From NCBI GenBank assembly GCA_016287865.1, contig JAEEXP010000005.1, positions 1 to 54,362 of the forward strand: 54,362 nucleotides of DNA. Reading direction: 5' to 3'. A model generated the notes under the pieces. It was not told the DNA's origin, did no database searches, and saw only the letters and a list, made by a program, of their open reading frames with translations. Shown one piece after another: positions 1-54,362 of the stretch. Origin of the DNA: Caryophanales bacterium. Lineage in GTDB: Bacteria > Bacillota_I > Bacilli_A > Izemoplasmatales > UBA1188. Within the stretch, counting starts at the first letter, position 1; every line of letters starts with the position of its first letter. A program made the translations under genes and the position numbers.

Positions 1-2420
1 AATTAATTCATCAAGAGTAATCTTAACGCTAATATTATCAATAGTTAAATAGATAGCGTTATCAATAAACAATACTTCAAGTGACTTAGAGTTAGTACCA
101 TTTGTTAAATCAATTAAAGCTTTGAGTTTAAGTGATTCATTAAAGTCTACGTAAAGATGTGCGTTAACGTCTAAGTTAAGAACTTTAATAGATATGGTAG
201 CTTCTGCCTTCTTATTCTTAACGATTAAGAGTGCATCATCTAAAATAAAGCTTGCGAATGAAATATTATTAAAGTCATTTAATGTCTTCTTAGATACTTC
301 ATCTACTGGTTTAACTTTGAGTAATACATCAAAGAGTGAAAGTGATAAGCTTAATCCATCAGTTTCATCTTTAATCATAATATCGAGTTCATTAAGTTCA
401 CTAATAAAGTCAGAAACATTGAGCGATAACTTAATTTCTTTATCTGCGATAGTAAATTCTTTAATAAGTTTATCTAAATCAATACTGAAGATTATTCCAA
501 TAATGTTTTCAATAGAGATATTAGATGAATTTAAATCAAATTCTACTCCACCCTTAGATAGTAAAGTCATAAGGTCAGAGATACTGATAGATAATTTAAT
601 TCCTTCGATATCTAAATATAATTTATTATCTTGGAAGAATACATTGATAGTTTTACTTAAACCATTTGATTCAACGATAGCTTTAACATTTGCGATAATA
701 TCGCTATCAAATGATACTTCACCAGTAACGTTAATGTTTAATCCTTTAACGTTTAATGATAAATCTAAAGCCATTCTCTTCTTTTCGATTAAATCTAATA
801 CATCATCAATTAAGAAGTCAGCTTGAGATAAATCTTGGTATTCTTTATCAAGACCGATTCTTACTGAATCAAGGGCAGTTAGACTTGCGGATACATGATA
901 GAAATTAGTTTCTACACTGAATCCCTTATCTTTTGTGTTGTTTATAATTATTTCAAGATCACTTAAGATATCAATATAATCAGATAAGTCTAAGTTAATA
1001 GAAATCTTTTCTGATTCAAACTTAAGTGTCTTAATTAGTTTTTCATAATCAAGTGATAGGATGATTCCTAAAATCTTTTCAACTGAAATATTAGTATCAA
1101 GGTCAAGACTTAAATCAACTCCAAACTTACTTAAAAGAGTAAATAGATAATCTTTTGATGCCATGATATTAATGTTTCCAACGCTTAAGTAAATAGAATC
1201 ATCAATATATTTAACATAGAGTTTAACTTGTTTATTTTCATATGTGAGAATGATTTCTGCATCAAGTTTGATTGCTTCATTAAAATCAGCGAGTAAGTTA
1301 ACATTAATCTTAAGGTCACTATATAAAGCTGATACTTTTAATGATAATGCCTTCTTATCTACAAGTGAGATAATATCATCTACTAAATATTGGATTTCTT
1401 TAATATTTGAATATTCGCTTGTTTCAATATTAAGTTCGTATGACTCAAGTGGTTTAATTAAGGCATTAGCTTTAATTTCATCGTAATTAATCTCAACTGA
1501 GATACCATCTTTATTCTTAAGTACTAAATTGATTTCTTTTAATGTTTCAAGAATTGAAGATAGGTCAACTGTAGTATTTAATTCTTCTTCATTTAATGCG
1601 AAATCTTTAATAATCTTATCGAAATCTAAAGATAATACTGTAATAATGATTGTCTTAATATCGATAGATGATTTTTCAATAGATGGACTAACTGCAACAA
1701 GTGCGCTTAAATCAACTCCTGCGTATTTCTTAACCAAATCAATAATATTCATTAAAGAAGCTTTTAAGTGAATGTTATAGAAGTCGATATAGATAATATC
1801 ATTCTTAAACTTAATAGATGCTTCTACTTCCTTGCCTTCATACATTACTTTAGCTTTAACGTTTAATACTAGTGAATCAGCTATAGATGCATCAACTTTC
1901 ACATTAGCTAAAATACCTTTATAGTCTACATTTAAATCAATAGATGCAGCTTTATAAAGGATTAGTTTTGATAGATATTCAAATACATAATCTAAATTAG
2001 ATAAATCTGAATAAGTTGATAAGTCTCTAACATTTAATGATTCAGTAGTATTGAATGCCTCTACTGATATAGGCATATCATTTAATACTAGATTAGCATT
2101 TAGGCTAATTAATTTATAAGTATGGTTTTCTTCATTAAATTCAGTACTGAAAGAAATATTAATCTTAATATTGCCTACAGTAAGTGATGTGTTTACTTTA
2201 TAGATGTTTTCTTCTTGAGTTACTTCACCACTATTAATTGCCTTAATAATTGAATCAACGTCAAGTGATAACGCACCATCACCAGTATCAAACATTGAGA
2301 TTAACTTAGTGAGGTTTTCAGTTTCTGATTTAATCTTGAGGTTATTTCCTAAAGAGATATAAATGGTGTTATCAATGTATTCAAAGTAGATTTCATTGAG
2401 TTCACCTTTAGCTTTAATAT
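1..2420 (-). repeat. Diverged tandem protein repeat, ~570-600 bp period
   Basis: Five copies of the same protein pattern (beta stretch, then D-N/S/I-x-[IL]-Y-[IL], then a leucine-rich helix) have their key Tyr codons at 2359, 1789, 1189, 616 and 49. The distances are 570, 600, 573 and 567 bp. Copies are clearly related in protein but diverged in DNA, which indicates an old duplication series and not recent slippage. The array continues past the left edge. Confidence 0.8.
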
Positions 2421-3456
2421 TCTTAAGGTCAGTTAAGTTTAATTCAACAAGACCTTTTAATTCTTCACCACCAATATTTAAATCAACTTTAATATTAGTG
2501 TTAGTTCCATCATCTTTAATAAGTGATGATGTGAGCATAGTTAAAACGTCATCTGTGACTTTTTCTTCTTCTGCATCAGATGGAACCATGTTTTTATATT
2601 GTTTGAAATATGCATAATCATCTTTATCGAATTCAACATTGTCATAATAGTATGTATCAGTGACTACAGTATCAGATACGGCTTTTACACCCATTGATTT
2701 AACTAGATACTTTTCATGAATATTTAAATATTGAATTCTCCAAGATGAATCAACTACGAATTCAAGTTCAATAAGTTGGAATTCAGGAATCATAGATGAT
2801 GAAGCATTAGCTGCGACTTCTCTTTGATACCAGAAAGGAGCGTAATCAGACTCAGTCTTCATATTGAGTTTGATTCCCCAAAGTCCATTACCTTTATTAA
2901 CCATTTCACCAGTGTTAATAGTTTCAGGACAGATGATATAGTTGTTTCCTGTGAATGGATCTTGACCGTAAGTCTTTCTATATGTCTTTTCAGAAACACA
3001 TTTAGGAGGATTATTAGTCCAAGTTACTGAGCCGCCTTTAATTGTGTCATAATCACGATAGAATACTTTACCAGAGTTCTTAACAAAGTATTTTTGAAGA
3101 CCCATCTTTACAAGGCCAGAAGACATTGAATATGTGATAGCCTCATCACCAATAATTGTTTTTCTACCTTTAACAAGTTGAGTTGCGACAGAGGCTTTAG
3201 ATTCACCATCAGTAATAATATCAAAGCTTTCGGTGTGAGTTAATGTATAAAGCGCAAAAGCTACTGCGTCTTCTGCAGTAGAGTTTTCTGGAGTATCAGA
3301 TTCTTCTGGTTTTAAAAATCTAGTTTGATATTTTGCCTCAGTATCCGCAAACACTTGAACTTTGTTTGCGCTGTTCTTAATGGCGATAAACGCAAATACA
3401 CCTACCGCAATTGTAAGTATTGAGACAAATACAATCCAAAAGCCTTTGCCTTTCAT
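1..3456 (-). CDS. Giant membrane-anchored surface protein with ~190-aa tandem repeats (partial, 5' part)
   Basis: Reading the minus strand from ATG 3456, preceded by a GGAAGGAG ribosome site, gives 1152 codons with no stop up to the window edge, so the 3' end is missing. Residues about 5-24 form one hydrophobic segment (FWIVFVSILTIAVGVFAFIA) after a short basic start. There is no lipobox Cys, so it looks like a signal anchor with the rest outside the cell. Residues ~25-300 are a unique region. After that a diverged unit recurs: Tyr of the motif D-N-x-I-Y-[IL] falls at residues 366, 556, 756, 947 and 1136, a period of 189-200 residues. Each motif is followed by an amphipathic stretch such as ILSLDYEKLIKTLKF. 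The repeats look beta-rich and nearly Cys-free. I recognise no family, and adhesion or binding is only a guess. The plus-strand reading frames over this region are antisense shadows. Confidence 0.85.
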   Translation of the reverse strand, partial: MKGKGFWIVFVSILTIAVGVFAFIAIKNSANKVQVFADTEAKYQTRFLKPEESDTPENSTAEDAVAFALYTLTHTESFDIITDGESKASVATQLVKGRKTIIGDEAITYSMSSGLVKMGLQKYFVKNSGKVFYRDYDTIKGGSVTWTNNPPKCVSEKTYRKTYGQDPFTGNNYIICPETINTGEMVNKGNGLWGIKLNMKTESDYAPFWYQREVAANASSSMIPEFQLIELEFVVDSSWRIQYLNIHEKYLVKSMGVKAVSDTVVTDTYYYDNVEFDKDDYAYFKQYKNMVPSDAEEEKVTDDVLTMLTSSLIKDDGTNTNIKVDLNIGGEELKGLVELNLTDLKNIKAKGELNEIYFEYIDNTIYISLGNNLKIKSETENLTKLISMFDTGDGALSLDVDSIIKAINSGEVTQEENIYKVNTSLTVGNIKINISFSTEFNEENHTYKLISLNANLVLNDMPISVEAFNTTESLNVRDLSTYSDLSNLDYVFEYLSKLILYKAASIDLNVDYKGILANVKVDASIADSLVLNVKAKVMYEGKEVEASIKFKNDIIYIDFYNIHLKASLMNIIDLVKKYAGVDLSALVAVSPSIEKSSIDIKTIIITVLSLDFDKIIKDFALNEEELNTTVDLSSILETLKEINLVLKNKDGISVEINYDEIKANALIKPLESYELNIETSEYSNIKEIQYLVDDIISLVDKKALSLKVSALYSDLKINVNLLADFNEAIKLDAEIILTYENKQVKLYVKYIDDSIYLSVGNINIMASKDYLFTLLSKFGVDLSLDLDTNISVEKILGIILSLDYEKLIKTLKFESEKISINLDLSDYIDILSDLEIIINNTKDKGFSVETNFYHVSASLTALDSVRIGLDKEYQDLSQADFLIDDVLDLIEKKRMALDLSLNVKGLNINVTGEVSFDSDIIANVKAIVESNGLSKTINVFFQDNKLYLDIEGIKLSISISDLMTLLSKGGVEFDLNSSNISIENIIGIIFSIDLDKLIKEFTIADKEIKLSLNVSDFISELNELDIMIKDETDGLSLSLSLFDVLLKVKPVDEVSKKTLNDFNNISFASFILDDALLIVKNKKAEATISIKVLNLDVNAHLYVDFNESLKLKALIDLTNGTNSKSLEVLFIDNAIYLTIDNISVKITLDELI

Positions 3457-3504
3457 TATATTTTTTTCTCCTTCCCGAATATTTTATTAAAAATATTCTT
3501 TACA

Positions 3505-3533
3505 ATTCTACCACCATAACTATTTATAGTTAA
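3505..3533 (-). promoter_or_regulatory. Promoter of the giant repeat protein
   Basis: On the minus strand TTAACT (3533-3528) and TAGAAT (3510-3505) are 17 nt apart. TGG directly precedes the -10 box, so it also matches an extended -10. The start codon lies about 50 nt downstream behind a strong ribosome site. A short palindrome (AACTATTTATAGTT, 3518-3531) sits in the spacer and -35. Confidence 0.55.
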
Positions 3534-3702
3534 GAGAGTCTACTCTCTCTTTAAGAGAGTACAACTCTAGCTTTTATTCACATTCTTTTCACGAATCAAA
3601 AATACTTGAGAATTGTGCGATAATTTATGTGCTGTTACGGATTTGATACATTTAATTAAATAAATTAATTAATATTTCTAAAAATATTCATTATTTTCCT
3701 AA

Positions 3703-3731
3703 TTGTGTATAAGAATAAATTGTTATACAAT
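3703..3731 (+). promoter_or_regulatory. Promoter of the maltosyltransferase gene
   Basis: TTGTGT (3703-3708) and TACAAT (3726-3731) are 17 nt apart. The gene starts 33 nt after the -10 box behind CGGAGGG. Confidence 0.5.
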
Positions 3732-3763
3732 TATGTTGTAATTAAATCGGAGGGTTTTATTTA

Positions 3764-5815
3764 ATGAAAAATCTTGAGAAATTATTAAAAATTTTAAAAG
3801 AAGAAAGGAAAGATTCTATCAACTATACAGTGCCTGATTTATGGTTCTTAGAGGACTATTCTATTGACCACAAAGTTCTTCCAAATGGAGAAGTTATGGT
3901 TAATCCTTATGAATTCTATAGTGCTGTAATTGAAGAATATGTACTTAAGAATAAAAAGAATAAAGTTGATTACTCTAAATCATTATCTAGTGCATTAAAT
4001 CTTAAATCAACTAATGGTGATTGGATTAAGAAGGCTACTTTATATTCATCCATGATTAGGACATCTTCTTCTTGGGATAGTGATAGAAGCTATTCACTGG
4101 ATATATCTAATATTAATGGACTTAAAGAAACAGGAACATTCGTTAAGACTATCGCACTTCTTCCACTCTTAAAGAGAATGGGTGTCACAGTTTTATATCT
4201 TCTTCCTATTTCTAAATATTCACTAAAAGATAAGAAAGGCGAACTTGGAAGTCCATATAGTGTTGAATCATTCACAAGACTTGACCCAATGCTAAAAGAT
4301 CCTATCACTAAAGATAAGATGACTGTTGATGAAGAATTTGGTGCTTTAGTTGAAGCTTGTCATATGCTTGGTATTAGAGTAACTATTGATATCATCCCAA
4401 GAACTAATAGTGTAAACTCAGAACTTGTTATGGAACATCCTGATTGGTTCTATTGGATTAAAGCGAGTGAAGCTAAAGACTATAGAGTTCCATTTGTTGA
4501 ATCTATTCCTGATACTACTTATCCTGCTCCTAAATGGATGAAGACCGTATATGAAAGTGAAGATGTATTAAGACATATTAAGATGTTTGAAAAGAATCCA
4601 AAAGAAACTGACCCTGAATTATTTAAGACAATTAAGGGTAAAGATCCTATCGAATTCTTAGATAATATTGAAAAGGCATTTGATTTAAAGATCGCTCCTG
4701 CATTCTCTGATCAAATCAATGATATTCAACCACCATGGAGTGATGTTACATACTTCAGAATGTATTTAGATGATCCAGTTGATACAAAGAAATATTTAAA
4801 GATTAAACATAATCCATATATTCTCTGCGATACTATTAAATCTAATATGTATCCTGGTAAAGTTAAGAATATGGAATTATGGGAACTCTTAAGTTCTATC
4901 ATTCCATACTATATCAATAACTTCGGTATTGATGGCGCAAGAATTGATATGGGTCATGCTCTTCCAAAAGAATTACTTGAAATGATTATTGGTAAAGCTA
5001 AGGAAGTTGATCCTGATTTCACATTCATCGCTGAAGAATTAAATATGGAAAATGATAAGAGCGCTAAAGAAAACGGATATAACGCTATGATCGGTAATGG
5101 TTTCTGGGCTCTCCCTAGAGTTAAAGAAGGTGAATTCAAGAAATTCATTAACCACGCACCTGAACTCGCCATTCCTGCTTTAGCTACTTCTGAAACACAT
5201 GATACTAGACGTACTACATTTAGAGAAGGTGGAGAAAAGTTAACACGTATGCTTATCGTTACTAACTTCTTTATTCCAAACACTATTCCTTTCATCAATA
5301 GTGGTGAAGAAGTTTATGAAAGAGAACCAATGAATACTGGTGTAGACGCTGATCAATCAGATTTAGATGCTTTATATAAAGATGATCCATACTATGGAAA
5401 ACTTGCTTTATTTGATAAATACTCATTCCACTATACTCATCCAAGAAGAATGGAAATAGTTAACCATCTTAAAGATGTAGTAAAAGTTAGAGAAGAGTGG
5501 CTTGATGTTTTAACTGACAATAGTTTATACGTACCTCTACATTTCTATGAAGATAGAGATACACTTGTAGGTCTTGGCTACTTCAATAAGAAAACTCATA
5601 AGTGTTTAGTTGTTATCGCTAATGGTGATATGTATAATGGCACATATGTTAATGTATCGCTTGAAGTGTTAAGACAATTATCAAAAAACCCTTCCACTGT
5701 GGGAAGGGTAAGATATGCTACTTATGAGATGCCTAGAGATTTCACTGATTTCAATATGAATGGTGATTTATATTGTTATCTAGGATCTGGCGAAGTTAAG
5801 ATTATTGAATTCTAA
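3764..5815 (+). CDS. GH13 alpha-glucan maltosyltransferase
   Basis: A 683-residue (beta/alpha)8 glucan enzyme whose sequence closely follows, from memory, the Thermotoga maritima maltosyltransferase, which moves maltosyl units between alpha-1,4-glucans. Shared blocks include VEACHxLGIRV, IPRTxS, EHPDWFYWIK and DGARIDMGHALPKELL. The expected GH13 catalytic residues are present: nucleophile D395 (GARID), acid/base E424 (IAEE) and D480 (THD). There is no signal peptide, so it acts in the cytoplasm, where glycogen is made by the nearby glg genes. The start is set by GGAGGG 9 nt upstream. The gene stands alone on the plus strand. Its last ~130 nt contain the terminator of the convergent operon, and its stop overlaps the folT stop by 4 nt. 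Confidence 0.85.
   Translation: MKNLEKLLKILKEERKDSINYTVPDLWFLEDYSIDHKVLPNGEVMVNPYEFYSAVIEEYVLKNKKNKVDYSKSLSSALNLKSTNGDWIKKATLYSSMIRTSSSWDSDRSYSLDISNINGLKETGTFVKTIALLPLLKRMGVTVLYLLPISKYSLKDKKGELGSPYSVESFTRLDPMLKDPITKDKMTVDEEFGALVEACHMLGIRVTIDIIPRTNSVNSELVMEHPDWFYWIKASEAKDYRVPFVESIPDTTYPAPKWMKTVYESEDVLRHIKMFEKNPKETDPELFKTIKGKDPIEFLDNIEKAFDLKIAPAFSDQINDIQPPWSDVTYFRMYLDDPVDTKKYLKIKHNPYILCDTIKSNMYPGKVKNMELWELLSSIIPYYINNFGIDGARIDMGHALPKELLEMIIGKAKEVDPDFTFIAEELNMENDKSAKENGYNAMIGNGFWALPRVKEGEFKKFINHAPELAIPALATSETHDTRRTTFREGGEKLTRMLIVTNFFIPNTIPFINSGEEVYEREPMNTGVDADQSDLDALYKDDPYYGKLALFDKYSFHYTHPRRMEIVNHLKDVVKVREEWLDVLTDNSLYVPLHFYEDRDTLVGLGYFNKKTHKCLVVIANGDMYNGTYVNVSLEVLRQLSKNPSTVGRVRYATYEMPRDFTDFNMNGDLYCYLGSGEVKIIEF
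5683..5709 (-). terminator. Terminator of the minus-strand operon, inside the maltosyltransferase CDS
   Basis: ACCCTTCC (5688-5695) pairs with GGAAGGGT (5702-5709) across a 6-nt loop. Read on the minus strand it is followed by six Us (5688-5683). It lies about 100 nt beyond the folT stop and codes for NPSTVGRV of the opposite gene. Confidence 0.8.
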
Positions 5816-6567
5816 TTCTTAGTTTCAACTTCTTCTTTCTTTCTAAGTAAAGTAAATTTATCAGTGGCATACACAACCACTTTAGATATTAATGCATAAA
5901 TCATTATTTGAAGCGGTACAGTAACCATTCTTACTGTCCAATATACGAAATAGTTAGTATGATACATTATAGTAAGCCAAAGTGGAGTTAAACATAATGA
6001 TACTACATATTGGTAAACTATAAATGCCATAATAATTGCGTTAGAATCTTTATTCTCTCTTGCGACTATTGCGTAAATAATTACAATTACATTAACAATT
6101 ATAGAAATACTGGTAACGGTTATAGCTATCGCTAACTTGCTATCAGTATTTTTTATTATGTCTTGTGTCATTGCCATATAGAAATAAAGACCAGATGAAA
6201 TAACAGTTAATGCAATATCAGTAATAATTAGAGTAAGAAGACCACGTCTTGTAGACATGAACTTTCTAATTAGAATAAAGAAACCAATTATTGCACCACT
6301 TAAGAATGCATTAAATGTATAACCTAAGTTAAATGCATAACCCTTAGCCATTCCAAAAATAAAGAAACCAAGCACATCGGTTAAAGTACCTGCGACAATC
6401 GCATAGAATATTCCACAATAATAAGCAATTACAAAAATAGGGATTACACCGAGCGATAATCTCATAAGTGGTGATGCAGTTGGTGGGATACTTATAACAA
6501 GTAATTCATTTAAAACTACTGATAGTGCAGTCATTACTGCGGTAAGGACTAGTTTCTTAACTTTCAT
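5812..6567 (-). CDS. folT: ECF transporter S component, FolT-like (folate)
   Basis: A 251-residue membrane protein with about six hydrophobic segments, starting MKVKKLVLTAVMTALSVVL in the way usual for ECF S components. The block LMRLSLGVIPIF...GxxxAIVAGTLTDVLGFFIF resembles the FolT/HmpT group, and the late block TPLWLTIMYHTNYF...R.VTVPLQI matches the end of FolT. It would bind folate outside and work with a shared EcfA/A'/T module, which is not in this window. It is somewhat longer than typical FolT (~170-200 residues). GGAG lies 6 nt before the ATG, which overlaps the end of ung by 11 nt. The substrate is inferred from sequence resemblance only; no riboswitch supports it. Confidence 0.7.
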   Translation of the reverse strand: MKVKKLVLTAVMTALSVVLNELLVISIPPTASPLMRLSLGVIPIFVIAYYCGIFYAIVAGTLTDVLGFFIFGMAKGYAFNLGYTFNAFLSGAIIGFFILIRKFMSTRRGLLTLIITDIALTVISSGLYFYMAMTQDIIKNTDSKLAIAITVTSISIIVNVIVIIYAIVARENKDSNAIIMAFIVYQYVVSLCLTPLWLTIMYHTNYFVYWTVRMVTVPLQIMIYALISKVVVYATDKFTLLRKKEEVETKN

Positions 6568-7237
6568 TTAATGCTCCAAAATTAATTTCTTTAATATTGT
6601 TTTGTCTTAGATAATCATTAATCTTACTAAATGGACGTGAACCAAAGAATCCACGTGAAGCACTGAGTGGTGATGGATGAACACTCTTAATCACCAAGTG
6701 TTTAGACTTATCAATTAATGATTCTTTCATTATAGCATTCGCACCCCATAATACAAATACTATATTTTTATTTTTTTCACTTATATATTTGATGATAGTA
6801 TCTGTGAAAGTTTCCCAACCCTTATTTTTATGTGATAATGGTTCGTTTTCTCTCACAGTTAAAATAGTATTAATTAAGAATACTCCTTCTTTTGTAAGAG
6901 GTGTTAAATCCCCAGTTTTTGGAATTTCAACGCCTAAATCACTATTTAATTCTTTATAGATATTCTTAAGTGATGGAGGTATCTTTATGCCTTTATTTAC
7001 ACTAAAGGCTAGTCCCATAGCTTCACCTTCATTATGATATGGATCTTGTCCTATGATTACTACTTTAATTTTCTCAATCGGACATAAAGAGAACGCATTA
7101 AAAATTAAGGATTCGCTAGGATAAACCTTATGAGTTTTATATTCCTCATCTACGAATCTTTCAAGCCTCTTAAAGTATTCTTTATTAAATTCATTATCTA
7201 GTATGGGCTGCCATGAATTATTTACTATTTTCTTCAT
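6557..7237 (-). CDS. ung: Uracil-DNA glycosylase, family 1
   Basis: A 226-residue enzyme that removes uracil from DNA at the start of base-excision repair. GQDPYH at residues 63-68 contains the catalytic Asp65. The uracil-specificity and DNA-intercalation motif HPSPLSASRGFFGS lies near residue 185. The length is normal for Ung. It overlaps the small membrane-protein gene upstream by 20 nt and folT downstream by 11 nt, so it is translated from the same polycistronic message. Confidence 0.97.
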   Translation of the reverse strand: MKKIVNNSWQPILDNEFNKEYFKRLERFVDEEYKTHKVYPSESLIFNAFSLCPIEKIKVVIIGQDPYHNEGEAMGLAFSVNKGIKIPPSLKNIYKELNSDLGVEIPKTGDLTPLTKEGVFLINTILTVRENEPLSHKNKGWETFTDTIIKYISEKNKNIVFVLWGANAIMKESLIDKSKHLVIKSVHPSPLSASRGFFGSRPFSKINDYLRQNNIKEINFGALNES

Positions 7238-7418
7238 CTTTAGTCTCTCTTATAACGATAGGGCATGTGTTTTTAAAGTCACATGCCTTACATTCTTCAT
7301 CGTTATAACTTTCTGGTTTTTTAGTTTTAAAGTTGATTATAGATACAACTAAAAAGATAGTGACTACTGATACTACAATAACTATGCTCCATACATTTAA
7401 AGCTAAAATTAAATTCAC
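7218..7418 (-). CDS. Small single-pass membrane protein with CxxC...C tail
   Basis: A 66-residue protein starting at GTG 7418. The start codon shares its first base with the TAG stop of the upstream phosphoglucomutase, and GGAG is 10 nt upstream. Residues ~8-28 form one transmembrane segment, followed by a basic stretch (FKTKK) and a tail with C-K-A-C-D-F-K-N-T-C. The layout recalls the short Cys-rich membrane proteins found beside FeoB, but no feoB is nearby. The three Cys could bind metal or form a disulfide. Function unknown. Confidence 0.7.
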   Translation of the reverse strand: MNLILALNVWSIVIVVSVVTIFLVVSIINFKTKKPESYNDEECKACDFKNTCPIVIRETKDEENSK

Positions 7419-9121
7419 TATTTATATTCTCCAATCTTCACATCAATTACTTCAAATATTTCAGTAATGATTCTATCAGCTTCTTCCATATTCTTAGCTT
7501 TTGATTCAATATATACTTTTAGTTTTGGTTCAGTTCCAGATGGTCTTAATACAATCCATCCAACACCATTTAAGTAATATTTAATAACGTTACTCTTAGG
7601 TAGACTTAAACCACTCTTAACTTTAGTTGAGTATTGAAGTCTTGTTTGGTTCTCATAGTCTTCTTTAACGAGTACTCTATATCCTTTAAAGTCATTGATG
7701 TCTTCTCTTCTATAATAGTCCATAATCTTAGCCATAGTCTTAGGACCTTCAATGCCTTCAAAGAAATAGCTCTTAGTTCTATTTAGATAGTAACCATATT
7801 TTTCATAAACTTCATTTAATACTTCGATTAAGTTTCTGTTTTCTTTTACTAAATAATAGTTAGCCATTTCAGCGATAGCTAGAAGTGATTGAATAGAATC
7901 CTTATCTCTTACATAATCTTTAATGATATAACCATATGATTCTTCATATCCAAAGATAAATTCTTCTTTTGTACCTTCAAGGAGTTTAGCTTGTTCACCA
8001 ATAAACTTAAATCCAGTTAAAGTAGATGTTACTTTAAAGCCAAACGATCTTGCGATATCAGAACCAAGTGATGATGTAACAATAGTATCAAATACTCTTC
8101 CTTTCTTTGGAAGAATCTTCATCTTCTTTTCTTGAGATAATCTAAAGTAAAGAAGTAATGCACCAGTTTGGTTACCAGTTAAATATACATACTTTTTAGA
8201 ATCCCACACCGCAAGACCTACTCTATCTGCGTCTGGGTCAGTCGCAATTAAGATGTCAGCCTTAACTTTCTTACCTAATGCTTCAGCCATTTCAAAGGCT
8301 TTAGTTTCTTCTGGGTTTGGAGACTTAACTGTCTTAAATCCTGGGTCATGAACGAATTGTTCCTTAACGAATGATGCATCATAACCACATTCAGTTAAGA
8401 TTCTTTCAGCTGGTTCAGCGCCACATCCATGAAGTGGTGTATAAACAATCTTTACTTTCTTTTCAAGGTCTGGGAATAATTGAATTGATTTAGCTTTTTC
8501 AATAAACGCATTATCAATTTCATTATCAAGCATCTTAAATAAACCTAATGCTTTTAATTCTTCTATTTCTTTTGTTGGAATTGAGAATACATCTTCAACC
8601 GCATTTACTTCTTTTATTACTTCATCAGCATACACAGGAGTAAGTTGACATCCATCTTCATCATAAATCTTATAACCATTATATTTAGAAGGGTTATGAG
8701 ATGCGGTAATCATGATTCCGCCTACCGCATTTAAATATCTAACACTGAATGAAAGTTCAGGAGTAGATCTTAAATCTTCAAACATGAAGCACTTAATTCC
8801 AAGTGCACCAAGCACTTTCGCAGATTCAAAGGCGAAGTTTCTTGAGTTTTCTCTATTATCATGTGAGATTACTACACCTCTATAAACTTCACTCTTATAG
8901 CGTTTAAGTAAATATTTTCCATAACCGTAATTAGCTTTTCTCATAGTATAAATATTAAATCTATTAGGACCAAGTCCCATGATTCCTCTCATACCACCAG
9001 TACCAAAGCTTAAATTACCACTGAATGCTTCTTCAAGTTCAGTCTTATTAATAAGACTTAATTGTTTCTTTAGCTCTTTATTCTTTTGAGCTTCTTTTTC
9101 CCATCTTTCAAGTTCAGTCAT
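7418..9121 (-). CDS. pgcA: Phosphoglucomutase / phosphomannomutase (alpha-D-phosphohexomutase)
   Basis: A 567-residue cytoplasmic enzyme interconverting glucose-1-P and glucose-6-P. Motifs in order: TGGMRG near residue 41, phosphoserine loop TASHNPSKYNGYKIY near 137, Mg-binding DPDADR near 297, sugar loop GYEESYGY near 395, and phosphate-binding RPSGTEPKLK near the C-terminus. The length matches the Bacillus PgcA type. It follows the tail-anchored unknown gene with a 10-nt gap and an AGGAG site. It links GlgP and GlgC, encoded about 3-10 kb away, to glycolysis. Confidence 0.93.
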   Translation of the reverse strand: MTELERWEKEAQKNKELKKQLSLINKTELEEAFSGNLSFGTGGMRGIMGLGPNRFNIYTMRKANYGYGKYLLKRYKSEVYRGVVISHDNRENSRNFAFESAKVLGALGIKCFMFEDLRSTPELSFSVRYLNAVGGIMITASHNPSKYNGYKIYDEDGCQLTPVYADEVIKEVNAVEDVFSIPTKEIEELKALGLFKMLDNEIDNAFIEKAKSIQLFPDLEKKVKIVYTPLHGCGAEPAERILTECGYDASFVKEQFVHDPGFKTVKSPNPEETKAFEMAEALGKKVKADILIATDPDADRVGLAVWDSKKYVYLTGNQTGALLLYFRLSQEKKMKILPKKGRVFDTIVTSSLGSDIARSFGFKVTSTLTGFKFIGEQAKLLEGTKEEFIFGYEESYGYIIKDYVRDKDSIQSLLAIAEMANYYLVKENRNLIEVLNEVYEKYGYYLNRTKSYFFEGIEGPKTMAKIMDYYRREDINDFKGYRVLVKEDYENQTRLQYSTKVKSGLSLPKSNVIKYYLNGVGWIVLRPSGTEPKLKVYIESKAKNMEEADRIITEIFEVIDVKIGEYK

Positions 9122-9131
9122 ATATATTCTC

Positions 9132-9965
9132 CTATTTCTTAATTACATATCGAGATATTAAAATCAGAGCCACAATCACGAGGAAGAATAAGAAACTAAT
9201 AAGTGCGCTCTTAAACGCTCCTTTAAGTGCGACCTTAGTAGATTCTCCTTTTGTGAGTTTATCTAAGAATAAAGATAACTCTCCATCTGAATACCTCTCA
9301 ACGTCATCCTTATATTCAAGCAATTGTGTTTCAAAGTAATTTGTGTATTTAAGATTCACATTCATACTTGAATCAAGTAACTTGGTTATTTCTTTTTTAT
9401 TCTTTTCTCTTAAATCTACTCCATTAAATGAATAGTTTTTGAGTGGAACATTATAAGTAATGAATGTAACTTTAAATCCAAACTTTTTAGTATTCTTATC
9501 TAAATAATCTTTAGCGTTAGTTGAAAGAACTGCACGCTTAAGTTCACATGAAGATTCATTAATTCTAATATATAAAGGATATTCACCTTTAAATCCATCT
9601 GAACGAGTTTTAACATCTAGTACATCACCAATCTTATCGATTAGTTTATGAATGTGATCTAAATAATAATCAGCGAATTCATCTAGATATCTAATCATTA
9701 AACTAAAGTTTTCAATAGTGTAATCTTTAGTTTCAATAATTCTTAAGAAGTCATCATCAAGGTAAGCAATAGTCTCGCCTTTAAAAGAAAGTAACTTATT
9801 ATAAAAAGATGAAAGAACCTTTGACTTCTTCATTTCTTCAAGGTCTTTGTCAGTTATTTTCTTTACGTCCTTTTGAGTAAGCTTTTCTTTATCGTAGTTA
9901 TATGTGATATATAAAATCTCACGATAAAACTCATAAAGAATAGCTGAAAATATAAACTTATCCAT
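9132..9965 (-). CDS. Unknown tail-anchored membrane protein
   Basis: A 277-residue protein with a long hydrophilic, Lys/Asp/Glu-rich body and one hydrophobic segment at the extreme C-terminus (about 252-273) followed by YVIKK. This is the layout of a tail-anchored protein with a cytoplasmic body. I recognise no domain. The ATG overlaps the TAA of the GDPD gene by one base (TAATG) and has no ribosome site of its own, so translation is probably coupled. It lies between GDPD and phosphoglucomutase. Confidence 0.7.
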   Translation of the reverse strand: MDKFIFSAILYEFYREILYITYNYDKEKLTQKDVKKITDKDLEEMKKSKVLSSFYNKLLSFKGETIAYLDDDFLRIIETKDYTIENFSLMIRYLDEFADYYLDHIHKLIDKIGDVLDVKTRSDGFKGEYPLYIRINESSCELKRAVLSTNAKDYLDKNTKKFGFKVTFITYNVPLKNYSFNGVDLREKNKKEITKLLDSSMNVNLKYTNYFETQLLEYKDDVERYSDGELSLFLDKLTKGESTKVALKGAFKSALISFLFFLVIVALILISRYVIKK

Positions 9966-10684
9966 TATTCAATCACGTTAGATGTTATATAATCTATTCC
10001 CCATGATATTAATTTTTCTGCGACATCAAGGTCATTAACTGTATAAACGTTAACCTTAAGATTGTTCTTATGATATGCCTTAATAATGTCTTCGGTCATA
10101 ATTGTATAAAGTGCATCAATACCAAGATTGAATAATACACACATATCTAAAATAGCTTCACTATAAACTTGAGTTAAGAATTGCATTTCACATTTCTTAA
10201 AATATTGTCTCAACTTCACAAGATATCCAGGGAAGAATGAAATAAAGATTACTCTTTCTTCAAGTCCCTTTTCAATAATCATATCTTTAATAGTGATTAA
10301 ATCTTCTTCTCTTAATGTTTCTTTAAGTTCTACTACAGGAACTTTATTTGTTTTAATACAAAGATCAAGATAATCACTTAAGAGTGGAGCATATAACTCA
10401 TCGCTTAATTCATTAGTATTAATATCAATAAATTTTACATTCTTAATTTCATCATAAGTATGGGCTGGGATAAATAAATCAGTCCCAGATACTCTTTTTA
10501 AATTAGAATCGTGAGAAATCACTATTTTTCCATCTTTTGATGGATGGACATCACATTCAAGACCTACATAAGTAAGTTTTGAACTACATTCAAATGCCTT
10601 CATAGTATTTTCTGTGTTTAAGAATGCCGCACCTCTGTGGGCAACCATACCTTTAAATGGTGTTTTTAATTTGATAGTTTCCAT
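9965..10684 (-). CDS. Glycerophosphodiester phosphodiesterase
   Basis: A GDPD-family TIM-barrel enzyme of 239 residues that splits glycerophosphodiesters into glycerol-3-P and alcohols. VAHRGA with the catalytic His, then ENTMKAF, LECDVHPSKDG and ISHD appear in order, and the WG(I/V)D end motif is present. There is no signal peptide. AAGAGG lies 7 nt before ATG 10684. A second in-frame ATG at 10690 is only 1 nt from that site but 7 nt after a TATAAT, so a leaderless start there cannot be excluded. It begins a new unit after the ribU terminator. Confidence 0.9.
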   Translation of the reverse strand: METIKLKTPFKGMVAHRGAAFLNTENTMKAFECSSKLTYVGLECDVHPSKDGKIVISHDSNLKRVSGTDLFIPAHTYDEIKNVKFIDINTNELSDELYAPLLSDYLDLCIKTNKVPVVELKETLREEDLITIKDMIIEKGLEERVIFISFFPGYLVKLRQYFKKCEMQFLTQVYSEAILDMCVLFNLGIDALYTIMTEDIIKAYHKNNLKVNVYTVNDLDVAEKLISWGIDYITSNVIE

Positions 10685-10697
10685 ATACATGCCTCTT

Positions 10698-10726
10698 ATT
10701 ATATTTCTATTTATATTTTATACCAA
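10698..10726 (-). promoter_or_regulatory. Promoter of the GDPD-ung-folT unit
   Basis: Upstream of the GDPD gene the minus strand has TTGGTA, a 17-nt spacer and TATAAT, with the first ATG only 7 nt past the -10. An overlapping alternative is TGGTATAAA, an extended -10, which would leave the AAGAGG site inside the leader. Confidence 0.45.
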
Positions 10727-10746
10727 TTTTATTATTATTAAATAAT

Positions 10747-10784
10747 AAATGTGAGCTAATTCTTATTAAAATTAACTCACATTT
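10747..10784 (-). terminator. Terminator after ribU
   Basis: A 15-bp arm pair with one mismatch, AAATGTGAG.TAATT (10747-10761) and AATTA.CTCACATTT (10770-10784), starts 5 nt after the ribU stop. It is followed by a T-rich run on the minus strand. Confidence 0.75.
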
Positions 10785-10788
10785 TGTT

Positions 10789-11496
10789 TTATATTCCTAT
10801 TCTCTTTAAAAGTACTGAAATTCTCTTATATACCAAAATGTCAACCGCGATATTCACAAAACCTACAATAGCGTTAAATGGTAGACATGCCGCAAATAGA
10901 TAATAAGACATAAAGTTTTCAGTAGTAATTCCTTTAATAGTCTTACTAACCATTCCTACAAATGCCTCAACATTTTCTTTAAAGAAGAATCTAATATAGA
11001 ATGGAAGGACAAACGCATAGTTAAGCACCACTGCGACTACCATCCATAATACAAATGAAATTAGTATTCCAATTAATCCACCTCTTCTAGTTCTATCAAA
11101 ATAATAGAATAATGAAGATGGTAGAACTACTGATAAAGATAATAATAAATCGAATAATTCACCTACATAGGCAGTTGACGAACCCAAAGTTATTAGTTTA
11201 AGTCCAAGCATCACAATTACACTTAATACTCCACCAATAGGTCCAGTTAATAATCCCGCAATTATTAAGAATAAGTTGTGAAACTTAACTTCTAAGAATG
11301 ATGGGAAGAATGGTAGAGGGAACTTCACAAATGAATAGAACACATAAGCTAGTGCACTAAACATCGCAACTCTAGTAATGAATCTGATTCTTCCTTTCTT
11401 AGTTTTAAACTGTTGTTTAATTAAGTTTTCTTTCTTTTCTTCATTTTTAGTTGATTCATCTTCAACTACATTTTCAAGTACTGCATCTTCGTTCAT
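10789..11496 (-). CDS. ribU: ECF transporter S component RibU (riboflavin)
   Basis: A 235-residue membrane protein: a charged cytoplasmic N-terminus of ~45 residues, then about six hydrophobic segments. The block FPLPFFPSFLEVKFHNL, then LLTGPIGGVLS...GSSTAYVGELFDLL, is characteristic of RibU, which captures riboflavin for an ECF energising module. The FMN riboswitch in its leader independently supports the substrate. A TTGGAGTG site precedes the ATG, right after the U-tract of the attenuator. The charged N-terminal extension is longer than usual. Confidence 0.93.
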   Translation of the reverse strand: MNEDAVLENVVEDESTKNEEKKENLIKQQFKTKKGRIRFITRVAMFSALAYVFYSFVKFPLPFFPSFLEVKFHNLFLIIAGLLTGPIGGVLSVIVMLGLKLITLGSSTAYVGELFDLLLSLSVVLPSSLFYYFDRTRRGGLIGILISFVLWMVVAVVLNYAFVLPFYIRFFFKENVEAFVGMVSKTIKGITTENFMSYYLFAACLPFNAIVGFVNIAVDILVYKRISVLLKRIGI

Positions 11497-11510
11497 TTTT
11501 ACACTCCAAT

Positions 11511-11543
11511 AAAAAAATTGATTTCACACTTCAGGAAATCAAT
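11511..11543 (-). terminator. Riboswitch expression platform: attenuator terminator with antiterminator
   Basis: ATTGATTTC (minus, 11543-11535) pairs with GAAATCAAT (11525-11517), followed by a seven-T run. The hairpin side CCTGAAGT (11535-11528) is exactly complementary to ACTTCAGG (11654-11647), the 5' strand of aptamer P1. When FMN is absent that long-range helix can form and block the terminator. When FMN holds P1 closed the terminator forms. Confidence 0.85.
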
Positions 11544-11551
11544 CGAAAACA

Positions 11552-11654
11552 ACTTCTTTCATCCAGACTTTACTGTTGGCTTAGGACTTGAACCTAATCA
11601 GCTTAACGCTCGCGGGCTTTACCGCCAGTAGAGAATTTCACTCATCCCTGAAGT
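11552..11654 (-). ncRNA. FMN riboswitch (RFN element)
   Basis: The minus strand reads AGGGATGAGTGAAATTCTC, then CTGGCGGTAAAGCCCGCGAG and ends AGTCTGGATGAAAGAAG, the conserved core of the RFN aptamer. P1 is ACTTC (11654-11650) with GAAGT (11556-11552). It lies 56 nt upstream of ribU and should shut ribU off when FMN is plentiful. Confidence 0.97.
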
Positions 11655-11662
11655 ACAAAATA

Positions 11663-11691
11663 ATTATATAGTCTTATAAGTATATAGTCAA
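11663..11691 (-). promoter_or_regulatory. Promoter of the FMN riboswitch-ribU unit
   Basis: TTGACT (11691-11686), a 17-nt spacer and TATAAT (11668-11663) on the minus strand, immediately after the ygjP-like stop. Transcription would begin near 11656, at the first base of the aptamer. Confidence 0.85.
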
Positions 11692-11696
11692 CTTAT

Positions 11697-12347
11697 TTAA
11701 CCAACATTTGTATAATGTTTAAGTCTTTCTTTATAGTCTGGCATATACTTATTAATCTCATCATAAAATTCTTTTTGATGATTAGGATATTTTAAGTGCG
11801 TTAGTTCATGAAGAACTACTGCCTCTATAAACTTATATGGTTTATGAATTAATAGACTAGATAAAACTATTTCTTTTCTCTTAGTGTAGCAGATTCCATA
11901 TGTCGCAGTTAGTTTCTTGATTCTAAGCTTCTCAATATCCGCATCTACCATATTCATATAATTAGATAATATTTCTTTATAAGTAGTCTCAGTAAAATGT
12001 TTAAACCATTTTAAAAATAACTTAGATACATAATCATAAGAAATATCTTTAGTATAAATATTAATAAAACCTTGAGTCATTTCAATTCTATTAGAATCAC
12101 TACTTATAATTCTAAATATATACATATCTCCAAGAATATAAATAGGCGTGTCATCTACTACATTATAGATGATTGTTTTATCTATAGATTTTGTATAGTT
12201 TTTATCTAACCATTCTTTTGATTGAGATAGAAAATCGTTAATACTTTTTCTAGATGAAGAAAGAGGAACGGTGAGAATCACCCTTCCATCTTTCTTTATT
12301 CTAAGTGTCATTTTCTTAACTTTCTTTCTAACTTCAATAATTTCCAT
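11697..12347 (-). CDS. YgjP-like M48-related metallopeptidase (DUF45)
   Basis: A 216-residue protein of the YgjP/WLM group. The N-terminal beta-rich part (VRKKVKKMTLRIKKDGRVILTVP) is typical of the family. The zinc site is HELTHLKYPNH near residue 180 (HExxH plus a third His), followed by LKHY. The substrate is unknown for most members. It starts 3 nt after the glgP stop without a recognisable ribosome site, so it probably depends on coupling. It is the last gene of the secA-glg run. Confidence 0.85.
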   Translation of the reverse strand: MEIIEVRKKVKKMTLRIKKDGRVILTVPLSSSRKSINDFLSQSKEWLDKNYTKSIDKTIIYNVVDDTPIYILGDMYIFRIISSDSNRIEMTQGFINIYTKDISYDYVSKLFLKWFKHFTETTYKEILSNYMNMVDADIEKLRIKKLTATYGICYTKRKEIVLSSLLIHKPYKFIEAVVLHELTHLKYPNHQKEFYDEINKYMPDYKERLKHYTNVG

Positions 12348-12350
12348 AAA

Positions 12351-14750
12351 TTATTTAATCTTATCTAAATGCCAGATAAGTCTATTGTAGTCTTCAATAG
12401 ATCTATCACTTGAGAATACATTTGATCTTGCGATATTAATTAAAGACATACGAGCCCACTTATATTCATCTTTATAAGCTTCATTAGCTTTTTCTTGAGC
12501 CTTTCTATAGCTATCAAAATCTCCAAGAACCATATATGGGTCTTCAAAGAGGAGCTTATTATAGATTTCTCTAAATTCTTCTTGTGGAACATTATCAAAG
12601 AAACCATTTACTAAAGAATCTAAAGCGAATCTAATATTAGGATCCTTTTCATAGTATTCTCTTGGATTATATACAGGTTTTAGATTAATAACTTCATCTT
12701 TAGTGAAACCAAAGATAAACATATTGTCACTCTTAACTTCATCAAAGATTTCAACGTTAGCACCATCAAGAGTACCAATAGTAACAGCTCCATTCATCAT
12801 AGCTTTCATATTACCAGTACCAGATGCTTCATAACCAGCAAGAGAGATTTGTTCTGAAATGTCAATTGCTGGGTTAATGATTTCAGCAGTTGATACACCA
12901 TAGTTTTCAATAAATACAACTTTTAAGTATTTAGAGATTTCTTCATCATGGTCAATCTTATATGCGATAGTATTAATTAATTTAATTACTTTCTTTGCAA
13001 AGTGATAACCTGATGCAGCCTTTGCACCAAAGATATATGCATGTGGTACAAAGTTCTTTCTAAATTCTTCATCAGTCTTGAGTCTATTGTATACATAGAT
13101 AATGTGAAGAGCGTTTAAGAGTTGTCTTTTATATTCATGAAGTCTCTTGATTTGAACATCGAAGATAAAGTTAGAGTCTACTTCATGAACTTGAATCTTA
13201 TCATTTGCGTTAATGTATTTTGCGAGAATATCTTTTCTTGTCTTCTTAATTCTAATTAATGAATTTAGAACATCTTCATCATCAACGTGTTTTTCAAGAT
13301 CTCTAATCTTATTGAAATCTTTTCTCCAAGTTGGAGTGATTTCATCAAGTAAACTAGATAGTTCAGTGTTTGAATACATTAACCAACGTCTTGGAGTAAT
13401 ACCATTAGTTACATTAGTAAATTTATCTGGGAAGAGTTCATTGAACTCACTCATAACGTTATACTTTAAAAGGTCAGAGTGAAGCTTCGCAACACCATTA
13501 ACTTTGAATCCTACTGTACTACAAAGATTGGCCATATATAGCGTATTTCCTTTGATAATAGCTACTTGATCAACAAAGTCTTTTTGGTATCCTTTTTCAT
13601 ATAATGAATCAACAAATCTTCTATTGATTTCATCAATGATTTCCATGATTCTTGGAAGGATTCCTCTAACTAGATAGATAGGCCATGTCTCCATAACTTC
13701 TTTTAAAAGTGAGTGGTTAGTGTAGCAGACTGCATTAGTTGTAATTCTATAAGCTTCTGCCCATTCCATGTTTTCTTCATCAAGTAAGATTCTCATTAAC
13801 TCTGGGATAACTAGAGTTGGGTGAGTATCATTTAAATGAAGTACTACGTGTTTATCTAAGTCTTTTAAAGTTCCATACTTTTCTTTTTCAGTATTACAAA
13901 TAGTTCTTACACCTGATGCGCTTAAGAAATATTGTTGGATTAGACGGAGTCTCTTACCATCTTCACTTGAATCATCTGGATATAAGAATCCGCAAATCTT
14001 TCTGATATCTTCTTCATAAGCAATCGCAGATTTGTTGTATGGATATTTTCTAGCTGGTTCTGCGTTCCAGATTCTGAGTGTATCAATAACCTTATTGTTG
14101 TATCCAACTACTGGAACATCATATGGAACGGCTTTAATGTATTCAGCTGGATGATATACTCTTTTACCGTTAAGATAATCAACATAACCATATAGTGGGA
14201 TTTCAAGAGATAATTCTTCTCTTCTAATTTCCCATACAAATCCATCTTCAAGCCAGTTGTCAGGACGTTCTTCTTGATAACCATTTTTAATCTTTTGTCT
14301 GAATAGACCATATCTATATCTAATAGTGTTACCCATTGCTGGATATTTAAGGCTTGCGAGTGAATCAAAGAAACATGCCGCAAGTCTACCTAAACCACCA
14401 TTACCTAGACCTGGATCTTTTTCATAACTTAATACTTCAGATAGTTTAATACCATAACTCTTGAATGCTTCTTCTACTATGTCTCTTAAACCTAATGAAT
14501 TAATATTAGATTCAATCATACGGCCAAGTAGGAATTCCATAGAGAAATAGTAAACCATTCTAGGGTTTTCTTTTTCTATTTTATTGTTTGTGTCAATCCA
14601 ATAGTCTGATAGATAATCCATAACCATTGAACCAAGCACATTATATCTTTCTCTTACGCTTGATTTTTTAACGCTTACTAAGTATTTATTTTTAAGTCTT
14701 AAAGCGAATTCTTCTTTGAAATCTTCTTTTGTCTTAAAAAATGTATTCAT
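12351..14750 (-). CDS. glgP: Glycogen phosphorylase
   Basis: A 799-residue GT35 enzyme that releases glucose-1-P from glycogen with phosphate, using pyridoxal phosphate. The N-terminal block YFSMEFLLGR and LGNGGLGRLAACF and the PLP site EASGTGNMKAMMNGA (Lys near 645) are intact. The length fits bacterial GlgP. GAGGAG precedes the ATG. It follows the glgD::glgA fusion with a 1-nt gap, so synthesis and breakdown enzymes are made from one message. Confidence 0.97.
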   Translation of the reverse strand: MNTFFKTKEDFKEEFALRLKNKYLVSVKKSSVRERYNVLGSMVMDYLSDYWIDTNNKIEKENPRMVYYFSMEFLLGRMIESNINSLGLRDIVEEAFKSYGIKLSEVLSYEKDPGLGNGGLGRLAACFFDSLASLKYPAMGNTIRYRYGLFRQKIKNGYQEERPDNWLEDGFVWEIRREELSLEIPLYGYVDYLNGKRVYHPAEYIKAVPYDVPVVGYNNKVIDTLRIWNAEPARKYPYNKSAIAYEEDIRKICGFLYPDDSSEDGKRLRLIQQYFLSASGVRTICNTEKEKYGTLKDLDKHVVLHLNDTHPTLVIPELMRILLDEENMEWAEAYRITTNAVCYTNHSLLKEVMETWPIYLVRGILPRIMEIIDEINRRFVDSLYEKGYQKDFVDQVAIIKGNTLYMANLCSTVGFKVNGVAKLHSDLLKYNVMSEFNELFPDKFTNVTNGITPRRWLMYSNTELSSLLDEITPTWRKDFNKIRDLEKHVDDEDVLNSLIRIKKTRKDILAKYINANDKIQVHEVDSNFIFDVQIKRLHEYKRQLLNALHIIYVYNRLKTDEEFRKNFVPHAYIFGAKAASGYHFAKKVIKLINTIAYKIDHDEEISKYLKVVFIENYGVSTAEIINPAIDISEQISLAGYEASGTGNMKAMMNGAVTIGTLDGANVEIFDEVKSDNMFIFGFTKDEVINLKPVYNPREYYEKDPNIRFALDSLVNGFFDNVPQEEFREIYNKLLFEDPYMVLGDFDSYRKAQEKANEAYKDEYKWARMSLINIARSNVFSSDRSIEDYNRLIWHLDKIK

Positions 14751-14751
14751 A

Positions 14752-17184
14752 TTAACTCCTCTCTTTCTCTTTCACTAACTTGTATAAGGCAAGATATTCC
14801 TTGGCACATTTTTCAAATGAATTCTTTGATTCCATTGCTTGTTTAATCAAAGCCTTCCACCCTTTTTTATCATTGAAATATGTGTCCTTCGCAAGATTAA
14901 CTGTATAAATTAAATCTCTTGAATCATAATTATAGAATTTGAATCCATTACCTTTCTTATTCATGAACTCAAAGTTTCTAATCGTATCATTTAAACCACC
15001 AGTCTGTCTAACTACTGGGATAGTACCATATTTTAAGGCAATCATTTGCGATGTGCCACATGGTTCTATTCTTGATGGCATTAGGAATATATCCGCGCCT
15101 GCGTATATATATTCCGCTTTTGTTCCATAATAGTCAAGGAAACATTTTATTCTAGATGGATATTTAGCTTCAACTTCTCTAAATCTTCTCATTATTTCAG
15201 GATCACCTACACCAAGTAGAACGATTCTTACTCTTTCATCTTCCATAATGGAATCAATACTATCTAGAATTAAATCAAATCCTTTGATTTGGTCAAGTCT
15301 TGAAACCATACCTATTACGAATTCATCACCATTATTACTAAAACCGCAAAGGTTTAGTAAGAATTCTTTATTGATAGGTTTGTTCTTATAAACTGTCTTG
15401 ATGTTATAATTGGCTTTAATTTCAATATCAGTTTCTGGATTAAACTTTTCATCAAGACCATTTACTATACCATAGATATCTCTTTGACGTCTCATAATAC
15501 TATCGTGGAGATTTCCGGAATAGTATTCATATTTTAATTCTTCTGCGTATGTCTTAGAGACAGTCGTTAAGATGTCCGCACTATTAATACCTACTTCAAG
15601 TAAATTAACCTTACTGCCTTGAACGATATAATCAAAATTAAACTTATCAATAACGTCTCTTGAAGTTTCGCCTTGATAGTTAAGGTTATGAATAGTAAGT
15701 AATGTTTTAGAATCAGCGTATTCTTCGTATTTCTTCTTAAAAAGAGTAAATAAAGTAGTATGCCAGTCATTTAAATGGAAGACATCAACTACGATATCAT
15801 TCTCTTTTAAATATTCAAGAGTCGCATAAGAATAATATGCGAATCTTTCTGGATCATCTTCATATCCATAGATTTGTTCTCTATCGAAATACATATATAA
15901 ATCTAGGAAAACAAATTCCACATTATGAAGTATTTGTTTATATGTGGAAATATGATATTCCTTAGAATCAATTTCAAGTTTAATTTCTGAATCCTTTTCA
16001 AAGTTTTGGAAGTATTTATCCTTAATCTCTTTATATAAAGGTAGGAATACTCTAACCTTTGCGCCAAGCTTAGCTAAACTAATTGCAAGAGATCCAACCA
16101 TATCCGCAAGTCCACCTCTTTTAATGAATGGTGAACATTCCGCACTAAGTATACAAACACTAGGCATATAAAGTGATTTAATGATTTGGCTCTTCTCAGT
16201 TAAAAGTGGTTCATCAGGTTTTCCTTTTAAATGTAGGCCTTCTTCAATAATACACTCTTTATCAATAATCGCATTTTCAACTATGCTTCCTTTCTTGATA
16301 ATTGCGTTATTCATGATTATTGAGTTGATTACTTTAGCTCCTTCTTCTATTACTACTCTTCTAAATAAGATTGAGTTTTCAACTGAACCATAAATCATAT
16401 CTCCAGTCGCAATAGATGAACATTTAACTTCACTTCTAGGCCCAAAATAACTTGGAGGGTTAATTGGGTCTTTAGTTCTAAATTGGAACTCTTCTTCCTC
16501 TAAGTGGTCTTGAAGTCTTTTCTTTAAGATATACATTGAAACGTTATAGTATCCTTTAACGGTTCTTATGTATTTAGAAAATCCATTATGAATATATGTC
16601 GCAGTCTTAATATTTAAAGATCTGTCATATAACTCAACGATATTTCTTAAAGATGATGAACGATATAAAGAGATAAACTCCATTAACTTTTCTTTCTTTA
16701 AAATGAAAGTATAAAGTCTTTCGCCTTCAGAGTTAATGACTTGAGTAATATCCGCACCTGATTCTATATGATAATTAAGTAAATCGTTAAAGTTAATTCT
16801 CCAAATTAAAGTCGCAGGACTAATAATCGCATAGTCTTGAAGAGACCTTCTAAAGAATTCCATTTGTTCACTTAAACGTTCAAATGATATGAATTCTTCA
16901 TCCACTGGACTAGTTACTTTTGGAGGAAGAATAAAGATACCATCAAGTCTTCTTTTAAGGTTATATCTATCGCCTGACCCTATATGGTCATATAGAGATC
17001 TATAGTTACCACCAGGGAATACTCCAACACTCGTAATATCGCTAAATGTAGCGTTAGTAAGGTTTCCATCAATAATACGATACTTACTAAAGAATGGGAT
17101 GGCTCCTGGAGCTCTATGTTTACTCATTAAGCTGAAGAATAGTTTTGAAGATGCATCAATTATGAGGACCATTTCTTTATTCAT
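14752..17184 (-). CDS. GlgD-GlgA fusion: ADP-glucose pyrophosphorylase-like subunit plus glycogen synthase
   Basis: One uninterrupted 810-residue frame. Residues 1 to ~330 are GlgD-like: IPFFSKYRIIDGNLTN, SVGVFPGGNYRSLYDHIGSG and a left-handed beta-helix tail of hexapeptides (SIIMNNAIIKKGSIVENAII). The GGxGxRL nucleotide loop of catalytic GlgC is replaced (IIDASSKLFFSLM), as in the regulatory GlgD subunit. Residues ~340-810 are a GT5 glycogen synthase: ILSAECSPFIKRGGLADMVGSL with the ADP-glucose Lys, HLNDWHT, TIHNLNYQG, VSRLDQIKGFDL and the acidic motif RIEPCGTSQMIALKYG. Elsewhere these are usually separate neighbouring genes. GAGGGGG marks the start, which overlaps glgC by 8 nt. Confidence 0.93.
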   Translation of the reverse strand: MNKEMVLIIDASSKLFFSLMSKHRAPGAIPFFSKYRIIDGNLTNATFSDITSVGVFPGGNYRSLYDHIGSGDRYNLKRRLDGIFILPPKVTSPVDEEFISFERLSEQMEFFRRSLQDYAIISPATLIWRINFNDLLNYHIESGADITQVINSEGERLYTFILKKEKLMEFISLYRSSSLRNIVELYDRSLNIKTATYIHNGFSKYIRTVKGYYNVSMYILKKRLQDHLEEEEFQFRTKDPINPPSYFGPRSEVKCSSIATGDMIYGSVENSILFRRVVIEEGAKVINSIIMNNAIIKKGSIVENAIIDKECIIEEGLHLKGKPDEPLLTEKSQIIKSLYMPSVCILSAECSPFIKRGGLADMVGSLAISLAKLGAKVRVFLPLYKEIKDKYFQNFEKDSEIKLEIDSKEYHISTYKQILHNVEFVFLDLYMYFDREQIYGYEDDPERFAYYSYATLEYLKENDIVVDVFHLNDWHTTLFTLFKKKYEEYADSKTLLTIHNLNYQGETSRDVIDKFNFDYIVQGSKVNLLEVGINSADILTTVSKTYAEELKYEYYSGNLHDSIMRRQRDIYGIVNGLDEKFNPETDIEIKANYNIKTVYKNKPINKEFLLNLCGFSNNGDEFVIGMVSRLDQIKGFDLILDSIDSIMEDERVRIVLLGVGDPEIMRRFREVEAKYPSRIKCFLDYYGTKAEYIYAGADIFLMPSRIEPCGTSQMIALKYGTIPVVRQTGGLNDTIRNFEFMNKKGNGFKFYNYDSRDLIYTVNLAKDTYFNDKKGWKALIKQAMESKNSFEKCAKEYLALYKLVKEKERS

Positions 17185-18301
17185 TTGACTCTACCCCCTC
17201 ATAACTCACATCAACTAAAGTTGGTTCATCAAACTTAAGTATGGTGTTATCTTTAACAATCACTCTTTCATTGACGATTGCGTTTTTAAGTTTTACATTC
17301 TTACCAATTTTAGTGTATGGAAGAATAATTGAACTTTGAATATTTGCGTTCTCTTCTATTACATCACAATATGAAATAATAGAATGTTTTACCTTTCCAT
17401 ATACCTTAGCGCCTTCTGCGACATATGATGATTTAAGTGATGCGTTATCTCCAATATAAAGTGGAGTATGATATAAAGGTTTTGAATAAATCTTTTGTTG
17501 ATCTAGGTGTGGTGATATCTCTTCTGGATGATCAAGATAATACATGTTCGCATCATAGTATCCTGTAGGAGTTCCAACATCAAAGAACTTACCTTCATAT
17601 GTATAGGCATAAATATCATCTTCATTCTTTAAGATATATGGAATTAAGTCTTTTCCAAAATCAATATATTTATCAGCTTGTTCGATATATTTGATTAGGA
17701 AGTCTTTATTAAATAAATAGATACCCATAGAGATTTTATTTGATTTAGGATTAGCTGGTTTTTCTTCAAATGAAACAATCTTATTATTTTCATCTGTCTC
17801 AATTATTCCAAATCTAGATAGTTCTTCTTTTTTAGGATAATCATTCGCAAGAATAGTTAACTTCGCATTATTCTTAATGTGTTCATCAAGTACTTCTTTG
17901 AAGTTTAATTTATAGATATGATCGCCTGAAAGAATCAAGAAATATTTAGATCTAGATTTCTTAATAAAATCAATTTGAGTAAGACAGGCATGAGCTGTGC
18001 CTTTCTGCACTACTAGTTTTTGGTCTTCGTTCACATAAGGAGTTAAGAAAGAGATACCTTTACCAAAAGTATCAAGATCAAATGCTCCACCATTTCCGAT
18101 GTATTTAATTAAATCATATGGTTCATATTGGGTTAAGATTCCAATATCTGTGATGTGAGAGTTAGAAAGAGATGATAAAACAAAGTCAATAATTCTATAC
18201 TTGCCTAAAAAACTAACATAAGGTTTAGTTTTGTTTTCTGTTAAAGTTTCAAGTCTCTTTCCTCTTCCGCCGACTAATATTAGCGCAGTTACGTTATCCA
18301 T
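17177..18301 (-). CDS. glgC: Glucose-1-phosphate adenylyltransferase
   Basis: A 374-residue enzyme making ADP-glucose from ATP and glucose-1-P, the committed step of bacterial glycogen synthesis. The catalytic N-terminal loop LVGGRGKRLETLTENKTKP is intact, followed by YRIIDFVLSS, GTAHACL, LSGDHIY and FEEKP. The C-terminus has the beta-helix repeats expected for the allosteric domain. AAGGA lies 7 nt before the ATG. It follows glgB after 3 nt and overlaps the fused glgD::glgA, its likely partner in a heterotetramer. Confidence 0.96.
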   Translation of the reverse strand: MDNVTALILVGGRGKRLETLTENKTKPYVSFLGKYRIIDFVLSSLSNSHITDIGILTQYEPYDLIKYIGNGGAFDLDTFGKGISFLTPYVNEDQKLVVQKGTAHACLTQIDFIKKSRSKYFLILSGDHIYKLNFKEVLDEHIKNNAKLTILANDYPKKEELSRFGIIETDENNKIVSFEEKPANPKSNKISMGIYLFNKDFLIKYIEQADKYIDFGKDLIPYILKNEDDIYAYTYEGKFFDVGTPTGYYDANMYYLDHPEEISPHLDQQKIYSKPLYHTPLYIGDNASLKSSYVAEGAKVYGKVKHSIISYCDVIEENANIQSSIILPYTKIGKNVKLKNAIVNERVIVKDNTILKFDEPTLVDVSYEGVESNE

Positions 18302-18304
18302 TTA

Positions 18305-20164
18305 TTATTCCTTTTTAAGTCTAAATACTGTGATAGAGAGTGGACTTAATACGAATTCAATTGATTGACTAAATCCGTGTGACCATTCATCTTTAGATTT
18401 TATTGGAAGACCATTATATAAATTTGATCCACCATAAACATCTTTATCACTATTAATAATTTCTTCGTATGTTCCCTTCTCTGGTACACCAAGTTTATAA
18501 GACATATAAGAGTTTGGTGTTAAGTTTAAGATACATACATCAATTTGGTCTTTATACTTTCTATAGTATGAGAATACTGATTGATCTGAGTTAGATGCAT
18601 CAATCCATCTAAAGCCTTCAGGGTCATCATCATTCTTATATAAAGCTTCGTCATTTAGATAAACTAAAGACATATCTCTAACAAATCTCTTAGCTTCTCT
18701 ATGCTTATCATATTGAAGGAGGAACCAGTCAAGTTCACTATTATCCTTCCATTCATGGAATTGAGCAAATTCACCACCCATAAAGAGTAACTTCTTTCCA
18801 GGATGAGTATACATAAAGCCGATTAAAGCTCTAAAGTTAGAGAATTTCTGCCAGTAGTCACCAGGCATCTTATCAATTAAAGATTTCTTACCGTGAACAA
18901 CTTCATCATGAGATAAAGGAAGAATAAAGTGTTCACTATAAGCGTATACTAAACTGAATGTAAGATAGTTTTGGTGATACTTTCTATAGATTGGATCTTT
19001 TTCAAAATACTTTAAAGTATCATTCATCCAACCCATATTCCATTTGTAGTCAAATCCAACTCCACCTGCCCAAGGTGATTTAGTTACGTTAGGGAAGGTA
19101 GTTGAATCTTCCGCAGATAAAATAAGATTATTATCTACTCCTTTTACTGTTAAGTGGAGTTCTTTTAAGAATTCCACACCAGCTTCATTAATACCATTAG
19201 CTTGGTTTCCAAGATAATAGTAAATATTAGATACTGCATCAAGTCTAAATCCATCTACGTGGAAATAGTTGATGAAGAACATTGCATTAGATAGGAAGAA
19301 TGATCTTGTGGTACCTTTGCTGAAGTCCATATTCGCAGTACCCCATTCTTTATTCTCTCTTCTAAATTCATCATCAAATTCATAAAGATGTGAACCATCG
19401 AATTCATAAAGACCATGAGGGTCTTTACAGATATGCCCTGGAACCCAGTCTAGGATAACTTTAATATTATTCTTATGGAGTTCATCAATTAAATACATTA
19501 AATCTTTTGGTACACCATAACGTGATGTCACACTATAATAACCTGTACCTTGATATCCCCAAGATTCATCAAGAGGGAATTCAATTAGAGGCATAAACTC
19601 AACTGTGTTAAATCCCATTTCTTTTAAATACGGAATTAAAAGAGGTGGAAGTTCATTAAACTTATTGAATGAACCATCAGGTTTCTTCATCCAAGAACCA
19701 ATATTCATTTCATAAATATTGATTGGTTCATGGAGGTGGTCAGAATTCTTTCTTCTTTCAAGATATTCTTTATCATGCCAGTAATATCCATCAATGTCAT
19801 AAACCTTACTGCATGTTTCAGGTCTATTATCACTAAAGAATCCATATGGATCCGACTTAAATAAAGTTCTGTTGTCTTGTGTAACTATAACATAACGATA
19901 TTTAGCCCATTCTCCAACACCTTCAATAAATAGTTCATATATTCCAGCATCATCGATTCTATTTAATACATGAACTCTTGAATCCCAGTTATTGAAGTCT
20001 CCAATAACTGAAACAATTCGTGCGAATGGTGCATATACTCTAAACATGGTACCAATTATTTCACCATTATCATTTTTAACTAGGTGTGCACCAAATAGAT
20101 TATATGCTTCAGTCAATTTTCCTTGATTGAATAGATATAAGTTAAATGAATCAAAGTTAGTCAT
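18305..20164 (-). CDS. glgB: 1,4-alpha-glucan branching enzyme
   Basis: A GH13 enzyme of about 619 residues that adds alpha-1,6 branches to glycogen. An N-terminal CBM48-like domain (FRVYAPFARIVSVIGDFNNWD) comes first. The barrel has DWVPGHICKD, DGFRLDAV with the nucleophile Asp, LSAEDS with the acid/base Glu, and LPLSHDEVVHGKKSL. The start is set at ATG 20164, 8 nt after GGAGG. ATG 20170 is only 2 nt from that site, and an in-frame TTG at 20179 overlaps it. The gene overlaps the end of recX by 8 nt. Confidence 0.95.
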   Translation of the reverse strand: MTNFDSFNLYLFNQGKLTEAYNLFGAHLVKNDNGEIIGTMFRVYAPFARIVSVIGDFNNWDSRVHVLNRIDDAGIYELFIEGVGEWAKYRYVIVTQDNRTLFKSDPYGFFSDNRPETCSKVYDIDGYYWHDKEYLERRKNSDHLHEPINIYEMNIGSWMKKPDGSFNKFNELPPLLIPYLKEMGFNTVEFMPLIEFPLDESWGYQGTGYYSVTSRYGVPKDLMYLIDELHKNNIKVILDWVPGHICKDPHGLYEFDGSHLYEFDDEFRRENKEWGTANMDFSKGTTRSFFLSNAMFFINYFHVDGFRLDAVSNIYYYLGNQANGINEAGVEFLKELHLTVKGVDNNLILSAEDSTTFPNVTKSPWAGGVGFDYKWNMGWMNDTLKYFEKDPIYRKYHQNYLTFSLVYAYSEHFILPLSHDEVVHGKKSLIDKMPGDYWQKFSNFRALIGFMYTHPGKKLLFMGGEFAQFHEWKDNSELDWFLLQYDKHREAKRFVRDMSLVYLNDEALYKNDDDPEGFRWIDASNSDQSVFSYYRKYKDQIDVCILNLTPNSYMSYKLGVPEKGTYEEIINSDKDVYGGSNLYNGLPIKSKDEWSHGFSQSIEFVLSPLSITVFRLKKE

Positions 20165-20915
20165 AGTCATCACCTCCAACTATCTTTTCAACTGAGTTAA
20201 ATCCGTATCCTTTTCTTAGTAGGAACATTTTTATTTTTTGTTTATCATTATATTTAGCTTTCGCTTTTTTATAATCTTCTTCTAAATTACTACTTGAAGA
20301 ATTCTTTGGGATTAATGAAATATTTAAGTATTTATTTATTTCATCTTCTGTGTATCCTTTAGATAATAAATACTTTTTAGTTTTTAAAACCAATTTATTA
20401 AATGGTGTTTTATTATCTTTAGATGCATACTTCTTGGTTAATAAGGTGATATTTTCTTTTAATGCTTCAGTGTCATATTCAAATGAATTATTAAGTCCAA
20501 GCTTAACTAGGTCATTTGAAATTTTTATTCTACCATCACGTTTTTCGTATATGGCATATTCTAAATATGCCTTTTTATATGATGAATCATTAATTAGATT
20601 CTCTTTCTTTAAGATTTCTACTACATCATTAATCATTGATTCATCATTTGTGATCTCACGCAAATGATCTTTAACTTCTTTTGAAGTTCTAAGCTTTTTA
20701 TCTGCAAACTTCTCACCTTCATAGATTAATGAATCAAGTGGAAGTTTAGATAAAAATAATTTATAATCTTCTTCTTTTATTTCTTTTGGAGATAAAAACT
20801 TCATTTCAATTAAGAGTTCTTCTCTAATCTTGTATGTTGTTTTAAAGTTTTCATCATTAATTACGATTTCATATCTCCTGTTTTTCTTTTTGATGGAGTC
20901 TAGGAAGTATCTCAT
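20157..20915 (-). CDS. recX: Regulatory protein RecX
   Basis: A 252-residue RecX-type protein that modulates RecA filaments. Its three-helix repeats show the family pattern in the middle (RTSKEVKDHLRE...DVVEILKKENLINDSSYKKAYLEYAI) and at the C-terminus (KIKMFLLRKGYGFNSVEKIV). RecX is usually shorter (~150-270 residues), so the length is at the upper end. Its ATG overlaps the prfB stop (TAATG). No recA is in the window. Confidence 0.85.
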   Translation of the reverse strand: MRYFLDSIKKKNRRYEIVINDENFKTTYKIREELLIEMKFLSPKEIKEEDYKLFLSKLPLDSLIYEGEKFADKKLRTSKEVKDHLREITNDESMINDVVEILKKENLINDSSYKKAYLEYAIYEKRDGRIKISNDLVKLGLNNSFEYDTEALKENITLLTKKYASKDNKTPFNKLVLKTKKYLLSKGYTEDEINKYLNISLIPKNSSSSNLEEDYKKAKAKYNDKQKIKMFLLRKGYGFNSVEKIVGGDDYD

Positions 20916-22012
20916 TATTTAGTAGCCTCCATCTTTAAGTATTCTTTGATGAAGTCATCTAGTTCACCATCCATAACTTTATCAACTCTTTGAGTTTCAT
21001 AGTTAGTTCTATGATCCTTAACGAGTGAATATGGATGGAAAGTATAAGTTCTTATTTGTGAACCAAATGAGATGTCCATCTTATTTTCATTTTTAAGTTT
21101 TTCTTCTCTTCTCTTATCAAGTTCTAATTGGTATAGTCTACTCTTTAGAATTGAAAGAGCGGTTTCTTTATTTTGAATTTGACTTCTTTCATTCTGACAA
21201 GATACTGAAATACCTGTAGGAAGGTGAGTTACTCTTACCGCACTAAACGAAGTGTTTACTCCTTGACCTCCAGCGCCTGATGAATGGAAGATATCAATTC
21301 TAATTTCATCTTCTTTTAAATTGATTTCAAAACTATCATCAACCTCAGGTGATACATAGACACTTGCGAAAGTGGTGTGTCTTGAGTGTGATGAATCAAA
21401 TGGAGATAGTCTTATAAGTCTGTGAACTCCTGTCTCACCCTTAAGATTTCCATAGGCATACATTTTAGATACTCTAAATGTGACTGATTTGATTCCAGCT
21501 TCAAGACCCGGCTCTAAATCTAGGACATCTATTTTCATCTTATGAGATTGAGCGTACATGGTATACATTCTATAAAGCATTGAAACCCAATCTAGTGATT
21601 CAGTTCCTCCGGCGCCTGAATGAATATCAATAATACAGTTATTCTTATCTACTGGATTATTAAGTAGTAGTTCAGTTGAGAATTCATCATATAACTTCTT
21701 AAAGTTATTAATTAGTGTTTCTGAAGAAGCTAATTCTTCTTCGTTTTCTTCTGAAAGTTCATAGATTAAATTTAATTCTTCTTGAATGTTTTTGAGTTCA
21801 TTATAAGAAGATAATTTATCTTTTAAATCATTGAGTTCATCAATGGTCTTTTTAGCATTTTTTTGATTAGACCAAAAAGAAGCACTCTGAGATTCTTCTT
21901 CAAGTTCTTTAATCTTAGATTCAGTTGAAGACTTAGAAAAGATATCTTCAATTTCAGTAAGATTAAGAGATATTTCCTTGATTTTAAGTCTTAGAGTGCT
22001 TCTATCTATCAT
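20915..22012 (-). CDS. prfB: Peptide chain release factor 2, no programmed frameshift
   Basis: A 365-residue RF2 that reads UAA and UGA. The stop-codon recognition tripeptide SPF (LSPFDSSHSRHT) and the catalytic GGQ (SGAGGQGVNT) are present. Alignment by eye with Bacillus RF2 gives the same spacing from Met to the conserved FW (47 versus 46 residues), with no internal UGA. The CUU-UGA-C shift site used for autoregulation in many bacteria is therefore absent. The start is ATG 22012, one base after the secA stop; the frame is open farther upstream, but only inside secA. The usual secA-prfB order is kept. Confidence 0.95.
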   Translation of the reverse strand: MIDRSTLRLKIKEISLNLTEIEDIFSKSSTESKIKELEEESQSASFWSNQKNAKKTIDELNDLKDKLSSYNELKNIQEELNLIYELSEENEEELASSETLINNFKKLYDEFSTELLLNNPVDKNNCIIDIHSGAGGTESLDWVSMLYRMYTMYAQSHKMKIDVLDLEPGLEAGIKSVTFRVSKMYAYGNLKGETGVHRLIRLSPFDSSHSRHTTFASVYVSPEVDDSFEINLKEDEIRIDIFHSSGAGGQGVNTSFSAVRVTHLPTGISVSCQNERSQIQNKETALSILKSRLYQLELDKRREEKLKNENKMDISFGSQIRTYTFHPYSLVKDHRTNYETQRVDKVMDGELDDFIKEYLKMEATK

Positions 22013-22013
22013 T

Positions 22014-24554
22014 CTATTTACCGTGACAATCCTTGTATTTCTTAGGTGTTCCATCAGGCCATTTAGCTCCACATGGACATGGATCATTTCTGCCTGGTTC
22101 TTTTGGTTTCTTATTTAAAGCTGGATTTCTCTTAGGTCTATCACCATTATCAGATCTATTAGTTCCAGTAGGTTTTGCGACTTCTTTTCTTTCAGAGTTT
22201 TGTCTTACTTCTGCTCTTAATACGAATTGAGCAGTTTCTTTTCTGATGTTTCTAGACATTTCATTGAAGAGGTTGAAACCTTGAATTTGGTATTCTCTTA
22301 GAGGGTTTTGTTGAGCATATGATTGAAGAGCTACAGCTTGACGTAAGTCAGACATAGTATCAATGTGTCTCATCCAATATGTATCAACAACTCTAAGCAT
22401 AATAGCTTTATAGAATTCTTGGAAGATTTCATCTGGGATATTTCTCTTCTTTTCTTCAATACATTTCTTGTATGCATAGAAAAGTGAGTCTCTTGTTTCA
22501 TTTGGATCAGTTGATAAATCATCAAGTGAAAGATAATCAATTGGGAAGAGTGTTCCATTAATAGCTTTGAATAATTCTTCCTTTTCTACAGTTCTTTCAC
22601 GACCAATGATTGTATATTCATCAATTACATTATCAATTGTATCTTCAATAATCTTAAAGATGTTTTCTTCAATTGATTCATGGAATAAGATTTCTCTTCT
22701 TTGAGAGTAGATAACCTCTCTTTGTTTTCTCATGACTTCGTCATATTGAAGAACTGTCTTTCTTTGATCGAAGTTATCACCTTCAATTTGCTTTTGAGCT
22801 CTTAAGATTGAAGATGAGAACATTGAGAAGTTAAGTGAATCATCAAGTGTATTTCCTTGAGCTTCAAGAACTCTACCAATTAAGTATTTGAATCTTTCAC
22901 TACCGAATCTTGCCATTAAGTCATCTTCAGCAGAGATATAGAAGCAAGAGTAACCTGGGTCACCTTGACGACCAGATCTACCACGTAATTGGTTATCAAT
23001 ACGTCTTGATTCATGACGTTCAGTACCAAGGACAGCTAAACCACCAAGTTCAACTACACCTTCACCAAGTTTAATGTCGGTACCACGACCAGCCATGTTA
23101 GTGGCGATTGTAACTGCACCTTTTTGACCAGCATTTAAAATAATTTCAGCTTCTTTTTCATGTTCCTTAGCGTTTAATACTCTGTGTGGAACTTGGGCTT
23201 TTCTTAATAATTCAGATACAAGTTCTGAAGTTTCAATTGCAATAGTACCAATTAGGATAGGTTGACCAACTTTATGACGTTCAACGATATCTTTAACTAA
23301 AGCCTTGAATTTAGCTTCTTTAGATACGAAAATCTTATCATTATCATCAATTCTAATAACTGGAGCGTTAGTAGGGATTTCAATAACTCTCATGTTATAG
23401 ATGTTAATGAATTCTTCTTCCTCTGTCTTAGCTGTACCAGTCATACCTGAAAGTTTGTTGTACATTCTAAAGTAGTTTTGGAATGTAATAGTTGCAAGAG
23501 TAGTTGTTTCTTTCTTAATTTCAACGTGTTCTTTAGCTTCTAGAGCTTGGTGTAAGCCTTCAGTGAATTGACGACCAAACATTAAACGACCAGTGAATGG
23601 GTCAACGATAATTACTTGATTATCTTGAACCACATAATCAACATCTCTTTGCATAATAAATTGAGCTCTTAAGGCGTTAGAAATATTATGTAAAAGTGTT
23701 ACATGTTGAATATCGTATAAGTTATCTATATTGAAATGCTCTTCAGCTTTCTTAATACCTTGTTCTGATAATACAATTGTCTTATCTTTGATATTTAAAA
23801 TATAGTCATCTTCAGTTAAGTACTTAACAAAGTTATCTGCGAGTTCATAAAGTCTTGCAGTATCTTTTGCGCCACCAGATATAATGAGTGGAGTTCTAGC
23901 TTCATCAATTAATACAGAGTCAACTTCGTCAATGATAGCGTAGTTTAAGTCTCTTTGAACTAGATCTTCTTTTCTAATAACCATGTTGTCTCTTAAGTAG
24001 TCAAAACCAACTTCATTATTAGTTGTATACATGATATCTGAGTTATATGCAGCTCTCTTTTCTTCTGGAGATAAATCTCTTAAGTTAAGTCCTACTGTAA
24101 GGCCTAGTTTTCTAAATAAATCACCGATAATACCATTAGCTTCTCTTCCAGCTAAGTATTCATTTACTGTGATAATATGAACACCTTTACCAGTTAATGC
24201 GTTTAAATATGCAGGTAAAACCGCAGTTAGTGTTTTACCTTCACCAGTTTTCATTTCAGCGATGTTGCCACCATGGATAACAAGACCACCCATGATTTGA
24301 ACCTTGAATGGGTTCATACCAGTGAATTTCTTAGCTGCAACCGCAGCCACTGCAAAGGCTTCTTCTAACATTGATTCAAGACTTTCACCATCTTGGAATC
24401 TCTTTTTAAATTCTTCAGTCTTATTTTTGAAGTCTTCTTCCTCGAATGCTTCAAATTGACTTTCAAGTTCCATTATCTTAATAGCTCTTTTTTCAAGCTT
24501 CTTTTGAATGAAACCCTTAATTTTATTGTCGTTTTTATGCTTAATAAAAGGCAT
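22014..24554 (-). CDS. secA: Protein translocase ATPase SecA
   Basis: An 846-residue motor that drives preproteins through SecYEG. Walker A lies in GNIAEMKTGEGKT near residue 95, the DEAD-like box in IIDEVDSVLIDEARTPL, and the second helicase domain has TNMAGRGTDIKL and QLRGRSGRQGDPG. The C-terminus carries the SEC-C zinc motif CPCGAKWPDGTPKKYKDCH. AAAGGAG lies before the ATG. It is the first gene of a co-directional run reaching through prfB, recX and the glycogen genes. Confidence 0.98.
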   Translation of the reverse strand: MPFIKHKNDNKIKGFIQKKLEKRAIKIMELESQFEAFEEEDFKNKTEEFKKRFQDGESLESMLEEAFAVAAVAAKKFTGMNPFKVQIMGGLVIHGGNIAEMKTGEGKTLTAVLPAYLNALTGKGVHIITVNEYLAGREANGIIGDLFRKLGLTVGLNLRDLSPEEKRAAYNSDIMYTTNNEVGFDYLRDNMVIRKEDLVQRDLNYAIIDEVDSVLIDEARTPLIISGGAKDTARLYELADNFVKYLTEDDYILNIKDKTIVLSEQGIKKAEEHFNIDNLYDIQHVTLLHNISNALRAQFIMQRDVDYVVQDNQVIIVDPFTGRLMFGRQFTEGLHQALEAKEHVEIKKETTTLATITFQNYFRMYNKLSGMTGTAKTEEEEFINIYNMRVIEIPTNAPVIRIDDNDKIFVSKEAKFKALVKDIVERHKVGQPILIGTIAIETSELVSELLRKAQVPHRVLNAKEHEKEAEIILNAGQKGAVTIATNMAGRGTDIKLGEGVVELGGLAVLGTERHESRRIDNQLRGRSGRQGDPGYSCFYISAEDDLMARFGSERFKYLIGRVLEAQGNTLDDSLNFSMFSSSILRAQKQIEGDNFDQRKTVLQYDEVMRKQREVIYSQRREILFHESIEENIFKIIEDTIDNVIDEYTIIGRERTVEKEELFKAINGTLFPIDYLSLDDLSTDPNETRDSLFYAYKKCIEEKKRNIPDEIFQEFYKAIMLRVVDTYWMRHIDTMSDLRQAVALQSYAQQNPLREYQIQGFNLFNEMSRNIRKETAQFVLRAEVRQNSERKEVAKPTGTNRSDNGDRPKRNPALNKKPKEPGRNDPCPCGAKWPDGTPKKYKDCHGK

Positions 24555-24588
24555 ACTTCTACTCCTTTAAATATAATTCATCTACTCT

Positions 24589-24627
24589 ATAATACCATAA
24601 ATACTCTTTTTTGTTTATTAAACAAAA
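24589..24627 (-). promoter_or_regulatory. secA promoter with overlapping palindrome
   Basis: On the minus strand TAAACA (24617-24612), a 17-nt spacer and TATTAT (24594-24589). A palindrome with perfect 9-nt arms, TTTTGTTTA-T-TAAACAAAA (24609-24627), covers the -35 box and could be an operator. The start codon is 35 nt beyond the -10. Confidence 0.45.
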
Positions 24628-24714
24628 GTATACATTTTTCATTTATCATAATTTTGGGCTATTTTTTTACAAAAAATAATAGTTTTTTGAGTATTTATAA
24701 TAGAAGGCATATAA

Positions 24715-24739
24715 AAAGCGGGAGTTTTTCTCCCGCTTT
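24715..24739 (-). terminator. Terminator after hpf
   Basis: A perfect 10-bp GC-rich stem AAAGCGGGAG/CTCCCGCTTT with a 5-nt loop, followed on the minus strand by a T-rich run. It starts 13 nt after the hpf stop. Confidence 0.92.
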
Positions 24740-24752
24740 GAATAAAAATATT

Positions 24753-25274
24753 TTAGTGAGTCTTTATAAGACCATATTCACCATCATTTCTAACGTATAC
24801 GATATTAACTTCTTCATTTTCATCTTTGTATACGAAGAATGAGTGATCACCAAGTTCCATGGCTGTAGCAGCTTCATCAAAAGACATAACTTCTAACTTG
24901 AATTCCTTAATTTTAACTGCGCTGTTAACCATTTTCTCTGGTTCAGGTGTATCAACGAATAAATCGTTAATGCCTTGTTTAGATTGTAAGCTTCTTACGA
25001 GTTTGTGCTTATTATTCTTGATTTGTTTTTCAAGTTTTTCAGCACATCTATCAATTGCATCAAACATCTCAGTGTCAGATTCCTCTGCTCTTAAGATGAG
25101 ATGAGCAATTGGGATAGTTACCTCAACTCTTACTTTCTTTGCATCTAATTTAAGAACGACTTTTGCTTGAAGAGGGCGAGTAGTGAATCGATCTAATTTA
25201 GATAACCTCTTTTCTAAATAATCTCTGGTATCTTCTGTAACTTTGATACCTTTACTTCTAACATCAATTTGCAT
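24753..25274 (-). CDS. hpf: Ribosome hibernation promoting factor, long form
   Basis: A 173-residue two-domain protein that pairs idle 70S ribosomes into 100S dimers. The N-terminal S30AE domain (MQIDVRSKGIKVTEDTRDYLEKRLSKL) is followed by the C-terminal dimerisation domain (VKIKEFKLEVMSFDEAATAMELGDHSFFVYKDE). The start is ATG 25274, 8 nt after AAGGAGG; a longer reading adds only residues from the leader. It is monocistronic between its own promoter and terminator. Confidence 0.94.
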   Translation of the reverse strand: MQIDVRSKGIKVTEDTRDYLEKRLSKLDRFTTRPLQAKVVLKLDAKKVRVEVTIPIAHLILRAEESDTEMFDAIDRCAEKLEKQIKNNKHKLVRSLQSKQGINDLFVDTPEPEKMVNSAVKIKEFKLEVMSFDEAATAMELGDHSFFVYKDENEEVNIVYVRNDGEYGLIKTH

Positions 25275-25295
25275 AAAATGTTCCTCCTTGCCTTC

Positions 25296-25323
25296 ATTAT
25301 ATAACATCAATGGTTATTGTAAA
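25296..25323 (-). promoter_or_regulatory. hpf promoter
   Basis: TTTACA (25323-25318), a 16-nt spacer and TATAAT (25301-25296) on the minus strand, 22 nt before the start codon. Confidence 0.75.
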
Positions 25324-25369
25324 TAGGTTTACGAGTTTTCACATAAAAATCATTTTTCATTTTTAGATT

Positions 25370-25723
25370 TTATTCACAATTCTCTAAATCTAGGTATTTA
25401 AACGAGAAAAAGTTAATATTCTCTTTTAGCTTTAATTTAAGTGATTTATCAATATTATTCTTATCCACAAAGACTAAAGTGTTCTTATTAATTAGTTTAT
25501 CTAAAAGGATAAATATCTCTTTAATCTTTTCTCTTGAAAGTTTAATGTTTACACCTTCATCAAAGATATAATATAGAGTTCCCATATATCCATCATCAAG
25601 CGGGAAAACGATAGATTTAATAGTTAACTCTTTTTGACAATTTTCACAATAAAAATCAAACTTAAAGAAATCATCTAACTTAATCTCTTTCTTTATTATT
25701 TTTCCGCAGCCATAGCATTTCAT
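25370..25723 (-). CDS. Short zinc-ribbon protein in the comFC position
   Basis: A 117-residue protein that starts with a Cys pair (CYGCGKII) and has a second pair at CENCQKEL, so residues 1-36 probably bind zinc. The remainder is Lys-rich with no phosphoribosyltransferase motif. It overlaps comFA by 44 nt, where ComFC (about 220-240 residues, zinc finger plus phosphoribosyltransferase-like domain) normally sits. AAGAGG 7 nt before the ATG fixes the start. It could be a reduced ComFC or an unrelated zinc protein. The C-terminal domain of ComFC is absent and I find no remnant in the 95 nt downstream before hpf. Confidence 0.6.
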   Translation of the reverse strand: MKCYGCGKIIKKEIKLDDFFKFDFYCENCQKELTIKSIVFPLDDGYMGTLYYIFDEGVNIKLSREKIKEIFILLDKLINKNTLVFVDKNNIDKSLKLKLKENINFFSFKYLDLENCE

Positions 25724-26849
25724 TGTTCATCCTCTTAATATATCTATTAACTAAAAAGAATTTAATTGAATTATGCCTATAAAAGATATATACATTACCT
25801 GTCTCATCACCAATCTTTCGCCCTACTCTTCCTGCGATTTGAATTAGTGTTTGATAAGTAAATACTTTATGATCTGCATATAGAACTATGACGTCCACAT
25901 TCTTAATAGTAATACCTCTTTCAAGAATTGTTGTGGATAGAATGTTTTTAATTGATCCATTCTTAAGTGAATCTATTAATTTATCTTTTCTTTTAGATTC
26001 ACTAGATATAGTATTTATACTTAATCCACTGCCTAGTTTATTTAACAAGCTTATTGATGGGACATATATAATATGTTTTCTATCACTATTTAGTATATTT
26101 AAAAAATCGCTATTTTTAGTAATATCATTATCCATAAGGTAATATTTAGGTAACACTAAATCATGACCATGATATCTCCTATTCATAGTGTAAGTATCGA
26201 TATTAAATCTTTCTTTAATAGTAGCGCTCATATAGAATATTACCCCATCCTTTTTAAGAGATTTTTTTAATATTCTTTTAAGAAATGGATTATCTGAATA
26301 AGGATAAGCATCAGCTTCATCAAGAATTATTAAATCAAATTCATTTTCATAGTTTATTAATTGATTCACAGTAGATAATAATAGGTCACAATTATCGTCA
26401 TGATTAGATCCATCTATATATTTAATGATTGTATCTTTAAATACATTTTTAAGTCTTACTGATAACTCTTTAACTATCTCACGTCTTGGAATTGCGATAA
26501 CCACTTTTAAATTATTATTTAATGCATAAAGAATTGACTCATACATTATTTCGGTCTTGCCACTACCACATACTGCATTTAAAAACGCATTCTCTTTTTT
26601 GACTAAATGAGACAAGAAATAATGAGATGCTTTTTCTTGTGATTTAGATAAATTAAACTCCATATTTAAAGAGTGTTTATGTGGTTTTATAATTCTTTCA
26701 CTATAGTAAATATCTATAACTTTAGTGCCGCAATCAACGCACTGGTTATTATAAATATTTTCTCCCTTACACATTAAACACTCTTTATTTATTAGGTTAG
26801 TTTTCTTATACAAATAATTATCTACTTTATATTTACTTAGTCTCATCAT
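25680..26849 (-). CDS. comFA: ComFA-like DNA helicase/translocase
   Basis: About 389 residues. An N-terminal zinc motif (CLMCKG...CVDCG) precedes a superfamily 2 helicase core: Walker A AVCGSGKTE, motif II DEADAYPY (ComFA proteins have a similar DEVDAFPF), MSATI, and motif VI QIAGRVGRK. ComFA drives single-stranded DNA uptake during natural transformation. ATG 26849 or 26846 is preferred as the start, because the longer reading to 26879 runs through the trxB terminator hairpin. No clear ribosome site is visible. Other competence genes are not in the window. Confidence 0.85.
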   Translation of the reverse strand: MMRLSKYKVDNYLYKKTNLINKECLMCKGENIYNNQCVDCGTKVIDIYYSERIIKPHKHSLNMEFNLSKSQEKASHYFLSHLVKKENAFLNAVCGSGKTEIMYESILYALNNNLKVVIAIPRREIVKELSVRLKNVFKDTIIKYIDGSNHDDNCDLLLSTVNQLINYENEFDLIILDEADAYPYSDNPFLKRILKKSLKKDGVIFYMSATIKERFNIDTYTMNRRYHGHDLVLPKYYLMDNDITKNSDFLNILNSDRKHIIYVPSISLLNKLGSGLSINTISSESKRKDKLIDSLKNGSIKNILSTTILERGITIKNVDVIVLYADHKVFTYQTLIQIAGRVGRKIGDETGNVYIFYRHNSIKFFLVNRYIKRMNNEMLWLRKNNKERD

Positions 26850-26880
26850 AAAAATGATACTCAAAAAGTTGAGTATCATT
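26850..26880 (-). terminator. Terminator after trxA-trxB, at the start of comFA
   Basis: A perfect 12-bp stem AATGATACTCAA/TTGAGTATCATT with a 4-nt loop and a short T-run on the minus strand. It begins 6 nt after the trxB-like stop and ends against the comFA start codon. Confidence 0.8.
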
Positions 26881-26885
26881 TCGAA

Positions 26886-27692
26886 TTATTTTTTAGATTT
26901 TAAAACTTCAATAATGGAATAGGCTACATTCATTCCATCATTCATAGCTTTTGAAACTTGTCTTCTTCCCTTTACAATGTCACCTGCGGCATAGACATTG
27001 TTTAAGTTTGTCTTATTATTCTCATCTACTACGATATTACCTTTATCATCAATTAATACACCTAAGTTAGATGAAATACTTTGACTACCTAAAGGAAGCG
27101 CAATAAATAAATTATTTAAAGATATTTCTTCACCGCTTTTAAGTGTGACTTTTTCTAGATTAAATTCTCCAGATAAAGAAGCAATATCTTCAACATTTAA
27201 AGTTACTACATCTTGAGTAAAGTAATTTAATTCTTTAATCATTTGAGTTAGGTATGGTTCTTTTCCTGCGACCCATACTCTTTTTTTCTTGAAGAGTGGT
27301 GCATCACAAAATGCACAAGTTGAAACACCCATACCAAGATAATCTTTAAACATCTTTGGAAGATTAGATTTATTTAAGCCAGATGCGATAACGAGTGTTT
27401 TGCCTTCATATTCATTATCTTTAGTAATAGCTTTATAGTTTAATTCTTGAGTTAAAGCTAATACTTCTTCTTTAACTGTGTCTATTTCATTAGACTTTAA
27501 TTGTTCTAAGCCTTTATTAAATAAATCAATTCCACTGATAGAATCATAAGAATATAGATTTTCTATTTTAGATAAGCCAAGTGATCCAGCATCTTTATAG
27601 ATTACTAGAGGATTTAAACCCGCTCTTTTTAAATAAATGGCGCATGTAACACCAGAAGGTCCTGCGCCAATAATTATAGAATCGTATAACAT
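26886..27692 (-). CDS. Thioredoxin reductase-like flavoprotein lacking the NADPH site
   Basis: A 268-residue protein. It has the FAD loop IIIGAGPSGVTCAIYLKRAG at residues 7-26, the redox pair C126-A-F-C129-D, and the second FAD motif NNVYAAGDI. Where NADPH-dependent enzymes carry GGGDSA and HRR, this protein has VAGKEPYLTQ and LNVED (139-170), so the pyridine-nucleotide site looks lost. It is also ~40 residues shorter than usual. This matches the ferredoxin-dependent flavin thioredoxin reductases known from clostridia. It is 1 nt downstream of trxA, its evident substrate. Ferredoxin dependence is inference. Confidence 0.85.
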   Translation of the reverse strand: MLYDSIIIGAGPSGVTCAIYLKRAGLNPLVIYKDAGSLGLSKIENLYSYDSISGIDLFNKGLEQLKSNEIDTVKEEVLALTQELNYKAITKDNEYEGKTLVIASGLNKSNLPKMFKDYLGMGVSTCAFCDAPLFKKKRVWVAGKEPYLTQMIKELNYFTQDVVTLNVEDIASLSGEFNLEKVTLKSGEEISLNNLFIALPLGSQSISSNLGVLIDDKGNIVVDENNKTNLNNVYAAGDIVKGRRQVSKAMNDGMNVAYSIIEVLKSKK

Positions 27693-27693
27693 A

Positions 27694-27993
27694 TTAAATC
27701 TTTTCTACTAAAGATTCTTTAGACATCATGCCTACAAACTTCTTTTGAAGTTTTCCTTCTTCAAATACCATGAAGCAAGGAATGTTTGTAATCATTAATG
27801 CCTCAGCAAGGTTTTCAGCTTCATCTACATTTACTTTATAAAAATCTACATTTGTTAATTCTTCTGATACTTCATCTACTACTGGGCCCATAGCTCTACA
27901 AGGTCCACACCAATCAGCATAAAAGTCTACAAAGAACTTTTTGCCGCTAGCTAGTACGTCTTTAAATTCATTTTCGTTTAATTGTTTAACCAT
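27694..27993 (-). CDS. trxA: Thioredoxin
   Basis: A 99-residue thioredoxin fold protein with the active site WCGPCRAMGPVVDEV near residues 28-33, and the cis-Pro loop ITNIPCFMVF. It reduces protein disulfides in the cytoplasm. An AAGGAGG site lies 8 nt before the ATG. It is the first gene of a two-gene operon with its presumed reductase. Confidence 0.97.
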   Translation of the reverse strand: MVKQLNENEFKDVLASGKKFFVDFYADWCGPCRAMGPVVDEVSEELTNVDFYKVNVDEAENLAEALMITNIPCFMVFEEGKLQKKFVGMMSKESLVEKI

Positions 27994-28019
27994 AATTAAA
28001 CCTCCTTATTTTATACCTC

Positions 28020-28028
28020 ATTATAACA
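28020..28028 (-). promoter_or_regulatory. Extended -10 promoter of trxA
   Basis: TGTTATAAT on the minus strand, 26 nt before the trxA ATG. No good -35 box is visible, as is common for TGn extended -10 promoters. Confidence 0.5.
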
Positions 28029-28057
28029 TGTATAAAAATCTAAGTCTTTATAAATGC

Positions 28058-28531
28058 TTATTTATTATAAGTCTCATTATTTAATATTTTATATGCACGG
28101 AAGATCTGTTCAAGTAAAATAAGTTTAAATAATTGATGAGGGAATGTAAAAGCTGAGAAAGATAATAAATAGTGTGATTTATCTAATACTTCTTTAGATA
28201 ATCCATAAGATGAACCAATAATAAATGTGATATTTGGGTATGAATTATAGATAGACTCTATTTTCTTAGAGAATTCTATACTAGACATACTCTTACCTAG
28301 TCTATCTAAAGATATTACATATTCATTATTATTAATCTTACTTAATATATCTTTACCTTCTTCATCTAATACTTTCCTAATTTCATTATCACTCATATTA
28401 TCTTTGAGTGGTAAATCTTTAAGTTCTACTACTTCAACTTTAGTATATTTAGAGAGTCTCTTTAAATATTCATCTATTCCTTTTTTTAGGTAGTCTTCTT
28501 TAATTTTACCTACTGAGATAATCTTAATCAT
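28058..28531 (-). CDS. rlmH: 23S rRNA (pseudouridine1915-N3)-methyltransferase
   Basis: A 157-residue SPOUT methyltransferase that modifies helix 69 of 23S rRNA. MIKIISVGKIKEDYLKKGIDEYLKRL opens the protein, YVISLDRLGKSMSSIEFS and FIIGSSYGLSKEV form the knot region, and FPHQLFKLILLEQIFRAYKI ends it, all family signatures. ATG 28531 is chosen because it gives the standard length and start; AAAGGA is about 10 nt upstream. It overlaps xerC by 8 nt. Confidence 0.96.
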   Translation of the reverse strand: MIKIISVGKIKEDYLKKGIDEYLKRLSKYTKVEVVELKDLPLKDNMSDNEIRKVLDEEGKDILSKINNNEYVISLDRLGKSMSSIEFSKKIESIYNSYPNITFIIGSSYGLSKEVLDKSHYLLSFSAFTFPHQLFKLILLEQIFRAYKILNNETYNK

Positions 28532-29447
28532 TTTTCTTATTTCCTTTAGGGAAGGCCTTTTCATATTCTTTTTGAAGGGATTCCTTAGATAATTTAGTAT
28601 ATATTTGAGTAGTAGAAAGATTAGAGTGACCTAGTAATTCTTGAACCATTCTTACATCCATTCCTTTATTTAATAGATGGGTTGCGAATGAATGTCTAAA
28701 GGCATGCGGAGATACTTTCATAGTTGAAGATGTTTCTTTGAGTACTCTATTTAATATATCTCTAACACCCCTTGAAGTTAAAGTTCCTCCATGGAAGTTT
28801 AAGAATACTGAATCATTTTCAAGATTATTTGATCTAGCAAGAAAGATTGGTCTAGATAATACTAAGTATTTTTGATAATCTTCTTTGGCATCTACAGTCA
28901 TTGGAACAATCCTATCTTTTGATCCTTTACCATGAATTAGTATTCTTCTTGAATCAGAATCCACATCTTTTAGCCTCATATTAGTAAGTTCAGATACACG
29001 AAGCCCTGAGCCATATAGAAGTTCAAAGATTAATTTATCTCTTTTACCCACTTCATCACTAACGTCTATCGCGTTTAAGAATTCTTTTATTTCATCATCA
29101 TAGACAAATTTAGGTAATCTCTTTTCACTTTTTGGAATATCAACACCTAAGAATGGATTCTTTTCCATTTCTTTATCAATTTCTACGAAGAAATTATAGA
29201 AAGATTTAATAGATGAAGACTTTCTTTGAATTGAACGAGGAGTAAATGTATCTGCGGCATTTGAAATATAAAAGGCAGCGACCTTTTCAGATATTTCATC
29301 CGCATCACCAAATTCATTTTCGTCTAAATATTTAAAGAAATCTTTAATGTCATTAGAATAAGCTAAAATGGTATTCTCTGAATACCTTCTTTCATTTCTT
29401 AAATATGAAACAAACTTCTCTAAGAATTCATTATTCCTTTGACTCAT
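28524..29447 (-). CDS. xerC: Tyrosine recombinase XerC/XerD-type
   Basis: A 307-residue recombinase. The N-terminal SAM-like domain (FLEKFVSYLRNERRYSENTILAYSNDIKDF) precedes the catalytic domain with LLYGSGLRVSEL (Arg), HGKGSKDR (Lys), HAFRHSFATHL (His-x-x-Arg), LGHSN (His) and the nucleophile Tyr in TTQIYTK. It probably resolves chromosome dimers. The trmFO-xerC order matches Bacillus gid-codV, arguing for a housekeeping Xer protein and not a mobile integrase. Start ATG 29447 follows AAGAGG. Confidence 0.93.
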   Translation of the reverse strand: MSQRNNEFLEKFVSYLRNERRYSENTILAYSNDIKDFFKYLDENEFGDADEISEKVAAFYISNAADTFTPRSIQRKSSSIKSFYNFFVEIDKEMEKNPFLGVDIPKSEKRLPKFVYDDEIKEFLNAIDVSDEVGKRDKLIFELLYGSGLRVSELTNMRLKDVDSDSRRILIHGKGSKDRIVPMTVDAKEDYQKYLVLSRPIFLARSNNLENDSVFLNFHGGTLTSRGVRDILNRVLKETSSTMKVSPHAFRHSFATHLLNKGMDVRMVQELLGHSNLSTTQIYTKLSKESLQKEYEKAFPKGNKKND

Positions 29448-30726
29448 CTTTAAACCTCTTAAGGTCTTCCATAGCTCTTTCACTATAAGCTTCTTTTCTA
29501 TCGTTTTTGGTTCTTCCTTCAATTGGAGGGAATATTCCATAGTTTACATTCATTGGTTCAAAGTCTTCTTTAGATGCGTTTTCAAGATAATAAGCTTGAG
29601 CACCCATCGCAGTAGTTCTTGGGAATTTAATTAATTCTTTTCCTAAAACCAATCTTGCGATATTAATTCCTGCGATTAAGCCTGATGCGGTTGATTCAAC
29701 ATATCCTTCAACCCCAGATAATTGACCAGCGAAGAATAAGTCAGGACGTTTTAGTGACTCATATGAAGCATTTATTAGACCAGGGGCACTAATAAATGTA
29801 TTTCTATGCATTTGTCCATGTCTAATGATTTTTGCGTTTTCAAGACCTGGAATCATTCTTATTATTCTGTCTTGTGCACCATATGAGAGTTTAGTTTGAA
29901 AACCAACAATGTTATACATTGAATTAGCTAAATTATCCGCACGGAGTTGTACAACTGCGTATGGTTTAAAATCATCTCTATATAAACCTACTGGTTTCAT
30001 AGGTCCATAACGAAGTGTATCTACACCTCTTTTAGCCATAGTTTCAAATGGCATACATCCTTCAAATACATTTATTTCAAAATCATGAGCTTCATGAGTT
30101 TCAGCATTTACTACCTCTTCCCACCAAGTTAAGTATTCTTCTTTAGTAAAAGGACAGTTAATATAATCAGCAGTACCTTTATCCCATCTAGATTTATAAT
30201 ATGCCTTAGTAAAATCAATTGAGTCCTTTTCAATTACTGGGGCAATAGCATCAAAGAAATGAAGATACTTTTCATCAATAAACTTACCAATTTCATCAGA
30301 TAGTGCATCAGATGTGAGTGGGCCAGTTGCGAGAACTGTATAACCTTCAGGTATTTTGGTAACTTCTTCGTCTATTACTTCAATTAATGGATTATTACTT
30401 ATTTCTTCAGTAATTAGTTTGGAGAATAATTCTCTATCAACTGAAAGTGAAGCACCAGCTTTAACTTGAGTCTTATCTGCGATTCTAATAATTAATGAAT
30501 CCATCATTCTTAATTCTTCTTTTAAAAGCCCTACAGCATTTTTAGGGTCAGAAGATCTAAATGAATTAGAACATACAAGTTCAGCAAAAAGATCCATTTT
30601 TTGAGCTGGAGTCTTTTTGTGTTTCTTCATTTCATATAATTTAACCTTTATTCCACGTTTTGCGATTTGATATGCAGCCTCGCATCCTGCGAGTCCTGCG
30701 CCTATAACATTTACATATTTTTCCAT
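29431..30726 (-). CDS. trmFO: Methylenetetrahydrofolate-tRNA-(uracil-5-)-methyltransferase
   Basis: A 431-residue flavoprotein that makes T54 in tRNA using methylene-THF. The FAD loop VNVIGAGLAGCEAAYQIAKRG, then ELVCSNSFRSSDPKNAVGLLKEELR, MPFETMAKRGxDTLRYGPMKPVGL and FAGQLSGVEGYVESTASGL are hallmarks. A TATAAT box (30748-30743) lies only 16 nt before the ATG, so the leader is probably about 10 nt and has no ribosome site. It heads trmFO-xerC-rlmH. Confidence 0.97.
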   Translation of the reverse strand: MEKYVNVIGAGLAGCEAAYQIAKRGIKVKLYEMKKHKKTPAQKMDLFAELVCSNSFRSSDPKNAVGLLKEELRMMDSLIIRIADKTQVKAGASLSVDRELFSKLITEEISNNPLIEVIDEEVTKIPEGYTVLATGPLTSDALSDEIGKFIDEKYLHFFDAIAPVIEKDSIDFTKAYYKSRWDKGTADYINCPFTKEEYLTWWEEVVNAETHEAHDFEINVFEGCMPFETMAKRGVDTLRYGPMKPVGLYRDDFKPYAVVQLRADNLANSMYNIVGFQTKLSYGAQDRIIRMIPGLENAKIIRHGQMHRNTFISAPGLINASYESLKRPDLFFAGQLSGVEGYVESTASGLIAGINIARLVLGKELIKFPRTTAMGAQAYYLENASKEDFEPMNVNYGIFPPIEGRTKNDRKEAYSERAMEDLKRFKDESKE

Positions 30727-30795
30727 ACAATAATTTTATCATATTATAGGAAGTTATTTATTATTATATTTATTAATTATGCTTCACCATCTTTT

Positions 30796-31208
30796 TCAAA
30801 AAAAATCATTTATTATTTCTAGCATCTCTCTTGGTGTGACTATAAAACTTCTGTTTGGGAAATGCTTCATATTACCAGTTACTAAATATACATCATTATT
30901 ATTTCTTCCTGTCATCGTTACTTCGTAAAAAACAACATCAGATTTATCTAAGAAAATTTCTGATGTTGTCTCATTATTTATGTATATTGCGTGCTTTTTA
31001 GAAAATCAATAATTTGTTCTACTCTTTCATCATTAAAATTAAATTTGTTTCTAGTTAATACATCGTAATATTCATTCACGATGTCTTCATTAATCATGGA
31101 TATTATTATTCCATTATATAATAATTGAATTAATTGACCAGGAACAGATTCTGGTTTTAACATTGCTGATACAATTACATTTGTATCAATCACAGCATAG
31201 AACTTCAT
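30796..31208 (-). pseudogene. PIN-domain toxin, frameshifted by one base
   Basis: From ATG 31208 the frame encodes the start of a PIN ribonuclease (VIDTNVIVSAMLKPESVPGQLI, acidic residues at D8 and in NEDIVNEY) but stops after 76 residues at 30978. Shifting frame by one base at a run of five Ts (plus strand 30995-30999) continues with KKHAIYINNETTSEIFLDKSD, TMTGRNNNDVYLVTGN and the usual PIN end, stopping at 30796. One lost base explains everything. The full protein would be about 137 residues. It could be a natural null, a sequencing error in a homopolymer, or slippage-dependent expression. It overlaps its antitoxin gene by 4 nt. Confidence 0.85.
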
Positions 31209-31504
31209 TGTTTTTTCTTTTTCTCCTCTCTTTCAAGCCTACCGAGTCTTATTTCCTCGTTGATTTCATCAAGAGTCATATTACAGTTACCATTTTCTTT
31301 AGATATCTGTTGCATTTCTTTAGTTGCTTTAATTGCTTTAAGAGTTACTTCATCATATCTAGTTGCGAACGGAATACCGCCTTCTATTATTGATCTTTTA
31401 AGAAACATTCTTACTGCGGTAGATAAATCGAGACCTAAGTTTTCATAAATCTCTGTAGCTTCTTTCTTTAATTCATCATCTACTCTAACTTGTATAATAG
31501 CCAT
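31205..31504 (-). CDS. RelB/DinJ-family antitoxin
   Basis: A 99-residue protein. The N-terminal ribbon-helix-helix (IIQVRVDDELKKEATEIYENLGLDLSTAVRMFLKRSIIEGGIPF) is the RelB/DinJ signature. The C-terminal half is charged and ends in KKKKQ, and would wrap the toxin. AAAGGAG precedes the ATG. It ends in TGA overlapping the toxin ATG (ATGA). It should repress its own promoter, where an inverted repeat covers the -35 box. Confidence 0.9.
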   Translation of the reverse strand: MAIIQVRVDDELKKEATEIYENLGLDLSTAVRMFLKRSIIEGGIPFATRYDEVTLKAIKATKEMQQISKENGNCNMTLDEINEEIRLGRLEREEKKKKQ

Positions 31505-31527
31505 AATATTTCTCCTTTTGTAATTAT

Positions 31528-31561
31528 ATTATAACAACATTGTATTACATTGTAAATACAA
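31528..31561 (-). promoter_or_regulatory. Toxin-antitoxin promoter with operator palindrome
   Basis: TTTACA (31556-31551), a 17-nt spacer and TATAAT (31533-31528) on the minus strand. A 7-nt inverted repeat, TTGTATT...AATACAA (31540-31561), spans the -35 box and contains a second small palindrome, TTACAATGTAA. This is where a RelB-type antitoxin would bind. Confidence 0.75.
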
Positions 31562-31581
31562 TTAATTACTAATAATAAAAT

Positions 31582-31605
31582 AAACCCATCGAAATCGACG
31601 GGTTT
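31582..31605 (-). terminator. Terminator after hypA
   Basis: An 11-bp stem AAACCC-TCGA/TCGA-GGGTTT with one G-U pair starts 3 nt after the hypA stop and is followed by a T-rich run on the minus strand. Confidence 0.88.
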
Positions 31606-31608
31606 AAA

Positions 31609-31950
31609 TTATTCAGCTTTTATTTCTGTAATCTCAAATTCATAACCATTTGTCATATCATATTCTTCAGATCTACATTTAGGGCATCTTCCAAAATTAG
31701 TTGATACTTCAAATAGTTCATCGCATTCTCTACATCTTCCTACTACCTTAATATAGTTGATATTAAGTGTAGTATCTTTTAAAGATGTATCTTCAATAGC
31801 CGCAGGCCAACATTCATACATATAGTGAGGAAGTACGCCTGTGGCTTCACCTACAGTTAGAGTTATTGAATGAATCTTTTTGAGATTATTTTCTTTCATG
31901 TATTCTTCAAGGGTTGCGACTATTTCAGTCGCATATCCAAGTTCATGCAT
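31609..31950 (-). CDS. hypA: HypA-type nickel metallochaperone
   Basis: A 113-residue protein beginning MHELGYA, whose Met-His-Glu binds nickel in HypA. Two Cys pairs (C-R-E-C and C-P-K-C) form the structural zinc site in the C-terminal half. HypA normally delivers nickel to [NiFe] hydrogenase or urease. Neither those enzymes nor HypB-F are visible here. It starts 2 nt after the stop of the large Fe-S flavoprotein and is almost certainly co-transcribed with it. Confidence 0.92.
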   Translation of the reverse strand: MHELGYATEIVATLEEYMKENNLKKIHSITLTVGEATGVLPHYMYECWPAAIEDTSLKDTTLNINYIKVVGRCRECDELFEVSTNFGRCPKCRSEEYDMTNGYEFEITEIKAE

Positions 31951-31952
31951 AA

Positions 31953-34706
31953 TTATTCTCTCTTTAAAGCATTAGCAGCAATCTTAATACCACGTTTAAG
32001 TGTGTGACCCATAGCTTTTGGAAGGAGTGTATCAAAGTTAGTTGCGTAGATACTACTCTTCTTAACTAAGTGAGCAGCATCAAACTTACATTGAAGTACG
32101 CATTGTCCACAACCAACACACATATTAGGATCAACTACTGCCTTACCACAAGATAGACAACGTGAAGCTTCTTTCTTGATTTGTTCTTCAGTGAGGATTC
32201 CTCTATTATCTTTATAACTCTTAGTGTCTACTTTTAGATTCTTTGGAACTTCTCTTTTAGCTTTATCAAAGCCATTTAAGTCGATATTAGTATGATTGAG
32301 TTCAGTATAGAGTTTTCTATCACGACCAGCATCAAGAAGTTGTCCTGGCCATACAAATCTATGAATTGAAATACTAGCTTCTTTACCATCTGCGATAGCA
32401 TTAATTGCGAATGATGGACCATTTAATACATCACCACCAACGAAGATATCTGGTTCATTAGTTTGTCTTGTGAATGGATCAGCAAGAACTGTACCACGTC
32501 TAGTAATTTGAACTTTAGTACCCATAAAGAGATTACCATAAGCAAATGATTGTCCAATAGCTTCAAGTACACAAGTACATTCAACTACTTGAGTATTTGA
32601 TTCATCGTATGATGGATTAAATCTACCATTAGCATCTTTTACGCTTGTACAAGCTTTGAATTCAATACCTTTAAGAACTCCATCTTGAACTTTGAAAGCT
32701 TTAGGTCCCCAAGAGTTATTGATTTCAATTCCTTCAGCGATTGCTTCTTCAAGTTCATCTTCGGCTGATGGCATTTCTTCTCGTCTTTCTAAGCAGAATA
32801 GTTTAACTTTATCAGCGCCTTGTCTAATAGCGGCTCTTGCAACATCCATTGCAACATTACCGCCACCAACCACTACTACAGTGCCAGATAATTTCTTGCC
32901 CTTACCTAAATTGATATCTCTTAAGAAATCAATTCCACCAAGGATATTTTCATTTTCTTCATCTTCAAGACCAAGTTTTCTTGAGTTTTGAGCACCAATA
33001 CCAACAAAGAATGCCTTGAATCCTTCTCTTCTTAATTCATCAATTGAACAATCTTTACCAACTTCAAATCCAGTCTTAAACTTAACTCCAAGTTCTCTTA
33101 AGATATCAATTTCAGCTTCAACAACATCCTTTTCAAGTCTGAAGTTAGGAATACCAAGTGTAAGCATACCACCTAACTTTTCTTCCTTTTCAAAAACTGT
33201 GATGTCATATCCATACAAACTTAAATAATAAGCACAAGAAAGTCCTGAAGGTCCAGCACCAATAATCGCAATCTTCTTAGATGAATAATCATGAATCTTC
33301 TTAGGAATAAATCTAGTTTCAGCATTTAAATCCTTTTCAGCAATAAATTTCTTAATATCATCAATTGCGATAGCTTGGTCTACATCACGTCTAGTACAGT
33401 GAAGTTCACAAGGGTGGTTACAGATTCTACCACATACCGCAGGGAATGGGTTATCTTTCTTAATTAATTCTAAAGCTTCTGTATATCTTCCTTCAGATGC
33501 CATCTTAATATATCCTTGAATAGAGATATGTGCAGGACACCAAGTCTTACATGGTGCAGTACCTGTCTCAGGTATTACGTTTTCTCTTTCAAATCTATAG
33601 TCGATATTTCTTTCAGCTCTAGCTACTGTATTCTTAGATAGAGGATGGCTAAATTCAATCTTAGTCTTAGTGCATTCATTAAGTTTAACACCAAGTCTAA
33701 TTGCGTTAGTTGGACAGTTTTCAACACACTTACCACAAGCAACACAATTAAGTGGATTGATTTCAGATCTATAGTTAGATGCGACAGCATCTGTAGTCTT
33801 AAATTCTTCAACAGGACGAAGACCGAAACAAGCACAACCACAGCAGTCACAGATTGCGGTAGTATTACCATCTTTAATAGATTCAATATTAGGAATACAA
33901 TGCATTAAACCTTCGTCTTCGCAATCCATTAAGATTTTATAAGCTTCTTCTCTAGTAATTTCTCTATCTTTACCAGTTCTTACAAAGTACTTCGCAGCTT
34001 TACCAAGTTTTAAACATCTATCATTAGGAAGGTGTCCACAACCATCACCCATAGATGATCTAGACACTCTACATGAACATTCACCAACTGAGAAATAATC
34101 ATATTTATTTAAATAGTAATCAAGGTTATCTCTATCATCTACTGGTTCACCTTTAGGTAGAGCTCTTGTGATAGGAATAACTCTCATAAGTCCATATCCA
34201 TCAGGAATCATAGGACCCATAGTTTTTAGTCTATCATGTGTATATTGGTTAAATGCACGTCTAATTTCAGGATGGTTTTCAGCATTAGGTGATACAACCA
34301 TAATCTCAAGTAGTCCTGGAGCAAAAATAGGTAAGAAGTATTCAAAATGACTATCATTTTCAAATAAATCTTCTCTAACAGTACCAATCCACGCTAAATG
34401 GTGACCTACTTCTCTAGTTTTCTCTATTGTCCATCCAAGCTTTTCAGCAAGATAATCATCTCTTCTAATCTTTCTTAAACCAATTGCGATACAGAAATCA
34501 CATTCTTCATCAGATAGAGATCCTGCGAGAGAATAATATTCAGGAGCATTAGCATCTATTTTATTAAGCATTCCAGAAGGTCCGCCAATAATCTTCGCAA
34601 GCTTAACAACCTTTTTTCTTAAAGGTTTATCACCATCAGCGATAGGTTTTCCTTCCCACATTATTACATCTTCAGTTTGAAGTTTTACTATTTCTTTTTC
34701 AGCCAT
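31953..34706 (-). CDS. Multidomain Fe-S / FAD / NAD(P)H oxidoreductase (GltD-like core)
   Basis: 917 residues in several modules. The N-terminus (1 to ~310) is Cys-rich, with an early helical part, ECSCRVS and CDCCGCACF. A ferredoxin motif follows (CVACGKCVENCPT, ~328-340). Next is a GltD-type core: the helical Fe-S domain (CKTWCPAH...CGRICNHPCELHC), an FAD loop (IAIIGAGPSGLSCAYYLSLYG) and an NADPH loop (VVVVGGGNVAMDVARAAIRQGA). The C-terminus has CLSCGK and CVGCGQCVLQC. No glutamate synthase large subunit is present, so it more likely moves electrons between NAD(P)H and ferredoxin-like carriers. Its true partner is unknown. AAGGAAAG marks the start. Confidence 0.85.
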   Translation of the reverse strand: MAEKEIVKLQTEDVIMWEGKPIADGDKPLRKKVVKLAKIIGGPSGMLNKIDANAPEYYSLAGSLSDEECDFCIAIGLRKIRRDDYLAEKLGWTIEKTREVGHHLAWIGTVREDLFENDSHFEYFLPIFAPGLLEIMVVSPNAENHPEIRRAFNQYTHDRLKTMGPMIPDGYGLMRVIPITRALPKGEPVDDRDNLDYYLNKYDYFSVGECSCRVSRSSMGDGCGHLPNDRCLKLGKAAKYFVRTGKDREITREEAYKILMDCEDEGLMHCIPNIESIKDGNTTAICDCCGCACFGLRPVEEFKTTDAVASNYRSEINPLNCVACGKCVENCPTNAIRLGVKLNECTKTKIEFSHPLSKNTVARAERNIDYRFERENVIPETGTAPCKTWCPAHISIQGYIKMASEGRYTEALELIKKDNPFPAVCGRICNHPCELHCTRRDVDQAIAIDDIKKFIAEKDLNAETRFIPKKIHDYSSKKIAIIGAGPSGLSCAYYLSLYGYDITVFEKEEKLGGMLTLGIPNFRLEKDVVEAEIDILRELGVKFKTGFEVGKDCSIDELRREGFKAFFVGIGAQNSRKLGLEDEENENILGGIDFLRDINLGKGKKLSGTVVVVGGGNVAMDVARAAIRQGADKVKLFCLERREEMPSAEDELEEAIAEGIEINNSWGPKAFKVQDGVLKGIEFKACTSVKDANGRFNPSYDESNTQVVECTCVLEAIGQSFAYGNLFMGTKVQITRRGTVLADPFTRQTNEPDIFVGGDVLNGPSFAINAIADGKEASISIHRFVWPGQLLDAGRDRKLYTELNHTNIDLNGFDKAKREVPKNLKVDTKSYKDNRGILTEEQIKKEASRCLSCGKAVVDPNMCVGCGQCVLQCKFDAAHLVKKSSIYATNFDTLLPKAMGHTLKRGIKIAANALKRE

Positions 34707-34711
34707 AATAA

Positions 34712-34984
34712 TTATCTTTCCTTTATATTAATTCTCATTCCATTAATATCAATAAACGCAGTAGCGTTTTTTGAACCAGTTAAAAAGAATGCGTTAGAAC
34801 GATAGATATTCTTATCTTCGTCTTCAACCTGACAAACTACAACCTGAGAGCCATTATATACTTCAATAGCTTTTTCTTCTTCCCCCTCTTTTAGCTCAGA
34901 GATTATTTGTCCATTAACCATAACTTTAACATCTAGGTCTTTGCCTAGAGTACCAAATCTTTTCTTTAATGTGATCTTTCTCAT
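34712..34984 (-). CDS. Unknown small beta-rich protein, apparently leaderless
   Basis: 90 residues from ATG 34984 (MRKITLKKRFGTLGKDLD). The pattern of alternating hydrophobic residues and short turns suggests a beta-sandwich; there is no Cys, signal peptide or membrane segment. I recognise no family. A longer reading to 35053 has no support: a TATAAT box sits 6 nt before ATG 34984 and would be inside it. It is 5 nt upstream of the Fe-S flavoprotein and likely heads that operon. Confidence 0.65.
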   Translation of the reverse strand: MRKITLKKRFGTLGKDLDVKVMVNGQIISELKEGEEEKAIEVYNGSQVVVCQVEDEDKNIYRSNAFFLTGSKNATAFIDINGMRINIKER

Positions 34985-34990
34985 ACTATT

Positions 34991-35020
34991 ATTATATAAT
35001 AGTTGAGACTTTAAGTGAAA
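34991..35020 (-). promoter_or_regulatory. Promoter giving a leaderless transcript
   Basis: TATAAT (34996-34991) lies 6 nt before the A of ATG 34984, the normal distance from a -10 box to the first transcribed base. A weak TTTCAC is 18 nt upstream. No ribosome site is present. Confidence 0.5.
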
Positions 35021-35039
35021 CATATTTTTCCATATAAAA

Positions 35040-35073
35040 AAGATACAAAACATTTTGGCGTGTTTTGTATCTT
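35040..35073 (-). terminator. Terminator after the galactanase gene
   Basis: A perfect 13-bp stem AAGATACAAAACA/TGTTTTGTATCTT with an 8-nt loop, followed by six Ts on the minus strand, about 25 nt past the stop. Confidence 0.92.
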
Positions 35074-35098
35074 ATCTTTATAATTTTACCTTAAAAAA

Positions 35099-36826
35099 CT
35101 AATTATATGCTTCAACAGTGAATTTAAGATTATCTATAAATGCCCATGATTCTGGTGCTGTAAATACAACATAAATCACCAGTTTTAATTCTTCAAAAGA
35201 GTCTGAAGAATCAAAATTTGTTTCATTTGTCATCCATTTCATTGAGCCAATAATCATAAATGAAGTTTCACCAATTCGCTTTTCTTTTGAAAATACTTGT
35301 ATATATACATACCCATAACTTGATGCGCCACCCATAGTGCTCGCACGCAACGTATAATAACCAGCTGGAGCATTAGTAAATGTTTGAGTTAATTTAATAG
35401 ATGCAGCTTCACTGCTATATACATTTAAAGCTCTTTCACCATCATAATGTTCAGAGTTACTTATTTGAACTGTATCCATCGTTCCTTCTACTCTTTCTAA
35501 AGTCCAAGGACTTAAATCCCATGATTCTTCAAATGAACCATTAGATAATAGTGAAGTAGTTTTTGGTTTAGATATGCCTCTTGGTTGATTAAATACATCT
35601 ATTGAGTTTAACACATACCCATCTTTATCAAAAAATGCTTGGTTTTCTATTGCGCATCCTCCGTAGTAACGTCCAGCATCATTAGGGTCATATTCAGCTG
35701 AGTAACTTGATGCCCAACCAGAACCATATGTTTCCCATTTAATTTGGTTTTCTTCGAGCGAAGTATAGCCAACACCAATCCAAGTACCTTCCCAATAGCA
35801 GACGCCAAGTCCTTTATCTAATGAAGATATAGCTTTTATTACGTCATATACTTGGTCATATTGACCTTGAATTGTGTAATCATGAGGTTTAGTATAGCCA
35901 GTATCTAGTGATGTATTATTATGGAAATCATAATTATCTAATGAATTTGCATAACTTGTTTCCATTACCATTACATATTTGTCATATGTATTGCCAATTG
36001 TATTTAATACATTAGTTAAATTTGAAATAGTACCATGCCAATAAGGATAGTAAGATGTACCAAATACATCATAATCTAAATTATTGTCACTTAAGAGTTT
36101 TGCTAAACTTAACATGTTACTAGAATTTTGTGGATCAGTGAAATGTAGTGCAACAAGTGCATCAGGGAACACTTCTCTTACGGCTTTAGAACCCTCTTTC
36201 ATAAGAGCAATCATATTGTTTACATTCTCTCCAGCCATGCCAGTATTGGTTTCATTTCCAATTTGAACCATGCCCACATCTATGTCTTCATCTTTTAGTC
36301 TTACTAATGTTTCTTTTGTATAAGTATATAATGCAGTTTTCTTTTCATCTAATTTCATATTAGCCCAAGCTTTAGGAACTTTTTGTTTTCCTGGATCTGC
36401 CCAGAAATCTGAGTAATGAAAATCCACCAATAATTTCATCCCATATCTAGTAGCTCTTTTACCTATATTAATAAGATTATCTAAATCGCAGTTTCCGCCA
36501 CCATATCCATGACCTTCTGAGTCATATGGGTCATTCCAAAGTCTTACTCTAATATAATTGATGTGGCATCTACTTAATATATAGAAAACATCTTGTGTTA
36601 TACCTTGAAAATCTTTATACGTTACTCCACTAGCTTCAAGAGACGGAACTTGAGATGCATCCATGCCCATAATAAAATCACTAGACAAGTTTTCAATATC
36701 TGTTGTAGAAATAATCTTTCTTTCGGTTGTGGTTGTTTTACTTAAACTTGAAGCCGTAGGCAAAAGACTACAACTAGTTAGAAATAATATAGATAATAAT
36801 AAAATAAGTATTTTTCTAAGTTTCAT
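35099..36826 (-). CDS. GH53 endo-beta-1,4-galactanase lipoprotein with C-terminal carbohydrate-binding domain
   Basis: 575 residues. A lipoprotein signal ends in LTSC (Cys19), followed by a Ser/Thr linker. The GH53 domain spans ~50-415: MGMDASQVPSLE, YIRVRLWNDP, DFHYSDFWADPGKQ, acid/base E192 (QIGNETN) and nucleophile E289 (VMETSY). The C-terminal ~140 residues (NGSFEESWDLSPW...) resemble CBM61-type galactan-binding modules that accompany GH53 enzymes. It should cut galactan side chains of pectin at the cell surface. No galactoside transporter or regulator is adjacent. AAGAGG marks the start. Confidence 0.92.
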   Translation of the reverse strand: MKLRKILILLLSILFLTSCSLLPTASSLSKTTTTERKIISTTDIENLSSDFIMGMDASQVPSLEASGVTYKDFQGITQDVFYILSRCHINYIRVRLWNDPYDSEGHGYGGGNCDLDNLINIGKRATRYGMKLLVDFHYSDFWADPGKQKVPKAWANMKLDEKKTALYTYTKETLVRLKDEDIDVGMVQIGNETNTGMAGENVNNMIALMKEGSKAVREVFPDALVALHFTDPQNSSNMLSLAKLLSDNNLDYDVFGTSYYPYWHGTISNLTNVLNTIGNTYDKYVMVMETSYANSLDNYDFHNNTSLDTGYTKPHDYTIQGQYDQVYDVIKAISSLDKGLGVCYWEGTWIGVGYTSLEENQIKWETYGSGWASSYSAEYDPNDAGRYYGGCAIENQAFFDKDGYVLNSIDVFNQPRGISKPKTTSLLSNGSFEESWDLSPWTLERVEGTMDTVQISNSEHYDGERALNVYSSEAASIKLTQTFTNAPAGYYTLRASTMGGASSYGYVYIQVFSKEKRIGETSFMIIGSMKWMTNETNFDSSDSFEELKLVIYVVFTAPESWAFIDNLKFTVEAYN

Positions 36827-36889
36827 AAATATACCTCTTATGGAATGAAGCTACACATTTATTATACAAGATTTTATTTAAAAATAAAA

Positions 36890-36907
36890 AGTGCCTTTTT
36901 AGGCACT
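36890..36907 (-). terminator. Terminator overlapping the spx stop
   Basis: AGTGCC/GGCACT with a 6-nt loop, followed by TTTTTATTTTT on the minus strand. The stem includes bases of the spx stop codon. Confidence 0.85.
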
Positions 36908-37379
36908 ATTTTTCTTCTGCTTCGAATGCTTCTTTGATTTCTTTTGCGAGTACTGCGCTATCGTTATGATATACACATTTATTTGTATCACAATCACCAC
37001 AAGAAATCATATCGTTAAATGTTCTCATATGAGGTGGAATAAACGCTCTAATATCGTCTGCGTTATATCCTATTTCAACAATATCATTAGATACTATGAT
37101 AGGACGTTTTAAAACTGTAGGATTCTTAATAATAAAATCTACTAGTTCTGATGTCTTCATATTATCCATATCTAGATTGTTTTCTTGGAATGGTTTAGAT
37201 CTTTCAGAAATGATATCTTCAAAACCATTTTCTGTGTTTTTAAGCATTCTAAATATATCCTCTTTTGTGAGAGGTTGTGAGATGATATTAATCATCTTAT
37301 ATGGAATTTTAAACTCGTCGAACCATTTAATTGTCTTTCTACAAGATTGACAAGATGGTGAAATATATAGATAAATCAT
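36906..37379 (-). CDS. spx: Spx/ArsC-family protein with extra C-terminal Cys cluster
   Basis: A 157-residue thioredoxin-fold protein of the Spx/ArsC family. The redox pair is in SPSCQSCRKTIKWF near residues 10-13, and the LKRPIIV segment near 92 is the family signature. Spx proteins bind the RNA polymerase alpha subunit and control the disulfide stress response. Unlike usual Spx (~130 residues) it has an added tail with C-G-D-C-D-T-N-K-C-V-Y-H, a possible metal or redox site. It is monocistronic. It could instead be an arsenate-reductase-like enzyme, but the CxxC favours Spx. Confidence 0.8.
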   Translation of the reverse strand: MIYLYISPSCQSCRKTIKWFDEFKIPYKMINIISQPLTKEDIFRMLKNTENGFEDIISERSKPFQENNLDMDNMKTSELVDFIIKNPTVLKRPIIVSNDIVEIGYNADDIRAFIPPHMRTFNDMISCGDCDTNKCVYHNDSAVLAKEIKEAFEAEEK

Positions 37380-37398
37380 ATTTTTTATTTCCTGTCTT

Positions 37399-37426
37399 AT
37401 TATAACAATAATAAATATTTTTACAA
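37399..37426 (-). promoter_or_regulatory. spx promoter
   Basis: TTGTAA (37426-37421), a 16-nt spacer and TATAAT (37404-37399) on the minus strand, 19 nt before the start codon. Confidence 0.65.
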
Positions 37427-37443
37427 TATTTAATCACATTTTA

Positions 37444-37471
37444 TTCAAAAATTATTTTATTAATGTATAAT
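37444..37471 (+). promoter_or_regulatory. pepF promoter
   Basis: TTCAAA (37444-37449), a 16-nt spacer and TATAAT (37466-37471). An AGGAGG site and the ATG at 37501 follow. It is divergent from spx. Confidence 0.6.
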
Positions 37472-37500
37472 AAACTCAATGTTAGGAGGATTTAAAATTT

Positions 37501-39270
37501 ATGAAATGGAATTATGATTTTCTCTATAAATCTAGAGAAGATTTCTTAAAGGACATCGAAAAGGCTAATGAACTAGTTTCTAAGTTAGCCACATTCCAAG
37601 GAAAGCTTGGTCAAGAAGAATCATTTAAAGAATACTATGATTTAAATCATGTACTCATTAGAGATTATTTAAAGCCTTATCTTTATGCATCTATGAAAGA
37701 AAGCCAAGATAGAAGAGATAACCAAAATCTATCTGATATGCAACAAGTTCAATTCATTTTTGCTAAACTCGGTCAAGCTACTGCTTTTGAATCAAGCGAA
37801 ATCTTATCACTTGGTAAAGATTATGTATTCAAGATGCTTGAAAAGTATCCAGACTTAGAACCATTAAGACATGGTTTTGAAGATTTATTTAGAAAGGAAG
37901 CCCATACACCATCTAAAGACGCTCAAGGTGTAATTGCTAACTATTCTATGTTATCTGGATCTGGTTCTGACCTTTATGGTTCGCTTACTTCTGGTGATGG
38001 TAAAGCTACTCCAATCAGATTTAATGGTGAAAAAGAAAAGATTTATGTAACTAAAGAAAACTGGACTGGTTTAATTAAAGACGCTAAGACTGATAAAGAT
38101 AGAAAGAATGTATTTGAAGCTTGCTTCAAGTCTTATGCAGATCATAAGAACACTTATGCATCTATTTATAACACTGTACTTCAAGCTGACATCGCTCTTG
38201 CTCGTAGTAAAGGATTCAATAATGCACTTGAAATGCATCTATTCTCTAACAACATTCCTGTATCTTTATATCATAACTTAATCAAGGCTGCACATAAACT
38301 TGCTCCTCTTGCTAAGAAATACTACAAACTTAGAAAAGAAACATTAGGTCTTAAAAAATATCATACATATGATAGATTCTTATCTTTAGGCGGCCAAAGC
38401 GATAAGACTTATACTTATGAAGAAGCTAAAGAATTATTCTTCAAATCAATTGAAAGATTTGATGATGAATTCAAAGGATTCGCTCGTGAAGTAACTAAAG
38501 ATGGATATGTTGACGTTTATCCAAGTGAAGGTAAACGTGGTGGTGCATATTCTAACTCTATGCCTGGAATTCACCCTATCATTCTTTTAAACTTCAACTC
38601 TAAGTTAAGTGATGTATTCACACTCGCTCATGAAGCTGGTCACTCAATCCATACAATGTTCAGCCAAAAGTATCAACCTCTTGAGACTGAAGATTATACA
38701 ATCTTCGTTGCTGAGATTGCTTCTACTTTCAATGAACACAATTTATTAGATTATCTACTTAATAGCGGTAAACTCTCTAAGAGTGAAAAAGTATCATTAA
38801 TCCAAAACGCTATTGATGATATTATGTCTACATTCTATAGACAAACATTATTCGCTGAATATGAATACTTAGCTCATACTAAGGCAGAAAAAGGTGAAGC
38901 TATTACTGCTGATTCATTAAGCGAAATTATGATTAGTCTTTATAAGAGATACTATGGTTTAAATATTAAGAGTGAAAAAGTTAAACAATATGTTTGGGCT
39001 TATATCCCTCACTTCTTCAATTCACCATATTATGTATATCAATACGCAACTTCATTTAGCGCATCTCTTGCTATCTATGAAAAGGTTAAGAATAATGAAC
39101 CTAAAGCATTTGATAACTATAAAGAAATGCTTAAATCTGGCGGTTCTGACTATCCAATTGAAATCGTTAAGAAGGCTGGAGTTGACTTCACTAAGATGGA
39201 CGCTATCAATGGTGTTGTAACTAGATATGCAGAACTCCTTGATGAACTTGAAAAAGCTTTAAACGAATAA
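37501..39270 (+). CDS. pepF: Oligoendopeptidase F
   Basis: A 589-residue M3-family zinc peptidase that cleaves short peptides in the cytoplasm. The zinc motif is TLAHEAGHSIHTMFS near residue 380, with the third ligand Glu in FVAEIASTFNEH about 25 residues later. YVYQYATSFSASLAIYEKV near 515-535 is the conserved C-terminal block of PepF. The length is normal. It is the first of two plus-strand genes. No terminator is evident before the trpS promoter 4 nt downstream, so some read-through into the trpS leader is possible. Confidence 0.96.
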   Translation: MKWNYDFLYKSREDFLKDIEKANELVSKLATFQGKLGQEESFKEYYDLNHVLIRDYLKPYLYASMKESQDRRDNQNLSDMQQVQFIFAKLGQATAFESSEILSLGKDYVFKMLEKYPDLEPLRHGFEDLFRKEAHTPSKDAQGVIANYSMLSGSGSDLYGSLTSGDGKATPIRFNGEKEKIYVTKENWTGLIKDAKTDKDRKNVFEACFKSYADHKNTYASIYNTVLQADIALARSKGFNNALEMHLFSNNIPVSLYHNLIKAAHKLAPLAKKYYKLRKETLGLKKYHTYDRFLSLGGQSDKTYTYEEAKELFFKSIERFDDEFKGFAREVTKDGYVDVYPSEGKRGGAYSNSMPGIHPIILLNFNSKLSDVFTLAHEAGHSIHTMFSQKYQPLETEDYTIFVAEIASTFNEHNLLDYLLNSGKLSKSEKVSLIQNAIDDIMSTFYRQTLFAEYEYLAHTKAEKGEAITADSLSEIMISLYKRYYGLNIKSEKVKQYVWAYIPHFFNSPYYVYQYATSFSASLAIYEKVKNNEPKAFDNYKEMLKSGGSDYPIEIVKKAGVDFTKMDAINGVVTRYAELLDELEKALNE

Positions 39271-39273
39271 TTA

Positions 39274-39302
39274 TTGATTAAATTAGGATAATAATATATA
39301 AT
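39274..39302 (+). promoter_or_regulatory. trpS T-box promoter
   Basis: TTGATT (39274-39279), a 17-nt spacer and TATAAT (39297-39302). Confidence 0.8.
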
Positions 39303-39309
39303 TTATAAA

Positions 39310-39494
39310 AACGATGAAGTAACGGATATTTATATTTATTTAAAGAGAGTCTTTGGCGGGTGTGAGAAGATATTAGATATAAATAAGTGTGGGGTTATGG
39401 AGTTTTAAATTAAACACTTAAAGAGCTAGAGAAATCTAGAATTAAGGTGGCACCGCGGATTAAATCCGTCCTTAAACATAAGGGCGGATTTTTT
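39310..39494 (+). ncRNA. T-box riboswitch (tryptophan) with terminator
   Basis: The T-box AAGGTGGCACCGCGG is at 39444-39458, with TGGC available to pair with an uncharged tRNA GCCA end. Stem I contains AGAGAGT and GGTGTGAGA-type loops. TATTTATAT (39328-39336) pairs with ATATAAATA (39377-39385), leaving AGTGTGGG 3' of that helix, and TGG (39390-39392) there is the Trp specifier. The terminator is AATCCGTCCTT/AAGGGCGGATT (39463-39490) with six Ts. CGGAT/ATCCG (39456-39468) is the competing antiterminator. Confidence 0.95.
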
Positions 39495-39514
39495 GTATTT
39501 TTAGGAGGTAAAAC

Positions 39515-40507
39515 ATGAGAATTATATCAGGAATTCAACCAACAAACGTTCCAACACTTGGAAACTATATCGGCGCAATGAAGAACTTCGTTAAAATTCA
39601 AAATGAATTTGAAGATGTAGATCTTCTTGTCTTTGTTGCCGACCTTCACTCAATCACAGTTGAACGTGATAGAGCTGAACTTAAAAAGAATATTAAAACT
39701 TTAGCTGCTCTTTATTTAGCAATTGGTTTAGACCCAGCTAAATGTCACTTATTCATTCAATCAGAAGTTCCAGAGCATACAGAATTATCATATGTTCTTG
39801 AATGCAATGCATATATTGGTGAAATGGAACGTATGATTCAATTCAAAGAAAAGAGTGCTAAAGAAGGCGCATCAGTTAGAACTGGACTATTAACTTACCC
39901 AATTCTAATGGCTGCAGATATCCTTCTTTATGACGCGGATAAAGTTCCTGTAGGCGAAGATCAGAAACAACATCTTGAAATCACTAAGGTTATTGCTGAA
40001 AGATTCAACAATAAATATGGTGATACATTCACAATTCCTGAACCATACATTTTAAAATCAGGCGCAAGAATTATGAGTCTTCAAGATCCTCTAAAGAAAA
40101 TGAGTAAATCAGATCCAAACCAAAAAGGTTATATTACTCTTCTTGATAATATTGATGAAGCTAAAAATAAGATTAGACGTGCTGTTACTGATTCAATTGG
40201 AGTGGTTAAATATGACCAAGAAAATCAACCTGCAGTTACTAACCTCATCAATATCTATTCAAACTTAACTGGCGAATCTATTGAATCAATTGAAAAGAAA
40301 TATGAAGGTTTGGGTTATAAAGAATTTAAAGAAGACTTAGCTAATATAGTTGGTGATGAATTAACTAAGATTCAAACTAAATATAATGAAATCATTAAAT
40401 CTGATATCTTAAATAAAGTATTAGATGAAGGTCGAGATTACGCTCACTATCTCGCAGTAAAGAAAATAAGAAAAGTCCACAAGAGAGTTGGACTTGGTCG
40501 TGAATAA
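39515..40507 (+). CDS. trpS: Tryptophanyl-tRNA synthetase
   Basis: A 330-residue class Ic synthetase that charges tRNA-Trp. The HIGH-type motif is replaced by the TrpRS form (IQPTNVPTLGNYIGAM), DLHSIT and GEDQKQHLEITK follow, and KKMSKSDP is the KMSKS loop. The length is standard. AGGAGG lies 7 nt before the ATG. Expression is controlled by the Trp T-box in its leader, so it rises when tRNA-Trp is uncharged. Confidence 0.98.
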   Translation: MRIISGIQPTNVPTLGNYIGAMKNFVKIQNEFEDVDLLVFVADLHSITVERDRAELKKNIKTLAALYLAIGLDPAKCHLFIQSEVPEHTELSYVLECNAYIGEMERMIQFKEKSAKEGASVRTGLLTYPILMAADILLYDADKVPVGEDQKQHLEITKVIAERFNNKYGDTFTIPEPYILKSGARIMSLQDPLKKMSKSDPNQKGYITLLDNIDEAKNKIRRAVTDSIGVVKYDQENQPAVTNLINIYSNLTGESIESIEKKYEGLGYKEFKEDLANIVGDELTKIQTKYNEIIKSDILNKVLDEGRDYAHYLAVKKIRKVHKRVGLGRE

Positions 40508-40512
40508 AAAGA

Positions 40513-40547
40513 AAAACACAAATCCTATTCAACTGGATTTGTGTTTT
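40513..40547. terminator. Bidirectional terminator between trpS and the DUF368 gene
   Basis: A perfect 13-bp stem AAAACACAAATCC/GGATTTGTGTTTT with a 9-nt loop, A/T-rich on both sides. It serves both convergent genes. Its right arm encodes the last residues of the DUF368 protein. Confidence 0.9.
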
Positions 40548-41487
40548 CTTTATTTTCTTGTGCTATTTCTTCTTTCATTTTCTTCTTATCACTAATTTTC
40601 TTTAAGAATATAGATAAGAATACTCCGAAAGCTAAAAATACTATTGAGAGTAATACGTGCCACCAAGTATAGGCCTTAACTATTTCATGAATATTTACAA
40701 TAAATACTGCGAATACTGACGCGAAGACAAAACCTGAAATCATATAAAGACATACTTTGTGGTATTTATGGAATAACCATTTAATTGGTTTTGATAAGAA
40801 GAGTAAAGATATTAATACACCTAGAATTAATGGAATAAATAATTTAAGTTCATTAATCATAAATGCACTATCTTTATAGTTTTCAAAATGGATTAAGGCA
40901 CTTATTCCATTTAGTACTGGATAGTAAAGTCCTACAATCATAAAGATTAAAGAACCGCTAATTCCAGGGAAAATCATAGCTAGAGTTCCTATAATAGTTA
41001 AGAAGAATAGAATGACCATATCTTTAAACTTAATAGTTTCAAATGTAGCATTAATATCTGCGCCTTGATCATTAATAAATAGATTTAATATAGCAAGACC
41101 AATAACAACTAAGAATGAAATTATAAATACGATTGGGTATTTTTCTTTATGGTGTTCTTTTTCTTCAGGTAATAACTTTAAATCAGGAACATCATTCACA
41201 ATACCTCCAATGATAATACCTGCGAATAAAGATATTGTTTCAATAAAGAGTACTGCGAATAATAATTTTAAAAGTTTTGATGCGAGGAATATTCCAACAA
41301 TTATACCTAATCCAACTTTAAGTAAGTATAGAAAATTAGGCCAAAACTTTTTGGTGAGTGATGCGAAGGCATCAACCATTTTTTCATAGATGCCTAATAT
41401 GAATGCGACAGTACCACCACTGATACCTGCAATCATATTACCTATTCCAATGAATATTCCCTTTAAAAATAGGAGGATAGTTTTCAT
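40525..41487 (-). CDS. DUF368 polytopic membrane protein (PopT-type undecaprenyl phosphate translocase)
   Basis: A 320-residue protein with about eight hydrophobic segments. The opening block FLKGIFIGIGNMIAGISGGTVAFILGIYEKMVDAF and the repeated block IGTLAMIFPGISGSLIFMIVGLYYPVLNGI are the signatures of DUF368. Members have been shown to return undecaprenyl phosphate across the membrane for cell-wall precursor recycling. If this holds here the organism has a murein-type wall. AGGAGGG lies before the ATG, which overlaps the rimO TGA by 4 nt. Confidence 0.85.
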   Translation of the reverse strand: MKTILLFLKGIFIGIGNMIAGISGGTVAFILGIYEKMVDAFASLTKKFWPNFLYLLKVGLGIIVGIFLASKLLKLLFAVLFIETISLFAGIIIGGIVNDVPDLKLLPEEKEHHKEKYPIVFIISFLVVIGLAILNLFINDQGADINATFETIKFKDMVILFFLTIIGTLAMIFPGISGSLIFMIVGLYYPVLNGISALIHFENYKDSAFMINELKLFIPLILGVLISLLFLSKPIKWLFHKYHKVCLYMISGFVFASVFAVFIVNIHEIVKAYTWWHVLLSIVFLAFGVFLSIFLKKISDKKKMKEEIAQENKENTNPVE

Positions 41488-42788
41488 AATACCCTCCTAA
41501 TTTCGCCATATAATTCATAAGCGCTTGCATCAAGTATTTCTACTTCTACAATGTCGCCTTCTTTTAAATCATTTTCAAATGGACATGTCGCAATAATTGC
41601 GCCATCTACATCATCAGGAGCGAACATATAATTTCTTAAAGTAAATGTATAGTCATCATTATATGATGTGACTATAGCTTTATATGTTTTACCGATTAAT
41701 TCACTCTTTAAAGATAAAGCTATTTCACTTTGAAGAGCCATTAATTCATTATATCTCTTCTTAGATATCACTTTAGGCACTCTAAAATGATATTTAAAGC
41801 TTAATGTATCTTCTTCTCTAGAATACATAAAAGCTCCCATATGGAAGAATTTAGCTTCTTTAACGAACTCTAACAACTCTTTAAAGTCTTTATTAGTTTC
41901 ATGAGGGAATCCAACCATTAAGGTAGTTCTAATAACGGCTTCAGGAATTTCTCTTCTTATTTTCTTAATTAATTCAAGCGCAGATTCTTTAGTTGATTTT
42001 CTTTTCATTAACTTAAGAATCTTATTAGATGCGTGTTGGAATGGAATATCAAAGTATGGAGCAATGTTTTTATTATCTTTAATTACTTTAATTAATTCAT
42101 CAGTGATAGTTTCAGGATAAATATAGAAAGTTCTAAGTATTTCAACACCTTTAATATGAGCAATTTTATCTAGTAATTCTGGAAGCATTAACTTATGGTA
42201 GTTATCTACTCCATATTTAGATGTATCTTGAGCTATCACATTAATTTCTTTAGCTCCGCCTTTAACTAAGTATTCAACCTCAGATAAGATATCTTCCATA
42301 TCTCTTGATTTAAAAGGTCCACGGATTAGAGGAATTGCGCAGAATGCACAGTGGTTATTACATCCATCTGCGATTCTAACATAAGGAGTAATCGGAGATG
42401 TGATTAAAACTCTATCATTGAATGATAGATGGTCTTCTTTTATCTCAAATAATTCTCTTATAATATTAGAAAAGTTTGGATATTCCTCAATAGAGATAAC
42501 TCTATCTATTTGTGGGAAGTTCTCTAAAGTCTCATTTTTATATCTAGTGGCAAAACAACCGCAGACTACGATTTTTTGATTTGGTTTCTTATTATTTACA
42601 ACATCAAGCATTACATCGATTGCTTCTTTTTTTGCGCTTGTAATAAAAGCGCAAGTGTTGATAATAATAAGATCAGCTTCGTCTGCGGTGTCAGTTATTG
42701 TGAAATTTTGTCTTTTAAGGAGTCCTAAAATCATTTCACTGTCGACTTGATTCTTAGAACATCCAAGAGATATCATTCCAACTTTCAT
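41484..42788 (-). CDS. rimO: Ribosomal protein S12 methylthiotransferase
   Basis: A 434-residue radical-SAM enzyme that methylthiolates Asp88 of S12. The N-terminal MTTase domain (ISLGCSKNQVDSEMILG, three Cys), the radical-SAM motif CNNHCAFCAIPLIRG and the C-terminal TRAM domain are all present. GCSKNQVDSE distinguishes RimO from MiaB. It ends in TGA, evidence that TGA is a stop in this genome. It starts 2 nt after degV without a clear ribosome site. Confidence 0.95.
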   Translation of the reverse strand: MKVGMISLGCSKNQVDSEMILGLLKRQNFTITDTADEADLIIINTCAFITSAKKEAIDVMLDVVNNKKPNQKIVVCGCFATRYKNETLENFPQIDRVISIEEYPNFSNIIRELFEIKEDHLSFNDRVLITSPITPYVRIADGCNNHCAFCAIPLIRGPFKSRDMEDILSEVEYLVKGGAKEINVIAQDTSKYGVDNYHKLMLPELLDKIAHIKGVEILRTFYIYPETITDELIKVIKDNKNIAPYFDIPFQHASNKILKLMKRKSTKESALELIKKIRREIPEAVIRTTLMVGFPHETNKDFKELLEFVKEAKFFHMGAFMYSREEDTLSFKYHFRVPKVISKKRYNELMALQSEIALSLKSELIGKTYKAIVTSYNDDYTFTLRNYMFAPDDVDGAIIATCPFENDLKEGDIVEVEILDASAYELYGEIRRVL

Positions 42789-42790
42789 TA

Positions 42791-43675
42791 TTATTTCTTA
42801 TTTGTTTTCTTTCCAGGCTTTTTTAAATATAGGATACCTGTAGTACCAGGTCCACAATGTGATCCAATTACTGAACCACACTTAGTTGTATATACGTGTT
42901 CAAACTTACAGTTCTTTTCGATTAATTCAACGATATATTTTTCAGTATCATCATTATCAAAACCAGTAACGAATACATATTTCATATCTACATCACTGAT
43001 TTCTTTCATCATATCATCAAATTGAGTCTTAACAGACATCTTAACGTGTCCAATTGGTTTCTTACCGATGATGAGTTTTCCATCTACAACTTTAATAATT
43101 GGTTTAATTGAAAGTAATTTTACAACGAAACCAGCAAGTTGAGAACATCTACCACCCTTAATAAGATAATTCATAGTGTTAATAGAGAATTGAGCTCTTA
43201 GATTTGGAACTATTTCTTCATCAGCAATTTTCTTAATTTCTTCTCTACTCTTACCTTCATTTACTAAGTCTCTAATCTTTAAGATTAAAAGGCCAGTTGC
43301 GGTAGATAAGTTTAGTGAATCGATGATAGTTACCTTTTCAGGATCTTTACATGCGTTTCTTCCAAGAGTCGCAGATTGTTGGTTCGCACTTAATGTTGAA
43401 CCAATACCAGTAAAGATGATTGAATATCCTTCATCAATATATTTATTAAATAATTCTGTATAAATAGCTGGACCAACTGCGCTAGTTGATGGAAGCTTTC
43501 CTGTTTTCTTTTCGTTTTCTTTGATTTGATCAAGAGTAATTTCTACTCCATCTTTATATGCTTCATCAGAACCTTCATATGATACAAGTAGAGGTACTAC
43601 TTCAAGGTTCAATTCTTCTACTAATTCTTTTGATAGATCACAAGTAGAATCGCTTATGAGTTTAATCTTTTCCAT
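42791..43675 (-). CDS. DegV family fatty-acid-binding protein
   Basis: A 294-residue DegV/FakB-type protein that holds a fatty acid for phosphorylation by FakA. Motifs include LISDSTCDLS at the start, LPSTSAVGP, FTGIGSTLSANQQSA, DSLNLSTATGL, LIKGGRCS and GSVIGSHCGPGTTGILYL, all standard. It starts behind AGGAG. The DegV-RimO-DUF368 run shares no clear pathway beyond being housekeeping and envelope genes. Confidence 0.93.
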   Translation of the reverse strand: MEKIKLISDSTCDLSKELVEELNLEVVPLLVSYEGSDEAYKDGVEITLDQIKENEKKTGKLPSTSAVGPAIYTELFNKYIDEGYSIIFTGIGSTLSANQQSATLGRNACKDPEKVTIIDSLNLSTATGLLILKIRDLVNEGKSREEIKKIADEEIVPNLRAQFSINTMNYLIKGGRCSQLAGFVVKLLSIKPIIKVVDGKLIIGKKPIGHVKMSVKTQFDDMMKEISDVDMKYVFVTGFDNDDTEKYIVELIEKNCKFEHVYTTKCGSVIGSHCGPGTTGILYLKKPGKKTNKK

Positions 43676-43745
43676 ATATTTCTCCTAACTTGTATAATTT
43701 TACACTAATTCTATATAAAAATAAAGTTATTTTATATAGAGAGAA

Positions 43746-43776
43746 AAATAGGAGTCGGTTAAATCGACTCCTATTT
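43746..43776 (-). terminator. Terminator of the ABC-CvpA-RluA operon
   Basis: A perfect 12-bp stem AAATAGGAGTCG/CGACTCCTATTT with a 7-nt loop and a T-run on the minus strand. The TAG stop of the lipoprotein gene is part of the stem. Confidence 0.92.
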
Positions 43777-44934
43777 AAAATTAATATAAGTAATTAAATC
43801 TTCAATTGAATAGTATTTATTGAATCCAGCTTTCTCAACTGTAGAACCATCAATTCTTTGAGTTGAATAAACAATTCCTTTGTTTGTGCCTTCAATTTCA
43901 TATAGAGTAATACAGTTTCCAACAGTAGTTGAACTCATATTATATCTTGAGATTTCAGTCTTTATTTCATCAGTAACCACTACTTCTGCGATATCAATCC
44001 ACTTTTGATTGATTTGATAGAAGGCATCGCCTCCACCAATGATACATTCATTATCATCATCCATAACGTATGTACCTAAACGTTCAATCTTTAATTCATC
44101 TATTTTAGAAATATGATTAAAACAGTTTCTATTTCTATTTAGAATGATTGTGTTTGGTCTAATACGTTTAATGTAGTAAGGACCAGTTGCCTTTTCAATG
44201 AATGAACAAGTTCTAAGATAAGTGATATCACCTTTTATGAAACCAAATTCAAAAGTTTGTGGGCTTACTGGAATATCAGTATCTACAAAGCTTTGTGAAA
44301 CAATATAAACATTTAATAGTCTCTTTTCTGTTTCATTTAATTCTCTTGTAGTTTCAATCTCTAACATTCTATCAGATAAAGTTCTAATTCCTTCAATATG
44401 AGCTTCACTATATTTAGTCTTACTATTTAAATCATTATAGTATTCACTTAATCCTTTAACTGGAAGACTCATATAAGCTATATTTTCATTTGATGGATCA
44501 AACATTACATAATAAGTGAAGAGTAAATCTTTTGAATCATATACAGCACCAGTATTTGATGCGATACCATCTTTTAAAGTAATTATATACTTATATGTAT
44601 TATTTTCAGTTTCAGTTACTCTTAAAGAGGCTGGAGATGTGTAGAAGTATCCATCAACCTCTTTTCCTGATTCATCTTTAATATCATAGATATAATTATT
44701 ATTTCTATCTTTAGGGAATAGTTTTAAATATACTAAATCTAAAACATCTTCATATGTTTCATCTTCATAAACAAGTGGGTTATAGTAACCATACACATAT
44801 TCATAACCTAATTTAAGACCATTACCTTTGTGATAGTCACCATTAATTCCGGTTGTCTTAAAAGTATAAGCACAAGCGCTTAGTGAAAATACAGTTATTA
44901 AGGATAATATTAAGAGTAATAATCTTTTCTTCAT
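43771..44934 (-). CDS. Lipoprotein resembling family-5 solute-binding proteins
   Basis: A 387-residue secreted lipoprotein: signal peptide, then lipobox SLSAC (Cys21). The stretches DSKDLLFTYYVMFDPSNENIAY and ATGPYYIKRIRPNTIILNRNRNCF match two conserved blocks of OppA/DppA-type binding proteins, but the protein is ~120-150 residues shorter and no permease genes adjoin. It may be a diverged binding protein, perhaps with a changed role beside the two MacB-like proteins encoded upstream. AAGGAAG marks the start. It is the last gene of the operon. Confidence 0.7.
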   Translation of the reverse strand: MKKRLLLLILSLITVFSLSACAYTFKTTGINGDYHKGNGLKLGYEYVYGYYNPLVYEDETYEDVLDLVYLKLFPKDRNNNYIYDIKDESGKEVDGYFYTSPASLRVTETENNTYKYIITLKDGIASNTGAVYDSKDLLFTYYVMFDPSNENIAYMSLPVKGLSEYYNDLNSKTKYSEAHIEGIRTLSDRMLEIETTRELNETEKRLLNVYIVSQSFVDTDIPVSPQTFEFGFIKGDITYLRTCSFIEKATGPYYIKRIRPNTIILNRNRNCFNHISKIDELKIERLGTYVMDDDNECIIGGGDAFYQINQKWIDIAEVVVTDEIKTEISRYNMSSTTVGNCITLYEIEGTNKGIVYSTQRIDGSTVEKAGFNKYYSIEDLITYINFK

Positions 44935-44938
44935 ACTT

Positions 44939-46231
44939 CTACTTCCTTATCATTTCTCTGAGGTCTTTTTCCCTCTCAATGATTATATCATCTTTTGTGA
45001 CTGGATGAATAAACTTAACTCGATATGCGTCTAGCGCAATTTCAGAGCCACTATATTCTACACCTTTATTGTATTTATAGTCACCAAAAATTGGGTGACC
45101 TACATAAGACATCGAAAATCTAATCTGGTGGAATCTTCCAGTATCAATAGTAACATCAACTAAAGAATAGTTATCAATTTCTTCTACTACTTTATAGTGT
45201 GTAACACTATTTTTCCCTGATTTCTCATCAATATAAGCTATTCTTTTATCTTCATCTTTTGAAAGTTTTAAAGTAATAGTTCCGCTTTTCTTTTCAAATT
45301 TTCCAAGAACTAGAGCTTGATAAGTTTTCACAGGTCTTTCACAATTGAGTCTCTCAGTAGCCTTAGTAGACTTACTAAAAACCATAAGTCCACTCACATT
45401 TCTATCAAGTCTTGAGATTAATGCGAGATAGACATTGCCAGGTTTATTATATTTAAATTTTAAATATAACTTAACTTGGTTTAATAAATCGTCATTATTA
45501 TATTTATCTTCTTGAGATAACACTCCACAAGGTTTATCAACCACAATTACATGGTTATCTTCATAGTAGATATCTAATGACATTTCATATTTAATAATAT
45601 TAAGTGTCCTCTCATTATCTACTAAGTCTTCATGGCGTGTATCACCTAAATTATAAAATGATGTATTTTTAATGTTTTCTTTTAAAGACATTGAGTGATC
45701 CATCTTTATGCAATCAGAATCTGATGTGATAATAATCGCTCTTGAATCAATTGCCTTTAAATCATTAATCTTTAAATGAGGTTCTTTAAGCATTAGCTTA
45801 AGATACTCACTTTTAGTTTCTTTATATCCTCTTTTGATTTCATCAATTGAATCATCTTTAAGACCATTTGTGTCATAGTTAACTCCAAGAAGGAACATCT
45901 TTTTAACTAATGTTTCATCTATTAGTGATAAGTATAAGGCAATAATACCTCCATCACTATAACCAACCACATTAACTTCATCTATTTTAAGTTCATTAAG
46001 AAGTAAATATGCATCCTCAGCCATCAGTTTATATGAAAGTTTTCCTTTAGCTGATTCACCATGACCTCTTGAATCCATTAAGATTAAATGATAATCAGAT
46101 AAGCTATCAATTAATGAATCATACGTATGAGAATCTTCAGAGTTTCCATGGAGAAAAAGGATAGATTTACTTCTATCTTTATTGTATTCAGTAAATGATA
46201 TCCTTTGTCCATTAGAAAGTGTTTTAAACAT
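44939..46231 (-). CDS. Fusion of alpha/beta hydrolase and RluA-family pseudouridine synthase
   Basis: One 430-residue frame. Residues 1 to ~212 are an alpha/beta hydrolase: oxyanion block LFLHGNSEDSHTYD, DSRGHGES, nucleophile elbow VGYSDGGI, an Asp in ITSDSD and His in DTRHEDL, so a full triad is possible. Residues ~216-430 are a RluA-type synthase: IYYEDNHVIVVDKPCGVLSQ, catalytic Asp in ISRLDRNVSGLMVFSKS (the usual His of HRLD is Ser) and DTGRFHQIRFSMSYVGHPIFGD. No S4 domain is present. The gene has no ribosome site and begins 2 nt after the cvpA-like stop. RNA target and hydrolase substrate are unknown. Confidence 0.88.
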   Translation of the reverse strand: MFKTLSNGQRISFTEYNKDRSKSILFLHGNSEDSHTYDSLIDSLSDYHLILMDSRGHGESAKGKLSYKLMAEDAYLLLNELKIDEVNVVGYSDGGIIALYLSLIDETLVKKMFLLGVNYDTNGLKDDSIDEIKRGYKETKSEYLKLMLKEPHLKINDLKAIDSRAIIITSDSDCIKMDHSMSLKENIKNTSFYNLGDTRHEDLVDNERTLNIIKYEMSLDIYYEDNHVIVVDKPCGVLSQEDKYNNDDLLNQVKLYLKFKYNKPGNVYLALISRLDRNVSGLMVFSKSTKATERLNCERPVKTYQALVLGKFEKKSGTITLKLSKDEDKRIAYIDEKSGKNSVTHYKVVEEIDNYSLVDVTIDTGRFHQIRFSMSYVGHPIFGDYKYNKGVEYSGSEIALDAYRVKFIHPVTKDDIIIEREKDLREMIRK

Positions 46232-46233
46232 TA

Positions 46234-47805
46234 TTATTCAGCTTTGAAAATATCTCTATAAGTTTCGTATTGTTTTGTAGTTAAGTGTCCGGCAGCAAGT
46301 TCTGTAGCAAGGGCAGCATTGATAGCAGCATACTTTACCGCATCAACTTTAATTTCAATCTTACTATCAGGATTTGCGCCATTATAGTAATTAATTAAAG
46401 CAGGAAGAATATCTGATTCACCAAGTTCTTGAGCGAGTTCAACTGCATCAATCACAGATGTATCACTAGCATTTGCGTAGTTAAGTACTGTAGAAATAGC
46501 TAAAGCTTCTTTATCGAAGTCGATATTATCAAAATTAATAGATCCTGCGCCATAGTATTTTTCCATAACGCCTTTTAGAACTTGTTTACAAAGTGGAGAA
46601 GCGGTTAATGCATTCTTAACTTCTTGTTCTGTCTTAACTGTCTTTGATGTGAAGAGGTTAAGTAAATCTGGAAGTGATAGAATATTAGCTTTTAATTCTT
46701 CAAATGTATAGTTATGTACATCCACATACTTAAGTAAATCAGCCATATTTGAACCAGCTTCATTTTTACTCTTATCAATTAATACTTGAACGAGTACTGA
46801 TGGGATTTTATCTTTATAAGGATCTTTATAATAATCAAATCCTTCTAAATACTCACTACCACCATTCATGAGTGACTTGAGAAGTTGTGGTTTAGCATCT
46901 TCAGCTACATCGCTAAATACATATTTAACGAGATCACCCATAATGAGAGTAATAGTTGTATCATCTCCAAGTTCTTCTCTTAATGCATCAAGTTCAGTTA
47001 AAGCTTCACCGAGAGCGTCTAGTACTTTAGTGATTGCTTCTTTATCTTCTAAAGATACTCCTGATAATTTTACATTCTTAGATTTAAAGTTCTTAAGAAT
47101 CGCTAATAATTTATCAGCGCCTTTAGCGTCATCATAGAAATAATATGTATGAGCTTTACCTTCTGAGTCTTGTTTAGAATAACTCATGAATGGAACCAAT
47201 CTCTTTTCAAGAGCTTTTTCAGTTAAGCCAAGCATCTTAGATCCATCAACTTGATCAAACACTTTATCTACAGTTGTAGGAGTATGATCTTCAGAATAGT
47301 TCATAGTTACTGCAGTTTTAGCAGGTCCTCTAAATGCAGCTACAGGTGTTAAGAAGAATAATAATAAAACTGCCATCCAAACAACTGAAATGATTTGTCC
47401 ACCAAATAATGCAGTATTTTTGAACTTTTTCTTTTCACCTTCTTGAACCTGTTTCTTCTTTGATTTGAATAATGCATGATTAATAATAATTCCAAAGAAA
47501 CCAAAGATTAAGAATAATACAATAGAGAATGCGAAGAATAATATAAATCTCTTAATTCCACCGAATAAAACGAGGAATTGTGGAGATGCCTCCTTCATCA
47601 TTTCTATATAACTCTCAAGCTTAAGCCATGAGATAATTTTATCAGCTAGTCCAGAATCAGCTAGAACTGTACCTAAAATAAATGCTAATGCAAGTGATAA
47701 TGCGAGCATTACTAAGTGAGTAATTTTATGAGAAAGTTTTCCAATAAAACCTAAGAAGAATGCAAGCACTAAAAGCACAATGATTGCGATATCTACGTAA
47801 TTCAT
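46234..47805 (-). CDS. CvpA-like membrane protein with large C-terminal domain
   Basis: 523 residues. Residues 1-170 hold about four transmembrane segments in CvpA style (MNYVDIAIIVLLVLAFFLGFIGKLSH, then LALAFILGTVLA). The remaining ~350 residues are hydrophilic and helix-rich, with no motif that I know. CvpA itself (~160 residues) is involved in envelope stress and colicin V export, so the large extension is unusual. AGGAGG precedes the ATG, 14 nt after the ABC gene. Confidence 0.7.
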   Translation of the reverse strand: MNYVDIAIIVLLVLAFFLGFIGKLSHKITHLVMLALSLALAFILGTVLADSGLADKIISWLKLESYIEMMKEASPQFLVLFGGIKRFILFFAFSIVLFLIFGFFGIIINHALFKSKKKQVQEGEKKKFKNTALFGGQIISVVWMAVLLLFFLTPVAAFRGPAKTAVTMNYSEDHTPTTVDKVFDQVDGSKMLGLTEKALEKRLVPFMSYSKQDSEGKAHTYYFYDDAKGADKLLAILKNFKSKNVKLSGVSLEDKEAITKVLDALGEALTELDALREELGDDTTITLIMGDLVKYVFSDVAEDAKPQLLKSLMNGGSEYLEGFDYYKDPYKDKIPSVLVQVLIDKSKNEAGSNMADLLKYVDVHNYTFEELKANILSLPDLLNLFTSKTVKTEQEVKNALTASPLCKQVLKGVMEKYYGAGSINFDNIDFDKEALAISTVLNYANASDTSVIDAVELAQELGESDILPALINYYNGANPDSKIEIKVDAVKYAAINAALATELAAGHLTTKQYETYRDIFKAE

Positions 47806-47819
47806 AAGTGTACCTCCTA

Positions 47820-50045
47820 TTAAATATCGTATTTCTTTATTATATCGATAGGTGTTTTACCCATTAATGTCATTACTGGTAAAACTCCTGCGAATATGTT
47901 AAGTCCATAGATTAAGAATAAACCAATTATAAATGAGAGTGGTGTAATCTCAAAGATTGATACGCCAATCACACCTAAATTAAGTCTAAACTTTAAGAAT
48001 AATATTACAGCGGTAGATGCGATATATGCGATTAAAGATGTCACAGTTGTAAGACTAAACATCTCACCTGCGAAAATATTAATCACATCACTTCTCTTAG
48101 CTCCTACAGTTCTTAAAATTCCAATATCTTTAATCTTCTTAAACATTGAAGATCTAGAGAATAATAAGATATATAAAGCTAAAGCTAAAGTCATTACTCC
48201 AAGAGCGATAAGAGTTCTCATACTCTTTTCGATGGTTTCTTTAAAATATGTCTTCTTACCATCTTTAACTGTGTCATATACTCTTTGGTAATTCTTTTTT
48301 AATTCTTGAACCATTAATTCTTTATTAGTGGTTTCAATGAATACACCAGTTACTTCACCTCTACTATAACCATAATCAGGAATTGTGACAGTTCCATCAT
48401 ATAAAGCAGCATAAATATTATGTGATACTTTAGTTACTGGTGATTCTTCATCACAGATACCAACAATTATTACAGGTGCTGAACCAGGTTCTCCAGTTAA
48501 GGCTGCTGTATCAAGGCCTAAGATATCATCAAATGATACTATTCCATAAGGTTTTGCGAATGAATCTTTAAGTATTGCTTCCGCAACCCACTTAGAAATA
48601 ACCATTTCATTATCACCTGAAATATCTCTACCATTAATAATCTTAGTTGAATATTTATCATTATCTACTAAATATCCAGAAACATTAATTGGTCTATTAG
48701 CTTGATAGAACGAATTAATTCTAATTCCTAAATATGCATTAGTAGTTTCAACTGATCTAATTTCTTTAAATCCTTCAATACTCTTAGCTCTTGCCACTAG
48801 TTCATCAATGTATTCTTGATTCTTAGATTCTTGATTTGATAAAGATACATAGACAGTATTCACACTAGTATTTAAGAATTGTTTCTTATCAACTTTAACC
48901 TTAGATACAATACTAGCTAAGTTAAATGTGAATATTACAGTTGTAAGAATGAATGCTACAAAAGTAAACTTAAGTCTCTTTAAAAATCTATTCTTTCCAC
49001 TGAACGCATTCTTAATAGCTTTAAAGAAATTAATATAACCAGTCTTCTTAACTTTTGAATTTGAAGATAATTCACCAAGTTCATCTAAACTAAAGTTTTG
49101 ATTCTTCTTAACGCTTTCAGCGAATTCTTTTTCACTTGAATCAATGAATTTAGTTTCACTAAGTTCATCTACTAAATGAACCTTTGAACCTGATTTAGGT
49201 TTAATATAAATTTCACCATTTCTGATTACGATATCTAAGTCAACCTTAGTGTCGTTCTTTTTATCATCATAAATATTTAAAGATGAATTATCAGAGACTT
49301 GAGTGTTTAATTCATAATCCTTTAAATAAATATTTCTTTGATCTGAGAAGCTATATGAAGATGAAACATTATTATAATCTTTAACTACTATTCCATCTTT
49401 TAATTCAATAACTCTATCAGAATAATGTTCCGCAATACTTCTTTCATGAGATACTAAGATTACCAATCTTTCTTTAGAAATCTCTTTAATAATATTCATG
49501 ATTTCAAAAGTATTCGCAGAGTCTAAGTTTCCAGTAGGTTCATCCGCAATAATTAAATCTGGATTCTTCGCAATGGCACGAGCGATTGCAACACGTTGTT
49601 GTTGACCACCGGATAACATTGTGACATTTCTCTTTTTAAACTTATCAAGTCCCACAACCTTTAAAGCATACATTACTTTCTTATCAATTTCTTCTTTATC
49701 TTTAATTCCAACAATAATTAAAGGTAGGGCAACGTTATCATATACACTCTTAGTTGCGACTAAGTTATAGTTTTGGAAGATATAACCAATTCTTTTATTT
49801 CTTATTTCATCAAATTTAGCTGGTTGATACTTCTTAAATGTATCATCACCAATTGTGATAGTTCCTGAATCAAACTTATCCATAAGACCAATCACATTGA
49901 GTAGGGTAGTCTTACCGCAACCTGATTCACCAAAGATAGTAACTAATCCTTTATCACCAAAATCAATAGTGATATCGTTAATTACATGATATTCATTTTG
50001 TCTTCTTCTATTGAAGTACTTATTTAAATGTTCGACTTTAATCAT
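47820..50045 (-). CDS. MacB-like ABC ATPase fused to FtsX-type permease (1)
   Basis: 741 residues. An LolD/MacB-type ATPase comes first: Walker A GESGCGKTT near 39-47, signature LSGGQQQRVAIARA near 142, Walker [15 protein letters not shown] ~120-residue hydrophilic linker follows, then a transmembrane helix (~365-385), an extracytoplasmic domain of ~230 residues, and three C-terminal helices with the FtsX block LFSRSSMFKKIKDIGILRTVGAKRSDV. Such proteins move or extrude lipids or peptides or transmit force, and do not import sugars. It lies 2 nt downstream of a second, similar gene, so a heterodimer is likely. AGGAGG marks the start. Confidence 0.9.
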   Translation of the reverse strand: MIKVEHLNKYFNRRRQNEYHVINDITIDFGDKGLVTIFGESGCGKTTLLNVIGLMDKFDSGTITIGDDTFKKYQPAKFDEIRNKRIGYIFQNYNLVATKSVYDNVALPLIIVGIKDKEEIDKKVMYALKVVGLDKFKKRNVTMLSGGQQQRVAIARAIAKNPDLIIADEPTGNLDSANTFEIMNIIKEISKERLVILVSHERSIAEHYSDRVIELKDGIVVKDYNNVSSSYSFSDQRNIYLKDYELNTQVSDNSSLNIYDDKKNDTKVDLDIVIRNGEIYIKPKSGSKVHLVDELSETKFIDSSEKEFAESVKKNQNFSLDELGELSSNSKVKKTGYINFFKAIKNAFSGKNRFLKRLKFTFVAFILTTVIFTFNLASIVSKVKVDKKQFLNTSVNTVYVSLSNQESKNQEYIDELVARAKSIEGFKEIRSVETTNAYLGIRINSFYQANRPINVSGYLVDNDKYSTKIINGRDISGDNEMVISKWVAEAILKDSFAKPYGIVSFDDILGLDTAALTGEPGSAPVIIVGICDEESPVTKVSHNIYAALYDGTVTIPDYGYSRGEVTGVFIETTNKELMVQELKKNYQRVYDTVKDGKKTYFKETIEKSMRTLIALGVMTLALALYILLFSRSSMFKKIKDIGILRTVGAKRSDVINIFAGEMFSLTTVTSLIAYIASTAVILFLKFRLNLGVIGVSIFEITPLSFIIGLFLIYGLNIFAGVLPVMTLMGKTPIDIIKKYDI

Positions 50046-50047
50046 GA

Positions 50048-52312
50048 TTAAGACCTCCTACTATCAGAAAGTCCTTTTCTGACTGACTTTTTAAATATGC
50101 TTCTAACAAACATCAAGCTTAAGAGGAATGACATAAGCATTACAAGTACAAAGACAATAATGTAGTCTATTAACTCTAAGTATTCTATTGCGAGTCTAAA
50201 TTCGCCACTCGCAAATATTCTTGCAATAAATAAAGCAACCATAGACATAATATATGCGATCACTCCAATAGTCATATATTCAGTGATTAACATATTTCTA
50301 ATATTTTGTTTAGTTGCGCCAATAGTTCTTAAGATTTCAATGTCATCACTCTTAGATTTAGCGCTATGAACTAATGTCGCAAACACAATAAAGAATGTAC
50401 CTACTAAGAAGTTAAGGATTAAGATTAAATATACTAAAGCAAGTACATTATCTCCAAGACCTGGTTCTGTCTGAGCTGATGCACTAATTACTCTATATCC
50501 TTTACTTGATAGTTCTTTTTGAAGATTATTAAAGATACCACCATTCTTCGAAATGCTTGTTGTATAAACAGATATTTGATAAGACGTATTGAATGCTTTA
50601 TTAATTTCATTGTAATCTTCACTATTTAAATAGATGTGAACAAGACCATCTTCAGTAGATGTGCTAATTACTTCGAGGAATGTTAATTCCTTATCTAAAA
50701 TTACACCATAAGTATTGTCATTAGCATAGAACTTAGTTGTAGTGTTTGGATCAATTGCAGCAAATGCTCCATTTAAAGCTATTTTATATTTTCCTTTTTC
50801 GATAGTGTTATCTATTTCAAGCTTAAATATATTATTTACTCCACCAGCAAGATAATATATAGCTTCTTGATCATCAGCACTCTTACCTTTAATTGAGAAT
50901 TCTTCAATATAACTGTTAAGGTAATAAGATACTCTTGCTTTTTCATATTCACCTGAATTTAAATAAACATAACTCTTAATACCACTTGGGAGATTATCGA
51001 GTGAAATAACACCACAAATTGTATATTCCCCCTTCATTTCCATTCCGTGGTAATTTCGAAAAACATACATCTTCTTATTTAATAGATCGTCATAACTATA
51101 GAAATCTAACATACTTAATTCTGATTTATTAAGAGATATAACCACTTCATCATCATTAGATGGTTTTCTTCCACATTTAAGCGAACCCTCTTTAATAACA
51201 TCAGCATTTAAGATATATGTAGTTACTGGAGTTTGATCAAATGATGCACCAGAAGTTTTAATATCAATATTAAGATCAGTGATAACATCTTTTTCTACTA
51301 TGAAATCAACATTACTATTATTCTTAATATCATTTAATTCAGCATCAGTGAATGCACTCTTATCCTTCTTATTAACTATGAGTCTTAATGCATCATTATT
51401 TTCAAATACATTTTGAACTAAACCCATAGATTGACTTCTTGTCATATTCCTATAGAAGCCTACACTTAAGAGTACAATTAAAGACATAATGAAATAAACA
51501 ATTAAGTTAAAGATGAACTTCTTAGGTGAAGCAAATAAGTCTCTCAAGTTAAATGCAAGAAGACTCTTCTTTTCTTTTTTATTTAAATCATCTTTCTCAA
51601 AGATTTCTAATGCTTCTTTATCTTTGTTTTCATATTTAGTTAATTGTCTATCTTCTTTAATCTCACCATCATAAACTCTAATTAGTCTTGTCGCATAACC
51701 TTCAACTTCTTCATAGTTATGAGTAACGATTAATACTAATTTATCTTTTGAGATTTCATGAAGAAGATTAATGATATCTTCACCACTCTTAGAATCAAGG
51801 TTACCAGTAGGTTCATCTGCGGCAATAATTAAAGGATCTTTCGCAAGAGCTCTTGCGATAACAACTCTTTGTTTTTCACCACCAGAAAGCTTAGATGATT
51901 TAGTATTCATCTTATGTGTTAGACCTACTTTTTCAATAAGCTCTTTAGCTTTTGATTTTACATAATCTTTTTTATAACCATTTAATATTAGTGCAGCTTC
52001 AACGTTTTGTTTAACTGTGTAAGAATCAACGATGTTATAGTTTTGGAATATAAAACCTACATACTTATTTCTATATTCTTCTAAATCTTCGGTGTTATAG
52101 TATGATGTCTCTTCTCCATTAACATACATTTCACCTTCTTCATATGTGTCTATTCCTGATAGCACATTTAGAAGAGTAGTTTTACCAGAACCTGATTCAC
52201 CAGTGATCGCAACGAATTCACCAATATTAAATTCAAGGTTTACTTTTCTAATACCGACAGATACATTTCCCTCTTGGGAATATATCTTGCCTACATTAAC
52301 TAATTTCAGCAT
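50048..52312 (-). CDS. MacB-like ABC ATPase fused to FtsX-type permease (2)
   Basis: 754 residues with the same plan as its neighbour: Walker [10 protein letters not shown] near 38-46, signature [14 protein letters not shown], Walker [15 protein letters not shown], a transmembrane helix near 270-288, an extracytoplasmic domain of ~320 residues, and the FtsX block [24 protein letters not shown] with three C-terminal helices. It is the first gene of the five-gene operon and is preceded by GAGG. The two proteins diverge most in the external domain, which fits a heterodimer with two different faces. Confidence 0.9.
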
Positions 52313-52353
52313 ATAAGCTACCTCTAACTGAATCTATATTTTTTATTTCTTAT

Positions 52354-52386
52354 ATTGTACTACAATTCTTTTATTAGATAAAAGAA
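52354..52386 (-). promoter_or_regulatory. Promoter and palindrome of the ABC operon
   Basis: TTTATC (52382-52377), a 17-nt spacer and TACAAT (52359-52354) on the minus strand. A palindrome with perfect 9-nt arms, TTCTTTTAT-tag-ATAAAAGAA (52366-52386), covers the -35 box and is a candidate operator. It could also weakly terminate the upstream gene, though no T-run follows. Confidence 0.5.
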
Positions 52387-52417
52387 ATTAGGTAATATAG
52401 GCCTCAATTGTGAATAA

Positions 52418-53449
52418 TTACTGAATATCGATATCTATTTTTTCTCTAAATAGCGCGATATACATCGATTTATCACTTATTTCAGATAAAGTAGCTACAC
52501 TGTTGCCTGCATCTTTACTTGATGGACCAGAAAAATATAATCTATAGTTTTCTGTATCAAAGTCAATAATTATATATCTATCATGAAATACATCATTTGT
52601 AGGTTTTATAGTTATATCTAGTCCAGTATCTTTTATAAAGTCATTTAATTGATTGTCTGTAATACTATTTCTTGATTGATTATCACTAAATATAATTATC
52701 CTTACATCCTTGTTACACACTTTAAGGTTTTCTAATGTTTTAATGCTTATATAATCATCAATAATAAATAGACTCTTTTTTGCTAAACTATATATATCTT
52801 GATACGCAATAGAGGCTTCAACTCTTTGTCCGTCTTTTATTAAATAGTGTTTGTGCGTAGATGGATCAATAAAATTATCCATCACTTTTTCTAATTGAAT
52901 CTTTATTTCTTTATTATCTTCTTTCACTTCTTCAATATCTTTAATAAGACTATTTACATTCTTTGTATTTACTTTTATTTGAATAGCTTGTTTATCAACC
53001 TCATTACATAATCTTAATAGTTCTTTAGTCGAAAGCAAGTTATTAGATTGAGTTATATAATCCTTCATCCTCTTAAATGTTCTTATTAAGACAATGCTTT
53101 GTTTGATTGCTAACTCACCTTTAAGAACGGTCATAAGCATATATATCCCTTGTTCAGTAAACGCATAAGGCAGATGAGTTCTTCCTCCTTCGTTACTAGC
53201 CCATATTTGCGACATCACATTTTGTGATATCGCGATCTTTACAATTTCATCTTTCGTCAATCTAAACATAAAATCATCAGGGAATTTATTTATATTTCTT
53301 TTAACCTGCTGATTAAAAGCCCTAGTTTCATATCCATATATTTTTGCTAGATTAAAATCAAGAATAACCTTTTGGCCTCTAATTATATAAATCATAGACT
53401 CAATTTTTTGTTCATTTAGTTCAGGTAATTCTATTAAGTTATCGTTCAT
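52418..53449 (-). CDS. ORF6N-domain protein with PLD-like C-terminus
   Basis: 343 residues from ATG 53449, which has GGAG 6 nt upstream; a longer reading to 53494 starts within the -10 region. The N-terminal ORF6N domain (MIYIIRGQKVILDFNLAKIYGYETRAFNQQVKRN...FPDDFMFRLT...GGRTHLPYAFTEQGIYML) is typical of phage antirepressor-like DNA-binding proteins. A coiled-coil stretch (~145-205) joins it to a region with HDRYIIID and SGPSSKDAGN, resembling the HxKx4D half-site of phospholipase D-like domains with Lys replaced by Arg. It is a lone accessory gene without phage neighbours. Confidence 0.85.
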   Translation of the reverse strand: MNDNLIELPELNEQKIESMIYIIRGQKVILDFNLAKIYGYETRAFNQQVKRNINKFPDDFMFRLTKDEIVKIAISQNVMSQIWASNEGGRTHLPYAFTEQGIYMLMTVLKGELAIKQSIVLIRTFKRMKDYITQSNNLLSTKELLRLCNEVDKQAIQIKVNTKNVNSLIKDIEEVKEDNKEIKIQLEKVMDNFIDPSTHKHYLIKDGQRVEASIAYQDIYSLAKKSLFIIDDYISIKTLENLKVCNKDVRIIIFSDNQSRNSITDNQLNDFIKDTGLDITIKPTNDVFHDRYIIIDFDTENYRLYFSGPSSKDAGNSVATLSEISDKSMYIALFREKIDIDIQ

Positions 53450-53485
53450 TATATTCTCCATTATATCAATATTATTTATATCTAT

Positions 53486-53519
53486 ATTATACATTTTTTT
53501 TGGCTAAAATTAGCCAAAA
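53486..53519 (-). promoter_or_regulatory. ORF6N gene promoter with perfect palindrome
   Basis: TATAAT (53491-53486) on the minus strand lies just downstream of TTTTGGCTAA-aa-TTAGCCAAAA (53498-53519), a perfect 10-bp inverted repeat. It covers the -35 and spacer region and is suitable for autoregulation by a DNA-binding product. Confidence 0.6.
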
Positions 53520-53594
53520 TTTTATTTGAGAAAATAATTTTTTTAATAGGATTTTTTTAAATTTTATATTTAAATTTTCCAGGAAAAATTAAAG

Positions 53595-53632
53595 AAAAAA
53601 AGCCGTTATATGTTAAACACATAAAACGACTT
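53595..53632 (-). terminator. Terminator after the aminopeptidase gene
   Basis: AAGcCGTTaTATGT (53600-53613) pairs with ACATaAAACGaCTT (53619-53632), with two imperfect positions (one G-U) and a T-run of seven on the minus strand. Confidence 0.75.
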
Positions 53633-53657
53633 ATTAATATAAAATTAAATTATTTAA

Positions 53658-54362
53658 TTAGATAGCCCAAGTACCATCTTTAAAGATGTCTATTACTTTA
53701 CCATTTTCAAGTTCAGCTTTAATAGATAAGTCAGCTGTACCAACCATGAAATCGATATGAATAATAGAATCATTTAAATCATATTTAGCTATTTCTTCTT
53801 TTGATAATTTTTCGAAGTCTTTAATACAATCTTCAAATCCCATACCAATAGCTAAGTGGCAACATGCATTCTCATCAAAGAGGGTGTTATAGAATAATAG
53901 GCCTGTTTCATTTACTGGAGAGTTAAATGGAACAAGTGCAACTTCTCCAAGTCTTCCTGCGCCTTCATCAAGTGATGTGAGTTCTTTAATTGTATTTAAT
54001 GTATCTTCATCTTTAGCTAAGCATTCTACTACTTTACCTTTACTAAATCTAAAGCCAAAGTCTTTAATAACTTTACCATTTAATGATAATGGTTTAGATG
54101 CGTATACTACTCCTTCTGCGCTATATTTATTAGGTGTAGTAAAGCATTCTTCTGTAGGCATATTAGGATTATAGTAAACACCTTGAACAGTATATGAACC
54201 TCCACCTAAGAATATTACGTTCTTAATTAATTCAACAGTGAAGTTAGTTCCTAAACTATTCTTATAGATTAATTTCTTAATACCTAAGTTATTTAACTTA
54301 TTACATTTTTCTAATAGAGTAGCATTGTGCTTATTCCAGTTTTCAACTGCATCACCATCAGC
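53658..54362 (-). CDS. M29-family aminopeptidase (3' part)
   Basis: The frame enters from the right edge and gives 234 residues to the stop, so the N-terminal part (about 170-180 residues of a usual ~410) is missing. Family blocks are clear: LIYKNSLGTNFTVEL, NPNMPTEECFTTPN with a metal-ligand Glu, AEGVVYASKPLSLNGKVI, DEGAGRLGEVALVPFNSPV, FYNTLFDENACCHLAIG and IHIDFMVGT with metal-ligand His and Asp. These are cytoplasmic metallo-aminopeptidases of the AmpS/PepS type. The frame is open through ATG 54161 to the edge, so that Met is internal. Confidence 0.93.
   Translation of the reverse strand, partial: ADGDAVENWNKHNATLLEKCNKLNNLGIKKLIYKNSLGTNFTVELIKNVIFLGGGSYTVQGVYYNPNMPTEECFTTPNKYSAEGVVYASKPLSLNGKVIKDFGFRFSKGKVVECLAKDEDTLNTIKELTSLDEGAGRLGEVALVPFNSPVNETGLLFYNTLFDENACCHLAIGMGFEDCIKDFEKLSKEEIAKYDLNDSIIHIDFMVGTADLSIKAELENGKVIDIFKDGTWAI

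Follow-up and report, generated by a model that had tools for sequence, protein, structure and literature searches.

The question posed by this locus is whether the regulatory subunit of ADP-glucose pyrophosphorylase, GlgD, is truly joined in one protein to the glycogen synthase GlgA, and what such a join would mean for the synthesis of glycogen. The window, that is, the whole stretch of DNA that was analysed, is 54,362 nucleotides of contig JAEEXP010000005.1 of a Caryophanales bacterium (assembly GCA_016287865.1, order Izemoplasmatales). The original prediction was of a GlgD without the catalytic loop, joined in frame to a complete GlgA. A single open reading frame of 810 amino acids was indeed found, with an ATG start and no internal stops, and the family models for glgD and glgA matched the same chain, as they did in all 39 relatives scanned. 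The glgA model (TIGR02095) scored 455.3 bits over residues 343-802, above its cut-off of 328.45. The glgD model (TIGR02092) scored 221.5 bits against a curated cut-off of 236.6, with its best stretch ending at residue 334; it also matched all 39 relatives (best E-value 1.3e-94). An AlphaFold2 model of the fusion as a single chain without GlgC (mean pLDDT 89.4, pTM 0.60) is confident for the domains, and the placement of GlgD and GlgA relative to each other in it is uncertain. The features of the locus are listed in Table 1.

Table 1. Features of the glycogen locus, in window coordinates
Feature	Position	Strand	Basis
glgP, glycogen phosphorylase	12351..14750	-	TIGR02093; begins 1 nt past the fusion
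glgD::glgA fusion gene, 810 aa	14752..17184	-	single ORF; one chain matched by both the glgD and the glgA family model; 39/39 aligned relatives
GlgA part, residues 342-810	14755..16161	-	PF08323, TIGR02095; residue table; Foldseek
Junction, residues 326-341	16162..16209	-	alignment with abutting separate glgD/glgA; K309..E349 spacing; codons
GlgD part, residues 1-325	16210..17184	-	TIGR02092; Hexapep_GlmU PF24894 at 250-318; residue table; AlphaFold2
glgC, catalytic ADP-glucose pyrophosphorylase subunit	17177..18301	-	PRK05293/TIGR02091, both below curated cut-offs; catalytic residues intact
glgB, branching enzyme	18305..20179	-	TIGR01515; junction sequence

The GlgD part consists of a nucleotidyltransferase-like domain lacking the catalytic residues, followed by a left-handed beta-helix (about residues 243-322), a region in which strands were modelled at 252-320. 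The predicted absence of the catalytic loop was borne out throughout the lineage, as both the G-rich nucleotide loop (GGxGxRL) and the EKP segment with its lysine were missing from 62 of 62 fused GlgDs, and the catalytic Asp of SGDH was retained in just one of the 62. The fused GlgD fell on the GlgD side of a tree of GlgC and GlgD sequences, apart from GlgC, and Foldseek placed the GlgD part with ADP-glucose pyrophosphorylases. At about 342-346 residues, the fused GlgDs are short like those of the Bacillus type (341-344), and unlike the clostridial type of 370 residues. Judged from its sequence, this part is not vestigial, since its dN/dS, where unsaturated, is well under 1 and its relative rate of change is slow.

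The GlgA part is a GT5 glycogen synthase with all of the catalytic motifs (KxGGL, HxxDWH, SRxxxxKG and EPCG). Residues K355, D473, R629, K634 and E707 were kept in 62 of 62 sequences, and the His of DWH in 57 of 62. It has the GT-B fold of solved GlgA structures: Foldseek matched it to E. coli GlgA (3d1j and 2qzs, TMt 0.89-0.90; 0.90 with an rmsd of 2.3 for 3d1j) and also to the glycogen synthase of Agrobacterium tumefaciens. The fused GlgA is thus a complete and active-looking enzyme, for which ADP-glucose-dependent activity is predicted.

The join itself, expected near position 16160, was located at about 16162-16209. The spacing across it, from the invariant K309 to the invariant E349, was exactly 39 residues, free of indels, in 64 of 64 fusions checked. 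The window fusion could be aligned without gaps to the concatenated products of separate glgD and glgA genes from another family (loci L069 and L070), with no added linker.

A missed stop codon or frameshift at the junction has practically no chance of explaining the fusion. The genome that contains the window is fragmented, with 6.69% contamination, which is the ground for raising such an artefact at all; against it, the identical in-frame join recurs in dozens of unrelated assemblies, among them genomes complete in a single contig (G007, G013, G100, G111 and G122), and the relatives carrying it refute the artefact reading. In particular, a rumen metagenome record about 97% identical to the window (L044, JAILNJ010000159.1) reads the junction in frame. 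A match spanning the junction was found in 77 of 90 genomes of the order, of which 66 were full-length in a single frame and 11 were broken by contig ends. The open-frame figure of the genome match table reads through stops, and frames were instead checked directly on the fetched loci, where single fusion frames of about 800-845 residues were called. Named records with the fusion include Candidatus Izimaplasma HR2 (L046), Ca. Izemoplasma acidinucleici (L050), the rumen genome RUG448 (L045) and a yak-rumen genome (L058). Outside the order, the fusion was found in two more families, f10 (G129, G138 and G146) and f14 (g40 and g71). The best plasmid matches with annotated genes had glgD and glgA separate. 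Clostridia and true Bacilli are lightly sampled here, as the phylum-level search drew on genomes of the same class only. The fusion is genuine, ancient and conserved. The lineage bearing it appears to be one of small rumen and sediment bacteria, with the genus of the window probably a rumen lineage.

Several further observations concern the window and its relatives. A glycosyl hydrolase of family 53, resembling an endo-galactanase, is encoded at 35099-36826 (minus strand), which suggests the use of plant galactan and fits a rumen lineage. An FMN riboswitch (102.3 bits) at 11547-11659 (minus strand) precedes a gene for the substrate-binding component of an ECF transporter (10789-11496) and fits riboflavin uptake. 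A near-identical relative of the window (G003, L044 and L054) is filed as Gammaproteobacteria bacterium (RUI277), a title that looks wrong.

The fusion is located in a tight operon, glgB-glgC-[glgD::glgA]-glgP, all on the minus strand, and almost all loci that extend far enough to reveal the gene order share it. The 3' end of glgC lies inside the start of the fusion gene with an overlap of 8 nt, and relatives have the same order. The catalytic residues of the neighbouring GlgC were intact in 62 of 62 systems. For glgB, an ATG behind a GGAGGTG site is a likelier start than the listed TTG. A gene of the phosphoglucomutase family nearby (7418-9121) could in principle supply glucose-1-phosphate. 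Most relatives also have a second, unfused pair, GlgC2/GlgA2. A second unfused glycogen synthase is present in the window's genome (L076 7013-8464, contig G000:C69), where it groups with the order's GlgA2; a second glgC, which in relatives lies beside GlgA2, did not turn up in that assembly.

A single branch of the GlgA tree (UFB 100, SH-aLRT 99) separated every fused sequence from the rest; the fused GlgDs likewise formed one clade (SH-aLRT 95), as did their neighbouring GlgCs (97). As each of the three forms one clade, a single fusion event, with the operon inherited as a unit, seems the simplest reading. The starting point would have been a Bacillus-type glgBCDAP operon in which glgD and glgA abutted in frame; loss of the stop codon between them, probably once, would have joined the two, and the fused operon would then have been kept while passing through several lineages. 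How one lost stop can fuse the genes is illustrated by g84 of family f14, in which separate glgD and glgA abut in frame as TAA-ATG (L069 6843-6844, L070 7874-7875), with a single stop codon standing between them and a fusion of identical layout. These genes were rejected as the direct ancestor, as their GlgA and GlgC group with the Bacillus type, outside the fused clade. In the SecA tree, the carriers of the fusion were scattered and did not form one clade (one row, L143, in the wrong frame and with a huge branch, is to be disregarded). Vertical descent alone is therefore unsupported, and transfer or repeated loss is needed; the fusion may have been present early and then lost in places, or it may have moved from one lineage to another. 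An apparent GlgC2::GlgA2 fusion in G111 and G133, suggested by long open-frame values, was dismissed when direct calls gave separate genes. The GlgA frames L119-L124 (from genomes of family f15), L125 and L126 have N-terminal extensions of about 120-360 residues with weak Lysostaphin_N or histone-like matches; some of these may be extensions of the upstream frame. No enzymatic domain was recognised in the extensions, and the extended GlgAs of f15 carry neither a GlgD nor a GlgC domain.

The relative rates of the three proteins differed between fused and unfused systems. In 12 disjoint nearest pairs of unfused systems, the median ratios were 1.37 for GlgD/GlgA, 1.82 for GlgD/GlgC and 0.73 for GlgC/GlgA, with GlgC the slowest and GlgD usually the fastest. 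In 25 such pairs of fused systems, they were 0.89, 0.83 and 1.07, respectively, with GlgD the slowest or joint slowest and GlgC the fastest. These differences (Mann-Whitney p = 4.7e-5, 1.2e-6 and 1.5e-5, in the same order, with no overlap between the GlgD/GlgC ranges of disjoint pairs) come from simple distances, with all fused pairs from one clade and with a greedy choice of pairs made once an all-pairs comparison had already shown the effect. dN/dS was well under 1 in both parts of the fusion wherever it could be computed (unsaturated). The inverted constraint suggests that the regulator GlgD gained importance upon fusion.

The reading that we favour, with a probability of roughly 0.75, is that the fusion is the regulatory GlgD of a heteromeric GlgC/GlgD ADP-glucose pyrophosphorylase, extended at its C-terminus by glycogen synthase. 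The GlgC encoded just upstream, by the overlapping gene, would bind the GlgD domain and perform the pyrophosphorylase chemistry, probably as a GlgC2/(GlgD-GlgA)2 tetramer; the GlgA domain would then elongate glycogen with the ADP-glucose that this particle makes, and the operon's other products, GlgB and GlgP, would branch and degrade the polymer. We infer the binding of GlgC, the tetramer, the co-localised synthesis and any weight of the tether for flux or regulation. The pairing with GlgC that had been proposed is backed by the 8-nt overlap, by the co-segregation of GlgC and the fusion as a clade and by the heterotetramers known in Firmicutes; by analogy with those characterised enzymes (PMC9093745), the GlgD domain should bind GlgC, and the strong constraint on this domain makes it likely that it still does. 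Only if so would ADP-glucose production be tethered to its use. Channelling and shared allostery within the complex are hypotheses. We can suggest only tentatively a covalent pyrophosphorylase-synthase particle with GlgD as its structural and regulatory core, keeping GlgC and GlgA in a single complex where ADP-glucose is both produced and consumed, and passing one effector signal to both. By gene content, most relatives have two glycogen systems, the fused one and the unfused GlgC2/GlgA2 pair, and the genome here has a second GlgA; these cells should therefore not require a physical tether to make glycogen.

The rate shift might alternatively indicate that the GlgD domain gained a role beyond tethering, such as that of a scaffold, or of an allosteric sensor that acts on GlgA, its binding surfaces serving two enzymes. 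The inversion of the rate order (p about 1e-6 among disjoint pairs) and a GlgD-to-GlgA spacing that never varies are consistent with such a role. However, shared expression, lineage effects or a GlgC relaxed by the presence of GlgC2 are possible causes of the same shift, and the invariant stretch of the fused GlgD, residues 61-84, is recognisable also in ordinary Bacillus-type GlgD, leaving this a possible but rather doubtful explanation. Slightly less probable still, and in our judgement unlikely, is that a lost stop simply joined neighbours whose domains work as they do when separate, the tether having no selected effect. The glg genes lie side by side, in many cases abutting in the same frame, and the separate GlgC2/GlgA2 pair has not been displaced by the fused unit, as would suit a neutral event; yet 77 of the 90 genomes from the order, and two additional families, have kept the fusion with no clear secondary split, its join is of fixed length and the relative rates have changed. 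An internal start giving free GlgA besides the fusion is very improbable. Met340 of the window protein lies at about the position of the start codon of free GlgA, and L060 and L061 have KMRI and KMKI there, but few fusions keep such a Met, and no ribosome-binding site precedes it in the sequences read.

The reason why Firmicutes keep an inactive GlgD is only partly understood, and a conserved fusion offers a natural test of physical coupling between ADP-glucose synthesis and use, and could serve as a natural model for engineering glycogen synthesis by linked enzymes. The original prediction knew of no described GlgD::GlgA fusion, and a search of open-access papers turned up none, which falls short of proof that there is none; the abstracts of papers on Turicibacter and Izemoplasma glycogen held nothing relevant. 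The fusion is therefore novel in the sense of not found described, its sequences being already public.

Other fusions in alpha-glucan metabolism are GlgA-GlgB in Criblamydiaceae and Waddliaceae, whose branching domain is reported to be inactive in the chlamydial protein, GlgB-MalQ in Neisseria suica, and TreS-Mak/Pep2 (reviewed in PMC11046441). Like the window fusion, these place glycogen-pathway neighbours in one frame, but with other partners, and in none of them is a synthase linked to a subunit of the pyrophosphorylase. The Bacillus-type glgBCDAP operon, as on the Anoxybacillus plasmid pDSM15939_1 (L101), shares the five functions and the gene order of the fused operon; its GlgD is likewise short (341-344 residues) and without the EKP segment, and its glgD and glgA overlap or abut. 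It differs in that GlgD and GlgA are two proteins and GlgD changes much faster than GlgC (D/C 2.08, L101-L105). An operon of this type is also found on a plasmid labelled Pseudomonas fluorescens (L105, NZ_CP100662.1), possibly a mislabelled or contaminated record. The heterotetrameric GlgC/GlgD ADP-glucose pyrophosphorylases known in Firmicutes (Geobacillus stearothermophilus, Streptococcus mutans and Ruminococcus albus; PMC9093745) combine, like the window system, a catalytic GlgC with an inactive GlgD; in these the GlgD is a free protein, whereas the GlgD of the window carries GlgA.

Follow-up and report, generated by a model that had tools for sequence, protein, structure and literature searches.

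A conserved fusion of an alpha/beta hydrolase with an S4-less RluA-type pseudouridine synthase in one genus of uncultured rumen Bacilli

Introduction

Why should an RNA-modifying enzyme share one polypeptide with a hydrolase of the esterase type? The question is raised by a gene in a 54,362-nucleotide stretch of DNA (contig JAEEXP010000005.1, assembly GCA_016287865.1; hereafter "the window", meaning that whole stretch), in which a first-pass annotation had recognised an alpha/beta hydrolase joined to an RluA pseudouridine synthase. Each half is an ordinary enzyme type. The pairing was absent from the open-access literature that we searched, and the domain architecture appears to be unreported so far.

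Pseudouridine synthase domains have other enzyme partners. TrcP of Vibrio cholerae converts C to pseudouridine in a tRNA by the successive action, on a single base, of an N-terminal deaminase and a C-terminal RluA domain (PMC9553926), and yeast Rib2 combines a pseudouridine synthase with a deaminase of the riboflavin pathway (PMC8256712). Rib2 resembles the protein described here in that its pseudouridine synthase domain has, as fusion partner, an enzyme from a different pathway (PMC8256712), but it is eukaryotic, its partner is a deaminase and its domain order is reversed relative to our fusion.

Our analysis shows that the protein is a genuine fusion of two domains, for which trees support a single origin; most likely both halves are active and independent of one another, and the synthase was probably retargeted. 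The oddity of the fusion is genuine but modest, and a linked chemistry of the two halves is possible.

Results and discussion

One reading frame, two complete folds

The first-pass annotation gave the correct coordinates for the gene, to which we add the strand (minus), and its placement of the junction near 45590 agrees to within a few codons with our structural model. The features of the gene are as follows:

44939..46231, minus strand: gene for an alpha/beta hydrolase fused to an S4-less RluA-type pseudouridine synthase; one open reading frame coding for 430 aa
45578..46231, minus strand: hydrolase half, ~residues 1-218, with invariant Ser92 (GYSDGG), Asp173 and His200
44942..45577, minus strand: pseudouridine synthase half, ~residues 219-430, with Arg274, Asp276 (RLD), Tyr304 and Arg371 (GRFHQIR)
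45560..45580, minus strand: junction, passing in the model from a helix (207-218) to a strand (221-224)

Pfam matches in both halves of this single frame confirm the fusion. Abhydrolase_1 (PF00561) covers residues 23-117 (E 4.2e-17; 63.1 bits against a cut-off of 25.8), and PseudoU_synth_2 (PF00849, RNA pseudouridylate synthase) matches over its full length at residues 227-375 (E 9.2e-27; 94.6 bits against a curated cut-off of 26.8). NCBIfam models agree on both families for the fusion protein, each of them scoring below its own curated cut-off. Among these, the subfamily model TIGR00005 gave the synthase half 160 bits against a cut-off of 192.7; this 298-position model includes an N-terminal region, and the match to the fusion begins at model position 57.

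The AlphaFold model, built on a 22-row alignment, has a mean pLDDT of 90 and a pTM of 0.86, and both halves form complete folds in it. The hydrolase half is minimal and carries a short cap (~residues 118-160). Only ~2 residues separate the last hydrolase helix from the first synthase strand. The fused synthase has no S4 domain, and the hydrolase occupies the N-terminal position that S4 takes in other RluA enzymes. The first-pass annotation had based its view that both halves look catalytically competent on the GYSDGG elbow with its His and Asp in the hydrolase, and on RLD and GRFHQIR in the synthase; each of these is indeed there and does not vary within the genus.

Conservation and selection

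The assembly that holds the window is a fragmented metagenome-assembled genome (MAG) with an estimated contamination of 6.7%, and an artefact of assembly or binning that joined two genes was therefore among the explanations considered. We regard it as having a negligible chance of being correct and have rejected it. Seven MAGs, recovered in separate studies from sheep, yak, reindeer and other hosts, carry this fusion in the same frame, and the identity of the hydrolase half to the window copy ranges from 36 to 96% (36-41% in the more distant members). The fused frame is open and without stops in all seven genomes of the genus, one copy ending at a contig end inside the synthase half. The first-pass annotation had held that relatives with two separate genes and a stop at the junction would point to such an artefact; the relatives are all fused. 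The fusion is thus genuine and conserved in one genus of uncultured rumen Bacilli.

Between the window copy and its counterpart in genome G003 there are 30 synonymous and 13 non-synonymous codon differences, giving a dN/dS of 0.10 overall, ~0.11 in the hydrolase half and ~0.09 in the synthase half. Values of ~0.1 in each half indicate purifying selection on both. Compared pair by pair, the fusions nearly always show higher conservation in the synthase half than in the hydrolase half.

Origin and reach of the fusion

Phylogenetic trees support one fusion event, in the ancestor of the genus. The seven hydrolase halves form one clade (support 99/98), as do the six complete synthase halves (SH-aLRT 100), which lie within the S4-less RluA group (support 98) on a long stem branch (0.88). 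A single clade of the fusion synthases with those of a sister family, f3, gained no support, and it was not rejected either (AU p 0.06). The f3 synthase is a free gene, found in several f3 genomes just after a gene resembling asparaginyl-tRNA synthetase.

Outside the genus, the two halves are separate, unlinked genes, and free hydrolase homologues of ~220 aa are present in several other families of the class. The fusion was found in none of the remaining 83 genomes of the order (90 searched, including the genus) and in none of 390 others from the class (392 searched). When 84,980 genomes were scanned by pattern, hydrolase and synthase halves matched together in this genus only, though such searches may overlook distantly related fusions that combine a different type of hydrolase with a different type of RluA. 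The architecture search that the first-pass annotation had proposed hence places the combination, among the genomes scanned, in a single genus, where it is fixed and, apparently, had gone unreported.

Neither half was seen as a complete free gene in the seven genomes of the genus. The exception is a partial S4-less RluA gene, L035, cut by the end of a contig in the assembly that holds the window (G000:C9:3433-3750). It differs from the fusion, reading GRSHQIR, and could be either contamination or a second, unfused copy; its origin is unsure because of the estimated contamination of the bin.

The synthase half retains its catalytic residues

The best structural match of the synthase half was RNA-bound E. 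coli RluA (2i82; Z 26.4, rmsd 1.5 over 198 residues). Arg274, Asp276, Tyr304 and Arg371 are invariant across the genus, as is GRxHQIR (R366-R371). In RluB, Arg108 flips the base, Asp110 catalyses and Tyr140 contacts the base, matching the Arg, Asp and Tyr of the fusion; Arg mutants of RluB are inactive, and a Tyr to Phe mutant retains ~3% of activity (PMC3919597). The fusion thus has the catalytic fold and residues common to the S4-less RluA family (E. coli RluA and TruC; free homologues in Bacilli and Bacteroidota). It differs from that family in its N-terminal hydrolase, in S/QRLD in place of HRLD and in a connector that is four residues shorter.

The first of these sequence changes was noted in the first-pass annotation, as a replacement of the HRLD histidine by serine. 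The change is real: two of the six complete fusions, the window copy being one, read SRLD and the remaining four QRLD, whereas all 54 of the distinct free S4-less homologues have the histidine. Enzymes of the RsuA family have GRLD at this point, and the histidine of HRLD is customary rather than defining. Since it is not a known catalytic residue, and since the RsuA family has Gly, its loss is no evidence of inactivity; the essential Arg and Asp are kept. An S4-type RluA paralog in the same genome (L033, G000:C65) reads NRLD, so that the histidine has been lost more than once in the window's genome.

The second change affects the following feature:

45317..45346, minus strand: shortened helix-strand connector before Tyr304, ~residues 296-304; spacing from Asp to Tyr of 28 residues, not 32

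In each of the six complete fusions the spacing from the catalytic Asp to the Tyr is 28 residues, against 32 in all 54 of the distinct free S4-less synthases, and the four-residue deletion, which is lineage-wide, sits in the connector from the helix to the Tyr strand. The corresponding connector residues of RluB, 131-138, separate RluB from RluF specificity, choosing between two neighbouring uridines (PMC3919597). Because the connector sets substrate choice in RluB and RluF, its deletion is more telling than the change in HRLD. By analogy with these enzymes, the shorter connector and S/QRLD of all complete fusions suggest that the fused synthase has probably been retargeted, which would make it a natural case of an RluA enzyme with a shift of target.

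The same two changes, together with the long stem branch, could also mean that synthase activity was lost, leaving a protein in which only the hydrolase matters or in which the synthase serves as an RNA-binding or chaperone module. We consider this distinctly improbable, given the invariance of Arg274, Asp276, Tyr304 and Arg371, the conservation of the synthase half beyond that of the hydrolase half and its low dN/dS. An active but retargeted synthase remains the reading that we prefer.

The hydrolase half: an intact triad without a clear structural favourite

In the seven fusions, aligned with free homologues, Ser92, Asp173 and His200 are invariant and form a nucleophile-acid-His triad, and the motifs that flank the triad are likewise invariant in divergent members. 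The fold, triad, HGN motif and GxSDG elbow are shared with the small GxSDG-elbow alpha/beta hydrolases encoded by free ~220-aa genes of Bacilli; compared with these, the hydrolase of the fusion is joined to RluA and has a short cap, and it has no characterised close homologue. More distant likenesses include Bacillus PhaZ (8ynv), arylesterases, valacyclovir hydrolase and RsbQ. PhaZ is the nearest PDB sequence (E 6.8e-15), its match being confined to the first 115 residues. In structural alignments (VIA-align), residues 1-220 matched solved esterases, hydrolases and C-C hydrolases about equally well (Z ~22-24), none of them standing out enough to suggest a substrate.

Conservation of the triad bears on whether the hydrolase might have a structural role, as a folding or docking module that replaces S4 or as an anchor to the CvpA-like protein encoded next to the fusion, with hydrolysis secondary. 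Its placement where S4 sits in other RluA enzymes would suit such a role, as would the presence, in six of seven genomes, of a CvpA-like gene immediately upstream. However, an invariant Ser-Asp-His triad with invariant flanking motifs in divergent members argues for catalysis, and free S4-less synthases exist without any partner; a chiefly structural role is accordingly unlikely. The narrower idea that the hydrolase substitutes for S4 in binding RNA is weakened by charge: the hydrolase half is acidic (pI 4.6-5.3), which disfavours an RNA-binding role.

Gene neighbourhood

The fusion is the fourth of five genes on the same strand: those for two ABC transporter proteins come first and that for a CvpA-like protein third, and a gene for a lipoprotein is last. 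Its immediate neighbours are:

46234..47805, minus strand: gene for a CvpA-like (colicin V production) membrane protein, 2 bases upstream of the fusion
43771..44934, minus strand: lipoprotein-like gene with weak SBP_bac_5 (solute-binding-protein) similarity (Pfam 1.6e-5, below the curated cut-off)

The lipoprotein-like gene follows the fusion in the same direction, with a terminator-like hairpin at 43776-43746. Of the "envelope-type operon" described in the first-pass annotation, the CvpA-like membrane gene holds up, six of the seven genomes having a homologue immediately before the fusion, but the genes farther out vary. This only steady neighbour is the best lead to the physiological setting of the fusion. 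Pfam Colicin_V matches were obtained for the CvpA-like proteins of relatives, and the window copy has no Pfam match. The protein has a long extra region and is fast-evolving, with 24-27% identity in the more distant genomes.

The neighbourhoods of free relatives speak to a possible link between the two activities. No RluA gene was present in 15 neighbourhoods of free hydrolase homologues, where the adjoining genes that were read (thyA/folA/acyltransferase, aroD, ribosomal protein L25, starch synthase) have unrelated housekeeping functions, and this hydrolase family was absent around eight free S4-less RluA genes.

Proposed function and alternatives

The data above show the fusion, its conservation and its single origin, together with intact catalytic residues, the predicted fold and selection; the two activities, their independence and the retargeting are inferred from them. 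Once, in the ancestor of the genus, a small free alpha/beta hydrolase gene fused in frame with a free S4-less gene of the RluA family, the hydrolase taking the N-terminal place of the S4 domain found in other RluA enzymes. Most likely both halves are active. The synthase half would use the standard Asp mechanism to turn a specific uridine of rRNA or tRNA into pseudouridine, with Arg274 flipping the base out, Asp276 catalysing, Tyr304 contacting the base and Arg371 supporting the Asp. For the hydrolase half we expect cleavage of a small ester, thioester or lactone through its Ser92-His200-Asp173 triad. The two activities would work independently on one chain, with the target of the synthase shifted.

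Independence of the halves has points against it. The fusion has been kept across divergent species without complete free halves, and the union itself could be useful; in the predicted structure, the very short junction would also be compatible with coupling. In a coupled enzyme, the hydrolase would act on the same RNA, for example by de-esterifying a modified uridine before or after isomerisation. TrcP provides a precedent, being likewise a bacterial protein in which an RluA-type domain lies C-terminal to a second catalytic domain and both act on the same nucleotide (PMC9553926), and coupling would fit both the retention of the fusion in 7/7 genomes of the genus and the change of the synthase specificity region in step with the fusion. 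The N-terminal part of TrcP, though, combines a helical RNA-binding domain with a cytidine deaminase for which action on that same tRNA base is proven, whereas that of our fusion is a serine hydrolase of the alpha/beta type with no known RNA link. The AlphaFold model contains no insertion like the long helical RNA-binding domain of TrcP, the hydrolase half is acidic, and the neighbourhoods that were read around its free relatives reveal no tie to RNA modification genes. These observations make coupling quite unlikely, and a more specific form of it, in which the serine hydrolase processes an ester-bearing modified nucleotide at or near a pseudouridylated site of altered uridine specificity, very unlikely. 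The suggestion in the first-pass annotation of a linked function on a modified nucleotide finds no support in the same charge and neighbourhood data.

Two independent activities are therefore our preferred reading. If the hydrolase does act on RNA, the protein would represent a new kind of RNA-modification chemistry; if it does not, it would be an enzyme fusion whose halves have no evident functional link.

The window also holds a second enzyme fusion: at 14752-17184 (minus strand), an 810-aa protein joins a GlgD-like N-terminal part, which has a hexapeptide/LbH match and no NTP_transferase match, to a glycogen synthase (Glyco_transf_5), with glgC-like and glgB-like genes adjoining. At 31953-34706 (minus strand), a 917-aa Fe-S and FAD oxidoreductase is encoded beside a gene for a HypA nickel chaperone.
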